A DNA stretch of 50,876 nt from a virus, in the IMG/VR virus record IMGVR_UViG_3300032323_001363, positions 1 through 50,876 of that record; one strand, written 5' to 3'. Shown here piece by piece: positions 1-50,876 of the stretch. The translations under genes were made by a program, and so were the position numbers. The first letter of the stretch is position 1, and the number at the start of each line of letters is the position of its first letter. Below the pieces are notes generated by a model that saw only the letters and a list, made by a program, of their open reading frames with translations, searched no databases and was not told the origin of the DNA.

Positions 1-130
1 AATCACAGTAACTAAACATAGAGTTAATATCAGGCACAGTCTTTGCATACGGGTATTTATGGTAGGAAAATGCTCTTTACAACATCTTGCGCTGCCGCTT
101 CGCGGGTAAAAATTTTCGCGCCCCTCCGGG

Positions 131-138
131 TTAAATAT
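131..138 (+). promoter_or_regulatory. Late-promoter-like motif TTAAATAT
   Basis: TTAAATAT lies 4 nt before the first start codon at 143. It matches the core of the T4-type late promoter (TATAAATA). No Shine-Dalgarno lies between it and the ATG, so a transcript from here would be leaderless or nearly so. Confidence 0.45.
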
Positions 139-142
139 TATC

Positions 143-337
143 ATGCCGCAGATTTGGACATTTAATCTCAGCATACAAGGACTAGATCAGTTGCATGACT
201 ATGTTTCACGCAGTCATGATCCTTTGCTGAGAATCATACATATCCTAGAGAATGATGTGTCGGGTTGGAACGATCATTATATCTGTCTAGTAGAGTGTGA
301 TGCTCCTACTGCTTCACTGTTAAGTTTATATGAGTGA
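143..337 (+). CDS. Small hypothetical phage protein (64 aa)
   Basis: I do not recognise this family. The protein is 64 aa, acidic to neutral, with no membrane segment or cysteine motif. The ATG sits 4 nt after a TTAAATAT motif and without a Shine-Dalgarno sequence. Its end overlaps the next gene by 8 nt, which suggests coupled translation. It opens a run leading to a tail-fibre-like gene, so a structural or tail-accessory role is possible but not shown. Confidence 0.6.
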   Translation: MPQIWTFNLSIQGLDQLHDYVSRSHDPLLRIIHILENDVSGWNDHYICLVECDAPTASLLSLYE

Positions 338-536
338 ACGTCGTATATATTGTTATCGTCAGTATGCAGGACAGAATCTGGATGAGGAACTGGTCTGGGC
401 AGATCTACAGCGTTGGGGTGGCTCTTTGAGCATACGCGGAGACTGCATAGATTGGTATGTGCCTGCGGAATATATCACTTTCTTTCTGTTAAAATACCCT
501 GATCTATCACGCCAACATAACCTAGAATACGTTTGA
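330..536 (+). CDS. Small hypothetical phage protein (68 aa)
   Basis: Unrecognised 68-aa protein rich in Tyr and Trp. It overlaps the preceding gene by 8 nt, so it is probably translationally coupled to it. The 12 nt to the next gene contain a TTAAATAC motif. No domain can be assigned. Its compact spacing and lack of a competing frame support it being real. Confidence 0.6.
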   Translation: MSERRIYCYRQYAGQNLDEELVWADLQRWGGSLSIRGDCIDWYVPAEYITFFLLKYPDLSRQHNLEYV

Positions 537-537
537 C

Positions 538-545
538 TTAAATAC
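538..545 (+). promoter_or_regulatory. Late-promoter-like motif TTAAATAC
   Basis: The motif ends 3 nt before the ATG at 549, with no Shine-Dalgarno between them. If it is a -10-type late promoter, the RNA start would fall at or next to the start codon. Confidence 0.4.
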
Positions 546-548
546 TAG

Positions 549-1328
549 ATGAGTGAAGTAACCATCAGTCGTGAACAGTTGAATCTGCTCATACAAGCAG
601 AAAGTGCTCGCGGCGCCACGGATGTCACTAGAATCATCAACGATCTATATCTAACATATAGACGCAGAGAAATAGTCACTCCCCGAGCACCTGCACTGCG
701 TAGACCACAGCAGATACGCTCAATGACACTGGAAGGTGTCGTTTACACAGATAGACCCGCATGGACCTTGGCATGGCAGCAGATCTATGAAGAAAACCGT
801 AGATTGGGCATAGAAGTGTTTGCTGATCGCAGCACAGAAATACAGAGCCAGAACATCACGGACAGTCAGGGCACACCGTTAAACCTTATAGTAGTACCTG
901 GCGGAGGGGTAGAGCCCAGAGTCAACACAGGCGTTAACAATGTCACTGTGAGTGTGGTGGGTGAACAGGGCACACCTGGTTTGGGCATAGGTTCTGTGTT
1001 CATAGATAACAATGGCGATCTTAGAGTTATCCTAGACGACCTACAGGACATAAACGCTGGACAGGTAGTACCCACTATCAGCATAGGCTCAGTTACACAG
1101 AACCCCACAGGTGAGGGCAGCACTGCCAGTCTAACAGGCTCTGCACCCAACTATGTGCTTAACCTAGATTTGGACACTTCAGCAACCACGGGTAACTTTG
1201 TGGGCACTGTGGAGTTGACTGCACAGGGCACCACGGCGGGCTCTGCTACACGTCGTGACTTTGTGGCTGCACAGATAGCCAATCAACAGCCTCTAAACAT
1301 AGCATTCAGTATTGCCCTAGGCAGTTAA
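549..1328 (+). CDS. Putative tail fibre / virion structural protein (259 aa)
   Basis: The N-terminal ~120 residues are charged and probably helical. From about residue 125 the protein becomes Gly, Thr, Val and Ser rich, with a short collagen-like stretch (GEQGTPGLG) and repeated Gly-Ser-Val or Gly-Thr-Val turns. The C-terminal half is almost free of Lys. This low-complexity beta-rich composition is typical of phage fibre or baseplate proteins. No catalytic motif is visible. It is followed after 19 nt by an oxygenase gene. A 94-aa frame on the opposite strand within it is a shadow. The structural role is inferred from composition and context. Confidence 0.6.
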   Translation: MSEVTISREQLNLLIQAESARGATDVTRIINDLYLTYRRREIVTPRAPALRRPQQIRSMTLEGVVYTDRPAWTLAWQQIYEENRRLGIEVFADRSTEIQSQNITDSQGTPLNLIVVPGGGVEPRVNTGVNNVTVSVVGEQGTPGLGIGSVFIDNNGDLRVILDDLQDINAGQVVPTISIGSVTQNPTGEGSTASLTGSAPNYVLNLDLDTSATTGNFVGTVELTAQGTTAGSATRRDFVAAQIANQQPLNIAFSIALGS

Positions 1329-1336
1329 CTGACACA

Positions 1337-1344
1337 GTAAATAT
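1337..1344 (+). promoter_or_regulatory. Late-promoter-like motif GTAAATAT
   Basis: It lies 3 nt before the start codon of the oxygenase gene at 1348; no Shine-Dalgarno is present. Confidence 0.4.
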
Positions 1345-1347
1345 CCC

Positions 1348-1920
1348 ATGCTAAACAGTTTTTTCGCCACCCCAGTTTGGATCACGGACTGTGACTCTGT
1401 ACAACAGGGTCGCATACACGATGAAATTGATCGAGCCCTAGATGTCAATCACATACAGAACAGACCCTGGGAAGACCTAGTCAAAAGCACCTTTACCTAC
1501 GAGGGCACTGATGACTTTGTAAGATACGGCCTTAAACGACTGCAGACATTCATAGAGCAGAATATCAGAGCCTATGCACAGAGTCTGGGTGCTAGGCATG
1601 ATCTTAGACTAGTGGAAAGTTGGTTCAATCGCTATGATCAGGGCGACTTTCAGTTTGATCACTGTCATGCCAACAGAGCAGTCAGCGGAGTCTACTACTA
1701 TCAGGCAGAACCGGGCCAGGGTGATCTAAGATTGATTACGCCCAACCCTGCACAGTGGCTCAGTCAATGGCCTGCGGACACAGTCAGCAGCCAGGGTGTA
1801 CAGATACCCGCAGTCACGGGCAGATTGGTGCTGTTCCCAGGGTGGCTCACACACAGAGTCTGTCCTAATACTGTGAACAGTGATCGCCCTAGAATCAGCG
1901 TGAGTTTCAACTACCAATGA
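1348..1920 (+). CDS. 2OG-Fe(II) oxygenase, TIGR02466-like (190 aa)
   Basis: The protein opens with the short FFATPVW element typical of the TIGR02466-like putative 2-oxoglutarate/Fe(II) oxygenases. The double-stranded beta-helix core carries HCHANRAVSGVYYY around residues 109-122, supplying metal-ligand histidines. The C-terminal block has LVLFPGWLTHRV, with the distal His, followed by RISVSFN, where Arg probably binds 2-oxoglutarate. Members hydroxylate unknown targets. The gene overlaps the next oxygenase gene by 4 nt (ATGA), so two different oxygenases form a coupled pair. The substrate is unknown. Confidence 0.82.
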   Translation: MLNSFFATPVWITDCDSVQQGRIHDEIDRALDVNHIQNRPWEDLVKSTFTYEGTDDFVRYGLKRLQTFIEQNIRAYAQSLGARHDLRLVESWFNRYDQGDFQFDHCHANRAVSGVYYYQAEPGQGDLRLITPNPAQWLSQWPADTVSSQGVQIPAVTGRLVLFPGWLTHRVCPNTVNSDRPRISVSFNYQ

Positions 1921-2513
1921 TAGCCTACGATAAAAATTGGATCAGAGTTCTAGATTCTGTGCTTGAACCCCAGTTCTGTGAGCATCTCATAGAGCGATTC
2001 AAAGCCTGCGAAAAACAACAGACTCGCAGAGAAGACTATCCTAGACTCAGAGAGTTGAATCTCTTTAACACAGGCTATAGAAAGTTCACAGCCATGGAAC
2101 TGATGCGGGGTGTCTTGGCTGATCACGACTTCACTGAAGAAACAGAACTGCTGGTAGACAAGGTGTATTCTGCTGTGGGCGACTATCGTGAACACTGGGA
2201 TTATCTGCACAGTTTTCCTGAAAATTTCACCATGGAAGGCTTTAGAATCAAGTCCTATCAAGCAGGCACAGGTGATGGATTTCCCATACACACAGATGCC
2301 AGCAACAGAGACATGAGCACACGTTTTCTAGCATTTTTGTTCTATCTCAATGACTCAGACGCTGGCACTGAGTTTCCTTTGGAAAACTATACTGTAGAAG
2401 CCCGTCAGGGTAGATTGGTTATGTTTCCTCCAGGCATGCAGTGGCCGCACATAGGACACGAGCCCAAGATCAACGACAAATACATACTCAGTACCTATCT
2501 GCATTTTGTCTAA
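1917..2513 (+). CDS. 2OG-Fe(II) oxygenase, prolyl-4-hydroxylase-like (198 aa)
   Basis: The core iron site reads IHTDAS (HxD) near residue 124. A second part reads EFPLENY, then GRLVMFPPGMQWPHIG with the distal His, and INDKYILSTY with a Lys/Tyr suited to co-substrate binding. This is the prolyl-4-hydroxylase-like layout seen in many myophages. The start ATG overlaps the stop of the preceding oxygenase. The target could be a phage virion protein or a host protein; nothing in the sequence decides this. Confidence 0.82.
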   Translation: MIAYDKNWIRVLDSVLEPQFCEHLIERFKACEKQQTRREDYPRLRELNLFNTGYRKFTAMELMRGVLADHDFTEETELLVDKVYSAVGDYREHWDYLHSFPENFTMEGFRIKSYQAGTGDGFPIHTDASNRDMSTRFLAFLFYLNDSDAGTEFPLENYTVEARQGRLVMFPPGMQWPHIGHEPKINDKYILSTYLHFV

Positions 2514-2521
2514 GCATATTG

Positions 2522-2529
2522 GTAAATAT
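2522..2529 (+). promoter_or_regulatory. Late-promoter-like motif GTAAATAT
   Basis: It ends 4 nt before the chosen lipoprotein start at 2534, which supports that start over an upstream in-frame ATG at 2441. Confidence 0.4.
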
Positions 2530-2533
2530 CAGT

Positions 2534-2914
2534 ATGATCAAGTGGTTAATCATATTCTCTATGGTATTTTTACAAGGCTGTGCGCAATTACAGTCTTGGG
2601 TTCCTAGTTTTTGGGATGACAACCAATCAGCCCGCATCATAGATGTTCGGTCAAGGGTAGAGTCAATAAACTGTGCGGAATCACAAAAAGCACAGGTAGA
2701 AGCAGTGGCTCGAGAGCTGCGCTGGTTTGAAATGTATAGTCAATCCAAAGGCACGTTACAGAAAGACGTGCTGAGAGTTATAGAACCCATGCAGAGTACA
2801 GTTAAAGAATGGTCAGATCGCGGAGAAGGATCTAAGGTCTACTGCGAGTTAAAGAAGAAGTTGTTGACGCAGCAAAGTGAACGTGCTGCCAAAGTCATCC
2901 TAGGGAGATGGTAA
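2534..2914 (+). CDS. Small lipoprotein (126 aa)
   Basis: The chosen ATG gives a classic lipoprotein signal: Met-Ile-Lys, a hydrophobic stretch, and the lipobox LQGC with Cys16. A longer frame from 2441 would bury this signal and overlap the oxygenase gene, so it was rejected. The mature part is charged and helical, with one later cysteine pair spaced far apart. An outer-membrane or periplasmic role is likely. It could be a spanin outer subunit, but no partner inner-membrane spanin is visible next to it. The protein could also act in superinfection exclusion. Confidence 0.7.
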   Translation: MIKWLIIFSMVFLQGCAQLQSWVPSFWDDNQSARIIDVRSRVESINCAESQKAQVEAVARELRWFEMYSQSKGTLQKDVLRVIEPMQSTVKEWSDRGEGSKVYCELKKKLLTQQSERAAKVILGRW

Positions 2915-3147
2915 TGATAGAACAATTACAGTTTTTAAGCACCTGCGGAAAACCCTGGGCTGAACAAAGAGCACAGTTCGCATTAGAAATCACAGGCGCA
3001 CTACAGCGTAATGAAATATCAGAATCAGAGTATCAGGCTTTGATGGCTGATCTTATCAATTCAGATAAATTAAATGCAGAAGCGGACGACATGGATATCA
3101 AAAACATGTTGGTCAGTTGCGTTATGATTGGAGCAAAACTAGCATGA
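2914..3147 (+). CDS. Hypothetical protein (77 aa)
   Basis: Unrecognised, acidic, helical protein of 77 aa. The ATG at 2914 overlaps the lipoprotein stop (TAATG) and has a GGGAG ribosome site 6 nt upstream. An ATG 6 nt earlier would sit directly against that site and is less likely. The gene ends in an ATGA overlap with the next gene. Confidence 0.65.
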   Translation: MIEQLQFLSTCGKPWAEQRAQFALEITGALQRNEISESEYQALMADLINSDKLNAEADDMDIKNMLVSCVMIGAKLA

Positions 3148-3635
3148 GGATCAATGAAATCCTAACAGAAAATATTTTTACCACAGACTATCACAAGGTG
3201 ATGAATGCTGTGGCCAAACTCTACCAGGATCATTATGATGTCAACATTTGGGAAAACGGCGACGCTCACGATGATGCTGCCAAAGTCTTGCTCAGAGTAC
3301 ATCCCACAGAAGAAGAATTAGATTATATCCTAGGCACAGGAGAACTACCTGAGCGTTTTGTTGATCTGGATTTTCCTTTGAATGACGAAGTGATGTTTGG
3401 CGGTAATTCATCAGAGGATCAATCTTTGGGAGAAGAACCTGCCAGCCGTGCTTTATGTAAATCGGGCAAGCCAGACTCAGCATTAGGTGCTAGTCAATTA
3501 TCATCATGTAAGAGCCAAGGCTACAGAAGCAGAGACGGTGGTAAAAGTCATAAGGTAGGCTCAGATAGAGTCAAAGTCCGCGGTAAGAAGATCAAAGGTA
3601 AGAAATACGGCGGCCCACTTCCAGACTGGAGTTAA
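3144..3635 (+). CDS. Candidate capsid-targeted internal protein (163 aa)
   Basis: The ATG at 3144 overlaps the previous stop (ATGA) and gives the N-terminus MRINEILTEN. This resembles the T4 capsid-targeting sequence, with a possible cleavage after LTE. The middle is acidic. The last ~60 residues are strongly basic (Lys/Arg/Gly) and end GGPLPDWS, suited to nucleic-acid contact inside a head. No enzyme motif is seen. A longer frame from 3117 would hide the N-terminal motif. Role as a packaged internal protein is inferred. Confidence 0.65.
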   Translation: MRINEILTENIFTTDYHKVMNAVAKLYQDHYDVNIWENGDAHDDAAKVLLRVHPTEEELDYILGTGELPERFVDLDFPLNDEVMFGGNSSEDQSLGEEPASRALCKSGKPDSALGASQLSSCKSQGYRSRDGGKSHKVGSDRVKVRGKKIKGKKYGGPLPDWS

Positions 3636-3638
3636 TTC

Positions 3639-4199
3639 ATGTCCATTAGGTTGAGCGCAGGAGATCTATTAGTTGCGCCTCCCAGCATAATAGATAAGAG
3701 ATTTGAAAAGACTGTGATGCTGTTAACTCACAGCAACAGTCGCGGAGCATTTGCTCTATGCTTGAATAGGCAAACAGATCATTCAGTAAATGATATATTG
3801 GAGCCGTTAGATCTAAGACTGGATCTAGATGCTGCACTGTGGTGGGGTGGCCCAGTAAATCAAAATACCATTTGGATGTTACATGATCGCAGTTGGGAAA
3901 TAGAAAACTCTTTGCCTGTAGATGACAACTGGGCAGTGACTAGTCATACTAGTATGTTTGAAAAAATGGTTGAGGGCGATATACCTGCAAAGTTTAGAAT
4001 CTTTTACGGTCATGCTGCGTGGGCACCTGGACAGTTAGAAGGTGAACTACGTGGTGACGAGCCGTGGAGCAAAGAACACAGTTGGTTAACTGTAAACGAA
4101 CCTGATCCAAATTGGATCATGGACATGGATCATGAAGATCTTTGGGCATCTAGTTGTTCTGTAAGTGGTCAGCAAGCAGTAGAATCATGGCTGACCTAA
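3639..4199 (+). CDS. YqgE/AlgH family protein (186 aa)
   Basis: The opening (AGDLLVAPPSIIDKRFEKT) and the following VMLLTHSNSRGAFALCLNR are signatures of the YqgE/AlgH family (DUF179). GGPV in the middle and the FYGHAAWAPGQLEGEL block near residues 122-137 complete the fold. Length equals bacterial members (~185 aa). AlgH is a conserved proteobacterial protein of unclear biochemistry, linked to alginate regulation in Pseudomonas. The start lies 3 nt after the previous stop and the stop abuts the next start. Presence in a phage is unusual; a regulatory takeover is conceivable but unproven. Confidence 0.88.
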   Translation: MSIRLSAGDLLVAPPSIIDKRFEKTVMLLTHSNSRGAFALCLNRQTDHSVNDILEPLDLRLDLDAALWWGGPVNQNTIWMLHDRSWEIENSLPVDDNWAVTSHTSMFEKMVEGDIPAKFRIFYGHAAWAPGQLEGELRGDEPWSKEHSWLTVNEPDPNWIMDMDHEDLWASSCSVSGQQAVESWLT

Positions 4200-5096
4200 A
4201 TGAAAATTTCTCATAATCGAAGCACTGAATTTTTCTATGTAGATTGGTGGTTGATGAATCACAACAGTCGTATGCCTAGTTACGAACACGACCTACTACA
4301 TTGTGGCAATATCGATCTACCCTATCTCAAAGACTGTCAACGATTTGTAGATCAAGCACAGGCCGCTGCACAGAAAAAGAATAAAAAAGCATTGATCAGT
4401 TTCACAGGTGGTGAAGTCACTGAGTGGGTAGACTTTGTTGATCTTATGGCCTATACCAAACAACAGAATTGCTTTACTAGATTTATTACTAACGCCAGTG
4501 CAGATGCTGCTTATCTAGAAAACATCTTCCAATACACTGATTCTGTGATTATAGAAGTACATCCAGAATTTGCTTCTATCAGTCACATATTGTACATACT
4601 GAATAAACTATCAGAAACACAGACAGGAGTTTCTGTGAACATAAACATGATCCCAGAAAAGTGGGACGAACTTACAGAACTTTACGATAAGATATATCAA
4701 AAGTATTCCAACATCATGATCTATAAAAAGATGTTGTTCTATGATCCAATCTTTAATTCATACCCACAGGCCTATAAAGACGAACAGTTTGAAATACTAA
4801 AGACACAATGGCGCAATCTCAAGATTGAAAAAGACGGCCAAGAAGAAATAACTAATTTCTATTCAATGATTCTAGAACAAAAGAATAGATTCCAAGGTAT
4901 GAACTGTTGGGCAGGATTGGAACAGATCGTAGTAGATGCTTGGGGTAGAGTCTATCGTAGCCATTGTAGAAAGAATGGCTTTATGGGCTATATCAAAGAC
5001 CCGGAACTGGTATGGTACGATCAGCCTATGATCTGTGATTTAGAGGCCTGTGTCAACGGCTTCGATGTCCAAGCCACTAAACAATCACTTGAATAA
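4200..5096 (+). CDS. SPASM-type protein lacking the radical SAM CxxxCxxC motif (298 aa)
   Basis: The fold resembles radical SAM enzymes: GGE at residues 70-72 in ISFTGGE, a TNAS turn near 97-100, and a C-terminal SPASM-like region with Cys236, a DAWGRVYRSHC segment (Cys256), Cys279 and Cys284. The place where CxxxCxxC is expected (residues 11-25) has no cysteine. It may therefore be a catalytically dead or divergent paralogue that keeps only an auxiliary cluster. It might act as a partner of the twitch radical SAM protein at 20013. It overlaps the convergent minus-strand gene by 12 nt. Confidence 0.6.
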   Translation: MKISHNRSTEFFYVDWWLMNHNSRMPSYEHDLLHCGNIDLPYLKDCQRFVDQAQAAAQKKNKKALISFTGGEVTEWVDFVDLMAYTKQQNCFTRFITNASADAAYLENIFQYTDSVIIEVHPEFASISHILYILNKLSETQTGVSVNINMIPEKWDELTELYDKIYQKYSNIMIYKKMLFYDPIFNSYPQAYKDEQFEILKTQWRNLKIEKDGQEEITNFYSMILEQKNRFQGMNCWAGLEQIVVDAWGRVYRSHCRKNGFMGYIKDPELVWYDQPMICDLEACVNGFDVQATKQSLE

Positions 5097-5756
5097 TTTC
5101 TTGCTGTGGAACACTCTGCGATAAGCAGATTCCCAATAGAACTCTAGTAGACTACGCTTTTTAGGCTGCTGTTCTACAACCATTTCCCATTCATCTCTCT
5201 TAAACGGAATTACCTGCATTAAAGGATCACCGGGTTGTAGAATCACAGGCTTGTCTGTGAGCAAGTAACCTGGAAACTCTATAGTCATGTCGTGACGATC
5301 AGTGTCTACAATCGCAGGCAACATTTGGAATCGTTCTTCCATTTGATAGAAAGGCTGCACAAATAAACAACTGTAGCCGGGAGGAGTGCGTACTATCCAA
5401 CTGTTACCAATCTTAAAATAGTTGTTGTTCTTGCCCTGTATCTCTAACGGCCATTGCAGATGATGATGTCCGCCAACGTGAGGCTTGTGTGGACATTTAG
5501 ACAAGAAATCATCGTAGCCTAGATGATTCTTGTTAGGAATAAGATGTGTTTCGTAGGGATTGAATATGATATAACCAGAAGTAATCATATCCTGCACAGG
5601 TATACAATGTTTGATCGTAGGCACATTGATATTTTCAGCAGCCTTGACAATCTGCATTGGTAATTCTTTATACCAATCAGGAATAACTTTATTTGCAGGC
5701 CTAGGAGGGAAAAACTCGACTATGGCCTTATCATCATTATAAAATTCAATTTGCAT
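5085..5756 (-). CDS. Hypothetical phage protein (223 aa)
   Basis: Unassigned, but of a type I associate with marine phages: the opening has PPRPANKVIPDWYKELP, followed by a central HKPHVGGHHHLQWP segment rich in His. The many aromatic residues suggest a compact beta fold, possibly metal binding. It starts 5 nt after the ligase stop in the same minus-strand run, so it is probably the last gene of the ligase operon. The function is unknown. Confidence 0.7.
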   Translation of the reverse strand: MQIEFYNDDKAIVEFFPPRPANKVIPDWYKELPMQIVKAAENINVPTIKHCIPVQDMITSGYIIFNPYETHLIPNKNHLGYDDFLSKCPHKPHVGGHHHLQWPLEIQGKNNNYFKIGNSWIVRTPPGYSCLFVQPFYQMEERFQMLPAIVDTDRHDMTIEFPGYLLTDKPVILQPGDPLMQVIPFKRDEWEMVVEQQPKKRSLLEFYWESAYRRVFHSKKLFK

Positions 5757-5761
5757 GGTTC

Positions 5762-7081
5762 TTAAATCTTTTCTCCAATTTTGAAACCACGGAATCGCAT
5801 GAAACGAGGGAATCTAAGCGAAAAGGTTCCGTCTTGATTCTGTGTGATAGCATCTGCTCGCACTTCAATAACTTGACCTGGTAGCGTATCACGTGAATCC
5901 CAGAACTCACGACGATTGCTGTCAGTAAATCCACTACCTACATTAACAAGGATCTCTCGACCGTCATCTACGCCACGGCAGATAACTGCGCCAAGACGTC
6001 CTACGTTACGTCCTGTGCCTTCTTCGACGTCTGTTATCTCCAAAGATACTTCAATAAATGGTTTTTGTTTGAGCCAATCAGTTGAACGTTTACCTACCCA
6101 TTTGCCATCTATGGATTTGATCATAATTCCTTCAAACCCTGCAGCCACCATTTCTCTATTGTAGTCTTTGAATTCAATCTCGTCTGTGAATACATCTAGA
6201 TCAAACTCACGTTGAGGTACAATTTCAATACAGCCGCTGTCTGCAAAAATCTTACTGAAGTTTTCACGCAAGAAAGCACTGCGCCTACGTTGCCCCATTA
6301 CGGATTCACCTTTCTTAAACTCAACAAGGGGAACCACATCAAACAACTGCAATTTAGCATCTTGTGCCTGTACATTTTCCTTGCGATGTACTTCCTTCAT
6401 CAAGGCCTGGAAAGAAGTAGAAACTACTTCACCGTCGAAGACATAACTACGGCCCCAATTGTCCATGTTGTCTTCAAAGGCTTTAACAATGTGCGGAAAG
6501 TTTACTAGTTCTTTGCCGTTGCGAGTGTATTGAGTCACTGTGCGACTTTCAAAGTCTACAACAGTAATACATCGAACACCGTCTAACTTAGGCTCTACTA
6601 GTTTTTTACCTGTGATCTTAGATTCGTGATTGGCTCCGTCATGGGCTAACATCACTTCGAACACAGGCACAGAGTATTGCGGCTTCTTAGATTTCTTAGC
6701 CACAGAGTTTACAGTCTTTTCTGAAACACCGCAGCGTAGATCTTTGATTAGAATTCTACGATAGTAGTCCCATTGTGACTTTGTGGCCACATCCATGGCT
6801 AACTTAATAGCGTCACGAGCAGCATGACCAGTAAGGTCACGACGATAAAGGCTTTCAGCAAGTTCTTTAAAATTATTCCAAGACAGTCCTTGACCACCTT
6901 CTTCCTCCTTGATAGGGACTTGTTTAACACCAAAGGTGTAGAGTTTGTCCAAACACATACGGACACCTTCAAAGAACTCATCGAGTCCTTCGTTCATGGC
7001 TTCTTCTAGAATAGCCTCTTTGGCTAGTCTGCTGTTATCAGATTCTAGACGCTGAATAATATCTTGTGGTTGAGTTCTCAT
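5762..7081 (-). CDS. ATP-dependent DNA ligase (439 aa)
   Basis: Motif I is EPKLDGVR, with Lys165 as the adenylation site. Further covalent-nucleotidyltransferase motifs follow: YVFDGEVV, GFEGIMIKS and WLKQKP. The C-terminal OB domain carries VRADAI and RFPRFMRFR, typical of phage and archaeal-type DNA ligases. The N-terminal ~140 residues form the helical DNA-binding part. Length is near T4 gp30 (487 aa), slightly short. It joins DNA nicks in replication and repair. The start overlaps the stop of the 116-aa gene (ATGA), so both come from the perfect promoter at 7458-7486. Confidence 0.95.
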   Translation of the reverse strand: MRTQPQDIIQRLESDNSRLAKEAILEEAMNEGLDEFFEGVRMCLDKLYTFGVKQVPIKEEEGGQGLSWNNFKELAESLYRRDLTGHAARDAIKLAMDVATKSQWDYYRRILIKDLRCGVSEKTVNSVAKKSKKPQYSVPVFEVMLAHDGANHESKITGKKLVEPKLDGVRCITVVDFESRTVTQYTRNGKELVNFPHIVKAFEDNMDNWGRSYVFDGEVVSTSFQALMKEVHRKENVQAQDAKLQLFDVVPLVEFKKGESVMGQRRRSAFLRENFSKIFADSGCIEIVPQREFDLDVFTDEIEFKDYNREMVAAGFEGIMIKSIDGKWVGKRSTDWLKQKPFIEVSLEITDVEEGTGRNVGRLGAVICRGVDDGREILVNVGSGFTDSNRREFWDSRDTLPGQVIEVRADAITQNQDGTFSLRFPRFMRFRGFKIGEKI

Positions 7082-7428
7082 ACAATTACGTCCTTTTGGG
7101 TTTTGCGGTTGCTATAAACTTCATACGAATGGTTCTCACGTACCCAATCAGCAAAGCCCTGTGGGTCACTGTCAGACCATTCGCGAATATCTTTTTCATC
7201 TATGTTGTCTTCTGAGGTAAACACATAGATTTCATAGTGTCGTTGAGCATTGGCCATTGCTCGCATCTTAAGAGCCGTAATGTTAAAACTAGGTTCTACC
7301 TTAACATTCTTGCTGGCTTTAATACTGTCAAACAGATGTTGTTTGGCCCAATTGTCGGGATGATCACTGGTGATGTCTTTGAGAAACTCCACACCTTGAT
7401 TATCCCAACTAACAATGTAATAACGCAC
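7078..7428 (-). CDS. Hypothetical protein upstream of ligase (116 aa)
   Basis: Unrecognised protein. It starts with GTG at 7428 behind an AGGAG site at 5-nt spacing. It is the first gene of the ligase operon and overlaps the ligase start by 4 nt. No catalytic motif is visible; the content is charged with aromatic residues, typical of small early phage proteins. Confidence 0.75.
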   Translation of the reverse strand: MRYYIVSWDNQGVEFLKDITSDHPDNWAKQHLFDSIKASKNVKVEPSFNITALKMRAMANAQRHYEIYVFTSEDNIDEKDIREWSDSDPQGFADWVRENHSYEVYSNRKTQKDVIV

Positions 7429-7457
7429 TTCTGCTCCTAAGTTCTTACTATGTGTAT

Positions 7458-7486
7458 ATTATAACACCAGTTAGAACTTTTGTCAA
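7458..7486 (-). promoter_or_regulatory. Consensus sigma70 promoter of the ligase operon with inverted repeat
   Basis: On the minus strand, TTGACA (7481-7486) and TATAAT (7458-7463) are separated by exactly 17 nt, a perfect consensus. A 7-nt inverted repeat (AAGTTCT / AGAACTT, plus-strand 7439-7445 and 7473-7479) straddles the -10 box and may be an operator. It should be read by unmodified host RNA polymerase, so the operon is probably early. Confidence 0.88.
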
Positions 7487-8346
7487 TCGTCTGTTTCGAA
7501 TAAAGCAGAGTGGGCTTTCTTTTTGGCACGATCTTTACGCCAACCTTCACGCATACGCTCTCTTTTGGCAAGTTCTACCGGATCTACTGTAACTTTCTCA
7601 GGATCGGGCAATTCTTCTACATTATCTAAGCCAGGTACAAACGCATCATAGGCATTCTTGTTCAACTCAAATCCAATAAACTTTCTACCAAAACGTAAGG
7701 CAGTACGAGCAGTAGTAAAGCCACCACCAAAACAATCTAAAACAGTATCACCTCGATTGGAACTATACATGATGAATTTTTCAATAAAGTCTTCGCTGAG
7801 TTGATTCTTGTTTTTGATTTGTCCTGGTTTATAATCCCTAGGCATGTCTTGTACACTCAAACGATCGTTGTAACTGTCTTTGTTATCTGCCCATTTGTAT
7901 AGATGATTGAAAGTGCGTTTCTGAGATCCTTTATCAGGCTTTTGCCAAAACAGAATATGATAATGACTAGAAATCCATTTCTTTGTGGCATTCACTCCAA
8001 ATGAGTATTTGGCGATTAGATGGTTTACTTCTTCTAGTCCAGTACTGTGCAGAGCATTTAGTATATGATGCAGATTAGTGTACCCGGAAACGATATACAA
8101 AGATCCGCCCGGGCGCAATACCCGTTCACACTCGCGGATCCAATCTTGACTAAACTGTTGATACTGATCTAACGGAACGTCTACATACCCAGGCACAACT
8201 GTGCTTTCGTCTCGATGATAGTGAACGTCTAATCCATCGCCGTCAATGCCGTAGGGTGGATCTGTAAAGATGAGATCTACGCTGTTATCTTTAACATGCT
8301 CACGCATGCCTTCTATGCAGGATTTATTATATACTTGATGATTCAT
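7483..8346 (-). CDS. Beta-class DNA methyltransferase (N6-adenine or N4-cytosine, 287 aa)
   Basis: The catalytic motif DPPYGIDGDG is at residues 29-38, before the SAM-binding motif TVLDCFGGGFTTARTA (201-216). This order defines the beta class of amino-methyltransferases. Other family landmarks are VLRPGGSLYI and FIGFELN. The gene follows the nuclease-like gene at 8386-8940 by 39 nt on the same strand, an arrangement expected of a restriction-modification pair. The recognition sequence is unknown. It may protect phage DNA against host or self nuclease. A TTAAATAC motif lies upstream. Confidence 0.92.
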   Translation of the reverse strand: MNHQVYNKSCIEGMREHVKDNSVDLIFTDPPYGIDGDGLDVHYHRDESTVVPGYVDVPLDQYQQFSQDWIRECERVLRPGGSLYIVSGYTNLHHILNALHSTGLEEVNHLIAKYSFGVNATKKWISSHYHILFWQKPDKGSQKRTFNHLYKWADNKDSYNDRLSVQDMPRDYKPGQIKNKNQLSEDFIEKFIMYSSNRGDTVLDCFGGGFTTARTALRFGRKFIGFELNKNAYDAFVPGLDNVEELPDPEKVTVDPVELAKRERMREGWRKDRAKKKAHSALFETDD

Positions 8347-8371
8347 ATTTGCCTTTACGTTGCCTTGTGAT

Positions 8372-8379
8372 GTATTTAA
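8372..8379 (-). promoter_or_regulatory. Late-promoter-like motif upstream of the methyltransferase
   Basis: On the minus strand this reads TTAAATAC, about 25 nt before the methyltransferase start. An AAGG element lies between. It may give the methyltransferase its own late transcription separate from the upstream nuclease-like gene. Confidence 0.35.
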
Positions 8380-8385
8380 TTTCTG

Positions 8386-8940
8386 TTAGAGATTGTCTAA
8401 ACTTTCTCGCAGGACTCTGTCAATGCCTGCTTTGATATTGCTGGGCGGTACAACATTTGCTTTAAGTTTGCCTGTTAACGGAGTTATCTGTTTTTTATTA
8501 ACAGTACATACAAATCCGTCACCGTCGCCCTTGCTGTTTTCAATCACAGTTTGTCTATCTACTGCAAACGCACCATCTTTTCTAATTACCACAACATAGT
8601 CTGCCACCTCTTGTGGATCTAATACAGTTTTTTTATTAGTACCGTTTGAATTATTAATTTTAATATCAAATTCATTTTTGATCTCGCCGTACCGATCAAA
8701 CATTTTGCTACTGAATTGACTCTTGGCTTCTACATCAATATTATGTTTAGGCCAAACATAATCTTTATGATGTTCACCAACATACTTTAGATCACCATCG
8801 GCAAATTTTTCAATGGCTAATTCAACGGCTCTGCCTTTGATAAACCTCAATTGTGCATCGTTAAGTTCATCTAGACTATTGCCATAATCTATAATTTTTT
8901 GCCAATCAAAGGCTTTAAGATCGTTTATTGTGTCTGTCAT
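8386..8940 (-). CDS. Candidate restriction-type nuclease (PD-(D/E)XK-like, 184 aa)
   Basis: No confident family match. The segment HNIDVEAKSQ around residues 67-75 contains ExK (Glu71, Lys73) after acidic residues. It is followed by FDIKINNSNG and ADYVVVIRKDGAFAVD, a beta-strand pattern like type II restriction endonucleases. The gene sits just upstream of a DNA methyltransferase. I chose the ATG at 8940, which has an AGGA site 8 nt upstream. An ATG at 8958 falls at the predicted RNA start and lacks a site. Restriction activity is a hypothesis. Confidence 0.5.
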   Translation of the reverse strand: MTDTINDLKAFDWQKIIDYGNSLDELNDAQLRFIKGRAVELAIEKFADGDLKYVGEHHKDYVWPKHNIDVEAKSQFSSKMFDRYGEIKNEFDIKINNSNGTNKKTVLDPQEVADYVVVIRKDGAFAVDRQTVIENSKGDGDGFVCTVNKKQITPLTGKLKANVVPPSNIKAGIDRVLRESLDNL

Positions 8941-8965
8941 ACTAATTCCTGTTTGCATAGCACTA

Positions 8966-8994
8966 ACTATAACAGGACCCTAAGGTCCTGTCAA
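8966..8994 (-). promoter_or_regulatory. Sigma70 promoter with palindromic operator in its spacer
   Basis: On the minus strand TTGACA (8989-8994) and TATAGT (8966-8971) are 17 nt apart. The spacer contains a perfect palindrome, AGGACC-CTAA-GGTCCT on the plus strand at 8974-8989. A protein bound there would block polymerase. It drives the nuclease-like gene at 8940. The arrangement recalls control elements of restriction-modification genes, although no controller gene is recognised nearby. Confidence 0.8.
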
Positions 8995-8995
8995 C

Positions 8996-9514
8996 TTATT
9001 CTAGTCCTAAATATTGAGCCCAACTGCTATGAGCAAAATGATAACCTTTCCGTTTCCGTTTTTCGGCTAGATCCCAAAAGTGCGGACGATAAGGTGTTTG
9101 TTTTGGTTTAAACTTGCCAACATGAGCAGCCTTGCGATAGTTACAAGACTTACAGGCTGTGGTTGAGTTTTCCCAAGTGGTCTTACCGCCTTTGCTCACA
9201 GGCAGTACGTGATCCAAAGTTGCAGTTTGATCGTTAACTTCGCAGCCACAATATTGGCAAAGATATTCATCTCGTAAGAATACGTTGCGTTTTGATAGAC
9301 GCATTGTGGTTTTTGGTTTTTGGTATTCTTTAAGTAACAATACAGCAGGCACACGGGTGCTCCAACGTTCAGATCTCACAATCCAATCGTCGTACCATTC
9401 TATTACTTCAGCCTTGTTCAAAACCATATAGCGTATGGCCTCCTGCCAATCTACAGTAGATAGCGGAAGTAGGCTAATAGGCTGCATGTCTGCGTTTAAA
9501 AGTAAAGTGCTCAT
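8996..9514 (-). CDS. HNH endonuclease, McrA-like (172 aa)
   Basis: A zinc-supported HNH motif is clear: CQYCG, then ATLDHVLPVSKGG (His of HNH), ENSTTACKSCNYRK (Asn and the second CxxC). The N-terminal ~80 residues follow the widespread bacterial pattern of this family (LNADMQPISLLPLSTVDWQEA). Length matches bacterial members (~165-190 aa). It could be a homing-type, recombination-related or defence nuclease. It is divergent from clpP; the shared 98-nt region carries signals in both directions. Confidence 0.9.
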   Translation of the reverse strand: MSTLLLNADMQPISLLPLSTVDWQEAIRYMVLNKAEVIEWYDDWIVRSERWSTRVPAVLLLKEYQKPKTTMRLSKRNVFLRDEYLCQYCGCEVNDQTATLDHVLPVSKGGKTTWENSTTACKSCNYRKAAHVGKFKPKQTPYRPHFWDLAEKRKRKGYHFAHSSWAQYLGLE

Positions 9515-9529
9515 ATTACAAAAAGTTTA

Positions 9530-9558
9530 TTGTGTATTTACTTCGCATATGTTATACT
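9530..9558 (+). promoter_or_regulatory. Probable promoter of clpP
   Basis: TTGTGT (9530-9535) and TATACT (9553-9558) are 17 nt apart; the -35 is weak. AAAAGGAAA gives a ribosome site before the ATG at 9613. Confidence 0.45.
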
Positions 9559-9612
9559 CAGTTTGTTCGTTAGTCAAGTCAAAAAAGCATAAAATATATA
9601 AAAAGGAAATTT

Positions 9613-10203
9613 ATGAACTTAGTACCAATGGTTGTTGAAAGCACATCAAAAGGCGAGCGTGCCTTTGATATCTACAGTCGTTTACTGAAAGAACGTATTG
9701 TTATGTTAAACGGTCCTGTGGAAGATTACATGAGCAATCTGATCGTGGCTCAATTCTTGTTCTTAGAAAGCGAAAACACAGAAAAAGATATCAGTTTGTT
9801 TATTAACAGCCCTGGCGGAGTAGTTACAGCAGGCATGGCAATCTATGATGTAATGCAGTTTGTTAAATGTGATGTAGCCACATACGTTATGGGACAGGCC
9901 TGTTCGATGGGAAGTCTATTAGCCACATCTGGAGCCAAAGGCAAACGCTTTATGTTGCCCAATGCTCGTCATATGATTCATCAACCGTCGGGTGGTGCTC
10001 GTGGACAGGCCACAGACATGGCTATTCAAGTTGAAGAAATTCTTAAAATGAAAAAGTCTTTGACAGACATCTATGTCAAACACAATTCAAAAGGCAAGAG
10101 TTTCGAACAGTTTGCAGCAGACATGGAAAGAGATAAGTTCATGAGCGCACAAGAGGCTTTGGATTATGGACTCATTGATCGAATTATTGAGAAACGTCCG
10201 TGA
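9613..10203 (+). CDS. clpP: ATP-dependent Clp protease proteolytic subunit ClpP (196 aa)
   Basis: The full catalytic triad of ClpP is present: Ser98 in [10 protein letters not shown], His123 in HMIHQPSGG, and Asp174 in [11 protein letters not shown]. The oxyanion-type SPGGVVTAG loop is also intact. Length equals bacterial ClpP (~195 aa). No ClpX or ClpA is in the window, so it probably forms a tetradecamer that uses host unfoldases, or mixes with host subunits. It is promoter-proximal and overlaps the next gene by 4 nt (GTGA). It might redirect host proteolysis, including disposal of tmRNA-tagged proteins (see 46850-47210). Confidence 0.96.
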
Positions 10204-10970
10204 CAAAATTGTTTACTGTTGGTTGCAGTTTAACTAGATACATATGGCCTACGTGGGCCGATATCCTTGGCCGCAGTTTTGATCAATTTGAAAACTGGGG
10301 ACATAGTGGTATTGGTAACAGAGCCATATTTGAAAGAACTATAGAATTAATAGCAACGTCACAGCCTACCAGCGACGACCTTATTATCATCCAGTGGACC
10401 AATCCTTATCGGTTTGATGCACACAAAATTAATCATGATATACCAGTTAGGTGGGCCTGTGCAGGAAATCTAGGCAACTGGCCGCGAGAACTTGCAGAGG
10501 TTGTAGACTGCGAGTTCAGTTACGTTTATCATACCTGTAATTTCATAATAGCCTGTAAAAATGTTTTAGAAAATAAAAAGTTAAAATATATTTTCTTTCT
10601 CAAGGACGACCTACAACCAGACATGGAAAAGTTTTCGGAGTTAGATATATACGCATCCGACATCAATAATATCGAATGGTTTTATCCAATATCTGAATGG
10701 GTTCGAGAATCAGGTTTGCCGTTAAAAGAATTCAAACAAAGAGATTTTTTTAATCTTAAAACTTTAAAAGATGAACATCCGACTCCAATGGCTCATTATC
10801 TTTACTTAGAACAAGTTCTTAATCAAGAACTAAATTTAAAGTTAGATAAAGAGTGGGCGATGACTGCGGATAAATTAGTTTTTCAATCGCAAGGATATAA
10901 AGAGTTATTCGAATCATTGAAAAATGATCTAGACTGGATCGAATATAACACTATTGTAAAAGGATTATAA
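10200..10970 (+). CDS. SGNH/GDSL-like phage protein (256 aa)
   Basis: The N-terminus [19 protein letters not shown] followed by [16 protein letters not shown] (Gly, Asn) resembles the block I and II layout of SGNH hydrolases. [12 protein letters not shown] fits block III. A C-terminal [12 protein letters not shown] carries a plausible Asp/His pair. Such proteins in marine phages are of unknown substrate. It uses a GTG start overlapping the clpP stop and ends in a TAATG overlap, placing it inside the clpP-heptose operon. Esterase activity on surface glycans is inferred. Confidence 0.6.
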
Positions 10971-11371
10971 TGACACAAAGACTACAAGGAAAAGTAGACA
11001 AAGGATGGGGTTATGAAATCATTTGGGCTACCAATGACAAATACGCAGGCAAGATCCTAGTATTTGAACGTGTCGGAGCCAAAATGAGTATGCACTTTCA
11101 TAAAGAAAAAGATGAAACATGGTTCATTAATGCAGGCAGTTTCAAACTAATATACTGTGATACTAAAACTGCAACCTATGGAGAGAAAATACTCAAAGAA
11201 GGGGATGTATGGCATAACCCTCCTATGATGCCACATCAATTAGTAGCCCTCGAAGCCAACTCTATGTTGTTTGAAGTTAGCACTCCAGACTCAGTAGAGG
11301 ATAACTATAGGATCGTACCAGGAGACAGCCAAAATGCTACCAACCCCACCCCAGAACAACAATCAACCTAA
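10970..11371 (+). CDS. Cupin protein, mannose-6-phosphate isomerase type II-like (133 aa)
   Basis: The single cupin domain carries GWGYEIIWA, MHFHKEKDETWF (His, His, Glu metal ligands) and PPMMPHQL (last His). This matches the C-terminal cupin of bifunctional mannose-6-phosphate isomerases or stand-alone sugar-related cupins. It is followed by four heptose-nucleotide genes and overlaps gmhB by 38 nt, so a role in sugar isomerisation or epimerisation is plausible. It is not GmhA, which has a SIS fold. Confidence 0.72.
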   Translation: MTQRLQGKVDKGWGYEIIWATNDKYAGKILVFERVGAKMSMHFHKEKDETWFINAGSFKLIYCDTKTATYGEKILKEGDVWHNPPMMPHQLVALEANSMLFEVSTPDSVEDNYRIVPGDSQNATNPTPEQQST

Positions 11372-11954
11372 GATAGTATGGTCTGGCGGAGAGTTCCGCA
11401 CCAAATGTGTTGTAGGACTAGATCGCGACGGTGTTATCAACAGAGACCTCGGAACATACTGCTACAAGATAGAAGACTTTGACCCTATACCAGGCAGTCT
11501 GGATGCCATTGCTACTCTAAGACGCAAAGGCTATAAGATAGCCGTAATTACAGATCAAGGCGGTATTGAAAAAGGTATCTACACACAGGAACAGGTAGAC
11601 ACTTTGCATGAACATATGCTTAGACTATTAGGAGAAGCAGGATGTTTTAGCATCGATGCTATCTACTATAGTGCCAGTAGCCGAAAGGAAGATCCGTTTG
11701 CCAAACCCAATACTGGTATGTTCAAACGCTGCGAAAAAGAATTCAAAGACATTAAATTCAAAGAAGGTTTCTATGTTGGGGATAAGATCAAAGATCTAAA
11801 AGCCGCAATGAATATAGGTGCAAGACCTGTGTTAGTAAGAACAGGTTACGGAAAAGAAACAGAACAAGAATTGAATAGATATGCACACAGGGACCTCAAA
11901 CGTAAAACTGTGATATTTGATGATCTTGCACAGTTTGTAGAAAGTTTACCATGA
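11334..11954 (+). CDS. gmhB: D-glycero-D-manno-heptose-1,7-bisphosphate phosphatase (GmhB-like, 206 aa)
   Basis: HAD motif I reads VVGLDRDGVINRD (Asp30 nucleophile, Asp32). Motif II has VITDQGGIEKG, and the family-specific KPNTGMFKR supplies the Lys. YVGDKIKDLKAA is motif IV. GmhB removes the 7-phosphate in ADP-heptose synthesis in the cytoplasm. The usual Cys-His zinc loop of GmhB is not evident; a weak YYSASSRKEDPFAKP replaces it. It overlaps the next gene by 4 nt (ATGA). Confidence 0.85.
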   Translation: MLPTPPQNNNQPKIVWSGGEFRTKCVVGLDRDGVINRDLGTYCYKIEDFDPIPGSLDAIATLRRKGYKIAVITDQGGIEKGIYTQEQVDTLHEHMLRLLGEAGCFSIDAIYYSASSRKEDPFAKPNTGMFKRCEKEFKDIKFKEGFYVGDKIKDLKAAMNIGARPVLVRTGYGKETEQELNRYAHRDLKRKTVIFDDLAQFVESLP

Positions 11955-12355
11955 CCAAAGTAATAGTAAACGGAACGTTTGATATTTTACATCTTGGACA
12001 CCTTAAACTATTACAATATGCAAGATCTTTCCCTCAGTCGTATGTGTATGTTCTTATAGACAGCGATCGCCGAGTAAAAGAATTAAAGGGCGAAGATCGT
12101 CCTATTCATAATGAGTATGAAAGGTCTAGTTTTTTATTTGCACTTAAGGCAGTAGATAGAGTAGATATATTTGATTCAGATCAAGAACTGACAGAATATA
12201 TTAAGAACTATGCACCCGATGTTATGGTTAAAGGCGGTGACTATAAAGATAAACCTATAATAGGTGCGGAATATTGTAAAGAAATAAAATTCTATGACAG
12301 ACTTGAAAAATACTCAACAACAAACAAGATACAGGATATTATTAATCGGAGATGA
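11951..12355 (+). CDS. rfaE2: Heptose-1-phosphate adenylyltransferase (HldE C-terminal domain type, 134 aa)
   Basis: The nucleotidyltransferase signature GTFDILHLGHLKLL contains HxGH. It is followed by VLIDSDRRVKELKG and RPIHNEYERSSFL, and by VMVKGGDYKDKPIIGAE, diagnostic of the cytidylyltransferase-like HldE C-terminal domain. It transfers AMP to D-glycero-beta-D-manno-heptose-1-phosphate. In E. coli this domain is fused to the kinase; here kinase and transferase are separate, in reverse order. The kinase frame overlaps its end by 62 nt. Confidence 0.9.
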   Translation: MTKVIVNGTFDILHLGHLKLLQYARSFPQSYVYVLIDSDRRVKELKGEDRPIHNEYERSSFLFALKAVDRVDIFDSDQELTEYIKNYAPDVMVKGGDYKDKPIIGAEYCKEIKFYDRLEKYSTTNKIQDIINRR

Positions 12356-13055
12356 CTGTGAAGATGTGTATCAATATGGTACTATTGATCGCCTCAGTCC
12401 CGAAGCACCTGTGCCTGTGTTCAAATTTAGTCACGAGGAACGCAAACCAGGCATGGCAGGAAATGTCCTACGCAATCTAGAAGCATTAGGTTGTGAAGTA
12501 AATTATCTGCACGGCAAAACTTCTGTTAAAACTAGAATCGTAGATATTCGAAGTAAACAACATATTGTTCGTATAGACAATGATACTGTATCTGAACCGT
12601 TAACATTTGATACATCCATTCCTAATGTCTATGATGCTATTGTTATTAGCGACTACAATAAAGGTACAATATCCTACGACATCATTGAAGAAGCGATTGC
12701 TACTAAGATGCCTGTGTTTGTTGACACAAAGAAAACAGATCTAGAACGTATGCAAGGTGCATGGGTTAAGATTAACGAATTAGAATACAGCAAAATCAAA
12801 AGTGAATGTAGTGGACTAATTGTTACACGTGGTAGTAAAGGTGCAGATGCTGTACATCACAAGTATAGTTCTAAAGCACCAAAGGTAGAAGTAGTAGATG
12901 TCACAGGAGCAGGAGATACATTCCTTGCTGCTCTTGCCTACAACTTCTTACATACTAAAGATATAAAACGAGCAATGGATTTTGCCAACTCATCTGCCGC
13001 TGTTACGGTACAGCATGTTGGTTGCTATGCTCCTACAATGGAAGAAATATTATGA
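12294..13055 (+). CDS. rfaE1: Shortened heptose-7-phosphate kinase (HldE N-terminal domain type, 253 aa)
   Basis: A PfkB-family kinase. TIDRLSPEAPVPVFK and RKPGMAGNVLRNLEALG match the HldE kinase N-terminus, and VDVTGAGDTFLAAL near residue 205 is the ATP/anion-hole motif with the catalytic Asp. At 253 aa it is about 65 residues shorter than the E. coli domain; the stretch after LGCEVNYLHGKTSVKTRIV lacks the segment that usually covers the active site. Activity is likely but not certain. The start overlaps the transferase by 62 nt; no later ATG precedes the conserved N-terminus. Confidence 0.85.
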   Translation: MTDLKNTQQQTRYRILLIGDDCEDVYQYGTIDRLSPEAPVPVFKFSHEERKPGMAGNVLRNLEALGCEVNYLHGKTSVKTRIVDIRSKQHIVRIDNDTVSEPLTFDTSIPNVYDAIVISDYNKGTISYDIIEEAIATKMPVFVDTKKTDLERMQGAWVKINELEYSKIKSECSGLIVTRGSKGADAVHHKYSSKAPKVEVVDVTGAGDTFLAALAYNFLHTKDIKRAMDFANSSAAVTVQHVGCYAPTMEEIL

Positions 13056-13927
13056 TTATATTAACAGGTGCAGGCGGATTCATCGGCAGCGTGATGTTGA
13101 AGTATCTAAACAAACACAAGATCACTGACGTTGTGATCTTTGACGATCTTACACATCCAGAACAATACAAGAACTTAGTAGGCAGTAAATTTAAAAGCAT
13201 ACATCCGCACACTGTCTACGAAAAAGTAAATCTAAACCCTAAAGATATAGAATGTGTTATACACTTGGGTGCTAATTCAAATACATTAGAAAAAGATTGG
13301 CTAAGCATTTATAAGACCAACGTTCAAAGCACTAGGATCTGGAATGAATTCTGTTTGAATAATAACATTCCTTTAATATTTTCATCTTCAGCAGCAGTAT
13401 ATGGCAATGGTAATGGTCCGTTAAATCAATATGCGTTTAGCAAGCAGGTCAGCGAACAAGAAGTTGCAGCAGTAGTTTTGAGATTTTTTAATGTCTATGG
13501 ACCAAATGAATATCATAAAGGTCGTATGGCATCTACTATTTTACATTGGTTCAAAGAATTAGAGCAGACTGATACCTTACGCATATTCGAAAACAGTAAT
13601 CAATACCGAAGAGATTTTATCTGGGTTGAAGATGTTTGTAAAACAATATTACACTTTGTAAAAAACTATCAACCGGGTGTCTACGATCTAGGTACAGGGA
13701 TAGGAGTAGACTTTGATAAAATAGCCAATATAGTCATAGACTGTTACGGTTCGGGATCAAAACAATACATACCAATGCCGGAAGATCTCAAAATACAGTA
13801 CCAAACAGATACAAAGGCTAATACAGATATGCTAGAATCTGCAGGTGTAGATGTAGATAGTTTTCTAGAACCCTGGCAGGGTATAGATCTCTACTGGGAA
13901 TATCTTAAATCAAATCGTTTTTATTAA
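13052..13927 (+). CDS. hldD: ADP-heptose 6-epimerase / NAD-dependent epimerase (HldD-like, 291 aa)
   Basis: Starts with [13 protein letters not shown], a Rossmann GxxGxxG NAD(P) motif. [12 protein letters not shown] and YAFSKQ supply the short-chain Ser and YxxxK catalytic residues. [18 protein letters not shown] is the HldD-like stretch that recognises ADP-heptose. Length is near E. coli HldD (310 aa). The ATG overlaps the kinase stop (ATGA); a longer frame from 13022 is not needed. It converts ADP-D-glycero- to ADP-L-glycero-D-manno-heptose, the donor for LPS inner core. Its end overlaps the convergent hemA by 23 nt. Confidence 0.88.
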
Positions 13928-15113
13928 AAACGTCTTTGAGTGCTGTGATCAGATCTTCTATCATTCCGTCATCGTGAAACGGAGTAGGACTAAATCTTAG
14001 TCGTTCAGTGCCAACATCAACTGTGGGGTAATTAATTGGCTGCACATAGATGTTATGCTCATTGAGTAAATCATCACTGATCCGTTTGCATTTCTTAGCA
14101 TCTCCTACTAGCACTGGTACTATGTGAGTAGTAGAGCATTCCATGACATGTATGCCATTCTTGGTCAGTCGATGTTTTAATTTTCTAGCCCTTTCCTGAT
14201 GCTTTTCTCTAACTTCATTGTGTTCTTTGAGAAAACGCACACTGGCTAATGCTCCTGCACAGAGCACAGGACTTATGCTAGTAGTGAATATGAATCCTGC
14301 AGCCACAGAACGAATAGCATCAATAATATCTTTATCAGCGGCTATGTAGCCACCTTGCACACCAAAGGCTTTGCCCAAAGTACCGTTGATAAAATCTATG
14401 CGATCCTCTAGGCCTAACTCTTCAACTTTCCCGCCGCCGTGATCTCCATAGAGCCCTACAGCATGTACTTCGTCAATGTAGGTTATGGCCTGATATTTGT
14501 CAGCAAGATCGCAGATATCTTTAATAGGACTAACATCACCGTCCATAGAATAAACTGATTCAAAAACCACACAAGGTGTAAATCCTGCTAGTCTAGATGT
14601 TGCTAGTTTATCTTCTAGATCCTGCATGTCGTTGTGACGAAATACCTGTTTAGGAGCCTTAGAGTGTTGTATGCCTACTATGAGACTGTTATGATTGTTA
14701 CTGTCAGAAATAAATTGAATACTTGGTATTATTTTGCTTAAGGCTATCATAGACCATTCGTTGGCAACATAAGCACTGCTAAAAAGCAATGCTCCGGTTT
14801 TATTGTGTAACTGAGCCAATTCGTGTTCAAGAGCCACATGATAATGACTGGTCCCGCCAATATTTCTAGTACCGCCCGAACCTGCCCCAGTCATTTCTAA
14901 CGCTGTTTTCATAGCATCTATAACTGCCCTGTGCTGACCCATCCCTAGATAATCATTACTACACCAATTAACTATGTTTTTGATAGCGTATGGTCCGTAC
15001 CATATGGCACTGGGAAATTTGCCGTTTTCACGTAGAATATCGTTGAAAACACGATATTTGCCCGAATCTTTGAGATCTCGGATCAGATGTTTGAAAGGAT
15101 CTTTGTTTAGCAT
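13905..15113 (-). CDS. hemA: 5-aminolevulinate synthase (402 aa)
   Basis: Fold-type I PLP enzyme of the alpha-oxoamine synthase group. Landmarks of ALA synthase rather than KBL/BioF are [34 protein letters not shown] and [15 protein letters not shown] with Lys248, the expected PLP lysine. FTTSISP and the C-terminal [10 protein letters not shown] also fit. Length is equal to bacterial enzymes (~405 aa), with no truncation. It condenses glycine with succinyl-CoA to start haem synthesis by the Shemin pathway, typical of alphaproteobacteria. It stands alone on the minus strand, convergent with hldD. Confidence 0.95.
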
Positions 15114-15119
15114 TATTCA

Positions 15120-15127
15120 ATATTTAA
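15120..15127 (-). promoter_or_regulatory. Late-promoter-like motif upstream of hemA
   Basis: On the minus strand this reads TTAAATAT and ends about 6 nt before the hemA ATG. No Shine-Dalgarno is seen. It lies back to back with the plus-strand motif at 15131, so hemA and the virion operon may be switched on together. Confidence 0.4.
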
Positions 15128-15130
15128 CCG

Positions 15131-15138
15131 ATAAATAT
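15131..15138 (+). promoter_or_regulatory. Late-promoter-like motif ATAAATAT
   Basis: It sits 18 nt before the start at 15157, with CGGAG as ribosome site between. Confidence 0.55.
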
Positions 15139-15156
15139 CTAATCGGAGATATTAAT

Positions 15157-15636
15157 ATGGCAGATACTGTAGAACTAGATGTTCCTCTTTTTATTAGATT
15201 ATTAGAACTAAGTCGTGAGGAAATTAAAGACGATGCAGACATACACGATATAGCAGAAATTATTATTAAAATGTCTAAGCAAGGTCCTGTAACTATGGGC
15301 AATTACAAAGATATCGTTGATTTCATGAAGCGTCAAGGCAGCGAAACCAATGAAGATCACGGTCCTGAAGACCCAGATGCAGATTATAATCAAGGCGAAT
15401 ATGATCGCGAAGGCGACATGGCCAAAGACGATCTGCGAACAATTAACGATGCTGCCAAAGAATTATACAGTATCATTCAAGCAGACGAAAATCTACCAGA
15501 GTGGGTACAGGCTAAGATTGTTAAGGCCATGGACTATATTGACACAGCACGTGATTATATGAAATCTAACAAGTATGCTGAAAACACACAAGTAGATGAA
15601 CTAGATAGAATTAAACAACTCGGCGGACTAAAATGA
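15157..15636 (+). CDS. Virion-associated hypothetical protein (159 aa)
   Basis: Start chosen at the ATG behind CGGAG, since the longer frame would run antisense through hemA. The N-terminal 65 residues are helical. The middle is very acidic (Asp/Glu/Gly). The C-terminal segment NLPEWVQAKIVKAMDYIDTA is a module I recall from several T4-like marine-phage virion proteins. It overlaps the next gene by 4 nt (ATGA). Confidence 0.65.
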   Translation: MADTVELDVPLFIRLLELSREEIKDDADIHDIAEIIIKMSKQGPVTMGNYKDIVDFMKRQGSETNEDHGPEDPDADYNQGEYDREGDMAKDDLRTINDAAKELYSIIQADENLPEWVQAKIVKAMDYIDTARDYMKSNKYAENTQVDELDRIKQLGGLK

Positions 15637-15923
15637 GAATTTCAGAATTAATTCGAGGCATCTTAGATATTATCGATGGTAAAGATGTTGTTCGTCCTGA
15701 CGAAGAAGTTCCTAACGAACAGTTCTACGATGATGACATGAGAAGATTTAGACAGATTGTAGACTTAAAAGATCAAGGCGAACCTTCGGAATACTCAAAC
15801 ACTCCCAAAGAAGAATATGCAGGCATAGAAGCAGTGACTTCTGCGGCAGGTGGCGGCCCTAACAAACCTAAGCACGTAGACGACATTCGAGGCAATAGTT
15901 TTAGAATCCATGGAGATAACTAA
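15633..15923 (+). CDS. Candidate capsid-targeted small protein (96 aa)
   Basis: The N-terminus MRISELIRGIL resembles the short targeting leaders found on other genes here, though no clear (I/L)xE cleavage site follows at once. The rest is acidic, with a disordered AAGGGPNKP stretch. Both ends overlap neighbours (ATGA and TAATG). Function is unknown. Confidence 0.6.
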   Translation: MRISELIRGILDIIDGKDVVRPDEEVPNEQFYDDDMRRFRQIVDLKDQGEPSEYSNTPKEEYAGIEAVTSAAGGGPNKPKHVDDIRGNSFRIHGDN

Positions 15924-16831
15924 TGGCACTAAACGGAATATCGACTACTGGTACTAAAGAAGAAAGACAAAGAGCCAAACTAGATTTAGCGGCATTAGAT
16001 CGTGCCGCAGACGGAAATCCTAGAGCAACATACGACATAACACAATTGCCTAACCCTTATAACGGGAATTTAGTTAACCCAGACGAAAATCCTAATACAG
16101 GTGGACTGGTAGAAGGTCGTCCTTGGATTGAGCAGGCTTGGACATTACCGGCAGGTATGGATCGTAATGAACCATATAACGGTTCGGGTGGTAGTAATCC
16201 TACTGTTCCTGGCGCACAGTATAAAACAGCAGCCGCACGTGGTGTACCAGTATATTCGGCCAGTGGTATTACTTTTAACGATCTATCAGCAAGCGCACTT
16301 GACAGTATTTCAAATGAAGCAAGTGGTTTGTATCGCCGCAAGTATGTTGGAACACTGTTGTCAACATATGGTGCGTGGACTGAATATCTTTCTACATGGT
16401 TCAGTGTTCCCTCACGTGGACCAATTTCGCAGGCCACATTTGAAGTTGACGAATATGTCAGTTTTGGCTATCGCAGCGACTTAGGCGCAGAAAATGGATA
16501 TACACTAGAGTGGAAGGGATATTTTAAAGCACCGGTCACTGGTAATATGCGTTTCTTTGTAGATGTTGATGATGACATTATGATATGGATAGGAGCCAGT
16601 GCTCTTGCTCCAACTAAAGACAATTATCTGTTAGCACAGAGTGGCGGTACAAGATCAGGTACTAACGGAATTACTGTAGTAGCAGGCAAATACTATCCAG
16701 TTCGTATGGCATTTATTGAATATGGCGGAGCAGAACAATTTCAACTCTTTGCCAACAGTTCAGCAGGCGCTACAGTGTACAATGGTCAAGATTTAGACTG
16801 GGCACACAATACAGCAACTAAAGGTTATTAA
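15923..16831 (+). CDS. Adhesin-like virion protein with PA14/GLEYA-like domain (302 aa)
   Basis: The first ~130 residues are Pro/Gly/Asn rich with predicted disorder. Residues ~180-290 read as a PA14 or GLEYA-type beta domain: YTLEWKGYFKAPVTGNMRFFVDVDDDIMIWIG, then a VVAGKYYPVRMAFIEYGGAEQFQLF strand pair. Such domains bind sugars. It is followed 2 nt later by a fibre gene, so a receptor-binding or fibre-tip function is likely. Confidence 0.7.
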   Translation: MALNGISTTGTKEERQRAKLDLAALDRAADGNPRATYDITQLPNPYNGNLVNPDENPNTGGLVEGRPWIEQAWTLPAGMDRNEPYNGSGGSNPTVPGAQYKTAAARGVPVYSASGITFNDLSASALDSISNEASGLYRRKYVGTLLSTYGAWTEYLSTWFSVPSRGPISQATFEVDEYVSFGYRSDLGAENGYTLEWKGYFKAPVTGNMRFFVDVDDDIMIWIGASALAPTKDNYLLAQSGGTRSGTNGITVVAGKYYPVRMAFIEYGGAEQFQLFANSSAGATVYNGQDLDWAHNTATKGY

Positions 16832-16833
16832 GG

Positions 16834-18840
16834 ATGGCTGAACGCAATCAAAGTAATACTACCAATTACCAGCATCCGCAGGAGAGCAATCTCCTAAACA
16901 TTCACAAGGCCATGCAGTACAACGCCACGGGTGAGCCGCAGGTACGTGTTCACGTTGATGGCATTAGTCTTGAAGGTGATGTCATTGTAGAAAGAGTTCG
17001 TCTGTGGGACGGTACTAACGATCTGTTCTTTGATTCAACAGTCAACGACGGCGAAGCATCTCCAACAGTAGTGTTACCCACAGAAAATCACAACATGGTG
17101 TTTAACGGTTCAACTTGGGACCGTATGCGTGGTAACATTGCGGATGGTGTGCTTACACAGATAAGCAATGACTACCTTGCCATTAGCAAAGACACTAATG
17201 CCAACAGCGACAGTAATCGTATATTTGTCAATGCTAGTGGTACTGTAGAACTAGGTACAACTACTTTAGCCGCATTAGAAAACATCAGTGCTACTGTTAG
17301 TGGTACAGTAGAGCTAGGCGCTACAACACTATCAGCATTAGAGAACATAGGAGTTACTGGTACAGTTACAGTACAAGATGGTGGCGGATCAATCACAGTA
17401 GACGGTTCAGTATCAGCAACAGTTAGCGGTACTGTAGAACTAGGTGCTACCACATTATCAGCATTAGAGAATACCACTGTTACTATCAGTGGAACACCTA
17501 CAGTTAACATTGGCACTATTCCAGAAGTAGAGATTAAAAACGACAGCGGCAATCCTATTCCTATTAGTGGTAATGTAAATGCTACTATCACAGGTACTGT
17601 GACTTCCACTGTAGTAGATGGTGCCGCAGATGCTTTTGGTAGATTACGAATAAGTGAAGCATTTACATTAGGCGATTACAAACACACCTACGGCATTGAT
17701 CCTAACTTTAGAGATACTTTATCTAACGGTGGAACTGTGACACACATTACCAATCAAGCAGCCGCAAGATTAGCCACCAGCAATAATTCCAGCAGTCGGG
17801 CAGTTCACCAGACTAAAATGTATCACAACTACATGCCTGGTAAGAGCCAACTGATTAAAAGCACTATTAACTTTTATGGTGCCACTGCCAATGTCACTAA
17901 ACGCACTGGTTACTATGATGATTTAAATGGTATTTACTTTGAACAAATTGGAACAGGTGAATTAGCATTTGTTATTAGAACTGATACCAGTGGAACAGCC
18001 AGTGATGCTCGCAGAGCAATTCAATCTACATGGAACACAGACAAGTGTGATGGTACAGGTGCTAGTGGGTTTAATCTAGACATTACCAAAACACAGATTT
18101 TCTGGATAGACTTTCAGTGGCTTGGTGTAGGTCGTGTTCGTTGTGGATTTGTTCATGACGGACAAATGATCGTCGCACATGAGTTTTACAACAGCAACAA
18201 TCTACCTGTAGTTTATATGAGCAATCCGAACTTACCTGTTCGTTGTGAAATTTTAAATACAGGTGCTACTGCCGGTGGATACTTTGATCAAATCTGTTCT
18301 ACTGTGGTATCGGAAGGTGGATATGTTGAAAGTGGTATCGACTTTAGTATAGATTCTGGACAAACATCACAGTCTATTACAGTGGCCAATGGCATGTATC
18401 CTGTTGTAGCCATCAGATTGAAAAATACCTTTAGAGGTTATCCCAACAGAGTTGTGGTGCGTTCAGGCAACATCAATGTCTACGCTGAAGAGTATCCAGC
18501 ATACTGGGCATTGTTCAAACTGACTAATTTAAGTGCTATCACTTTATCAAGTCCAACTTGGACTTCTGCCAATGCAGATTCAGCAGTAGAGTACAGTTTA
18601 AATGCCACAGCATTTACTGGTGGTGATAGGATAGATGGTGGTATTGTTGGCACGACAAGTCCAGGTGGTTCAGCCAAAGGCACAGGAACCGCACCTGTAA
18701 ACCAACCTAGTAATGCTAAAAAGAATTTTATCGCACAGAATCAAGACAGTACCGACAGCGAAATATATGTAGTCTGCGCCAAAGCCATTGGCGGAACTAG
18801 TAAATTGTGGGTCGACTTTCAATGGCGGGAGATTTATTAA
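16834..18840 (+). CDS. Large tail fibre protein with internal repeats (668 aa)
   Basis: The segment at residues ~130-260 contains three near-identical copies of a unit beginning SGTVELGATTLSALEN, separated by Thr/Val/Gly-rich linkers, giving a repetitive beta structure. After it, from about residue 275, lies a globular region (FRDTLSNGGTVTHI onward) of ~390 aa without known enzyme motifs. Such repeat-plus-head architecture is usual for trimeric fibres. The gene lies between the adhesin-like gene and a Cys-rich virion candidate, with a TAATG overlap at the end. Confidence 0.8.
   Translation: MAERNQSNTTNYQHPQESNLLNIHKAMQYNATGEPQVRVHVDGISLEGDVIVERVRLWDGTNDLFFDSTVNDGEASPTVVLPTENHNMVFNGSTWDRMRGNIADGVLTQISNDYLAISKDTNANSDSNRIFVNASGTVELGTTTLAALENISATVSGTVELGATTLSALENIGVTGTVTVQDGGGSITVDGSVSATVSGTVELGATTLSALENTTVTISGTPTVNIGTIPEVEIKNDSGNPIPISGNVNATITGTVTSTVVDGAADAFGRLRISEAFTLGDYKHTYGIDPNFRDTLSNGGTVTHITNQAAARLATSNNSSSRAVHQTKMYHNYMPGKSQLIKSTINFYGATANVTKRTGYYDDLNGIYFEQIGTGELAFVIRTDTSGTASDARRAIQSTWNTDKCDGTGASGFNLDITKTQIFWIDFQWLGVGRVRCGFVHDGQMIVAHEFYNSNNLPVVYMSNPNLPVRCEILNTGATAGGYFDQICSTVVSEGGYVESGIDFSIDSGQTSQSITVANGMYPVVAIRLKNTFRGYPNRVVVRSGNINVYAEEYPAYWALFKLTNLSAITLSSPTWTSANADSAVEYSLNATAFTGGDRIDGGIVGTTSPGGSAKGTGTAPVNQPSNAKKNFIAQNQDSTDSEIYVVCAKAIGGTSKLWVDFQWREIY
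17229..17478 (+). repeat. Three imperfect DNA repeats in the fibre gene
   Basis: Three ~48-nt units encoding the SGTVELGATTLSALEN peptide start near 17232, 17298 and 17424. They differ at synonymous positions, which argues for older duplication. Variation in copy number could change fibre length. A 145-aa open frame on the opposite strand is a by-product. Confidence 0.75.
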
Positions 18841-19262
18841 TGTATCGCAAGTATATCAACATTGTAGAAGCAGCCAACAAAGGATGTCCCATTGCTACCT
18901 ATGACATAGATGTCAACTTAAAGAATCGTCAGAAGGCCATAGACGAGTATCATTATGGTCCTGCCAATCCAGAAGCACCAGAGTCATATTGGAAGGATGC
19001 TGCCAAGCGTTGGGGCATTACAGAAAAAACAGCCAAGACCATGCTGTGTGGCAACTGTGCGGCTTTTGATGTTTCAGACAAGATGTGGTCTTGTATCGAG
19101 GACGGCATTAAAGGCGACAGCAAAGAAACTGATGCTATGGCAACTATTCACAAATCAGATCTAGGTTACTGTAACTTTTTACATTTCAAATGCGCTGGCA
19201 CACGTAGTTGTACAGCATGGGTCACTGGAGGAGCGATAGATGACAAAGACAGAACAATATGA
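18840..19262 (+). CDS. Cys-rich candidate capsid-targeted protein (140 aa)
   Basis: The ATG at 18840 (TAATG overlap, GGGAG site upstream) gives the N-terminus MYRKYINIVEAANKG, similar to a capsid-targeting leader with cleavage after IVE. The mature part has CGNCAAF, a central Cys, GYCNFLHFKC and SCTAWVTGG, six cysteines in a pattern seen in T4-like marine-phage proteins. It could hold zinc or an iron-sulfur cluster. The longer frame from 18807 was rejected. Confidence 0.65.
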   Translation: MYRKYINIVEAANKGCPIATYDIDVNLKNRQKAIDEYHYGPANPEAPESYWKDAAKRWGITEKTAKTMLCGNCAAFDVSDKMWSCIEDGIKGDSKETDAMATIHKSDLGYCNFLHFKCAGTRSCTAWVTGGAIDDKDRTI

Positions 19263-19386
19263 ATTTAAATGTAACCACTGCGGACATCCTGCACATTGCG
19301 GACACGGTTGTTCAGATGAAACCTGCGATCACTGCCCGGAGTGTGCTTGCGTACACTGTCAAGCAGAGTCAAAAGAAGAAGAGTAA
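19240..19386 (+). CDS. Tiny Cys/His-rich protein (48 aa)
   Basis: Reads MTKTEQYEFKCNHCGHPAHC followed by several more CxxC or CxxH pairs and an acidic KEEE tail. About nine cysteines and six histidines in 48 aa imply zinc binding, as in a small rubredoxin-like or ribbon protein. It overlaps the preceding gene by 23 nt and the next start by 1 nt (TAATG), with GGAGG upstream. Confidence 0.7.
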   Translation: MTKTEQYEFKCNHCGHPAHCGHGCSDETCDHCPECACVHCQAESKEEE

Positions 19387-20009
19387 TGTTTCGCAGACAC
19401 AATGTTACATTGATGTCTAATCCAGTATGTGTAAAGTCTGCAATTGATTTAGAATCTAAAGACTTTCAATACTACGACAAAGACGGGTTTGAACTTAATT
19501 GTGCAGAACAGAAGTTTTATTCTGCTATGAATCATCCTATTCAATACCCATTATTAAATCATACCTGTTGGCAGGAACCTTGGTTTGAATTAGAACACGA
19601 TAATCTAAATTTAATACTTGATCACAGTATGTTTCTCTGTCGTTGTAGTTACAACGGCGAAGCCTTAGAACAATTAAAAGAACTTAAAAAATCTATGCCA
19701 ACTGCGGATTATCTAATACAAACTCGACCAAAATGGGGATTTGATTTTGCCTTAGATGCGGTTGCAGCAGACGGTACACTCTATGAAGTCTTACATGTAG
19801 AATATGACAACTACGATTACGACCATTTTAAAAATCGTATGCTACAGTTTGATTATACAGTGCGTCACACAGATTGGCAGGATGCTGCCAAACACATTTG
19901 GGACACACGTGAATCATGGCAGACTCTACAAGGCTTTGAGCAGAATCATTGGAAGGCCAGTAATTTGCTAGGTTGGTCCAAAGCAGAATACACAGAAAAG
20001 AGCATATAA
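19386..20009 (+). CDS. Hypothetical protein (207 aa)
   Basis: Unrecognised. The ATG at 19386 overlaps the stop of the tiny Cys-rich gene; the longer frame from 19341 would lie inside that gene. The protein is rich in Tyr, Trp, His and Asp, soluble, with a WGFDFALDAVAADGTLYEVLHVEYDNYDYDHF core. It lies 3 nt before the twitch radical SAM gene and could be its partner or substrate. Confidence 0.65.
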   Translation: MFRRHNVTLMSNPVCVKSAIDLESKDFQYYDKDGFELNCAEQKFYSAMNHPIQYPLLNHTCWQEPWFELEHDNLNLILDHSMFLCRCSYNGEALEQLKELKKSMPTADYLIQTRPKWGFDFALDAVAADGTLYEVLHVEYDNYDYDHFKNRMLQFDYTVRHTDWQDAAKHIWDTRESWQTLQGFEQNHWKASNLLGWSKAEYTEKSI

Positions 20010-20012
20010 ATT

Positions 20013-21050
20013 ATGCAATGTCCTAGACTAGATCATTTTGCAAGAATAATTCCAGGTAAACAATCTAAAAGCACTCTAATCACAAATTGTTGTGTGATGA
20101 TCAATGCTCCTGTGTTTTCAACCTATGAACAAATGATGCAGAGTCGTTGGTTGAAAAGTACCAAACTTAAATTTCAAAACGATCAGTTTCCTAAAGAATG
20201 TGTTAGATGTCAAGATCAAGAACGAGTAGGAATACACAGTGATAGAATGTTTTGGTTAAAAGAACACGAAAAATTACAGTCTGTAAAATCTGATTACCTA
20301 ACAGTGTCCTTGAAACTAGATAACATTTGCAATACCGCTTGTCAGTTCTGTCAACCTAACACTAGTTCTAAGATTGCTTCATTGAATGGGCATACTATTA
20401 AAATTTATGAAACAGGTAATTTCTATGATGTGTTACCTGCAGATAGAATTACACAAATAGACTTTGAAGGCGGCGAACCTAGCAACAGTAAAAATGTCAG
20501 CGAGGTCCTACAAAACTTGCCCAAGAATGTTAAAGACATCAAAATCTACACCAATGGTAGATCATTTATAAAAGAATTAATATCTATAGTGCAAAAAGGA
20601 ATTCGCATACAGATTAGCATAAGTTTAGATGGAGTGGACAAGGTACAGGAATATGTTAGATGGCCAACCAAATGGTTCGAATATCATGAAACAGTTTATG
20701 AATATAAAAAATTAACAGAAGAACATCCAACATTGGTATCTGTTAATTTTTTCACAACTATCTGCACTTTAAACATCAACGATTTAGAAAACATAATTGA
20801 TTATGCTGATCAATGTCAGATTCCGTTAGCGTTGTCTAAACTGTCAGTGCCTGAAACTCTAAATATAACAAAATCTAATAAATTCACTACCCGTGCTAGA
20901 AATCTATTTCAGTACAGCAAAAACGAATACCTACGCAGGTTATCACAGGATACCGCGATTGATGCAGATAACAGTCTAGAAATTGAACAGTTTATAAACA
21001 GTCAGGACAAATTACGCGGTATCAATATCAAAGATTTTATTGATCTGTGA
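20013..21050 (+). CDS. Twitch-domain radical SAM protein (345 aa)
   Basis: CNTACQFC at Cys106-Cys110-Cys113 is the radical SAM CxxxCxxC that binds the 4Fe-4S cluster. IDFEGGEP is the GGE SAM site. The N-terminal FPKECVRCQDQERVGIHSDR is the twitch-type cysteine pair that precedes the barrel in this phage-rich family. The substrate is unknown. With the cysteine-less SPASM protein at 4200 and the B12-type protein at 41911, this makes three radical-SAM-related genes in the window. Confidence 0.88.
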   Translation: MQCPRLDHFARIIPGKQSKSTLITNCCVMINAPVFSTYEQMMQSRWLKSTKLKFQNDQFPKECVRCQDQERVGIHSDRMFWLKEHEKLQSVKSDYLTVSLKLDNICNTACQFCQPNTSSKIASLNGHTIKIYETGNFYDVLPADRITQIDFEGGEPSNSKNVSEVLQNLPKNVKDIKIYTNGRSFIKELISIVQKGIRIQISISLDGVDKVQEYVRWPTKWFEYHETVYEYKKLTEEHPTLVSVNFFTTICTLNINDLENIIDYADQCQIPLALSKLSVPETLNITKSNKFTTRARNLFQYSKNEYLRRLSQDTAIDADNSLEIEQFINSQDKLRGINIKDFIDL

Positions 21051-21064
21051 TCCGTTAACAACAA

Positions 21065-21072
21065 ATAAATAC
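21065..21072 (+). promoter_or_regulatory. Late-promoter-like motif ATAAATAC
   Basis: Positioned 20 nt before the exported nuclease start at 21093. Confidence 0.5.
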
Positions 21073-21092
21073 ATTTGTTATTGGGATATTTC

Positions 21093-21527
21093 ATGAAAAA
21101 ACTACTACTATTATTGCTGGCTATTCCAACGCTGGCATTGGCACAAAAAACACCACAGGGCGTTACCTATGACGCTAAGATTGTAAGAGTCAGCGATGGA
21201 GACACTATTGTAATTTCTGCTCCGTTTTTACCTGCACCATTAAAGCCAGAATTGGCAGTTAGGATCTTTGGAGTTGACACTCCAGAAAAAGGACACAGAG
21301 CACAGTGCCCAAGTGAAGCACAGAGAGGCGAAGCCGCTTCTGCATTTACTAAAAATGCAGTGGCAAATACACAACGTCACCAGGTTATTATCTACGGATG
21401 GGATAAGTTTGGTGGCCGTATATTAGGCGACATGATTTTAAACGGAGTTAGTCTACGTGCAGAATTAATACGTAACGGATTCGCACGTGAATATTTCGGC
21501 GAGGCAAAACAAAGTTGGTGTAATTAA
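21093..21527 (+). CDS. Exported staphylococcal-nuclease-like protein (144 aa)
   Basis: A signal peptide is clear: MKK, a Leu-rich core, then LALA with likely cleavage after residue 17. The mature part has the SNase landmarks VRVSDGDTIVI (Asp), VRIFGVDTPEKG (Arg, Asp, Glu), DKFGGRILGDM (Arg) and LIRNGFAREYF. The calcium and catalytic Asp/Arg/Glu set appears complete. It would act in the periplasm, degrading DNA. It could destroy competing or superinfecting DNA, or salvage nucleotides. The start at 21093 is favoured over 21075 by the signal peptide. Confidence 0.9.
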   Translation: MKKLLLLLLAIPTLALAQKTPQGVTYDAKIVRVSDGDTIVISAPFLPAPLKPELAVRIFGVDTPEKGHRAQCPSEAQRGEAASAFTKNAVANTQRHQVIIYGWDKFGGRILGDMILNGVSLRAELIRNGFAREYFGEAKQSWCN

Positions 21528-21528
21528 T

Positions 21529-22401
21529 ATGCGTATAGAAGGTTATCAATTATTTGCTCAATTACTAGAAGGACATGTTAACGAGGCTTCAACTTCGTTA
21601 AGTCTTATCTCAGGAAATTCTGGCGGCAAAGAAGTAGTTACATATCTTCACAAAGATATGAAATTAGCCCACGATCAAAACTATCGACAGGTAGAAAAGA
21701 TCAGTTGGAGTGACCTTAAAGAACCTTACAGAGGATCGTGGGTAATTGTTGTAGGATCAAAAGGCACAGGTGCTATCAAATCACGTGGCGACACCTACGA
21801 TGCTGTGGCCAGTACTGGCGGACCAGTTGATACTACTTCAGATGGTCGTGGCGGAAATATTTTAGATTTCCTCAAATCAAACATTGGTAAATTACAAAAA
21901 TTTTATGTTGGCCGTAACACATCAACAGTTGATGATAAACAAAAAAAACGTGCAGATGCTAACAAAGGAACTGCCGGACCTGAAGTTACTCAGTCTACCC
22001 TAGTTAAGAAATTTAAACCATTATGGGTTCGTGCTATTACAGCAGCCATAGCAGACATCAAAGGTCATATTGCTAATCAAATTAAAAACGATGCTTTTGA
22101 AAAAGCAGAACGTAAGTTAAGTCAAGTTAAATTATTACAAAATGCCATAGAAAGTTTAGAGGCAGGTTCTTCAGATGACACACCAAACTCTATTACCTCA
22201 GCAATAAACTCAGCAGTTTTAATGGCAGCAAGTCATCACTATCCAGAACAGACAGGTAGCATTACTAAAGCGTACAGTCGAGGTTTTCAATCACAGTATT
22301 CGGAAGGCCCAGCACAGTTGTTAAAAGACATAGCAGCCGGCGATCAAAAGAAATTAGGCACAGTTCTTGGATTCTTTAAAAGGGCGTTGATATCAGGATG
22401 A
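21529..22401 (+). CDS. Candidate capsid-targeted protein (290 aa)
   Basis: The ATG at 21529 gives MRIEGYQLFAQLLEGHVNEA, a leader with possible cleavage after LLE. The rest has a soluble alpha/beta part (WVIVVGSKGTGAIKSRG) and a basic helical middle. It overlaps the following candidate by 4 nt (ATGA), so the two are coupled. No known domain is recognised. Confidence 0.65.
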   Translation: MRIEGYQLFAQLLEGHVNEASTSLSLISGNSGGKEVVTYLHKDMKLAHDQNYRQVEKISWSDLKEPYRGSWVIVVGSKGTGAIKSRGDTYDAVASTGGPVDTTSDGRGGNILDFLKSNIGKLQKFYVGRNTSTVDDKQKKRADANKGTAGPEVTQSTLVKKFKPLWVRAITAAIADIKGHIANQIKNDAFEKAERKLSQVKLLQNAIESLEAGSSDDTPNSITSAINSAVLMAASHHYPEQTGSITKAYSRGFQSQYSEGPAQLLKDIAAGDQKKLGTVLGFFKRALISG

Positions 22402-23507
22402 AACTAGATCAAGTCATATTAGAGGCTAATGTAGCAGCCAAACTTAAAGATCCTAAGACAGTCAAAATGTTGACTATTGCTATGCGTCACGACGGAACAC
22501 TGCCTAAAGATAAAGTAGCCAAATTAGGAACAAAACCCACAGACGACCAAGTAGTTCAGTTGTGGAGTGAATTACTCGACGGCTCACTTCGTGCCACAGA
22601 CTACGGTGACCTCTCACAAGACGGTAAGTTTGACGAGTGGTTAACTCGCATGTATATCAATGGTGTTGCTGACTATGAAGATATCAACGGCGAGGGAGGC
22701 GATGCATTAGGTGCATGGAAAGCCTTAAGTATCCGTGGTAAATTAAAAGAAAAAGATCAAGACTTTAACAAGTTTAAAAATCTGCGTCAGATACAGGCTA
22801 TCGTTCAAAGCAGAGACTATCGTGAAGAACTACGTAAGATCAAAGACGCTGAAGTTATTGAAAAACACAAACGTGAAAAGAAAGAAACAACTTTAATTGA
22901 TGACGATCGTTTCTTAGTAACTATTCCTTATAACTACGGCGCCTGTTATAACTTTAACAACTCGCACGGATTCAATGCATCATTCTGCACAGGATCAAGC
23001 AGTGGTGCTACTTGGTTTAATCGTTATGCAGATGACGGCCCTATCATTTCAGTATTTGACAAACAGAACGCTGATGATGTAATGGGTAAATGGCAAATAC
23101 ACGCACCTACTAATCAAATCAACAATGGCAATCAAACTAATCGTAAAGATGAAAAGTTTGCTGAGTTATTTCCTGGACTAATGAAGCGTATTGCAGATGC
23201 AGTGCAGGCCAACGGTGAAGAAATCAACAAGAACTCTATTGAGATTGTAAAAGGCGGCTATGATATTGCCAAGGCTGTTTCAGATTTAAAAACAAAATTT
23301 CCGTTAAGTTATGCCTCAGGCAAAGAAGAAGAGCCAGAAGCAGAACAAGATGCAAACGACGGCCCAGGAACTTATTTGGTAACTCAAATTGCATCGGGCA
23401 GAACAGCACGTATTGAAGGCGAAAGTCGTCAGGACATTATTACTAAATTAACCACACGCTATCCTGATAGTACTGAAGCAGACTATACTATCGAAAAGCA
23501 AAACTAA
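22398..23507 (+). CDS. Candidate capsid-targeted protein with Cys/Trp domain (369 aa)
   Basis: The N-terminus MKLDQVILEANVA has an ILE cleavage-like site. Residues ~180-220 read YNYGACYNFNNSHGFNASFCTGSSSGATWFNRYADDGPIISVFDK, similar in layout to a domain common in phages (WC...CTA...YxxxGPLYxixD) whose function is unknown. The C-terminus, after an acidic linker, carries a small domain of ~45 aa. It is followed by the structured region at 23510. Confidence 0.6.
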   Translation: MKLDQVILEANVAAKLKDPKTVKMLTIAMRHDGTLPKDKVAKLGTKPTDDQVVQLWSELLDGSLRATDYGDLSQDGKFDEWLTRMYINGVADYEDINGEGGDALGAWKALSIRGKLKEKDQDFNKFKNLRQIQAIVQSRDYREELRKIKDAEVIEKHKREKKETTLIDDDRFLVTIPYNYGACYNFNNSHGFNASFCTGSSSGATWFNRYADDGPIISVFDKQNADDVMGKWQIHAPTNQINNGNQTNRKDEKFAELFPGLMKRIADAVQANGEEINKNSIEIVKGGYDIAKAVSDLKTKFPLSYASGKEEEPEAEQDANDGPGTYLVTQIASGRTARIEGESRQDIITKLTTRYPDSTEADYTIEKQN

Positions 23508-23509
23508 CA

Positions 23510-23605
23510 CCTACCTTAGGACGTTATCGTTACTTTGGGTGTGCCCGGCTGCTGGGCTAGATGTTATGGGAGTCGTGCCCCGGAATGGCATCTTGAAGTG
23601 AGCAT
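23510..23605 (+). ncRNA. Candidate structured RNA of unknown type
   Basis: This gene-free stretch can fold into several stems: ACACC (23509-23513) with GGTGT, GCCC-GGCTGCT-GGGC (23557-23571), and GATG...CATC enclosing GGG-agtcgtg-CCC (about 23572-23592). I do not recognise a known class. It could be a terminator region of the preceding operon or a regulatory RNA; a promoter for the 52-aa gene follows. Confidence 0.35.
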
Positions 23606-23636
23606 TTTATTTTGGCTATTCGATCTGTAATATTTC

Positions 23637-23665
23637 TTGTAATCTTTTAAAAAAGATATTATATT
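23637..23665 (+). promoter_or_regulatory. Promoter of the 52-aa gene with inverted repeat in spacer
   Basis: TTGTAA (23637-23642) and TATATT (23660-23665) are 17 nt apart. ATCTTTT-AA-AAAAGAT, at 23642-23657, is a perfect inverted repeat filling the spacer. A TTAAATA motif (23664-23670) overlaps the -10, so both host-type and late-type polymerase could use the site. Confidence 0.55.
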
Positions 23666-23692
23666 AAATACTATACAAGGAGGGGCAAGACT

Positions 23693-23851
23693 ATGAGACA
23701 AAAAAAACTCGTAACGAAACTGTACAAGGCTTGCTTCGACCACGACGCCAAGAAATTAGCAGAACTTCAAAAAGAAGAATTCCGCAAAATTGCGAAACGC
23801 AAGGCCGAAGGTAGAGCATTTACAAACCGTTGGACCGTGGTTCAGATTTAA
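23693..23851 (+). CDS. Small basic protein (52 aa)
   Basis: Begins [20 protein letters not shown] and continues as a charged helix rich in Lys, Arg and Glu. An AAGGAGG site (23678-23684) lies 8 nt upstream, the strongest seen in the window. The protein has its own promoter and stands alone. Small size, charge and strong signals suggest a highly expressed regulator or nucleic-acid-binding factor, but no family is recognised. Confidence 0.75.
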
Positions 23852-23888
23852 TGTAACTGATCTGTAATCTTACACACACTTAAGAGCG

Positions 23889-23896
23889 GTAAATAT
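23889..23896 (+). promoter_or_regulatory. Late-promoter-like motif GTAAATAT
   Basis: Lies 7 nt before the phosphatase start at 23904, without a Shine-Dalgarno. Confidence 0.4.
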
Positions 23897-23903
23897 TAGC
23901 ATT

Positions 23904-24659
23904 ATGCTAAAAACTTACCGTTCTATTTTTATCTCTGATGTGCATCTCGGCACTAGAGATTGTAAAGCCGAACAGTTAAACAACTTCCTCAAACATAATA
24001 CCTGCGAAACACTCTACATGGTAGGGGATATTATAGACGCATGGCGTATCCAACAAAACAAATGGCGATGGAAACAGAGTCACACTAACGTAGTTAGAAG
24101 AATAATGGGTCATGCTAAACGTGGAACACGAGTGATCTATGTCGCAGGCAATCACGATGAGTTCCTGAGACCATTAATGCCCTATGGTATCGGATTTGGT
24201 AATATTGAAATTGTAAATCAAATAGAACACATAGGAGTAGACACCAAACATTACCTAGTCACACACGGTGATTTGTTTGACGGTATCACTAGACTAGCAC
24301 CTTGGTTAAGTTTTCTTGGTGATAAAGCCTACGATTTTATTCTTGCTCTCAATAATAAATTTAATTGGTTGCGGCATCGTATGGGTTTTGGTTATTGGTC
24401 ATTAAGCAAGTATCTTAAAGTTCGTGTCAAGAAAGCAGTAGACTTTATATTTCAATTTGAACGTAATCTAGCAGCATACTGTAAGAAGCGTGGCTTCGAC
24501 GGAGTCATATGTGGGCACATACATCACGCAGAGATTAAAGATATAGATGGTGTCATTTATATGAATGATGGAGATTGGGTTGAAAGTTGTACAGCACTAG
24601 TAGAGCACCACGACGGTCGCTGGGAAATAGTAACTTGGACGAAGGAAAACGATCTATGA
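23904..24659 (+). CDS. LpxH-like metallophosphatase (UDP-2,3-diacylglucosamine hydrolase family, 251 aa)
   Basis: Calcineurin-type motifs are complete: SDVHLGTRD (Asp, His), YMVGDIIDAW (Gly-Asp), YVAGNHDEF (GNHD), VTHGDLFD (HGD) and VICGHIHHAEI (GHxHH). Length and order match LpxH/LpxH2-like proteins, which cleave UDP-diacylglucosamine to lipid X in lipid A synthesis at the inner membrane. Many paralogues have other substrates, so the exact reaction is unsure. It overlaps a glycosyltransferase by 4 nt (ATGA), supporting an envelope-related role. Confidence 0.85.
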   Translation: MLKTYRSIFISDVHLGTRDCKAEQLNNFLKHNTCETLYMVGDIIDAWRIQQNKWRWKQSHTNVVRRIMGHAKRGTRVIYVAGNHDEFLRPLMPYGIGFGNIEIVNQIEHIGVDTKHYLVTHGDLFDGITRLAPWLSFLGDKAYDFILALNNKFNWLRHRMGFGYWSLSKYLKVRVKKAVDFIFQFERNLAAYCKKRGFDGVICGHIHHAEIKDIDGVIYMNDGDWVESCTALVEHHDGRWEIVTWTKENDL

Positions 24660-25366
24660 CAATTAGCGATAAAATTACTATCGTAGTTCCTTGTAAAAAC
24701 GAAGAAAATTATATAGCACATCTGTTAATGCATTTGCGACAGCAAGGCATAGGTAAAACTAGAATTATTATTGCCGATTGTTCTACAGACAAAACACGAG
24801 AAGTTATTCAAATAATGAAAGGTGAATTAAATGTAGAAGTAATTGAAGGCGGACCGGTATCTACAGCAAAGAATAATGGTGCTAAACTTGTAACAACCCC
24901 ATATATTCTTTTTATTGACAGTGATGTACGTTTCTTTAAAAACACAGTTATTCAAGATGCTGTCAGTGAAATAGAATCAAAGAATCTAGATCTCGTTGGG
25001 TTGAATATTAAATGTTATGATAACAACATAATAGCATCGGTTGGCTTTAGTATTTTTAATGTTATAAACAACATTCTAAAACATTTTAGTCCATTTGCCG
25101 TAGGAGCATTTATGCTAACACGCAAAGACAAATTTGAAGAGTATGGCGGATTCCCTGAAAAATTTGCCACATCAGAAGACTTCTTCCTATCTAGAATGTA
25201 CAGCCCTAAGAAGTTTAAAATCCTCAATCACTATTTTGGACAGGACAGCCGCAGATTTAAAAAGATGGGTTATTTTGGCATGGCTGCATACTTAATTAAA
25301 AATTTTATTAATCGTAATAACAAAGAGTACTGGGATCATCTAGATTCGTCTAAGTACTGGAATTAA
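24656..25366 (+). CDS. Family 2 glycosyltransferase (236 aa)
   Basis: GT-A fold: ITIVVPCKNEENYIAHLL at the start, IIIADCSTDKTREV (nucleotide binding), NNGAKLVTTPYILFIDSDVRF with the DSD metal site, and AVGAFMLTRKDKFEEYGGFPEKFATSEDFFLS for acceptor binding. No membrane anchor is obvious except a hydrophobic patch at ~125-145. The chosen ATG overlaps the phosphatase stop; the longer frame from 24587 was rejected. It may glycosylate surface lipid or teichoic-like glycan. A strong terminator follows. Confidence 0.88.
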   Translation: MTISDKITIVVPCKNEENYIAHLLMHLRQQGIGKTRIIIADCSTDKTREVIQIMKGELNVEVIEGGPVSTAKNNGAKLVTTPYILFIDSDVRFFKNTVIQDAVSEIESKNLDLVGLNIKCYDNNIIASVGFSIFNVINNILKHFSPFAVGAFMLTRKDKFEEYGGFPEKFATSEDFFLSRMYSPKKFKILNHYFGQDSRRFKKMGYFGMAAYLIKNFINRNNKEYWDHLDSSKYWN

Positions 25367-25414
25367 TCGGGCGCACAATCGGGCGATCGCTGGATCCCGT
25401 AACCAGCAGTGATA

Positions 25415-25438
25415 AAAAAGCCCCTTTCGGGGCTTTTC
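25415..25438. terminator. Bidirectional rho-independent terminator
   Basis: AAAAGCCCC-TTTC-GGGGCTTTT makes a 9-bp stem with A- and U-tracts on both sides. It lies between the convergent glycosyltransferase gene and the minus-strand TerC gene and can serve both. Confidence 0.9.
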
Positions 25439-25513
25439 TATTCGTGTGCAATAACTAATGCTACTACTACTGCTACGAAGATTCCTCTTATCCAGAGGTC
25501 TGTTTTTTTGATA

Positions 25514-26467
25514 TTATATAGCGGCTTTCTCATTATCCACCTCCTTGGTTTTATATAGACTATATCCTACCCCACCAGCCAGTAAGCCAAAGGTTAGACC
25601 TAAGGTTAACAAAGCAGTTAGTTTAATACCAATCATCATCAATACAATCTTAACGCCAATCAATACTAAGATTAGTGCTAGAGCGTATTTCAAATAATGG
25701 AATCTATGTATCATAGCACTGAGAGCAAAATACAAGGCTCGCAATCCTAAGATAGCAAAGATGTTAGATGTATAAACTATAAACGGATCTTGTGTAATCG
25801 CTAATATTGCTGGTACCGAATCTACAGCAAATATAATGTCCGCAAAGTTAATTAGAACCAGAGCAACGAACAACGGAGTAAAGTATCTTACACCGTTCTC
25901 TTTGAACCAGAAGTCGTGACCTCTGTATTCTTTGCTGAGATTCATTTTACTTTGCATCCACTTATATGCCGCATTGTTCTCAAGATCTGGACCGTCATCA
26001 TCTTTGGCAAACAACATCTTAACCCCTGTGTAGATTAAGAATGCTCCAAAGAACCATAAGATCCATTGCCATTCTGAAACAGCAGCCGCACCAAATCCTA
26101 TGAATACCGCACGGAAGACTAGAGCCATTAATATGCCCCAGACTAATACACGATGTTCATAGATTCTAGGTATACCCAAGAATGAGAATATTAGTGCAAA
26201 TACAAACACATTGTCTAGACTTAAACTTTTCTCTACGAGAAAACCTGTGTAATAGAGTAGAGCATCATCTGCTCCACGATACCACCATACACCTAGTCCA
26301 AACAGTAGTGCCACTGCTATGTAGAATGCAGAAAGCCATAAACTCTCTTTGACAGAGATTTCGTGATCTTTCTTATTGAGAACGCCCAAGTCGAATGCCA
26401 AGAGCGCGATGACGATTACGAAGAACGCAATCCAAGGCAGTAGAGCCGCCGATAACAACATTTCCAT
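25514..26467 (-). CDS. TerC/Alx family membrane transporter (317 aa)
   Basis: Nine or so hydrophobic segments are visible. The family signatures are present: FVIVIALLAFDLGVLNKKDHEISVKESLW near the N-terminus, SLSLDNVFVFALIFSFLGIP with acidic Asp-Asn, and INFADIIFAVDSVPAILAITQDPFIVYTSNIFAILGLRALYF. These proteins export Mn2+ (Alx, MntX-like). It acts in the inner membrane. A yybP-ykoY riboswitch precedes it, with AGGAG as the ribosome site 7 nt before ATG. The gene ends 80 nt from a bidirectional terminator. Confidence 0.93.
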   Translation of the reverse strand: MEMLLSAALLPWIAFFVIVIALLAFDLGVLNKKDHEISVKESLWLSAFYIAVALLFGLGVWWYRGADDALLYYTGFLVEKSLSLDNVFVFALIFSFLGIPRIYEHRVLVWGILMALVFRAVFIGFGAAAVSEWQWILWFFGAFLIYTGVKMLFAKDDDGPDLENNAAYKWMQSKMNLSKEYRGHDFWFKENGVRYFTPLFVALVLINFADIIFAVDSVPAILAITQDPFIVYTSNIFAILGLRALYFALSAMIHRFHYLKYALALILVLIGVKIVLMMIGIKLTALLTLGLTFGLLAGGVGYSLYKTKEVDNEKAAI

Positions 26468-26474
26468 TTTAGTT

Positions 26475-26578
26475 CTCCTAAAAATGGTCTTGCCGCTTCG
26501 TTTCTAAACCGGGTATTTGCTACCGTAATGACGATTTAGGAATCCTTTGCAGGATGGCTACTCCCCAAAAGTATTTAG
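26475..26578 (-). ncRNA. yybP-ykoY manganese riboswitch upstream of TerC gene
   Basis: On the minus strand the leader contains GGGGAGTAGCC (26556-26566) and GGCAAGACC (26486-26494), the two conserved loop segments of the yybP-ykoY class. ATCCT-GCAA-AGGAT and GGTA-GCAAA-TACC form internal hairpins. P1 would pair CTAAA...TTTTGG with CCATTTTTAG. The 3' part of P1 abuts the AGGAG ribosome site, suggesting translational control. In this class Mn2+ binding raises expression of TerC-type exporters. The 5' end overlaps the end of the HAD gene. Confidence 0.92.
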
Positions 26579-27153
26579 CCTGCAATGATGTCGCAGATTT
26601 CTTTCCAGTTCTTAACAATAGGATACCCACAATCGTGATTCATATTGTGTCCGTGTTCAACAAGGATTGATTTTAAACCTAAATAATATCCAACATCTGC
26701 ATTGGCAGGTTTGTCTTCAATCCACCACAGGCCACTGTCCTGGTAAGGAGCAAGTGCTTCGTCTTTGTCTGCACCTGTGTCTAAACAGATCACAGATTCG
26801 ATAGCGTTGCCAAAGATCTTACGCAGATTCATTTCACGCAATCTCTGTGCATTTTTATCTAGACTTAGGCTTGTGATAACACGGAATTCATAACCGTGTT
26901 CTTCGTGTAGTCGTTTTACATAATATGCTGAGTCACGTAATGCCGGGAGAAACCCAATTGCCGCTGATTCGTTAAATTGCTTAACAATCTTTTTGGCATC
27001 TTTTTCTTCTAGTTCATTATAGTGATGATGTAGATAATAACTTTTCTTATTATCTGCTGTAAGTGTGTAACCACGTTCTTGCATCCAAACTGAGAATGCC
27101 CATTCCCAATCTAGTAGAACTCCGTCTGCGTCTGTAAGTATGATTTTTTTCAT
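26575..27153 (-). CDS. HAD-family phosphatase (192 aa)
   Basis: Motif I is ILTDADGVLLDWEWAF (DxD). Motif II is VITSLSLD, and WWIEDKPANADVG gives the Mg2+ motif IV; a Lys is placed upstream. It may be a 5'-nucleotidase-like or HAD phosphatase of the phage group. The start has a perfect sigma70 promoter just upstream but almost no leader and no clear Shine-Dalgarno. The 3' end overlaps the riboswitch by a few bases. Confidence 0.8.
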   Translation of the reverse strand: MKKIILTDADGVLLDWEWAFSVWMQERGYTLTADNKKSYYLHHHYNELEEKDAKKIVKQFNESAAIGFLPALRDSAYYVKRLHEEHGYEFRVITSLSLDKNAQRLREMNLRKIFGNAIESVICLDTGADKDEALAPYQDSGLWWIEDKPANADVGYYLGLKSILVEHGHNMNHDCGYPIVKNWKEICDIIAG

Positions 27154-27159
27154 ATTATT

Positions 27160-27188
27160 ATTATATACTCAGTTAATGATTTTGTCAA
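27160..27188 (-). promoter_or_regulatory. Consensus sigma70 promoter of the HAD gene
   Basis: On the minus strand TTGACA (27183-27188) and TATAAT (27160-27165) are exactly 17 nt apart. The RNA would start at or within a few bases of the ATG at 27153, so a near-leaderless transcript is expected. Confidence 0.88.
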
Positions 27189-27202
27189 CTCCTTCAAATC
27201 CC

Positions 27203-27210
27203 ATAAATAC
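27203..27210 (+). promoter_or_regulatory. Late-promoter-like motif ATAAATAC
   Basis: Positioned 3 nt before the desaturase ATG at 27214, divergent from the HAD promoter. Confidence 0.45.
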
Positions 27211-27213
27211 AAA

Positions 27214-27915
27214 ATGGATATTATAATTGCAACGTTAGTGATGACGCACATCACAATAGTCTGTGTAACACTGTATCTACACAGAAATCAAGCACACAGA
27301 GGCATTGAGTTCAACCCCGTACTAAGCCACTTTATGCGCTTTTGGCTATGGCTTACTACCGGTATGACTACTAAGCAATGGGTAGCAGTACATCGTAAGC
27401 ATCATCAAAATACTGATGTAGAAGGTGATCCGCACAGCCCTCATGTATTTGGAATTTGGCAACTGGTATTTGGCGGAGTCAAATATTATAATCGAGCCGG
27501 CAGTGATGCCCACATGATTGTAAAATACGGAGCAGGTACTCCTAAAGACTGGATTGAACGCAAACTTTATACACCCCACCATCGCCTTGGCATTCTTGTA
27601 ATGCTAGTTATAGACTTATTGTTATTTGGGCCATGGGGATTTGTAGTGTGGGGTGTACAAATGTTATGGATACCGTTCTGGGCTGCTGGATTTATCAACG
27701 GTGTTGGGCATTGGTGGGGTTATCGTAATGGCGAAACCAAAGACCACAGTCATAATGTAATGCCTTGGGGAATACTAATTGGCGGCGAGGAACTACACAA
27801 CAATCATCACTTAGATCCTGCTAATCCTAAACTAAGCCGTAAGTGGTTTGAGTTTGATATTGGTTGGATGTGGTTTAGATTATTTGAATTTTTAAGACTG
27901 GCAAAACTTAGATAA
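27214..27915 (+). CDS. Fatty acid desaturase (stearoyl-type, 233 aa)
   Basis: Three His boxes that hold the di-iron centre are intact: HRNQAH (23-28), HRKHH (60-64) and HNNHH (195-199). Two hydrophobic hairpins, around residues 1-22/40-60 and 125-165, would cross the inner membrane. Length is a little short compared with bacterial delta-9 desaturases (~270-300), but no motif is missing. It introduces a cis double bond into membrane acyl chains, which would fluidise the host membrane. A strong terminator follows. Confidence 0.92.
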   Translation: MDIIIATLVMTHITIVCVTLYLHRNQAHRGIEFNPVLSHFMRFWLWLTTGMTTKQWVAVHRKHHQNTDVEGDPHSPHVFGIWQLVFGGVKYYNRAGSDAHMIVKYGAGTPKDWIERKLYTPHHRLGILVMLVIDLLLFGPWGFVVWGVQMLWIPFWAAGFINGVGHWWGYRNGETKDHSHNVMPWGILIGGEELHNNHHLDPANPKLSRKWFEFDIGWMWFRLFEFLRLAKLR

Positions 27916-27916
27916 A

Positions 27917-27944
27917 GAAAAAGCACCCGAAGGTGCTTTTTTTT
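27917..27944 (+). terminator. Terminator after the desaturase
   Basis: AAAGCACC-CGAA-GGTGCTTT hairpin followed by a run of T. The stem sequence is nearly the same as that of the tmRNA terminator at 47211. Confidence 0.92.
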
Positions 27945-27977
27945 ACCGCTATATTTTATGGCTCTATGAGCGTAATA

Positions 27978-28265
27978 TTATTTCTTTGTAGCGCCGTTAT
28001 TAACGAAAGAGTACATCTTTTCAGCGGTTTCCAATACTTTATCTAGACCTGGAAACTCTGGCATGCCTACCTGTGTAACGATCTGACCAGTCTTTTCGTC
28101 ACGCTTGGCTGACATTTCCCAACCTTGCCATTTGTAAGTATACTCTTGGGCAACGATATCTTTGGCCATTTCTAAGATCTCTGTGCGGATCTCGTAACCG
28201 TTTTTATTAAACTTAACTTCAGGTGCTTTCATTTCTGGTGCTGTGAATAATTGATTATTTGACAT
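27978..28265 (-). CDS. Small phage protein (95 aa)
   Basis: I recall related sequences in marine phages (pattern YEIRTEILEMAKD...PEFPGLDKVLETAEKMYSFV), all without known function. The protein is soluble and helical. It has AAGGAGA 5 nt before ATG, and an AC-rich leader shared with two other genes. It is the last of four small minus-strand genes. Confidence 0.75.
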   Translation of the reverse strand: MSNNQLFTAPEMKAPEVKFNKNGYEIRTEILEMAKDIVAQEYTYKWQGWEMSAKRDEKTGQIVTQVGMPEFPGLDKVLETAEKMYSFVNNGATKK

Positions 28266-28298
28266 AATTTTCTCCTTGTGTGTGTATGTCTTGTACCT

Positions 28299-28520
28299 TT
28301 AGGCGGTACCTTCCTTCTTTGGAAACCAATGTTTACTAATGGAATCTACAGAATACTTAGCCACATCGATGGTATTATTTACTGCCATCTTGGCAAATTG
28401 TGTTTGCGCATCAATATATGCGTGTGCTGCTTTGTTTAAGGCAGGATCTTTGAAAACTTGATCGGTAACGATCTTTTTTGTGTTTTGAAATGATTCAATG
28501 TAAAAAACTGGTGAAAACAT
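28299..28520 (-). CDS. Phasin-like small protein (73 aa)
   Basis: An amphipathic helix (VFYIESFQNTKKIVTDQVF and later AHAYIDAQTQFAKMAVNNT) resembles phasins, which coat polyhydroxyalkanoate granules. The match is in pattern only and the protein is short. It has its own strong promoter and AAGGAGA site. If the host stores PHA, the protein could alter granules; otherwise it could be a membrane-surface or scaffold factor. Confidence 0.5.
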   Translation of the reverse strand: MFSPVFYIESFQNTKKIVTDQVFKDPALNKAAHAYIDAQTQFAKMAVNNTIDVAKYSVDSISKHWFPKKEGTA

Positions 28521-28550
28521 AACTTCTCCTTGTGTGTTTGTGTATGTATT

Positions 28551-28579
28551 ATTATATATGCCTAGCAGATATAAATCAA
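28551..28579 (-). promoter_or_regulatory. Sigma70 promoter of the phasin-like gene
   Basis: On the minus strand TTGATT (28574-28579) and TATAAT (28551-28556) are 17 nt apart. The leader is AC-rich and ends CACACAAGGAGAAG, as in the ahpC leader at 48156-48175. Confidence 0.82.
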
Positions 28580-28582
28580 GAC

Positions 28583-28702
28583 TTATTCCGCCATTATTCG
28601 TCTAGCGGCTTCGTGATTGCCTTGACGAGCAAAATGACTTGCAGCACGGGCACGGCCAATTGAGTCAATAATTGACCAAACGTAGTTGATGATCTTTTTC
28701 AT
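28583..28702 (-). CDS. Tiny protein (39 aa)
   Basis: Reads MKKIINYVWSIIDSIGRARA and then AASHFARQGNHEAARRIMAE. The ATG overlaps the stop of the DUF3563-like gene (ATGA), so the two are coupled. AAAAGGAAAA gives a ribosome site. The C-terminal pattern resembles short proteobacterial proteins of unknown function. It may be derived from host sequence. Confidence 0.65.
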   Translation of the reverse strand: MKKIINYVWSIIDSIGRARAASHFARQGNHEAARRIMAE

Positions 28703-28875
28703 AGATATTTTTCCTTTTGAGAATTAAATTGTTGGATGTAGTTTTCCAACTGTGCGGCATCGGTAATGCCTTTGGTGCTTAGATAAGCGTCTAAGCGGCT
28801 TTGGTAAGAACTATTTGGAAACATTTCTGCCAAACGTTCTAAGATGGCTAGCATCTTTTGTGATATATATTTCAT
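28699..28875 (-). CDS. DUF3563-like small protein (58 aa)
   Basis: The segment SSYQSRLDAYLSTKGITDAAQLENYIQQF fits the DUF3563 pattern (SxLDxYIxSKNP...AxVExLxxxF) known mainly from Burkholderiales. I chose the ATG at 28875 with AGAGGA 8 nt upstream. A longer frame begins at 28908 or 28950; a TAAATAC motif lies 12 nt before 28908, so a 69-aa form is possible too. Function is unknown. Confidence 0.6.
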   Translation of the reverse strand: MKYISQKMLAILERLAEMFPNSSYQSRLDAYLSTKGITDAAQLENYIQQFNSQKEKYL

Positions 28876-28963
28876 TTGTGTATCCTCTGTATGTGTATAG
28901 TCACTCATGGTTTCTACTGAGTATTTAGTCAGAGAGTTGTGCAATCGCACAACTTTAGAATGA

Positions 28964-28992
28964 TTGACAAATAAAAATAGATAGTTTATTAT
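28964..28992 (+). promoter_or_regulatory. Sigma70-type promoter before the 29-31 kb operon
   Basis: TTGACA (28964-28969) and TATTAT (28987-28992) are 17 nt apart. A late-type TTAAATAT follows at 29007-29014, so the operon may be read by both host-type and late polymerase. Confidence 0.7.
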
Positions 28993-29006
28993 CGTGTATT
29001 AATCTG

Positions 29007-29014
29007 TTAAATAT
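29007..29014 (+). promoter_or_regulatory. Late-promoter-like motif TTAAATAT
   Basis: Situated 21 nt before the start at 29036. Confidence 0.45.
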
Positions 29015-29035
29015 AGTATAGAATTTGGATACCTT

Positions 29036-29320
29036 ATGAAACTTAGAACGAGAAGCATCCTACAAGAACTTAACAGCATAGCAGAAGTTCGTAGCACAGA
29101 CTCTTTGGTAGAAAGCCGTGCTACTAATATTATCAACTCTGCTATTAATCTGTTAGAAAGCATTCATAAACACTACGAGCCGGAGCAGGCTGACGAATTA
29201 GAGCGCAGACTAATTAATGCTATCAAAGGGCAGGATCCATCCAAATTTGTACGTGGAGTGCGTAAGATCGCAGAAGAGCGTAGACAGAAACGTAAATTAG
29301 AAGAATCTAAAGATGAATAA
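29036..29320 (+). CDS. Candidate capsid-targeted small protein (94 aa)
   Basis: Opens MKLRTRSILQELNSIAEV with an ILQE element near the N-terminus, similar in spirit to the targeting leader. The rest is a single charged helix ending in a Lys/Arg/Glu tail. I recall similar proteins next to head genes in T4-like cyanophages. It overlaps the next start by 8 nt. Role unknown. Confidence 0.65.
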   Translation: MKLRTRSILQELNSIAEVRSTDSLVESRATNIINSAINLLESIHKHYEPEQADELERRLINAIKGQDPSKFVRGVRKIAEERRQKRKLEESKDE

Positions 29321-30176
29321 TATCTTAACAGAAGGCGGCAACGTTTTTAAGACTGCCGACAAACAGCCTATAACACAGCGCATCGCTACCAAAGATGTGC
29401 CTGCAACCATAGACTTTATTGAAAAGATCACAGGTTTAGACTTTACCAAAGAATTAGATCCAGATGATAAAAAGCCAGTGAAATGGTTAGGTACTACAGG
29501 ACGTAAAGAAGATCCAGATGGAACTTTCGATCTAAACAGTTCAGGAGACCTGGACCTTTCAGTAGATGCTAGAGAAATCACCAAAGAAGAATTGATTGCC
29601 AAACTAGCAGAATGGTGCAGAGCCAACGGTGTTGAAGAAGAAAATATCTTTAACAAAGGCACAAAGAAAAACGACGGATGGATCAAAGATGCTGGCGATA
29701 ACGTGCATTTTAGAACTCCAATTAATGGCAGTCAAACTAATGGCTTTGTCCAATCAGATTTTATGCTCACAGTCAATCCCAAATTCCAACAGGGATCAAT
29801 GATCGGTGGACGTGGACAGTATAGGGGAGAACATCGTCATATCGTGCTTTCAAGTATTGCTCGTGCTAGAGGATTTAAATATAGTCCTAAGTTTGGCTTA
29901 CTTCACGGTGATACAAACGAGCCGGTAGAAAACGGTGACGATTGGAATATCATTGCCAAACAGTTACTAGGTCAAACAGCCACAGTCAAAGACATTAAGA
30001 GTGTAGATGCTATTATTGCCTACATTATTAAACTGCCTAATTATGATGAGTTAGTAGCAGGCGCTAGAGAAACACTGGGCAAGCAGGGTATTGAACTGCC
30101 TGTTAAAGAAGCATTTGAAAGTTATGTACCGGGAAGCAATGCCTGGATGCGTAGAATGATTAATATAGTAAAATGA
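29313..30176 (+). CDS. Candidate capsid-targeted nucleotidyltransferase-like protein (287 aa)
   Basis: The N-terminus MNNILTEGGNVF carries an ILTE cleavage-like site at residues 4-7. Residues 77-84 read SGDLDLSV, fitting the GS/GD-x-DxD metal motif of minimal nucleotidyltransferases, with QSDFML at ~152 as the third acidic strand. It lies between a helical protein and a KWDG-motif protein with 4-nt overlaps, so the two probable nucleotidyl-transfer proteins are coupled. The substrate (RNA, tRNA or protein) is unknown. Confidence 0.6.
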   Translation: MNNILTEGGNVFKTADKQPITQRIATKDVPATIDFIEKITGLDFTKELDPDDKKPVKWLGTTGRKEDPDGTFDLNSSGDLDLSVDAREITKEELIAKLAEWCRANGVEEENIFNKGTKKNDGWIKDAGDNVHFRTPINGSQTNGFVQSDFMLTVNPKFQQGSMIGGRGQYRGEHRHIVLSSIARARGFKYSPKFGLLHGDTNEPVENGDDWNIIAKQLLGQTATVKDIKSVDAIIAYIIKLPNYDELVAGARETLGKQGIELPVKEAFESYVPGSNAWMRRMINIVK

Positions 30177-31291
30177 GATTCTGGGAAATATTAACCGAAG
30201 ATGAAGCAGCACCTGCCCCTAAGAAAGTAGGCAGAGAGTTCAACCACCTAGAAGACCTAGTGTTCACGGAACCCAACGGTGCTAAACGTGCTGTTCAAGT
30301 TCTAAAAGATCTAGCACAGCCTGCGTCTAAGATTTCTATCAAATGGGACGGCAATCCTACAGTCTATTGGGGACGTGACGACGATGGCACCTTCCGTATG
30401 GTAGGTAAGAACAATTGGGGTCGAGAAGAAGGCAAATCATCTAGCCCAGAAGAACTAAAACAATTTATCAACAGCAGAGGCAAAGGCGAAGAATGGCGTG
30501 CCAAGTTTGCTGGAGATATGGCTGCTATGTGGCCTATATTTGAACGTGCAACTCCAACAGATTTCCGAGGCTACATCTACGGTGATATCTTATTTCACCC
30601 AGGCAAACCTTATAACGGCGGTGACGGTAAATTAATGTTTACTCCCAATCAAACTACCTATGCAGTTAAAGCCACTAGCCCTGTAGGTCAAAGACTTAGC
30701 AAAGCCAAAATAGCAGTAGCCGCACATAAAAAATATGATTATTTTGGAGACAAGGGCGGAGAAGATTTTGCGGATCCAGATATGTTCTCAGGTAATCCTC
30801 AGTTAGCGGTATTTGGTCAAACTTATATCAGCCATAGACCTGCCGTAAATGCCGACAATCTATCACAGATAGAAAAAATAGTCAACACCAACGGTGCTAA
30901 GATAGACCGACTTTTGGCTCCGCAAGCAGGCCTAAGTGATTTACAAAATACTATCTATACATTTGTCAACGCACAAAGCAAGGCCAAAGCCCTAGACAAT
31001 ATCAATACTAAATCTTTCTTTGAATGGTTATCAACTTCTAAGGTTTCTGCTCCTAAACAGAAAAAGATTGCAGATTTAAATGCTACTAACGCAGGAGTGA
31101 TGGATTCTTTGTTTACATTGGTAGCAGAACTAATGAAGGCCAAGAATGAAGTTATTGCTGAATTAGATCAAGCCGAAGGAGACATTACTGCTAATACTGG
31201 CGGCAAGCCTGGCGGTGAGGGTTACGTTAGTACCAAAGATGCTGTAAAACTAGTGCCTAGAGATCGTTGGACTCCATTTAGAGCCGATTAA
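30173..31291 (+). CDS. Candidate capsid-targeted ligase/nucleotidyltransferase-like protein with KWDG motif (372 aa)
   Basis: Begins MRFWEILTEDEAAP, the clearest targeting-type leader, with likely cleavage after LTE. Residues 55-63 read SIKWDGNPT, like the KxDG adenylation motif of ATP-grasp-free ligases and capping enzymes. Downstream GYIYGDILFH may stand for motif III and YAVKATSPVG for a later Lys motif. I recall a phage family with KWDGxP (DUF6267-like) in T4-type phages. Activity has not been shown, and other ligase motifs are not all evident. Confidence 0.65.
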   Translation: MRFWEILTEDEAAPAPKKVGREFNHLEDLVFTEPNGAKRAVQVLKDLAQPASKISIKWDGNPTVYWGRDDDGTFRMVGKNNWGREEGKSSSPEELKQFINSRGKGEEWRAKFAGDMAAMWPIFERATPTDFRGYIYGDILFHPGKPYNGGDGKLMFTPNQTTYAVKATSPVGQRLSKAKIAVAAHKKYDYFGDKGGEDFADPDMFSGNPQLAVFGQTYISHRPAVNADNLSQIEKIVNTNGAKIDRLLAPQAGLSDLQNTIYTFVNAQSKAKALDNINTKSFFEWLSTSKVSAPKQKKIADLNATNAGVMDSLFTLVAELMKAKNEVIAELDQAEGDITANTGGKPGGEGYVSTKDAVKLVPRDRWTPFRAD

Positions 31292-31322
31292 CGCACCAAT
31301 CCGCCTGTTTTTTCTTCCAAAA

Positions 31323-31330
31323 TATAAATA
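31323..31330 (+). promoter_or_regulatory. Perfect T4-type late promoter TATAAATA
   Basis: Exact TATAAATA, the T4 late consensus. The RNA would start near 31337, giving a ~45-nt leader with a strong hairpin and AAGGAG before the ATG at 31383. Confidence 0.8.
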
Positions 31331-31337
31331 CTATGCC

Positions 31338-31354
31338 GGTCCCGGAGCGGGACT
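31338..31354 (+). promoter_or_regulatory. GC-rich hairpin at the 5' end of the leader
   Basis: GTCCCG-GAG-CGGGAC folds into a 6-bp stem exactly at the expected RNA 5' end; such hairpins can protect abundant late mRNA. Confidence 0.6.
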
Positions 31355-31382
31355 GAGATATTAGAGATAAGGAGAAAATATC

Positions 31383-31748
31383 ATGGCAGCAGTAACAAGA
31401 GTAAATCCTACAGCAGTAGCACTAGGTACATTACAATCTACACTACAACTAAAACTGTTTAAGTGTGTTTTGAATAACAGCGGCGATGCAACAGCACGTA
31501 ACGCAGCACAAGCAGCATTTTTAACTGACGAAATCGGTACAACAGGTGCTTTAATGCAGATGAAGGCCAACGGTCTTGAGTTGGCATTTATCGGTGACGG
31601 TCACGCACTTGATGTTGACACAGTTGCAACACGTTTAGGTCGTATCGTTGCAGCAGGTTCATTGACATCATCTGGTGTATGGACATTTACAGGCGGCGGT
31701 ACATTGACTGTAACTAACCCAACAACTTTTGTTGGTTTACAGACCTAA
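31383..31748 (+). CDS. Putative abundant virion protein (121 aa)
   Basis: Ala, Thr, Gly and Val rich, no Cys, with a C-terminal VWTFTGGGTLTVTNPTTFVGLQT. It has the best late promoter in the window, a stabilising leader hairpin, an AAGGAG site and its own strong terminator. Those features fit a highly made structural protein such as a head-decoration or tail component. No family is recognised. Confidence 0.7.
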   Translation: MAAVTRVNPTAVALGTLQSTLQLKLFKCVLNNSGDATARNAAQAAFLTDEIGTTGALMQMKANGLELAFIGDGHALDVDTVATRLGRIVAAGSLTSSGVWTFTGGGTLTVTNPTTFVGLQT

Positions 31749-31776
31749 TTAGTTATTTCTCAGGGATGGGAAGATG

Positions 31777-31803
31777 GGGGCGGATTTATTCCGCCCTTTT
31801 TTT
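31777..31803 (+). terminator. Terminator after the 121-aa gene
   Basis: GGGCGGA-TTTAT-TCCGCCC stem followed by a run of T. Confidence 0.92.
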
Positions 31804-31826
31804 ATTGTTGTAAATAGTAGCATATT

Positions 31827-32222
31827 ATGGAACGCTACAGAATCATTTCCCTCGTTGATATAACTAGAAGCCGCGCTTCTAGATCAGAACACGACAAAAT
31901 AAAAATTGGACAACAGGCTAATTTTAACAGCCTTATACAGGCCATTGGTATCAGAGCCAACATCGATTGGGATCAGGATCCCAAAGAGTATGATGGTAGA
32001 TTTCCTGATCCTATAGAGGGTGCCGGTACGTACTGGACCTGGGAATTTGTTACAGAAAGATACAGTGTATTCCTTAAAGACAATGATCCAGTTTTTCTAG
32101 TAAAAGAAGACATACACGGTGTTCCTGTGATAGATCGATTAAATAATACTGTAGAACTAACGCCGTCGGCATTCCAGACCAGAGGTGACAAACAAAATAT
32201 CTGGATATCTAAGATCAACTAA
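31827..32222 (+). CDS. Phage hypothetical protein (131 aa)
   Basis: Opens MERYRIISLVDITRSRASRS; similar hypothetical proteins occur in T4-like marine phages. The C-terminal half is beta-strand rich (WTWEFVTERYSVF...FLVKEDIHGVPVI). A GTAAATAG motif lies 9 nt before ATG. It sits between a virion gene and a membrane protein gene, so a structural or assembly role is possible. Confidence 0.7.
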   Translation: MERYRIISLVDITRSRASRSEHDKIKIGQQANFNSLIQAIGIRANIDWDQDPKEYDGRFPDPIEGAGTYWTWEFVTERYSVFLKDNDPVFLVKEDIHGVPVIDRLNNTVELTPSAFQTRGDKQNIWISKIN

Positions 32223-32227
32223 ATCGG

Positions 32228-32235
32228 ATAAATAA
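32228..32235 (+). promoter_or_regulatory. Late-promoter-like motif ATAAATAA
   Basis: Gives a long leader of ~80 nt to the start at 32321; GTCCG-CAA-CGGAC in it (32279-32291) forms a small hairpin, and CAGGAGA is the ribosome site. Confidence 0.4.
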
Positions 32236-32320
32236 TATTTACAAAGGCAAACAATTAGGCATTCTAACTTAGGCACATGTCCGCAACGGACCTTGACTTA
32301 ATATACAGGAGACAGCCTAA

Positions 32321-32641
32321 ATGGCCACAGTAGTAGAACGAGTAGGTGTACTCGAAACCAAAGTACAGCATATAGATGAAAAGATTGACGACCTAAAGAT
32401 AGGAGTCAAAGATATGCACGATTGTTTGGATAATACCAGAGATACACTAACGCAAACTCTAGCGATTATGCGCGAAGAATCAACAAAACAGCATAATGAA
32501 TTGGCTGGCAAAGTTGCAGATGTGGAAAAGGCCAAAGATAAATTAATGCTGTATGGCATGGTAGGGGCAGCGTTTGTTGCAGGAGCAGGTTGGAGCGGCG
32601 CTATTAATTTTCCAATGATACTCAAGTTCTTAGGTATCTAA
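32321..32641 (+). CDS. Coiled-coil protein with C-terminal membrane segment (106 aa)
   Basis: Residues ~1-75 form a heptad-type coiled coil (VLETKVQHIDEKIDDLKIGV onward). Residues ~78-100 (YGMVGAAFVAGAGWSGAINFPMIL) are a membrane segment. This topology is seen in several phage haemolysin-XhlA-like or holin-accessory proteins. It could be a holin or lysis partner, but no endolysin is in the window. A terminator follows directly. Confidence 0.65.
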   Translation: MATVVERVGVLETKVQHIDEKIDDLKIGVKDMHDCLDNTRDTLTQTLAIMREESTKQHNELAGKVADVEKAKDKLMLYGMVGAAFVAGAGWSGAINFPMILKFLGI

Positions 32642-32658
32642 AATATACGCAGTTAAAT

Positions 32659-32681
32659 AAGGGTCATAAGACCCTTTTTTT
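32659..32681 (+). terminator. Terminator overlapping the next leader
   Basis: AAGGGTC-ATAA-GACCCTT with T7. The next ATG (32682) begins right after the T-run; read-through RNA may be required for that gene. Confidence 0.88.
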
Positions 32682-33122
32682 ATGACTGATATTTCTAAGC
32701 GTCTCGAGCAGTTTGTAAACTCAGCGCAAAAAAGACTACTACAAAAGAATCAAATTCTCCCTGTGCGAACAGAGGAAGGTATCCTTGTAGGTGATGTATT
32801 GATTATCAGCGAAGGGAATATCAAACACATCAAAAAAAGAAATGACATGCTGTATGTAAACGTTTATCTAAACGCTACTGCTATCAAATTAGCCAATATC
32901 AGTTATGAGAATCCTGCTAGTATTCAAGCAAAGAAACTCTATGATGCTGATCAAGAGTACGGTAAATGGTTTGTAGACAGTCAGATATTACGTTCACAGT
33001 ATCAAAAAGCCCTAGATAAAAAAGACTATGATCGAGCCGATATGCTGTATTCTAGATACTGTGTAAGTAGAGATAGAGCAGAAAATGCCAAAAATATTGC
33101 TAGGGCTTTGGCAGACGATTGA
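32682..33122 (+). CDS. Hypothetical protein (146 aa)
   Basis: Unrecognised helical protein; the last ~60 residues (YQKALDKKDYDRADMLYSRY) look like a helical hairpin. The ATG directly follows the T-run of a terminator with no Shine-Dalgarno except the GGGTC of the hairpin itself, a peculiar layout. A GTTAAATAA motif lies just before the hairpin. Confidence 0.6.
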   Translation: MTDISKRLEQFVNSAQKRLLQKNQILPVRTEEGILVGDVLIISEGNIKHIKKRNDMLYVNVYLNATAIKLANISYENPASIQAKKLYDADQEYGKWFVDSQILRSQYQKALDKKDYDRADMLYSRYCVSRDRAENAKNIARALADD

Positions 33123-33130
33123 ATAAATAT
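33123..33130 (+). promoter_or_regulatory. Late-promoter-like motif ATAAATAT
   Basis: Located 24 nt before the start at 33155; overlaps the end of the preceding gene. Confidence 0.55.
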
Positions 33131-33154
33131 ATCATAAATCCTGGATTTGACATT

Positions 33155-33979
33155 ATGAAAACAACAGACCTATTTGCAATAAACAGATCGAGCCAAAGGC
33201 TAAATGAAAGTCTACTGAAGATGTTCGGTAAACGAATAAACCTAGAAGATTTCGATCTACACCAATTACAAGATGCTAGAAATAAACTACGCACCCAAGT
33301 AAGCCAGATGCGAGGAAGCTCAGGATTTAACGAAAATTTAGAAAATGATGCTTTTCATCAAGCGCAGTGGATTCTAGATGCTATCAATAGTGAAATAGCA
33401 CAGAGAGAAGAATTCACCGTAGAGGATGAAGAAGAATTATCGGAAGCCACAGAACAAGAACCCCAAGGAGAAGAAATGGCAACATTACAGGAAGGCGAAG
33501 TACAACAGGCCAGTGCTATCGTCACAGCAAAAACAATGGTAGACAGAGTAGGTCGTTGGATTGAAGAACTTTCTGGTATGGAGAATGATACTCTATTACA
33601 GTTAGGCGATTCTATCCGTGATGAAATGGGTTCAGAGCAGGCAAAGAACTTTATTTCAGCAGTTGCTCCAGCCATTCAGCAAGCATTAGAAAATCTTAAG
33701 ACTACACGTGAAACATTATCAACTGGTGTTCGCCAACTTACTGGAGAGGAACAAGCAGCAGGCATGCTTGGTGCTGAACCAGAAGCAGGTGCCGAAGACG
33801 ATATGTCCGCAGCAGCACCAGATGACATGAACATGCCTGCCGACGAGCCACTGGCACCAGAAGCAGACGACGAGTTTGGCGCCGCAGATGCAGCAGCAGG
33901 TGGATTAGAAACTGCAGGTCGTGAGCAGAGAGAATCTATTAATTATCAAAGTCGTTTACTTAAAGTTCTAGCAGGATAA
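33155..33979 (+). CDS. Candidate capsid-targeted or scaffold-type protein (274 aa)
   Basis: The true ATG is at 33155 (the frame upstream begins with TTG). The N-terminus MKTTDLFAINRSSQRLNES has the MKT of T4-type leaders, then LNE. The body is helical and acidic; the last ~80 residues are Ala, Glu, Asp and Pro rich and disordered, a profile like prohead core or scaffold proteins. It overlaps the next gene by 1 nt (TAATG). Confidence 0.6.
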   Translation: MKTTDLFAINRSSQRLNESLLKMFGKRINLEDFDLHQLQDARNKLRTQVSQMRGSSGFNENLENDAFHQAQWILDAINSEIAQREEFTVEDEEELSEATEQEPQGEEMATLQEGEVQQASAIVTAKTMVDRVGRWIEELSGMENDTLLQLGDSIRDEMGSEQAKNFISAVAPAIQQALENLKTTRETLSTGVRQLTGEEQAAGMLGAEPEAGAEDDMSAAAPDDMNMPADEPLAPEADDEFGAADAAAGGLETAGREQRESINYQSRLLKVLAG

Positions 33980-34251
33980 TGAGATTTACAGATTTTATCA
34001 ACGCCGGTGACTTTTTACAGGTCAAAGAACTTGCGCCTGCACCGGCACCAGTTGCTACTGGATCTGCGCCTGCACCAGGACAAGCACAGCCTCCTGCACA
34101 ATCAGGACAAGCGCCAGGTGGCATAAATCCTCAACAAGCAGCCACGATGGTTAAACAACGGGCTGAACAGAAAAAACAAATTCAAGATCAGATCAAACAA
34201 CTTGAACAACAATTAGCAGATGCTAGAAAACAATTAGCGAGCCTAGGATGA
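33979..34251 (+). CDS. Candidate capsid-targeted Pro/Ala-linker coiled-coil protein (90 aa)
   Basis: Leader-like N-terminus MRFTDFINAGDF, then a Pro/Ala/Gln linker (~20-50) and a C-terminal coiled coil (KKQIQDQIKQLEQQLADARK). It overlaps both neighbours (TAATG and ATGA). This resembles T4 internal or core proteins in design. Function unknown. Confidence 0.62.
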   Translation: MRFTDFINAGDFLQVKELAPAPAPVATGSAPAPGQAQPPAQSGQAPGGINPQQAATMVKQRAEQKKQIQDQIKQLEQQLADARKQLASLG

Positions 34252-34634
34252 GATTTTTTGAATTTGCAGGTGATGACGGTGTAGATAAATTCGTTATGGT
34301 TCTTCGTAACTATATTGGACGAGCAGCATCAAAAAAAGCACCAGCAAAATTAAATTGGAATGGACTACAACAGATCCTTAGAAGCAACGGATTTGAAGTA
34401 TCTGCTGATTACGAAACATTCAAAGCCATGTATGACGCTAGTCCTGCTATTCAAAATTTAGTTAAGAATTTCAACGACAAAGGTATAGAACTAAACGTCC
34501 CAGGAGCACCAAACGAAGAACCCAAAGGTGACGGTACCAAAGGCCCAGAAGACAGCCAAGCAGCAGTAGATCAAACAGCAGCCTCTGCGGCTGCAGGACA
34601 ATTAGCCAAATCACAGGCTACACCCCAGATTTGA
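34248..34634 (+). CDS. Candidate capsid-targeted protein (128 aa)
   Basis: MRFFEFAGDDGVDKF matches the leader pattern, although the cleavage-type Glu is replaced by FAGD. A small helical domain (30-90) is followed by an Ala/Gln/Gly-rich tail. It is coupled by an ATGA overlap to the preceding leader-bearing gene. Confidence 0.6.
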   Translation: MRFFEFAGDDGVDKFVMVLRNYIGRAASKKAPAKLNWNGLQQILRSNGFEVSADYETFKAMYDASPAIQNLVKNFNDKGIELNVPGAPNEEPKGDGTKGPEDSQAAVDQTAASAAAGQLAKSQATPQI

Positions 34635-34666
34635 CAAATACAAAATAATCCTGTAATATATACAGG

Positions 34667-35365
34667 ATGACACAATACACTCCTCCCCCATTCGTTGAAC
34701 GTTTTCAATATAAAAACTGTACACAGGTCAATGACCCTGTAACTCGTAAACGAGTTTACCTAACTCCAGACGGAGAAAGCCTCCCTTCAGTTACTACTAT
34801 TCTTAGTGCTACCAAAGATATGACTGCACTAAACGAATGGAAGAAACGTATAGGTGAGGAAAAAGCCAAACAGATCACCACTGAGGCTGCAGGTGTTGGT
34901 ACAGCCATGCACTCTAACTTGGAACGTTTTATAGCAGGCATACAACGACAGCCCGGTAACAATCCAGTTCACGTGCAGGCCAACTCAATGGCAGATGTTA
35001 TCATACAACAAGGACTCAGTAATGTCAACGAAGTATGGGCTATGGAACAGAGCCTTTACTTTCCGGGCTTATACTCAGGTACAACGGATTTAGTAGCAGT
35101 TTACAAAGATAATCCTTCAGTCTGCGACTATAAACAAACTAACAAGCCCAAGAAAGAAGAGTGGGTAGACGATTATAAACTTCAATTAGTCGCTTATATA
35201 TTAGCACATAATGAAGTCTATGGCACAGACATCCGCGAAGGCCACGTGTTTATGTGCAGTCGTAACTTTGAATATCAGCAGTTTGATCTGTGGCCCAGCG
35301 ATTTTAACAAATATCAAGACCTTTGGCTGAACAAAGTAGAAGAGTACTACAAGATAAACGGATAA
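34667..35365 (+). CDS. RecB-like PD-(D/E)XK exonuclease (232 aa)
   Basis: Early landmarks LPSVTTILSAT and AAGVGTAMHSNLE precede the catalytic core: SGTTDLVAVYKDNPSVCDYKQTNK, with Asp, and the D-Y-K strand that gives DxK, then DDYKLQLVAYILAH (QxxxY). This is the RecB/Cas4-type nuclease of T4-like marine phages. It is likely to degrade host DNA or act in recombination. It starts 32 nt after the preceding gene with CAGGA upstream. Confidence 0.88.
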   Translation: MTQYTPPPFVERFQYKNCTQVNDPVTRKRVYLTPDGESLPSVTTILSATKDMTALNEWKKRIGEEKAKQITTEAAGVGTAMHSNLERFIAGIQRQPGNNPVHVQANSMADVIIQQGLSNVNEVWAMEQSLYFPGLYSGTTDLVAVYKDNPSVCDYKQTNKPKKEEWVDDYKLQLVAYILAHNEVYGTDIREGHVFMCSRNFEYQQFDLWPSDFNKYQDLWLNKVEEYYKING

Positions 35366-35369
35366 ATAT
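35362..35369 (+). promoter_or_regulatory. Late-promoter-like motif ATAAATAT
   Basis: Lies 20 nt before the tailspike start, with CGAGGG as ribosome site. Confidence 0.6.
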
Positions 35370-35389
35370 CCTATAACGAGGGTATTTCA

Positions 35390-36982
35390 ATGGCTGTTGT
35401 TCAGATATCTAAAATACAAGTCCGAAGAGGACAAAAAAATACAGGTATAGGTATTCCACAATTAAGTTCTGCAGAATTTGCGTGGGCTATCGATTCGCAA
35501 GAACTTTTCATAGGTAACGGTTCGGTAGCAGAAGGCGCACCGTATGTTGGAAATACTAAAATATTAACTGAACACGATAATATTTTAGAATTAGCAGCCA
35601 GTTATAGATATGCAGAACCTGAGCCATCTATATTTTTAAGCGTACCTCGTAGTCTACAGTCTAAGTTAGATGAATATGTTTCTGTGATAGACTTCGGTGC
35701 TGTTCCTGATGGCAGTACTGATAACGTAGCAGCATTTGAGGCTGCACTCACTCAATTATTTAGAAATCAAGACAGCAAGTTTAAAAAGGTTTTATACGTA
35801 CCGAATGGTGTGTACATATTTGCTAGTAGTCTAAAAATTCCTAGCACAGCCATAATCCGAGGTGAGACCAAGGACGGAGTGGTTTTAGAATTAAACACTA
35901 ATAGTATATCGTTTACTGGTGTTAATGGTGAACTAGAAATAGATTTTGACAGCACCAATAGACCTAGAAATATTAGTATTTCTAATCTAACTATCAGTAG
36001 AAGTATAGGCGAAACTAATATTACTGGTATTGCAGACTCTGTGTTTGATAATGTCAAGTGGGTATCTGAATATGAATTAGGTGATACCTTTAGTGGACCT
36101 ATTGGTGACCAACAGGCTGCGGTAAGATGGGAAAACGGTTTGCCGGGAACAAAGGTAACCGATGTGACATTTAAAAATTGCACATGGGAATCTAACATTT
36201 TATCAATTAAGTCGGATCAGATCATTGTAGATCCTAGCCAACCTCCTGTTTATGATACGTTTGTAAATTTTGAAAACTGTGATTTTTCTGTAGGTCACAC
36301 TTGTATATTGATAAATGGTATTTCTAATCAAGGAAATCGTTGGACTATTAACGATTGTAAATTTGAAGAAATCTATGCCAGAGCGTTTGTTTCTAATTTT
36401 GGTGTAGGAACTAAGATACAAAGATCAAAATTTATTAACTGCGGAAACCAAACTAATACAGCAGCCAACCCAGTTACAGATATTGTATCATTCGGCCAGT
36501 CTATAGAAAACATAGTAGTGCAGTGTTCTAGTAATAGACATCAACAGGGCGGATTCACTAGTGTGAGTACTAAGGGAGTTGAAGTTGAAGTGTTAGGCTC
36601 GGCTAGAACCAGTTTGGTAGACATGAATCACAGTGACATATTCTTGTCTAATAGTTTTAGACCACTAGCAGTATTCAGTGCCTACAATAGATATACCTAT
36701 ATAGATTATGTTCTTAACCTAGGAGTGCATTCTAGGGCAGGACAAATAGTAGTAATGGTTCCTGAAGATCAGGGCAGTATTTCATTCACAGATAATTACG
36801 CATATTCAACACCATTTATTACAGAACCAGGAGGAGTATTGATGACAAATTTCCAATTCAATCTAGAACTAAGAAACAATAACGGAGACAGCGGTTTGGA
36901 AACTATATTATTATCATATCAGAATCCTCTGGCTACTGGCGCTACCGGAAACATTGCTTATACAATAAGTTACGGTGTTTGA
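35390..36982 (+). CDS. Tailspike with pectate-lyase-like beta-helix (530 aa)
   Basis: N-terminal virion-attachment part: VQISKIQVRRGQ...LSSAEFAWAIDSQELFIGNGS. Residues ~95-120 carry the pectate-lyase superfamily signature VSVIDFGAVPDGSTDNVAAFEAAL. A long right-handed beta-helix follows (many Asn/Asp/Ser-rich turns). This is the typical phage depolymerase design. It would bind or cut a surface polysaccharide. The last residues form a small beta cap (~480-530). Confidence 0.88.
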   Translation: MAVVQISKIQVRRGQKNTGIGIPQLSSAEFAWAIDSQELFIGNGSVAEGAPYVGNTKILTEHDNILELAASYRYAEPEPSIFLSVPRSLQSKLDEYVSVIDFGAVPDGSTDNVAAFEAALTQLFRNQDSKFKKVLYVPNGVYIFASSLKIPSTAIIRGETKDGVVLELNTNSISFTGVNGELEIDFDSTNRPRNISISNLTISRSIGETNITGIADSVFDNVKWVSEYELGDTFSGPIGDQQAAVRWENGLPGTKVTDVTFKNCTWESNILSIKSDQIIVDPSQPPVYDTFVNFENCDFSVGHTCILINGISNQGNRWTINDCKFEEIYARAFVSNFGVGTKIQRSKFINCGNQTNTAANPVTDIVSFGQSIENIVVQCSSNRHQQGGFTSVSTKGVEVEVLGSARTSLVDMNHSDIFLSNSFRPLAVFSAYNRYTYIDYVLNLGVHSRAGQIVVMVPEDQGSISFTDNYAYSTPFITEPGGVLMTNFQFNLELRNNNGDSGLETILLSYQNPLATGATGNIAYTISYGV

Positions 36983-37400
36983 TCTCTACGGCACAGAGAG
37001 ATTAACAGAATGGAAAAAGTTCAGAGATAGTTTAGAAACGGACGAATCACCTTTGATTCGGGTCGCTGATCTTTGGTCAAAAGCACCATTCGTTAATTCT
37101 TACCTCAATCCAAAAAACCCCACTGAATGGCCCGATCCATGGCAGTTAATTCTTGATCTTAAACTAGATGATCTTGCTATCTGTCTAGGAATGCTGTATA
37201 CTATTAAATTAACGCAGCGGTTTATGGATATTGAATGTGAGATACATACGTCTATGCTATCCAAAGAGTTTAATAAAAAATTCTTTTTAGTAGTAGATAA
37301 TAAGCATGTTTTAAATTATACATTCGGGGCTGTAGATAGTTTAAACGTGTTTAATCAAACCCTGACTGACAAAATTTGGTCAGGCCACAAGTTGCCATAA
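36975..37400 (+). CDS. Hypothetical protein (141 aa)
   Basis: Uses a GTG start that overlaps the tailspike end by 8 nt. Unrecognised, but rich in Trp, Leu and Asp, with a soluble alpha/beta profile. Position after the tailspike suggests a chaperone or an accessory protein of the spike. A late motif at 37397 overlaps its stop. Confidence 0.6.
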   Translation: MFDLYGTERLTEWKKFRDSLETDESPLIRVADLWSKAPFVNSYLNPKNPTEWPDPWQLILDLKLDDLAICLGMLYTIKLTQRFMDIECEIHTSMLSKEFNKKFFLVVDNKHVLNYTFGAVDSLNVFNQTLTDKIWSGHKLP

Positions 37401-37404
37401 ATAT
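37397..37404 (+). promoter_or_regulatory. Late-promoter-like motif ATAAATAT
   Basis: Sits 19 nt before nrdA at 37424. It is unusual for a nucleotide-metabolism operon to have a late-type signal. Confidence 0.5.
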
Positions 37405-37423
37405 CAGACTTCGAGAGACATAG

Positions 37424-39742
37424 ATGATTACAGTAATAAAAAGAGATGGAAAAAAAGAACCACTAATGATTGAAAAGTGGCAGGCACAAGTGGCAAAGGT
37501 CTGTAAAGGCATAGCAGATGTTAGCCAGTCAATGATAGAAATCAAAGCGCAGTTACATTTTTACGATGGCATTACTACACGAGAAGTTGATGGTATTACA
37601 CTTAGAGCGATTGTAGATTTAATTGACGTTGAACACAATCCAGACGTGGGACATACTAACTATCAGTATGTGGCTGGCAAGCAACGTCTAAGCATGTTGC
37701 GCAAAGACGTCTATGGTTCATATGAACCTCCTCGATTGTTTGAAATCGTAAAAAGAAATGTAGATGTAGGATTGTACACTCCAGAATTACTTACATGGTA
37801 CACTGAAGACGACTGGAACAAAATGGACGATATCATCGACCATGAAAAGGATGAGCAGTACGGGTACGCATCTATCGAACAGTTGATTGAAAAATATCTA
37901 GTACGAAATCGTGCTACAAAAGAAATTTACGAAACACCACAAGTTAGATATATGATTGCGGCCGCAACGGTTTTCCATAAGGAAGAACCTAACTCGGCTC
38001 GTATGAAATATATTAAGGAATATTATAATGCTGCTTCTGATGGGCTTTTTACTCTTGCTACTCCTGTCCTTGCTGGCCTTGGCACTCCGACGAAACAATT
38101 TTCTTCTTGCGTTCTCATTAGGTCTGATGATGACCTGGATAGTATATTCGCTAGTGGGGAAATGATGGCCAAGTATGCCAGCAAACGTGCAGGCATTGGT
38201 TTAGAGATTGGTAGACTACGCCCATTAGGTAGTCCCATCAGAGGTGGTGAGATTATGCACACAGGTATGATACCATTCCTGAAAAAATGGTTCGGTGATT
38301 TAAGGAGTTGTTCACAAGGTGGAATTCGTAATGCATCTGCTACTGTCTTTTATCCCATTTGGCATCATCAGTTTGATGATCTCATTGTTCTCAAGAACAA
38401 CCAAGGTACAGACGAGACACGAGTACGACACATGGACTACGGGGTCGTCCTGTCGGCCTTCTTCTGGAGAAGATTTAAAAACAAAGAAGACATAACTTTC
38501 TTTGATCCTAACGAAGTACCAGAACTATATGAAGCATTCTATAAAGATTCTGCTTTGTTTGAAGAAATGTATGTCAAATATGAAAAGCGCAAGGACCTAC
38601 GTAAAAAGGTCATGAACGCTGAAGATGTTTTCAAGGGTGGTATACTGAAAGAACGCACAGATACGGGTCGCATCTATTTGGTGTTTATTGATAATGTAAT
38701 GAATCAAGGACCATTCGATCCTGAATATCATACGATATATCAGAGTAACCTGTGCTGTGAGATCCTATTACCCACACGTCCATTTAAACGATTAGACGAC
38801 GCTGATGGTCGCATAGCGTTATGTACACTGGGATCTATCAATTGGGGATCGTTCCGAAATCCAGAGGATATGCGTAGAGCCTGTAGGATTCTACAGCGTA
38901 GCCTGTGTAACATCCTTGATTACCAAGACTTTTTAAGTATTCAAAGTAAACTAAGCAATGATGAGATCCAGCCACTAGGCATTGGTGTTACTAACCTAGC
39001 CTACTGGCATGCCAAGCGTGGATTCAAATACGGTGAGAAGGATGCACTAGCAGATGTTAAGAGTTGGATGGAGCATCAGGCTTTTTATCTAACAGAAGCC
39101 ACTGTTGAGTTAGCCAAAGAAAGAGGCAGATGTATAGACAGTGATAAGACACGATACGGTCAGGGTATTTTTCCTTGGGAACTAAGAAGCAAAGGTGCAG
39201 ATGATTTAACCAGTTTTAAACCTGAACTGGATTGGGAAACATTGCGCAAGGAGATGAAAGAGCATGGAGTACGAAATGCCACTCTTATGGCTATTGCTCC
39301 TGTTGAGTCTAGTTCTGTTGTTATTAATAGTACTAACGGCATAGAAATGCCTATGAGTTTAATTTCAACAAAAGAAAGCAAGGCAGGGTCCTTTACACAG
39401 GTCGTACCTGAATATCATAAGTTAAAAAACAAATATCAATTGATGTGGGATCAAAAAGACTGCGAAGGATATATTAAGACTGCGGCAGTTCTAGGTGCAT
39501 ATGTTGATCAAAGTATATCAACAAACACATTTTATAATCCAGCACATTTCCCAGGCCGTAAGGTTCCAACAACATTGATTGCTAAGAATTTAATGTTGGC
39601 TCATTATTGGGGTATTAAAACTTTTTATTATAGTTTGATCAATAAGGCCGGAGCCAAACAAGAAGAGATTGCTCATAGCAATGGATATCATATTGAACCA
39701 GATCAATTATTAGAAGATGATTGCGAGGCATGTAAACTGTAA
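37424..39742 (+). CDS. nrdA: Class I ribonucleotide reductase alpha subunit (772 aa)
   Basis: An ATP-cone occupies residues 1-90 (MITVIKRDGKKEPLMIEKW). FSSCVLIRSDDDLDSIF gives the first redox cysteine. SNLCCEILLPTRP has the radical Cys region, and NATLMAIAPVESSSVVINSTNGIEMP is the substrate-site and effector motif. The C-terminal DDCEACKL supplies the mobile CxxC pair. Length matches E. coli NrdA (761). It converts NDPs to dNDPs. It overlaps the aldolase start by 1 nt (TAATG). Confidence 0.97.
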   Translation: MITVIKRDGKKEPLMIEKWQAQVAKVCKGIADVSQSMIEIKAQLHFYDGITTREVDGITLRAIVDLIDVEHNPDVGHTNYQYVAGKQRLSMLRKDVYGSYEPPRLFEIVKRNVDVGLYTPELLTWYTEDDWNKMDDIIDHEKDEQYGYASIEQLIEKYLVRNRATKEIYETPQVRYMIAAATVFHKEEPNSARMKYIKEYYNAASDGLFTLATPVLAGLGTPTKQFSSCVLIRSDDDLDSIFASGEMMAKYASKRAGIGLEIGRLRPLGSPIRGGEIMHTGMIPFLKKWFGDLRSCSQGGIRNASATVFYPIWHHQFDDLIVLKNNQGTDETRVRHMDYGVVLSAFFWRRFKNKEDITFFDPNEVPELYEAFYKDSALFEEMYVKYEKRKDLRKKVMNAEDVFKGGILKERTDTGRIYLVFIDNVMNQGPFDPEYHTIYQSNLCCEILLPTRPFKRLDDADGRIALCTLGSINWGSFRNPEDMRRACRILQRSLCNILDYQDFLSIQSKLSNDEIQPLGIGVTNLAYWHAKRGFKYGEKDALADVKSWMEHQAFYLTEATVELAKERGRCIDSDKTRYGQGIFPWELRSKGADDLTSFKPELDWETLRKEMKEHGVRNATLMAIAPVESSSVVINSTNGIEMPMSLISTKESKAGSFTQVVPEYHKLKNKYQLMWDQKDCEGYIKTAAVLGAYVDQSISTNTFYNPAHFPGRKVPTTLIAKNLMLAHYWGIKTFYYSLINKAGAKQEEIAHSNGYHIEPDQLLEDDCEACKL

Positions 39743-40377
39743 TGTTAGAAACTATATGTGATATTATGGTAGACGCTTACAAGCGTAACTGGATTACCAG
39801 TCGTGATGGTAATGTAAGCATTCGACATCACGACCGCGATCACTTTTACATTACACCTAGTGGTGTACGTAAGCAGACTCTACAGCCTGATCAGTTTAAA
39901 AAGATCGGTATATTAACACAACCAGTTAATCGCTATACCTGGCATGAACTGCCCTACACTGATATCAGCGAAAAACTAAAGCCCAGTGGAGAGATACCAC
40001 TGCATTTTGGTCTACAAAAACAAATGGGCCAACATGCAGGTGAAGTTCGTGTAGTTGTACACGTTCATCCTACTTACTGTATTGCGGCCATGCATGCCGG
40101 TATTGATTTAAGCACAATTAGTAATGAGTTTCCAGAATTAAATCGTTATACAAAAGTGGCCAAGAATGTAGGAGATGTGCCGCCTATTAGTCAAGAACTA
40201 GCAGATCGTTGTCACGAAAACTTGTGGCTACAAAAAGACGGCACTATTGCCTATGACATTGTGGGCATTAAAGGACACGGAGTAGTTGCCATTGATACTA
40301 GCCCATGGCGTGCCTATGAGCACATAGAAAGATTAGAACACATTTGCAAGATAGTACTTGCATCGGGAAAATACTAA
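39742..40377 (+). CDS. Class II aldolase/adducin family protein (211 aa)
   Basis: DGNVSIRHHDRDHFYITPSGVRK is the phosphate-binding front. SGEIPLHFGL supplies the catalytic Glu. VVVHVHPTYC gives the first two zinc His and IKGHGVVAI the third. Members include FucA, RhaD, MtnB and AraD. It is placed between nrdA and nrdB with single-base overlaps on both sides. The substrate is unknown; a methylthioribulose or sugar-phosphate role is possible. Confidence 0.9.
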   Translation: MLETICDIMVDAYKRNWITSRDGNVSIRHHDRDHFYITPSGVRKQTLQPDQFKKIGILTQPVNRYTWHELPYTDISEKLKPSGEIPLHFGLQKQMGQHAGEVRVVVHVHPTYCIAAMHAGIDLSTISNEFPELNRYTKVAKNVGDVPPISQELADRCHENLWLQKDGTIAYDIVGIKGHGVVAIDTSPWRAYEHIERLEHICKIVLASGKY

Positions 40378-41477
40378 TGAGCAAACAACAATATAATTTA
40401 ACACAGAACACAGACTATCTTAATCGTAAGATGTTTCTAGATCCAGCAGGACCTGTAACCATACAACGATTTGAAGAAGTAAAATATAAAAAGGTTGCAG
40501 ACTTTGAAACTACCGCACGTGGTTTCTTTTGGGTTCCTGAAGAAATCAGTCTAGCCAAAGATGCAAATGATTTTAAGGAAGCCAGCGATGCAGTTAAACA
40601 TATCTTCACTAGTAACCTGCTTAGGCAAACTGCTCTTGACAGTCTGCAAGGTCGCGGCCCAAGTCAAATCTTTACTCCGGTCGTAAGTCTTCCAGAACTA
40701 GAAGCATTGGTCTACAACTGGACATTCTTTGAAACTAACATTCACAGTCGCAGTTACAGCCACATCATCCGCAACATTTACAATGTGCCCAAGGAAGTGT
40801 TCAATACTATCCACGACACACAACCCATTGTGGATATGGCATCTAGTATAGGACTATATTATGAAAAATTGCACATGATCAACTGTCGTAAAGAATTAGG
40901 TGAAACAATTGATGAATACGAACACATCAAAGCAATTTGGTTAGCCCTTAATGCCAGTTACGGTCTAGAAGCATTCCGCTTTATGGTATCATTTGCCACA
41001 AGTCTAGCAATGGTAGAAAACAAGATCTTCATTGGCAATGGCAACATTATCAGCCTCATCCTACAAGACGAATTGTTACACAAAGGTTGGACTGCTTGGA
41101 TGATTAATCAAGCGGTCAAAGAAGATGAACGATTTGCTCGAGCCAAAGCAGAATGCGAAGCAGAAGTATATCAAATGTATATAGATGTTATTCGTGAAGA
41201 AAAATCGTGGGCAGAGTATCTGTTCCAAAAAGGTCCAGTTATTGGACTTAATGCAAACATCCTCAAAGACTTTGTTGATTATACAGCCGCAGTGGCTCTA
41301 AAAGAAATTGGAATTAAATATAATAATCCTGCACCAAAGTCTACACCAATACCTTGGTTTAACAAACACAGTGATACCAGTAAGAAACAGACTGCTTTGC
41401 AAGAAAACGAAAGCACCAACTATGTTATTGGTGTGATGAGTGAAAATATTGACTATGAGGCTTTGCCGACTATATAA
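40377..41477 (+). CDS. nrdB: Class I ribonucleotide reductase beta subunit (366 aa)
   Basis: The radical-Tyr motif is ETNIHSRSYSHIIRNI. Di-iron ligands are in WVPEEISLAKDANDF (Glu, Asp), ETNIHSRSY and LNASYGLEAFRFMVSFA ... LILQDELLHKGW (Glu, His). This is NrdB of class Ia with a conventional Tyr. Length is normal (E. coli 376). The start at 40377 overlaps the aldolase stop (TAATGA). It forms the active enzyme with NrdA and feeds DNA synthesis. Confidence 0.96.
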   Translation: MSKQQYNLTQNTDYLNRKMFLDPAGPVTIQRFEEVKYKKVADFETTARGFFWVPEEISLAKDANDFKEASDAVKHIFTSNLLRQTALDSLQGRGPSQIFTPVVSLPELEALVYNWTFFETNIHSRSYSHIIRNIYNVPKEVFNTIHDTQPIVDMASSIGLYYEKLHMINCRKELGETIDEYEHIKAIWLALNASYGLEAFRFMVSFATSLAMVENKIFIGNGNIISLILQDELLHKGWTAWMINQAVKEDERFARAKAECEAEVYQMYIDVIREEKSWAEYLFQKGPVIGLNANILKDFVDYTAAVALKEIGIKYNNPAPKSTPIPWFNKHSDTSKKQTALQENESTNYVIGVMSENIDYEALPTI

Positions 41478-41479
41478 TT

Positions 41480-41650
41480 ATGAACTATAAAGCACAGTAT
41501 AAAATGCGTAGCCCTTTTGATTCATGGAAGAACGCTAGTTCTTTTGGTAATGAATCAGCGGCTATAGCAGAAGCACTAAGAAAAAAACGTGCCGGTGCTT
41601 TGTTAGTTAGAGTAGTTGACAGCAAAGGTAAAGTAGTTTATTCAGCATAG
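41480..41650 (+). CDS. Small basic protein (56 aa)
   Basis: Reads MNYKAQYKMRSPFDSWKNAS and ends GKVVYSA. Starts 2 nt after nrdB. It is a basic mixed alpha/beta protein without a recognised family, embedded between nrdB and glutaredoxin, so it is likely to belong to this operon. Similar short proteins lie beside RNR genes in other phages only in position. Confidence 0.7.
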   Translation: MNYKAQYKMRSPFDSWKNASSFGNESAAIAEALRKKRAGALLVRVVDSKGKVVYSA

Positions 41651-41661
41651 AAAGGAAAAAA

Positions 41662-41901
41662 ATGAGAGCGGTTGTATGGAGCAAGTATCACTGCCCTTAT
41701 TGTGATCAAGCAAAAGCATTGTTGACAAAAAAGGGCATTCAATTTGAAGAACGCAAGATAGGCGACGGTTATACCAAAGAAGAATTATTAGAAGCGGTAC
41801 CGAACGCAAGAACAGTCCCACAAATTTTTCTAGATGAAAAATTAATTGGTGGATTTACAGAACTAAAAAAATTCTTTGATCAAGGAGACGGAAGTCTTTA
41901 A
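41662..41901 (+). CDS. Glutaredoxin (79 aa)
   Basis: CPYCDQAKALL (CPYC active site), RTVPQIFLDEKLIGGFTEL (cis-Pro and GG) are complete; a typical single-domain glutaredoxin. AAAGGAAAAA provides the ribosome site. It would reduce the C-terminal cysteine pair of NrdA, whose genes lie just upstream. Confidence 0.95.
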   Translation: MRAVVWSKYHCPYCDQAKALLTKKGIQFEERKIGDGYTKEELLEAVPNARTVPQIFLDEKLIGGFTELKKFFDQGDGSL

Positions 41902-41910
41902 CCGTAATTT

Positions 41911-44067
41911 ATGGGATGGTTCAACGAATTTCACAAGAAGAACAAACAAAGACCAGTAAGGGAAGTCAATGATCACGACAAGCATCAAGCCATGCTCGAT
42001 GCTATTGCACCTTATGCAAAATCAAAAGTCCAGTCGAACTTAACAGAAGTTACGATATCTAAATCAACAAAAAATACCAAAGTATGTTTTATATTGATGC
42101 CAGAGTGGGCTACAAACTTCCCTCCTTACAATCTTGCTAGATTAAATTCTGTAGTAAAAGAATCTGGATACGATTCTAAATGTCTAGATTTAAATGTTAA
42201 ATCTTGGAATTATTATAAACATAATTTAGAAGAACAGATAGATTTTGATCCTTGGAGCGGACCTAGGGATTGGTGTTGGGTTGGAGACAACTATTACAAA
42301 AATATTCATCAACACCTAGAACCTTTTTATAGACAACAAATAGAAGAAATTAAAAAATTCAAGCCCGATGTCATAGGTTTCACTATCTACTATTGTAATT
42401 TTGAATCAGTGAAATGGATGTCAGCAGAACTAAGAAAAGAAATTCCTAATATTAAAATTGTAGTCGGTGGCCCACATATGCAAGCGAGGCCAATAGTAGA
42501 TGAAATTTTTGATTTTGGTGTTGCTGGAGAAGGTGAATTATTGATTCTAGAACTATTAGAAGAAATAGAAAACGGAAATCTTAATGTTGATTATAGATTG
42601 CGTTATCAACCCGAAGAACAGCGACTTAATCTTAACAGTCTTCCTCTACCAGATTACAGCGATATAGATTTTAACGAGTACGCTGTACCTAACGGTATTA
42701 ACAGCGAACTTAGCAGAGGATGTACTGCTAAATGTACCTTCTGCGAAGAAACACATTTTTGGAAATACAGACAGCGTCAAGCAGTAGATGTTATACAAGA
42801 GATAGAAACACTATACTATACTAAAGGCACGGATGTTGTATGGTTCCTAGACAGTCTTGTCAACGGCAACCTTAACGAACTGAGAGCATTCGCTAAAGGA
42901 ATAATTGCTAAAGGTATTAAAATAAAATGGGTAGGCTATTGTCGTAATGACGGGAGGATGGACGCAGACTATTATAAAGATCTAGCAGAAAGCGGATGCT
43001 TTATGTTGAGTTATGGTTGCGAATCTGCCAGTCAGAGAGTGTTAGACGACATTGCTAAAGGAACCACCACAGCCGATATGGAACAGAATTTTAGGGATGG
43101 ATCTGCTGTAGGAATAAAAGCACATACCAATTGGATAGTGGGATTCCCTACAGAAGGTTATCAAGATTTCGCAGATACTATGACGTTTATATGGCGTAAT
43201 AGAAATAACGGTATAGTTGATATTTCTCCAGGGTTTGGATTTGGTCTTTCTGTATCAACTATTGCAGGTCAGAATCCAGCAAGATTTAATTTACTCGATC
43301 ACAAATACATGGACACATGGATTACCAAAGACTTTAAACTTGGTAAACTGCATGTGTTGTCTAGAGTAAAATCTTTTGCTATTTTCTTACAACACTTGAT
43401 CAGCAAAGAAGATATTGCAATATCTCATAGACCCAATCTTCCTAAATTACATTACAAGTTAAATTGGAAAAATCCTAAAAACATTAAAGAAATAGAATAC
43501 GAACAATTTGATTACAACATCATTGAGCCCAATATTAATCCTTTTGCTGACACCTTAGTTAATGAGATGTTTGTTTTGTTTAGGATGTTATGGAGAACAA
43601 GAGGTGCTTATAGTATTGAAGTGATATTTGATGAAGATCTAGATATGAAAGAATTTGGAGATCGTAACGCTGGACCTTATTGGGCTAAACAGAAATTTGA
43701 AATAGATGAACACGGTTTATGGAAAGCACACTTTACCTTTAAATTTAAACAGCCTGAAAGTTTAATAGATCCTCCAGACCCACTCACTCCTAGAATTCCG
43801 TTTTTTGCACAAGATTATTCTAGAGTACAAACTAACAACGCCAAAAGAGCCAAAAAATTAGCCAAGCCAAGTTGGGGAGACGAAGGACGATCTCATGAAG
43901 AATTCCATGCTTTATTAGAAGAAGAAAAATTATTAAATTCTACAGTTGACTTATCTTTCGAATATGAATGGCAGGGTCAAGGCGATTGGTCTAATCCAGA
44001 AAGATTTCGTGTAGAACCATCTAAGGGCAAAATTAAAAAAATTACCCCTATAATTCCCACAACATAA
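41911..44067 (+). CDS. B12-binding-domain radical SAM protein (718 aa)
   Basis: Residues ~50-230 form a B12-binding-like Rossmann domain (VCFILMPEWATNFPPYNLARL, IVVGGPHMQARPIVDEIF, VAGEGELL). The radical SAM motif is SRGCTAKCTFCEETHFW (CxxxCxxC). VGFPTEGYQDF and a SYGCESASQRVLDDIAKG helix follow, in the usual order. The C-terminal ~250 residues are unique. Members are methylases or ring-forming enzymes; substrate unknown. The cobalamin-binding DxHxxG is not obvious. The gene has no clear Shine-Dalgarno. Confidence 0.9.
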   Translation: MGWFNEFHKKNKQRPVREVNDHDKHQAMLDAIAPYAKSKVQSNLTEVTISKSTKNTKVCFILMPEWATNFPPYNLARLNSVVKESGYDSKCLDLNVKSWNYYKHNLEEQIDFDPWSGPRDWCWVGDNYYKNIHQHLEPFYRQQIEEIKKFKPDVIGFTIYYCNFESVKWMSAELRKEIPNIKIVVGGPHMQARPIVDEIFDFGVAGEGELLILELLEEIENGNLNVDYRLRYQPEEQRLNLNSLPLPDYSDIDFNEYAVPNGINSELSRGCTAKCTFCEETHFWKYRQRQAVDVIQEIETLYYTKGTDVVWFLDSLVNGNLNELRAFAKGIIAKGIKIKWVGYCRNDGRMDADYYKDLAESGCFMLSYGCESASQRVLDDIAKGTTTADMEQNFRDGSAVGIKAHTNWIVGFPTEGYQDFADTMTFIWRNRNNGIVDISPGFGFGLSVSTIAGQNPARFNLLDHKYMDTWITKDFKLGKLHVLSRVKSFAIFLQHLISKEDIAISHRPNLPKLHYKLNWKNPKNIKEIEYEQFDYNIIEPNINPFADTLVNEMFVLFRMLWRTRGAYSIEVIFDEDLDMKEFGDRNAGPYWAKQKFEIDEHGLWKAHFTFKFKQPESLIDPPDPLTPRIPFFAQDYSRVQTNNAKRAKKLAKPSWGDEGRSHEEFHALLEEEKLLNSTVDLSFEYEWQGQGDWSNPERFRVEPSKGKIKKITPIIPTT

Positions 44068-44071
44068 ATAT
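44064..44071 (+). promoter_or_regulatory. Late-promoter-like motif ATAAATAT
   Basis: Lies 18 nt before the start at 44090; ATAGGAC is a weak ribosome site. Confidence 0.5.
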
Positions 44072-44089
44072 TTCAAAATAGGACAACAT

Positions 44090-44383
44090 ATGTTAATAGA
44101 CAAAGGATTAAGTGCCGGATCAATAGTAACCATGAAATTAATCAATGGTGAAGAAATTATGGCCAAACTAGTTGAAGAAACTGCTGCGGGATTTAAAATT
44201 TCAAAACCTCTATCTCTAAATGCTGGTCCAAAAGGACTAGGAATGATTCCATTTTTGTTTACTGTGGATCACGAAAAAGATATCGTTATTAACAAATCAG
44301 CAGTAATGGCTATTACTACTACTGAACAAGAGTTTGCTAATCAATACACTCAAGGTACCACAGGTATCGCTATTGCAGGATAA
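44090..44383 (+). CDS. LSm-like small phage protein (97 aa)
   Basis: The N-terminal half (VTMKLINGEEIMAKLVEETAAGFKISKP) reads as a small SH3-like or LSm-like beta-barrel. The second half has ITTTEQEF and a Gly/Thr/Ala tail. The family is found in marine phages; function is not known, RNA binding is possible. It lies 2 nt before the PAAR gene. Confidence 0.6.
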   Translation: MLIDKGLSAGSIVTMKLINGEEIMAKLVEETAAGFKISKPLSLNAGPKGLGMIPFLFTVDHEKDIVINKSAVMAITTTEQEFANQYTQGTTGIAIAG

Positions 44384-44385
44384 TC

Positions 44386-44649
44386 ATGCCAGGAGTCAGC
44401 AGAGTAGGAACAGATAAAGCAGGTGGTACCATTGTTGGTAATCTTGCCCCTACGGTCTTAGTTAATGGTTCACCTATTGCTGTAAAAGGTGCAGCAGTAG
44501 CTGGACACGGGCGAGCACCGCATTCGGGTCCTGTAATGAGCGGCAGCAGTGGTACAGTTAAAGCCAATGGAATTTCTATTTGTCGTGCTGGAGACTCTGC
44601 TACCTGCGGTCATGCTGCTTCGGGCAGCGGCAATGTTATAGCAGGTTAA
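44386..44649 (+). CDS. PAAR-domain spike-tip protein (87 aa)
   Basis: Repeated VNGSPIAVKGAAVAGHG, VKANGISICRAGDSATCGHAASG segments with His and Cys metal ligands are typical of PAAR proteins (T4 gp5.4-like). It would cap the central baseplate spike and help pierce the outer membrane. Length equals the family (~85-100 aa). Its next-door partner is the LSm-like gene, and the DUF454 gene follows after 1 nt. Confidence 0.93.
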   Translation: MPGVSRVGTDKAGGTIVGNLAPTVLVNGSPIAVKGAAVAGHGRAPHSGPVMSGSSGTVKANGISICRAGDSATCGHAASGSGNVIAG

Positions 44650-44650
44650 T

Positions 44651-45061
44651 ATGAAAAAATTATTTTGGAACATTTTAGGATTCTTAAGTTTAGGCATGGC
44701 CTATATTGGAATCATTACTCCCGGCGTACCCTATAGTATCTTTGTGGTATTTGCTGCTTACTGTTTTAGCAAAGGCAGCGAGCGTATGCATCGTTGGATT
44801 TACAATCATAAAATATTCGGACCATTCTTAACTAACTGGAATGAACGACGTGTGTTTCCACAAAAGATGCGTTACCTAATGTTAGGCATGATGACATTGA
44901 GTTTGTGCATTATGTTTTTCACAGGAGTGAAACCTATAGGAATTTTATCTACCGCAGTGTTTATGGCTCTAGTGGCTGTGTGGGCATGGCGTTTTCCAAA
45001 TTCTGTAGAAGAACACGATCGTCGTAAAGCAGAAGGTAAGAGGATCGGATGGCTCAAGTAA
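44651..45061 (+). CDS. DUF454/YbaN-like inner-membrane protein (136 aa)
   Basis: The N-terminus KKLFWNILGFLSLGMAYIGIITPGVPYSIFVVFAAYCFSKGSERMHRWI is the YbaN/DUF454 signature (LPTTPFLLLA analogue and SERFHxWL). Two further hydrophobic segments lie at ~77-92 and ~95-115. It ends with a basic tail. Function in bacteria is unknown. It overlaps the next oxygenase by 13 nt. Confidence 0.85.
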   Translation: MKKLFWNILGFLSLGMAYIGIITPGVPYSIFVVFAAYCFSKGSERMHRWIYNHKIFGPFLTNWNERRVFPQKMRYLMLGMMTLSLCIMFFTGVKPIGILSTAVFMALVAVWAWRFPNSVEEHDRRKAEGKRIGWLK

Positions 45062-45696
45062 ACTATACCGTACATAAATTATTTCCTACTCCTGTATATA
45101 GAAGTAAAGTAAGCGTTGATACACTAACATATCATAAGTTGACTAATGGGTTTGAGTGGGAAGTGCCTGATAATTACGGCAACGATATTATTACTCATAA
45201 AGAAACTAAGGAAAGACACATCTTAGATCTTCCTCAGTTCTCCGGTTTAAAAAAACAAGTTCAGAATCATGTAAACACATTTGCTTTTGATATTCTTTCC
45301 TGTCAAAAAAATATCTCATGGGAAATTACAACCTCTTGGGTAAATGAAGTAGTTAAAGGCGGATACAGTGCTATGCACACTCACGCCAACAGTCTTATCA
45401 GTGGTACTTTGTATTTGAATGTAGATGAACGATCTGGAGGTTTGGCTTTCCATAAAGAGCCATCTTACAAACCGTTGTGGCATGACACTATAAGAATTGA
45501 TTTTGATCAAATTACAGACTTTACAACTGAAGCCAGTGTATTTCTTCCTGCACAAAATGATATATTGTTATTTCCTAGTGTACTGGCACACAGCGTTTTG
45601 ATTAATGAATCTGATATTGTTAGGTATAGTCTAGCATTCAATGTATTTCCTAGAGGTGTATTTGGTCAGGGCGGAAATAGCGAACTGACATTATGA
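45049..45696 (+). CDS. 2OG-Fe(II) oxygenase, TIGR02466-like (215 aa)
   Basis: KLFPTPVYRSKV at the start; GGYSAMHTHANSLISGTLYLN supplies metal His. LLFPSVLAHSVLINESDIVRYSLAFN holds the distal His and the Arg for 2-oxoglutarate. It is a tandem paralogue of the next gene, with a 4-nt overlap. The product's target is unknown; phage capsid or tail proteins next door (PAAR) are candidates. Confidence 0.82.
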   Translation: MAQVNYTVHKLFPTPVYRSKVSVDTLTYHKLTNGFEWEVPDNYGNDIITHKETKERHILDLPQFSGLKKQVQNHVNTFAFDILSCQKNISWEITTSWVNEVVKGGYSAMHTHANSLISGTLYLNVDERSGGLAFHKEPSYKPLWHDTIRIDFDQITDFTTEASVFLPAQNDILLFPSVLAHSVLINESDIVRYSLAFNVFPRGVFGQGGNSELTL

Positions 45697-46334
45697 AACA
45701 CAGTCTTACACCGTTGTTTGCAATTCCATTATATCAGGCAAACATAGGAAAAGATCATCAAGAAATAGATTTTATTAAAAAACAAGAGTTCTCACGTATG
45801 CCGGCTGACAACGGTAGTTACACTGTAAATAAACGAGTTTTAGATCTTGTAGAATTAAAAAATCTTAGAGAAAAAATACAATCTCATATTGATCATTTTA
45901 TGTACGAAGTTTTAGACTGTGACAATCAACTATCTTTTGAAATACAAAACAGTTGGGTAAATCAACACAACAAGAATGATTTTGCCGGATCTCACAGACA
46001 TTCGAATAGTATTATTAGCGGAGTATATTATCCAGAAGTTGACGATCAAAGCGGTGCTATAGTTTTTCAAAAAGACAAAAGTTATTACAATCTTTGGACT
46101 GATACCATAGAAATAGGATTTAATTATCAAAAGCACAGCAGACAAGATAAGTTAAATGTTTTTAATGCTGATGCTTGGGGAATATACCCACAACCTGGGG
46201 ATATTGTTCTGTTTCCCAGCCTATTGTACCACTCTGTTACAGAAAACCATTCAAATAACGTTAGATATAGTTTGGCTTTTAATGTATTTCCCAAAGGCGA
46301 TTTTGGCGATCATATTAACAATTTGAAATTATAG
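45693..46334 (+). CDS. 2OG-Fe(II) oxygenase, TIGR02466-like (213 aa)
   Basis: PLFAIPLYQANIG opens, then FAGSHRHSNSIISGVYYPEVD and IVLFPSLLYHSVTENHSNNVRYSLAFNVFPKG. It follows the previous gene in every block and shares the ending YSLAFNVFP, so the pair arose by duplication. Both keep His, His and Arg. Whether they have different targets cannot be told. Confidence 0.82.
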   Translation: MKHSLTPLFAIPLYQANIGKDHQEIDFIKKQEFSRMPADNGSYTVNKRVLDLVELKNLREKIQSHIDHFMYEVLDCDNQLSFEIQNSWVNQHNKNDFAGSHRHSNSIISGVYYPEVDDQSGAIVFQKDKSYYNLWTDTIEIGFNYQKHSRQDKLNVFNADAWGIYPQPGDIVLFPSLLYHSVTENHSNNVRYSLAFNVFPKGDFGDHINNLKL

Positions 46335-46360
46335 ATATTGACATCTCTGCTTAAAGATGC

Positions 46361-46368
46361 TTAAATAG
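46361..46368 (+). promoter_or_regulatory. Late-promoter-like motif TTAAATAG
   Basis: Begins the ~110-nt leader of the cold-shock gene; TTGACA lies upstream at 46339-46344. Confidence 0.35.
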
Positions 46369-46373
46369 CATAT

Positions 46374-46439
46374 ATGAAGATTTTGTTAGATAGAGTAATT
46401 GAGACAGGCAGTAACCTTTGTGTTAGTACCGCGAGATGA
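46374..46439 (+). CDS. Possible upstream peptide in the csp leader (21 aa)
   Basis: MKILLDRVIETGSNLCVSTA plus Arg, stop at 46437. There is no strong ribosome site. It may be a leader peptide or chance frame; it resembles neither a targeting leader nor a known attenuator. Confidence 0.25.
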   Translation: MKILLDRVIETGSNLCVSTAR

Positions 46440-46481
46440 AATAGACAGACCAGTAATATACAACACAAAGGAAAAAGTAAC

Positions 46482-46685
46482 ATGACAACAGGAAAAGTAA
46501 AATGGTTTAATGATGCCAAGGGTTTTGGTTTCATCACTCCAGACAACGGTGGCGCAGATTTGTTTGCACACTTTTCACAGATTAATTCGAGCGGTTTTAA
46601 AAGCCTGCAAGAAGGACAGAGTGTAAGGTTTGATATAGTTATGGGACCGAAAGGTCAGCAGGCTAGCAACATTCAACCTGCCTAA
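46482..46685 (+). CDS. Cold-shock domain protein (67 aa)
   Basis: [31 protein letters not shown] contains RNP1 (KGFGFI) and RNP2 (DLFAHF), the single-strand nucleic-acid-binding faces of the CspA fold. It melts RNA structure and could help translation of phage mRNA. The ~110-nt leader may regulate it, as in host csp genes. AAAGGAAAAA is the ribosome site. Confidence 0.95.
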
Positions 46686-46690
46686 TTAGT

Positions 46691-46759
46691 ATGAAACTGT
46701 ATCACATAATTGTAGTGGCTCTTATTGCTACGTTTATTTGGATACATTTTTACATGTAA
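46691..46759 (+). CDS. Tiny membrane peptide (22 aa)
   Basis: MKLYHIIVVALIATFIWIHF, Tyr, Met, stop: a single hydrophobic helix. It lies 5 nt after csp and has no clear ribosome site of its own. It may be a small holin-like, toxin-like or membrane regulator, or a chance frame. Confidence 0.35.
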   Translation: MKLYHIIVVALIATFIWIHFYM

Positions 46760-46768
46760 GGGAATAAT

Positions 46769-46840
46769 ATGGAATCTGACTACAGTTTTGCTATTGGAAT
46801 AATAGTAGTTGTTGTTGTTTTTTTCTTAGTCCTTTATTGA
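46769..46840 (+). CDS. Tiny membrane peptide (23 aa)
   Basis: MESDYSFAIGIIVVVVVFFL, Val, Leu, Tyr, stop: one transmembrane helix with an acidic N-terminus. AAGGGAATA lies upstream at 46758-46766 as ribosome site, better than for the previous peptide. It is just before the tmRNA gene. Confidence 0.42.
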   Translation: MESDYSFAIGIIVVVVVFFLVLY

Positions 46841-46849
46841 AGTTATTGC

Positions 46850-47210
46850 TGTAAGAAGCAAAGAGAAAAGTGTTCTGGACGCGGGTTCGACTCCCGCCTG
46901 GTCCACCATAAAACACATTGGGCTGGTCGTAAATTCATTGTTGGACTTTAAGACTTAGTGTGTTTTATAATGGGCCAGTCATGGTTTCGACAGGGCAAAG
47001 AGTAACAGAGTGGACAGCACGGTAATGCGAAAACCGTAGGGTTGGGGGAACTCGGCCGAAGAAGCAAAAAACGTAAATGCAAACGCAGATACATTCGACT
47101 TTACAGCGTTGAACTTCACTGGTAACACTGTTGCCAATGACAGCAGATTCGCTCTAGCAGCCTAAGAAACTGCAGGTCCGGGGCAACTATGCCTTGTTAA
47201 CCAAAATAGT
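46850..47210 (+). ncRNA. ssrA: Circularly permuted two-piece tmRNA
   Basis: The acceptor piece comes first: T arm GCGGG-TTCGACT-CCCGC (46881-46897), then CTGGTCC-A-CCA (46898-46908). The coding piece starts at GGGCCAG (46972), which pairs with CTGGTCC to give a 7-bp acceptor stem, then TGGTTTCGACAGGG, a standard tmRNA 5' segment. The 63-nt intervening part begins TAAAACACA and ends TGTGTTTTATAAT, so it extends the stem in the precursor. The tag frame ends FALAA then TAA at 47163. This order is the permuted form of alphaproteobacteria and some other groups. Confidence 0.95.
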
Positions 47211-47237
47211 GAAAAGCACCTTCGGGTGCTTTTCTTT
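47211..47237 (+). terminator. Terminator of the tmRNA
   Basis: GAAAAGCACC-TTCG-GGTGCTTTTC: 10-bp stem followed by T's. Confidence 0.9.
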
Positions 47238-47282
47238 TGGTAGAAAATTTACCTCAGTAGATTTTCTTTTATAAGTATCTGT

Positions 47283-48038
47283 ATGAATACTTTAACCGTA
47301 GGCGGATGTAAAATTCCTGTAACAAATAACATACAATCAAATCTAATAGAAATTAAACTAGCGATCGAGTGGGCTTCCGACAATGAAGTTAAATTATTAG
47401 TTACTCCGGAGTGTGCCCTAAGCGGATACCTTTGGGCTCCTGTAGACCAGGATCCAAAAATAAAAGAATTGGCTGAGGCTTTAGAAGAAATAGAAAACTA
47501 CTCTAAAGAAAAGAAAGTTGATTTGATTTTAGGAACAGCATGTTATAATAACAACGGCGATTGGGCAAACACTCAACGTTATATTTTTAATGGTAAGTTT
47601 GTAACCGAATACTCGAAAAATTTATTAATAGATCCTGAATTTATCTATACTAGTAAACGATCACTTCCTCCTATTATAAATTATAATGGTGTAAAGATAT
47701 CTGGACTTATATGCAACGACTTTTGGTCTAATCCAGTGTTATTTCCTAATGGATCTAGTCAACTGCTAGGACACTTGCTACAAAATGAAGTACAGATAGT
47801 ATTTGTCAGCGCCTTTGTTCCAAAAGAACCCGGACCGGAAAATTCTTTTTATCATTGGCATCTTGGACAGATATCCAATATGGGGTTGTACTGCCAATTT
47901 GCTACAGTAGTATCAGATGCATCTACAAATGTTGACGGATCACCTTACGCTGGCCAGCCTGCATGTCCTGTAGGTATTTGGGACATGAGCGGTAAATCTA
48001 TCACAGGCGAAAAGTATTTTAAGCACACATTTTCTTAA
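47283..48038 (+). CDS. Carbon-nitrogen hydrolase (nitrilase superfamily, 251 aa)
   Basis: The Glu-Lys-Cys triad is visible: LLVTPECALSGY (Glu), YSKNLLIDPEF (Lys) and SGLICNDFWSNP (Cys). GTACYNNNGDWANTQRYIFNG also matches. Length is slightly shorter than usual (~260-290). It would hydrolyse an amide or nitrile, maybe glutamine-like or NAD-synthetase-like, but the substrate cannot be read. It is separate from both neighbours. Confidence 0.88.
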   Translation: MNTLTVGGCKIPVTNNIQSNLIEIKLAIEWASDNEVKLLVTPECALSGYLWAPVDQDPKIKELAEALEEIENYSKEKKVDLILGTACYNNNGDWANTQRYIFNGKFVTEYSKNLLIDPEFIYTSKRSLPPIINYNGVKISGLICNDFWSNPVLFPNGSSQLLGHLLQNEVQIVFVSAFVPKEPGPENSFYHWHLGQISNMGLYCQFATVVSDASTNVDGSPYAGQPACPVGIWDMSGKSITGEKYFKHTFS

Positions 48039-48092
48039 ATCGATATTGAAAAAACCTATTAGCGTCATTAAAAAATATTTAGGAAAAACCTA

Positions 48093-48122
48093 TTGATTTT
48101 GTATCTTAATAGGATATATAAT
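48093..48122 (+). promoter_or_regulatory. Sigma70-type promoter of ahpC-ahpD
   Basis: TTGATT (48093-48098) and TATAAT (48117-48122) are 18 nt apart. AAAAACCTATT is repeated (near 48051 and 48085) and CCTAT/ATAGG flank the -35. The leader ends CAACACACACAAGGAGAAG, as in the phasin-like gene. Confidence 0.75.
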
Positions 48123-48175
48123 ATACACATAGAACAGCAGTTCTTAGAAGTTTTCAACACACACAAGGAGAAGAT

Positions 48176-48709
48176 ATGAAAACAGTTGGACATAAATTAG
48201 AAAAATTTGCCGTAACAGGCGTTAACCCAGGTAGTGATAATTTTTTCACTATCACAGAAGAGTCATTTCCAGGTAAATGGAAAGTAATTGCATACTATCC
48301 AAAGGACTTTACATTCGTTTGTCCTACAGAGATTGTAGCCTATGACAAACTGTTTCAAGACTTTGCTGACCGTGATGCAGTATTGCTCACAGGATCCACA
48401 GACAACGAGTTCTGCAAACTAGCATGGCAAGCCGCTCACGAGGATCTTAAGAAGATCAAACACATTCAGTTCGCTGACACACAACGCGGTGAGTTATCAT
48501 TGATTGATCAACTAGGTGTGTTCTACGCACCAGCAGGTGCCGCACTTCGTGCCACATTCATTGTTGATCCTAACAATGAAATTCAACACGTAACTGTTAA
48601 CAACTTGAACGTTGGTCGCTCATCAGACGAAACACTTCGTATTCTTGACGCATTACAAACTGGCGAAAAGTGTGCATGTAACCGTACAGTGGGCGGGGAG
48701 ACTCTATAA
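48176..48709 (+). CDS. ahpC: Peroxiredoxin AhpC (177 aa)
   Basis: YYPKDFTFVCPTEIVAYDK holds the peroxidatic Cys49. GSTDNEFCKLAW and LRATFIVDP follow family order, and Cys166/Cys168 near the C-terminus (GEKCACNRTVGG) provide the resolving cysteine. It removes hydroperoxides in the cytoplasm; AhpD is the usual reducing partner in this subtype. AAGGAGA precedes ATG. It overlaps ahpD by 1 nt (TAATG). Confidence 0.96.
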   Translation: MKTVGHKLEKFAVTGVNPGSDNFFTITEESFPGKWKVIAYYPKDFTFVCPTEIVAYDKLFQDFADRDAVLLTGSTDNEFCKLAWQAAHEDLKKIKHIQFADTQRGELSLIDQLGVFYAPAGAALRATFIVDPNNEIQHVTVNNLNVGRSSDETLRILDALQTGEKCACNRTVGGETL

Positions 48710-49224
48710 TGACTGCTTGGGTAGATCAACTTAAAGACACTATTCCTGACTATGCCAAAGACACACGTCTTAACATCGATGCAGTAGTTAAGCGTTCAAC
48801 TCTACCCCAAGAAGAAGCAGAAGCAGTTGCATTGGCAGCGGCTTTTGCCTCTGGCAATACTAAATTGTGGACTTGGATGCAGAGTCAGATTGCTGACCAA
48901 AAAGAAGCAGAAGCCGCAATCACAGCCGCTAGTCTAATGGCCATGAACAACGTTTGGTATCCTTATGTTGAAATGGCTGAAGATGCTAATCTTAGCGGCC
49001 TGCCTCCACAGTTGCGTATGAATGCCATTTCAACACATGGCGGCACTACACAAGAAAGATTTGAAGCATACGCATTGTCTGCTTCAATTGTAGGCAAGTG
49101 TCACTTCTGTGTGAAAGCACATTACGAAACATTAAAAAAAGCAGGGTACACAGTAGAACAACTCCGAGATATTGGACGTATTGCCGCAGTTATTACGGCT
49201 GTAGCAAGAGTTCTTAATGGTTAA
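48709..49224 (+). CDS. ahpD: Alkylhydroperoxidase AhpD (171 aa)
   Basis: GKCHFCVKAHYETLKKAG has Cys131, Cys134 and His138, with Glu117 upstream, matching the catalytic set of AhpD. Length equals that of mycobacterial AhpD (~177). It reduces AhpC via a lipoyl partner, and has some peroxidase activity of its own. The pair is complete and terminator-bounded. Confidence 0.95.
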   Translation: MTAWVDQLKDTIPDYAKDTRLNIDAVVKRSTLPQEEAEAVALAAAFASGNTKLWTWMQSQIADQKEAEAAITAASLMAMNNVWYPYVEMAEDANLSGLPPQLRMNAISTHGGTTQERFEAYALSASIVGKCHFCVKAHYETLKKAGYTVEQLRDIGRIAAVITAVARVLNG

Positions 49225-49242
49225 TTTAACGTAGTTAATTTG

Positions 49243-49271
49243 GGGCCCGGTTTATCCGGGCTTTCTTTTTG
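49243..49271 (+). terminator. Terminator after ahpD
   Basis: GCCCGG-TTTAT-CCGGGC stem followed by TTTCTTTTT. Confidence 0.9.
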
Positions 49272-49302
49272 GCGGGGATAATTAATATACAGTGAGGATA
49301 AT

Positions 49303-49725
49303 ATGTTAACAACAGAATTGAAATTACAAGATTGGTTCAAACTTGAATTTAAAGAATGCTATTATGGGAATGGCATAGTACTTGAAGCAGATATCATAGA
49401 CTATGATAAATCTTTAGGTGAACTACCCGACGTTGCGAAAAAACTATATTTTAGAGTGGGTATGGGTCCTTATAATTATGCCTTTCCTGCAAATTCAGGA
49501 TGGGGCTCACCAGAACCTGCATTAGATAAAGGGTTTCCAGTTCCGCTTCCAGAAGTTCAAATAACCAGACCAAACAATTATGTGTGTTGGAGACTACCAC
49601 AGCATGAACGCCGCCTTTGGCAAGCAGGTGATCCAGTATATTTTGGGTACTATTTCAAAGACAATCCTGTAGAATTTGAATTAGATCCAAAAACAGCAGA
49701 AATACTACGAAAAGATTTTGACTGA
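49303..49725 (+). CDS. Hypothetical protein (140 aa)
   Basis: Unrecognised. ATG with GAGGAT upstream. The middle segment MGPYNYAFPANSGWGSPEPALDKGFPVPLPEVQ is Pro/Gly-rich and the C-terminus acidic. Soluble. It lies between two strong regulatory regions and is probably a single-gene unit. Confidence 0.65.
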   Translation: MLTTELKLQDWFKLEFKECYYGNGIVLEADIIDYDKSLGELPDVAKKLYFRVGMGPYNYAFPANSGWGSPEPALDKGFPVPLPEVQITRPNNYVCWRLPQHERRLWQAGDPVYFGYYFKDNPVEFELDPKTAEILRKDFD

Positions 49726-49754
49726 TTGACAACCTCCAAACTTGATGCTATAAT
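49726..49754 (+). promoter_or_regulatory. Perfect sigma70 promoter with 11-nt inverted repeat
   Basis: TTGACA (49726-49731) and TATAAT (49749-49754), exactly 17 nt apart. AACCTCCAAAC (49731-49741) in the spacer is a perfect reverse complement of GTTTGGAGGTT (49772-49782), which contains the GGAGG ribosome site. The repeat could be an operator for autoregulation, binding both DNA flanks of the -10 box. Confidence 0.9.
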
Positions 49755-49786
49755 ATTAGCATTGTTTAATAGTTTGGAGGTTTCTT

Positions 49787-50176
49787 TTGAGTATGCATCT
49801 TGAAGGCCCGTGGCTTAGTACCACTGGCAAGAAAAAGACTAAACGAAAGTTCGCTTCAGCAGAACACGCTCGCAAGGCTCGTGAACAGGCAGAGTCTTGG
49901 AACGAACTGCAAAAAAAGTGGGGTATGACTACCAAAGAAAAGAAACGTAGTCCAAATACGTCATCTTTGAGTGACAATTATAGATTGTCAATTCCCGAAG
50001 GCCGTAACACCACAGCACATATTAAAAGTGTTAACACCGGTGGCAATGCGGTGTTGAAACCAAGCCCAGTCTATACCGGAACCAAAGTAAAAGGTATCGC
50101 TACAATGCACAAGTCAAATGCTGTTCCAGTATTTTCAGACGAAGAAGCCGTTGATATTTCTAAGATGCGGAGATAA
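49787..50176 (+). CDS. Basic hypothetical protein (129 aa)
   Basis: Starts with TTG at 49787, 6 nt after GGAGG, or ATG at 49793, 12 nt after. The first gives better spacing. The N-terminal 60 residues are Lys/Arg rich with a helix (FASAEHARKAREQAESWNELQKKW). The rest is low in structure, with a C-terminal acidic stretch. It may bind nucleic acid. It is promoter-proximal in a strongly read operon. Confidence 0.7.
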   Translation: MSMHLEGPWLSTTGKKKTKRKFASAEHARKAREQAESWNELQKKWGMTTKEKKRSPNTSSLSDNYRLSIPEGRNTTAHIKSVNTGGNAVLKPSPVYTGTKVKGIATMHKSNAVPVFSDEEAVDISKMRR

Positions 50177-50178
50177 TT

Positions 50179-50622
50179 GTGAGTTTTAAAATTTATGAAT
50201 CACAAATTTATAAAGAATTTCGAGATCTAAAAAATGAAGATCCAATTTTTTACAAAGACGATTTCTATAATGTTAAAGAAATTTTAACTTTTCTTGCAGC
50301 CAATCTTCGTCGTGCTGCTAATCGGGGCGATGCATCACAGAAGATCGAAGTTAACCTTGATTATGTTTACAATGTTGGCGCCTCACAAGATTTTTTATGT
50401 GCCTTAACCGGAGACGAACTTGAGTTTACTAGAGGCGGTCAAACTTGGTTGGGTAAATGGTGCAACCCAAATAGTTGTACTATCGATCGAATCGACAGTG
50501 ACAAAGGATATGTTGAAGGCAACATCCAATTGATCACCTGGAAGGCAAACTGTCTTAAACAACATCTAGACAATAACGAATTTATTGAATTCTGTAAAGA
50601 TGTTGCTCGTTGGAACAAATAA
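50179..50622 (+). CDS. HNH-like nuclease or its relative (147 aa)
   Basis: GTG start 2 nt after the preceding stop. Residues ~75-130 read CALTGDELEFTRGG...CTIDRIDSDKGYVEGNIQLITWKANCLK. The DRIDSDKGYVEGN block is typical of small phage HNH nucleases, with Asn as the third residue. The first His of the motif appears to be replaced (TIDRI), so it may be inactive or atypical. Confidence 0.75.
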   Translation: MSFKIYESQIYKEFRDLKNEDPIFYKDDFYNVKEILTFLAANLRRAANRGDASQKIEVNLDYVYNVGASQDFLCALTGDELEFTRGGQTWLGKWCNPNSCTIDRIDSDKGYVEGNIQLITWKANCLKQHLDNNEFIEFCKDVARWNK

Positions 50623-50655
50623 ATTTCAAAATGCGTCAATAATTTAGGATTTTTG

Positions 50656-50664
50656 TGCTATAAT
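50656..50664 (+). promoter_or_regulatory. Extended -10 promoter
   Basis: TGCTATAAT, an extended -10 without a good -35 box. A small hairpin GTTTC-GCAAA-GAAAC lies in the leader (about 50691-50705). Confidence 0.5.
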
Positions 50665-50725
50665 AGAGAAAGTATGCTATATATAACTACGTTTCGCAAA
50701 GAAACTAAGATAGTTGATCTAAAGT

Positions 50726-50876
50726 ATGTCAAAAGCAGAAACAGATCCGCGAGTCTTGGCCTATGAGAAACCCGTGAGATTCGGGCGGTCAAGGCTCCAA
50801 AGGCACATGAGTTATGAGATCATGCGTCCAATGGAGACAACTACACGAACCCAGGGTTCACCATTAGAGCCCCGTG
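50726..50876 (+). CDS. Partial gene at the window edge
   Basis: Open from ATG through the end of the window (50 codons, no stop): begins MSKAETDPRVLAYEKPVRFG and is Arg-rich. No family recognised. It is preceded by the extended -10 promoter and a leader hairpin, but no clear ribosome site is seen, so the reading frame itself is not certain. Confidence 0.4.
   Translation, partial: MSKAETDPRVLAYEKPVRFGRSRLQRHMSYEIMRPMETTTRTQGSPLEPR

Follow-up and report, generated by a model that had tools for sequence, protein, structure and literature searches.

A permuted tmRNA with a lengthened tag reading frame in a tailed-phage fragment

The window, by which we mean the whole 50,876-nucleotide stretch of DNA analysed here, is a 50.9-kb virus record and a fragment of a tailed phage. 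Besides numerous metabolic genes, it encodes a ribonucleotide reductase (RNR), an ATP-dependent DNA ligase and a tail-spike-like ORF, and its virion structural protein is closest to cyanophage proteins, with the best identity to S-RIM32 (52%). A gene for tmRNA, which releases stalled ribosomes and labels the incomplete protein for degradation, is embedded in the order RNR, thioredoxin-like protein, DUF454, 2OG oxygenases, cold-shock protein, tmRNA, AhpC and CMD. Parts of this arrangement are seen again in dozens of other viral contigs. The virion, RNR and tail genes on a virus record, together with this synteny, bear out the assignment of the tmRNA to a phage in an earlier note made from the letters of the DNA. 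T4-type late promoters (TATAAAT) are not in excess in the window, and none is located just upstream of the tmRNA. The conserved neighbours are:

46482-46685, plus strand: cold-shock protein, the upstream neighbour conserved in many long-tag phages
48176-49224, plus strand: AhpC-type peroxiredoxin and a carboxymuconolactone-decarboxylase-family gene, the conserved downstream neighbours

The surroundings display further features of their own. The region around the tmRNA (37424-49224) resembles a redox-oriented cluster, with a class I RNR, a thioredoxin-like protein, a B12-binding radical SAM protein, the AhpC peroxiredoxin and a CMD/AhpD-like protein. Two adjacent ORFs at 45049-46334 belong to the 2OG-Fe(II) oxygenase family, both phrog_81, and look like a tandem duplication. 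At 10970-13055, a cysteine-dioxygenase-like ORF, an HldE-like nucleotidyltransferase and a pfkB-family kinase are consecutive, possibly constituting a phage-borne route for activation of heptose or surface sugars.

Architecture of the permuted tmRNA

Congruent with the earlier reading of a circularly permuted gene, with the acceptor piece ahead of the coding piece, ARAGORN called a permuted tmRNA at about 46816-47256 of the window, and two covariance models agree with this order. The Infernal search proposed in the note as a check returned RF04321 (tmRNA_permuted) at full model length (113.7 bits, E 1.7e-21, gathering score 47) and RF01850 (beta_tmRNA) in the window (95.2 bits, E 1.1e-27, gathering score 84), both above their gathering scores. 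The gene is composed of the following parts:

46847-46908, plus strand: acceptor piece with T arm, 3' acceptor strand and CCA end (ARAGORN, RF04321, RF01850)
46881-46897, plus strand: T arm GCGGG-TTCGACT-CCCGC (sequence, covariance model)
46898-46908, plus strand: 3' acceptor strand CTGGTCC (46898-46904), discriminator A and CCA (sequence; A in 108 of 108 permuted relatives)
46909-46971, plus strand: spacer, presumably cut out of the precursor, with the 14-bp end stem TAAAACACATTGGG/CTTAGTGTGTTTTA (stems of relatives, fold)
46972-47210, plus strand: coding (mRNA-like) piece, which opens with the 5' acceptor strand GGGCCAG (G3-U70) and runs up to the terminator (3' end inferred)
47211-47240, plus strand: rho-independent terminator directly 3' of the tmRNA (10-pair stem, T run)

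The T arm, both acceptor strands, the CCA and the spacer can all be read in the sequence where they had been placed, and GGGCCAG (46972-46978) pairs with CTGGTCC to rebuild a 7-bp acceptor stem. The 63-nt spacer carries TAAAACACA and TGTGTTTTA, and the precursor stem that had been expected to bound it was recovered as 14 base pairs; in relatives a spacer stem recurs with different sequences. When folded, the precursor (46847-46985) forms an acceptor stem that continues into the stem of the spacer, with a free energy of -48.2 kcal/mol and a z of -3.9 relative to shuffled sequences.

We then compared 108 distinct permuted tmRNAs from fetched loci, mostly viral and some bacterial, for which 7/7 acceptor pairing was required. 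Under this requirement, the discriminator A and the G-U at pair 3 (G3-U70) are present in all 108, pairs 1, 2 and 7 are invariant, and pairs 4-6 vary on both sides (CG/GC/TA, etc.). The terminal stem of the spacer has a median of 10 bp, as compared to a mean of 4.8 bp in shuffled spacers, and is represented by 84 distinct stem sequences. Both the acceptor stem and the spacer stem thus show compensatory variation among the relatives. The window gene is almost certainly a real permuted tmRNA, the RNA is very probably made as two pieces, and a beta-like type with two-piece architecture is supported, as far as sequence comparison can tell.

A separate observation concerns the first-pseudoknot segment (47021-47066), which has an alternative form about 20 nt longer that is also found in three relatives (L212, L086 and L176). 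The longer form is common to long- and short-tag relatives, hinting at recombination between parts of the tmRNA.

The lengthened tag frame

Absent from the earlier note is the length of the encoded tag: 28 residues, about three times the usual ~10. The frame has a resume codon, a stop codon and an Ala-Ala end (...ALAA before the stop), and is divided as follows:

47079-47165, plus strand: tag frame ANADTFDFTALNFTGNTVANDSRFALAA, 28 codons and UAA, with resume codon GCA at 47079 and UAA at 47163-47165 (ARAGORN, sequence)
47079-47132, plus strand: 18 additional codons (54 nt) as compared with the 10-residue tag of close relatives (alignment with L070 and others)
47133-47165, plus strand: ordinary beta-type degron module ANDSRFALAA and UAA (tag comparison, alignment)
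47073-47092, plus strand: resume-codon hairpin GUA..UGC-AAAC-GCA..UAC, a general tmRNA feature that is not specific to long tags
47157-47173, plus strand: hairpin whose loop holds the stop codon (GCAG/CUGC; 14 of 29 sequences carry a compensatory change)

The stop-codon hairpin takes the form GCUG/CAGC in relatives. One relative, L070, with RNR subunits about 92% identical to those of the window, has the ordinary short tag ANDERFALAA at the same locus and among the same neighbours. Alignment of the two reveals a clean 54-nt in-frame insertion with Ala-Asn codons repeated at each end, the exact insertion point being ambiguous as AN codons recur on both sides. The window tag is thus an 18-codon in-frame insertion relative to L070. 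A tag that starts at the internal ANDSRFALAA is disfavoured, considering that the upstream codons are conserved as protein and that the resume hairpin is positioned at 47073-47092. We also discarded this hairpin as a hallmark of long tags, as short-tag and bacterial tmRNAs have hairpins there about as often. The possibility that the insert was copied from another protein of the window was likewise rejected; the only match was the tmRNA itself.

Long tags are widespread among viral contigs. At least 119 of them hold complete frames of 22-31 codons sharing the start A[NKT]A[DNS]TF[DEK][FY], with at least 62 distinct peptides among the loci fetched with this start pattern, which itself partly demands TF[DEK][FY]. 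In an independent sample of 73 viral permuted tmRNAs, picked by acceptor sequence only, tag lengths are bimodal: 56 have 9-14 residues, 17 have 23-31, and none falls between. The commonest tag length in the tmRNA database is 10 residues (PMC11915505). Of 13 strong permuted tmRNAs in 300 genomes of one bacterial order, 12 have tags of 10-11 residues. The exception (L268, in bacterial genome G297) is a second, permuted tmRNA with a predicted 28-residue tag of unrelated sequence, GNQPSNLQVMQQFDVPTPANGDQYLNVA, and tag length alone is thus not phage-specific. A prophage origin of L268, which lies in a bacterial chromosome, was considered and rejected: its neighbours encode an MFS transporter and a phosphonate-binding protein, and there is no sign of a prophage within 3 kb. 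For isolated phages, the search of INPHARED for the tag gave chance matches only.

The tag-start pattern was also sought in genome_contigs (84,980 bacterial and archaeal species, one genome each), where it matched four contigs, none of them at a tmRNA, and a bacterial origin of the motif was rejected. This bears on whether the gene could be a host ssrA fragment gained by integration, or the contig contaminated with bacterial DNA: ssrA is a known integration site of mobile elements (PMC11915505), and the gene is beta_tmRNA-like. However, the gene is complete, it resides amid phage genes arranged in an order that dozens of viral contigs share, and its tag motif is found in no tmRNA of the bacterial and archaeal collection. 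We consider such an origin hardly credible.

Long tags have kept LAA, IAA, MAA or VAA ends, and degradation is thus still the likely fate of tagged products. Aromatic residues make up 17% of the extension and 11% of short tags.

Next, constraint on the insert was assessed. In the subgroup of the window (25 distinct sequences), codons 6-18 have a pN/pS of 0.13, with the variation in third positions, and a codon-phase permutation test, which has no phylogeny in its model, gave p = 6e-5. The last ten codons, the degron, are looser (pN/pS 0.56). In subgroup B (TF[EK][FY]...), only weak constraint is seen, short of significance (pN/pS 0.5-0.6), and selection on the peptide is thus demonstrated for the window's subgroup only. 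There, the pattern of substitution suggests that the extension is likely selected as a peptide.

Could the conservation instead reflect RNA structure, or the path of the mRNA-like region through the ribosome channel? Codons 1, 3 and 5 are indeed invariant even at free third positions in 75 distinct tags, and the first five codons are part of the small hairpin formed with the resume codon. This hairpin is however shared with short-tag and bacterial tmRNAs. Moreover, codons 6-18 lie outside it, the consensus fold has no helix past codon 5 until the stop-codon hairpin, and the variation in this stretch is mostly at third positions. An explanation by RNA alone is improbable.

A rival account is that of an ordinary phage two-piece tmRNA serving ribosome recycling, in which the extra codons are a tolerated spacer, perhaps a longer handle for an unfoldase. 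The degron end is retained, the extensions of subgroup B are diverse and weakly constrained, short-tag phages with the same neighbourhood exist, so that the extension is not essential, and two-piece phage tmRNAs are already known (PMC9004378). Against this stands the insert of the window's subgroup, which is more constrained in amino acids than the degron itself. Subgroup B, too, retains TF[DEK][FY], although the scan pattern demanded part of it. We regard a tolerated spacer as rather unlikely.

Candidate partners and a working model

The earlier note had pointed to a phage ClpP as a possible partner of the tmRNA:

9613-10203, plus strand: phage ClpP protease subunit, possible partner (intact triad Ser98, His123 and Asp174)

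The ORF is a genuine ClpP, with 312.6 bits to NCBIfam NF001368 (cutoff 249) versus 108.8 to the head-maturation family, and 293 to TIGR00493, slightly under the cutoff of 308.6. This strengthens the idea that the tmRNA may work with a phage ClpP. True ClpP (at least 200 bits) was found in 5 of 7 long-tag records of at least 130 kb versus 1 of 15 short-tag records of at least 100 kb (one-sided Fisher p = 0.004 without correction for relatedness, in records that may be incomplete). ClpA-type ATPases, which combine two AAA+ modules with an IGF loop, occur in 4 of 7 long-tag versus 2 of 15 short-tag large records (p = 0.05). In giant long-tag phages (L252 in G006, L253 in G004, L254 in G001 and L255 in G002), the ClpA-type unfoldase is an ORF of 746-754 residues with the IGF ClpP-binding loop; one phage ClpA reaches 885 bits to TIGR02639, under the equivalog cutoff of 993. 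Three giant long-tag phages (G001, G004 and G006) have true ClpP besides ClpA, from which a phage ClpAP is possible. On the other hand, G002 and G003 are without true ClpP, and G003 and G005 without ClpA. Since such large relatives exist, the link to ClpP is a tendency and a phage ClpAP is not required. As a side observation, several subgroup-B tags contain the word DISAM, which is also present in phage ClpA (L252, L254 and L255) beside a KYRG motif, quite possibly by chance.

SmpB was detected in none of 32 long-tag records (six above 200 kb; controls positive), which may be fragments, and SspB in none of eight long-tag records (controls positive). Host SmpB is thus the likely partner. The lack of SmpB in phage records would also suit a decoy, one that sequesters host SmpB or blocks trans-translation in the host. 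Such a role has been proposed for the tmRNA of mycobacteriophage DS6A, which consists of the tRNA-like domain only; a DS6A-like molecule inhibits endogenous tmRNA (PMC4131195, PMC11915505). Here, however, the mRNA-like region is complete, with its resume codon, frame, stop codon and degron all preserved and under constraint, rendering a decoy very improbable.

The reading we favour, and hold to be reasonably probable, is a working phage two-piece tmRNA that relies on host factors, with the selected insert as an added recognition element for a protease or adaptor. The two pieces would be matured by host RNase P and tRNA 3'-end processing, and host alanyl-tRNA synthetase, SmpB and ribosomes would serve the phage tmRNA in trans-translation. 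In infected cells, nascent chains on stalled ribosomes would then receive the long peptide. The inserted segment would probably be read as an additional recognition element, possibly by phage ClpA/ClpP, possibly by host Lon or an adaptor, so that tagged products (phage or host fragments made from degraded mRNAs) would be disposed of on the terms of the phage while the ribosome is recycled. The best analogy is found in Mesoplasma florum, where ClpXP is absent and an unusual ssrA tag is handled by Lon (PMC8138137), whence the insert may be a site of protease or adaptor recognition. Whether the extension alters protease or adaptor routing at all appears to us evenly poised. Phage ClpAP is the most attractive candidate reader, unproven in this role, and routing to it specifically is doubtful. 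We are equally hesitant about the wider proposal of a large tailed-phage group with its own disposal route, in which a phage-specific tag of 22-31 residues and phage ClpA/ClpP or a phage adaptor would bypass the usual pathway of the host.

Relation to known systems

The closest described families are RF04321 and RF01850 (Alphaproteobacteria, some Betaproteobacteria and Cyanobacteria). With these the window gene shares the order of the pieces, the G3-U70 stem, T arm, CCA, spacer stem, resume codon, degron ending in ALAA and stop hairpin; it differs in being phage-borne, in its tag of 28 rather than 10 residues, and in a beta_tmRNA score modestly over the cutoff. Extended tags of Mycoplasma are unrelated in sequence to the phage long tag. 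Those of Mycoplasma and Mesoplasma florum, described as Lon-degraded (Gur and Sauer 2008; Ge and Karzai 2009; as cited in PMC8138137 or PMC11986505), set an example of a tag linked to another protease. In contrast to these bacteria, which are without ClpXP, the window tag retains an ALAA end of the ClpXP/ClpAP type, and its gene is viral and permuted.

Among phages, a two-piece tmRNA has been published for the OM43 phage Melnitz, and among 18,146 phage genomes surveyed, ARAGORN called 53 tmRNA structures two-piece (PMC9004378). Melnitz and other marine phages share with the window a phage-encoded permuted tmRNA and probably the use of host SmpB. The window gene is however beta-type rather than alpha/SAR11-type, an extended tag is not mentioned in the passages of that paper considered here, and, also in difference to Melnitz, a search with Infernal returned no glutamine riboswitch in the window at the gathering threshold. 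The Stenotrophomonas and Xanthomonas phages Marzo, Moby, X1, Rb1 and QDWS359 also have a permuted tmRNA, in several cases near ribonucleotide reductase genes, and their tags (four read out) are short, 12-14 residues, unlike that of the window. The permuted tmRNAs that ARAGORN detects in Xanthomonas phages X1 (L123) and Rb1 (L126), Stenotrophomonas phage QDWS359 (L124) and Alcaligenes phage QDWS595 (L125) are not annotated in the deposited records; in that of QDWS359, a 'hypothetical protein' is annotated antisense across the gene. Huge phages with tmRNA and SmpB have been published (PMC7162821) and resemble the present group in that large phages carry a tmRNA, differing from it in SmpB, which was detected in none of the 32 long-tag records. 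The 2025 tmRNA database includes 79 phage tmRNAs (PMC11915505). In the literature searched, no paper describes long phage tags, or a tmRNA together with ClpA in jumbo phages.

A phage-encoded split tmRNA as such is hence an already known kind; new here is the conserved, stretched 28-residue tag. Tags of tmRNA have long been regarded as short, nearly interchangeable degrons; many phages have lengthened theirs in frame, and a longer, conserved tag suggests that these phages label proteins for disposal in a way of their own. The same locus bears a short tag in some close relatives and a long one in others, a natural experiment that turns the vague question of why phages carry a tmRNA into a directly testable one. 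The phage long tag could also be developed into an orthogonal degradation tag for the laboratory.
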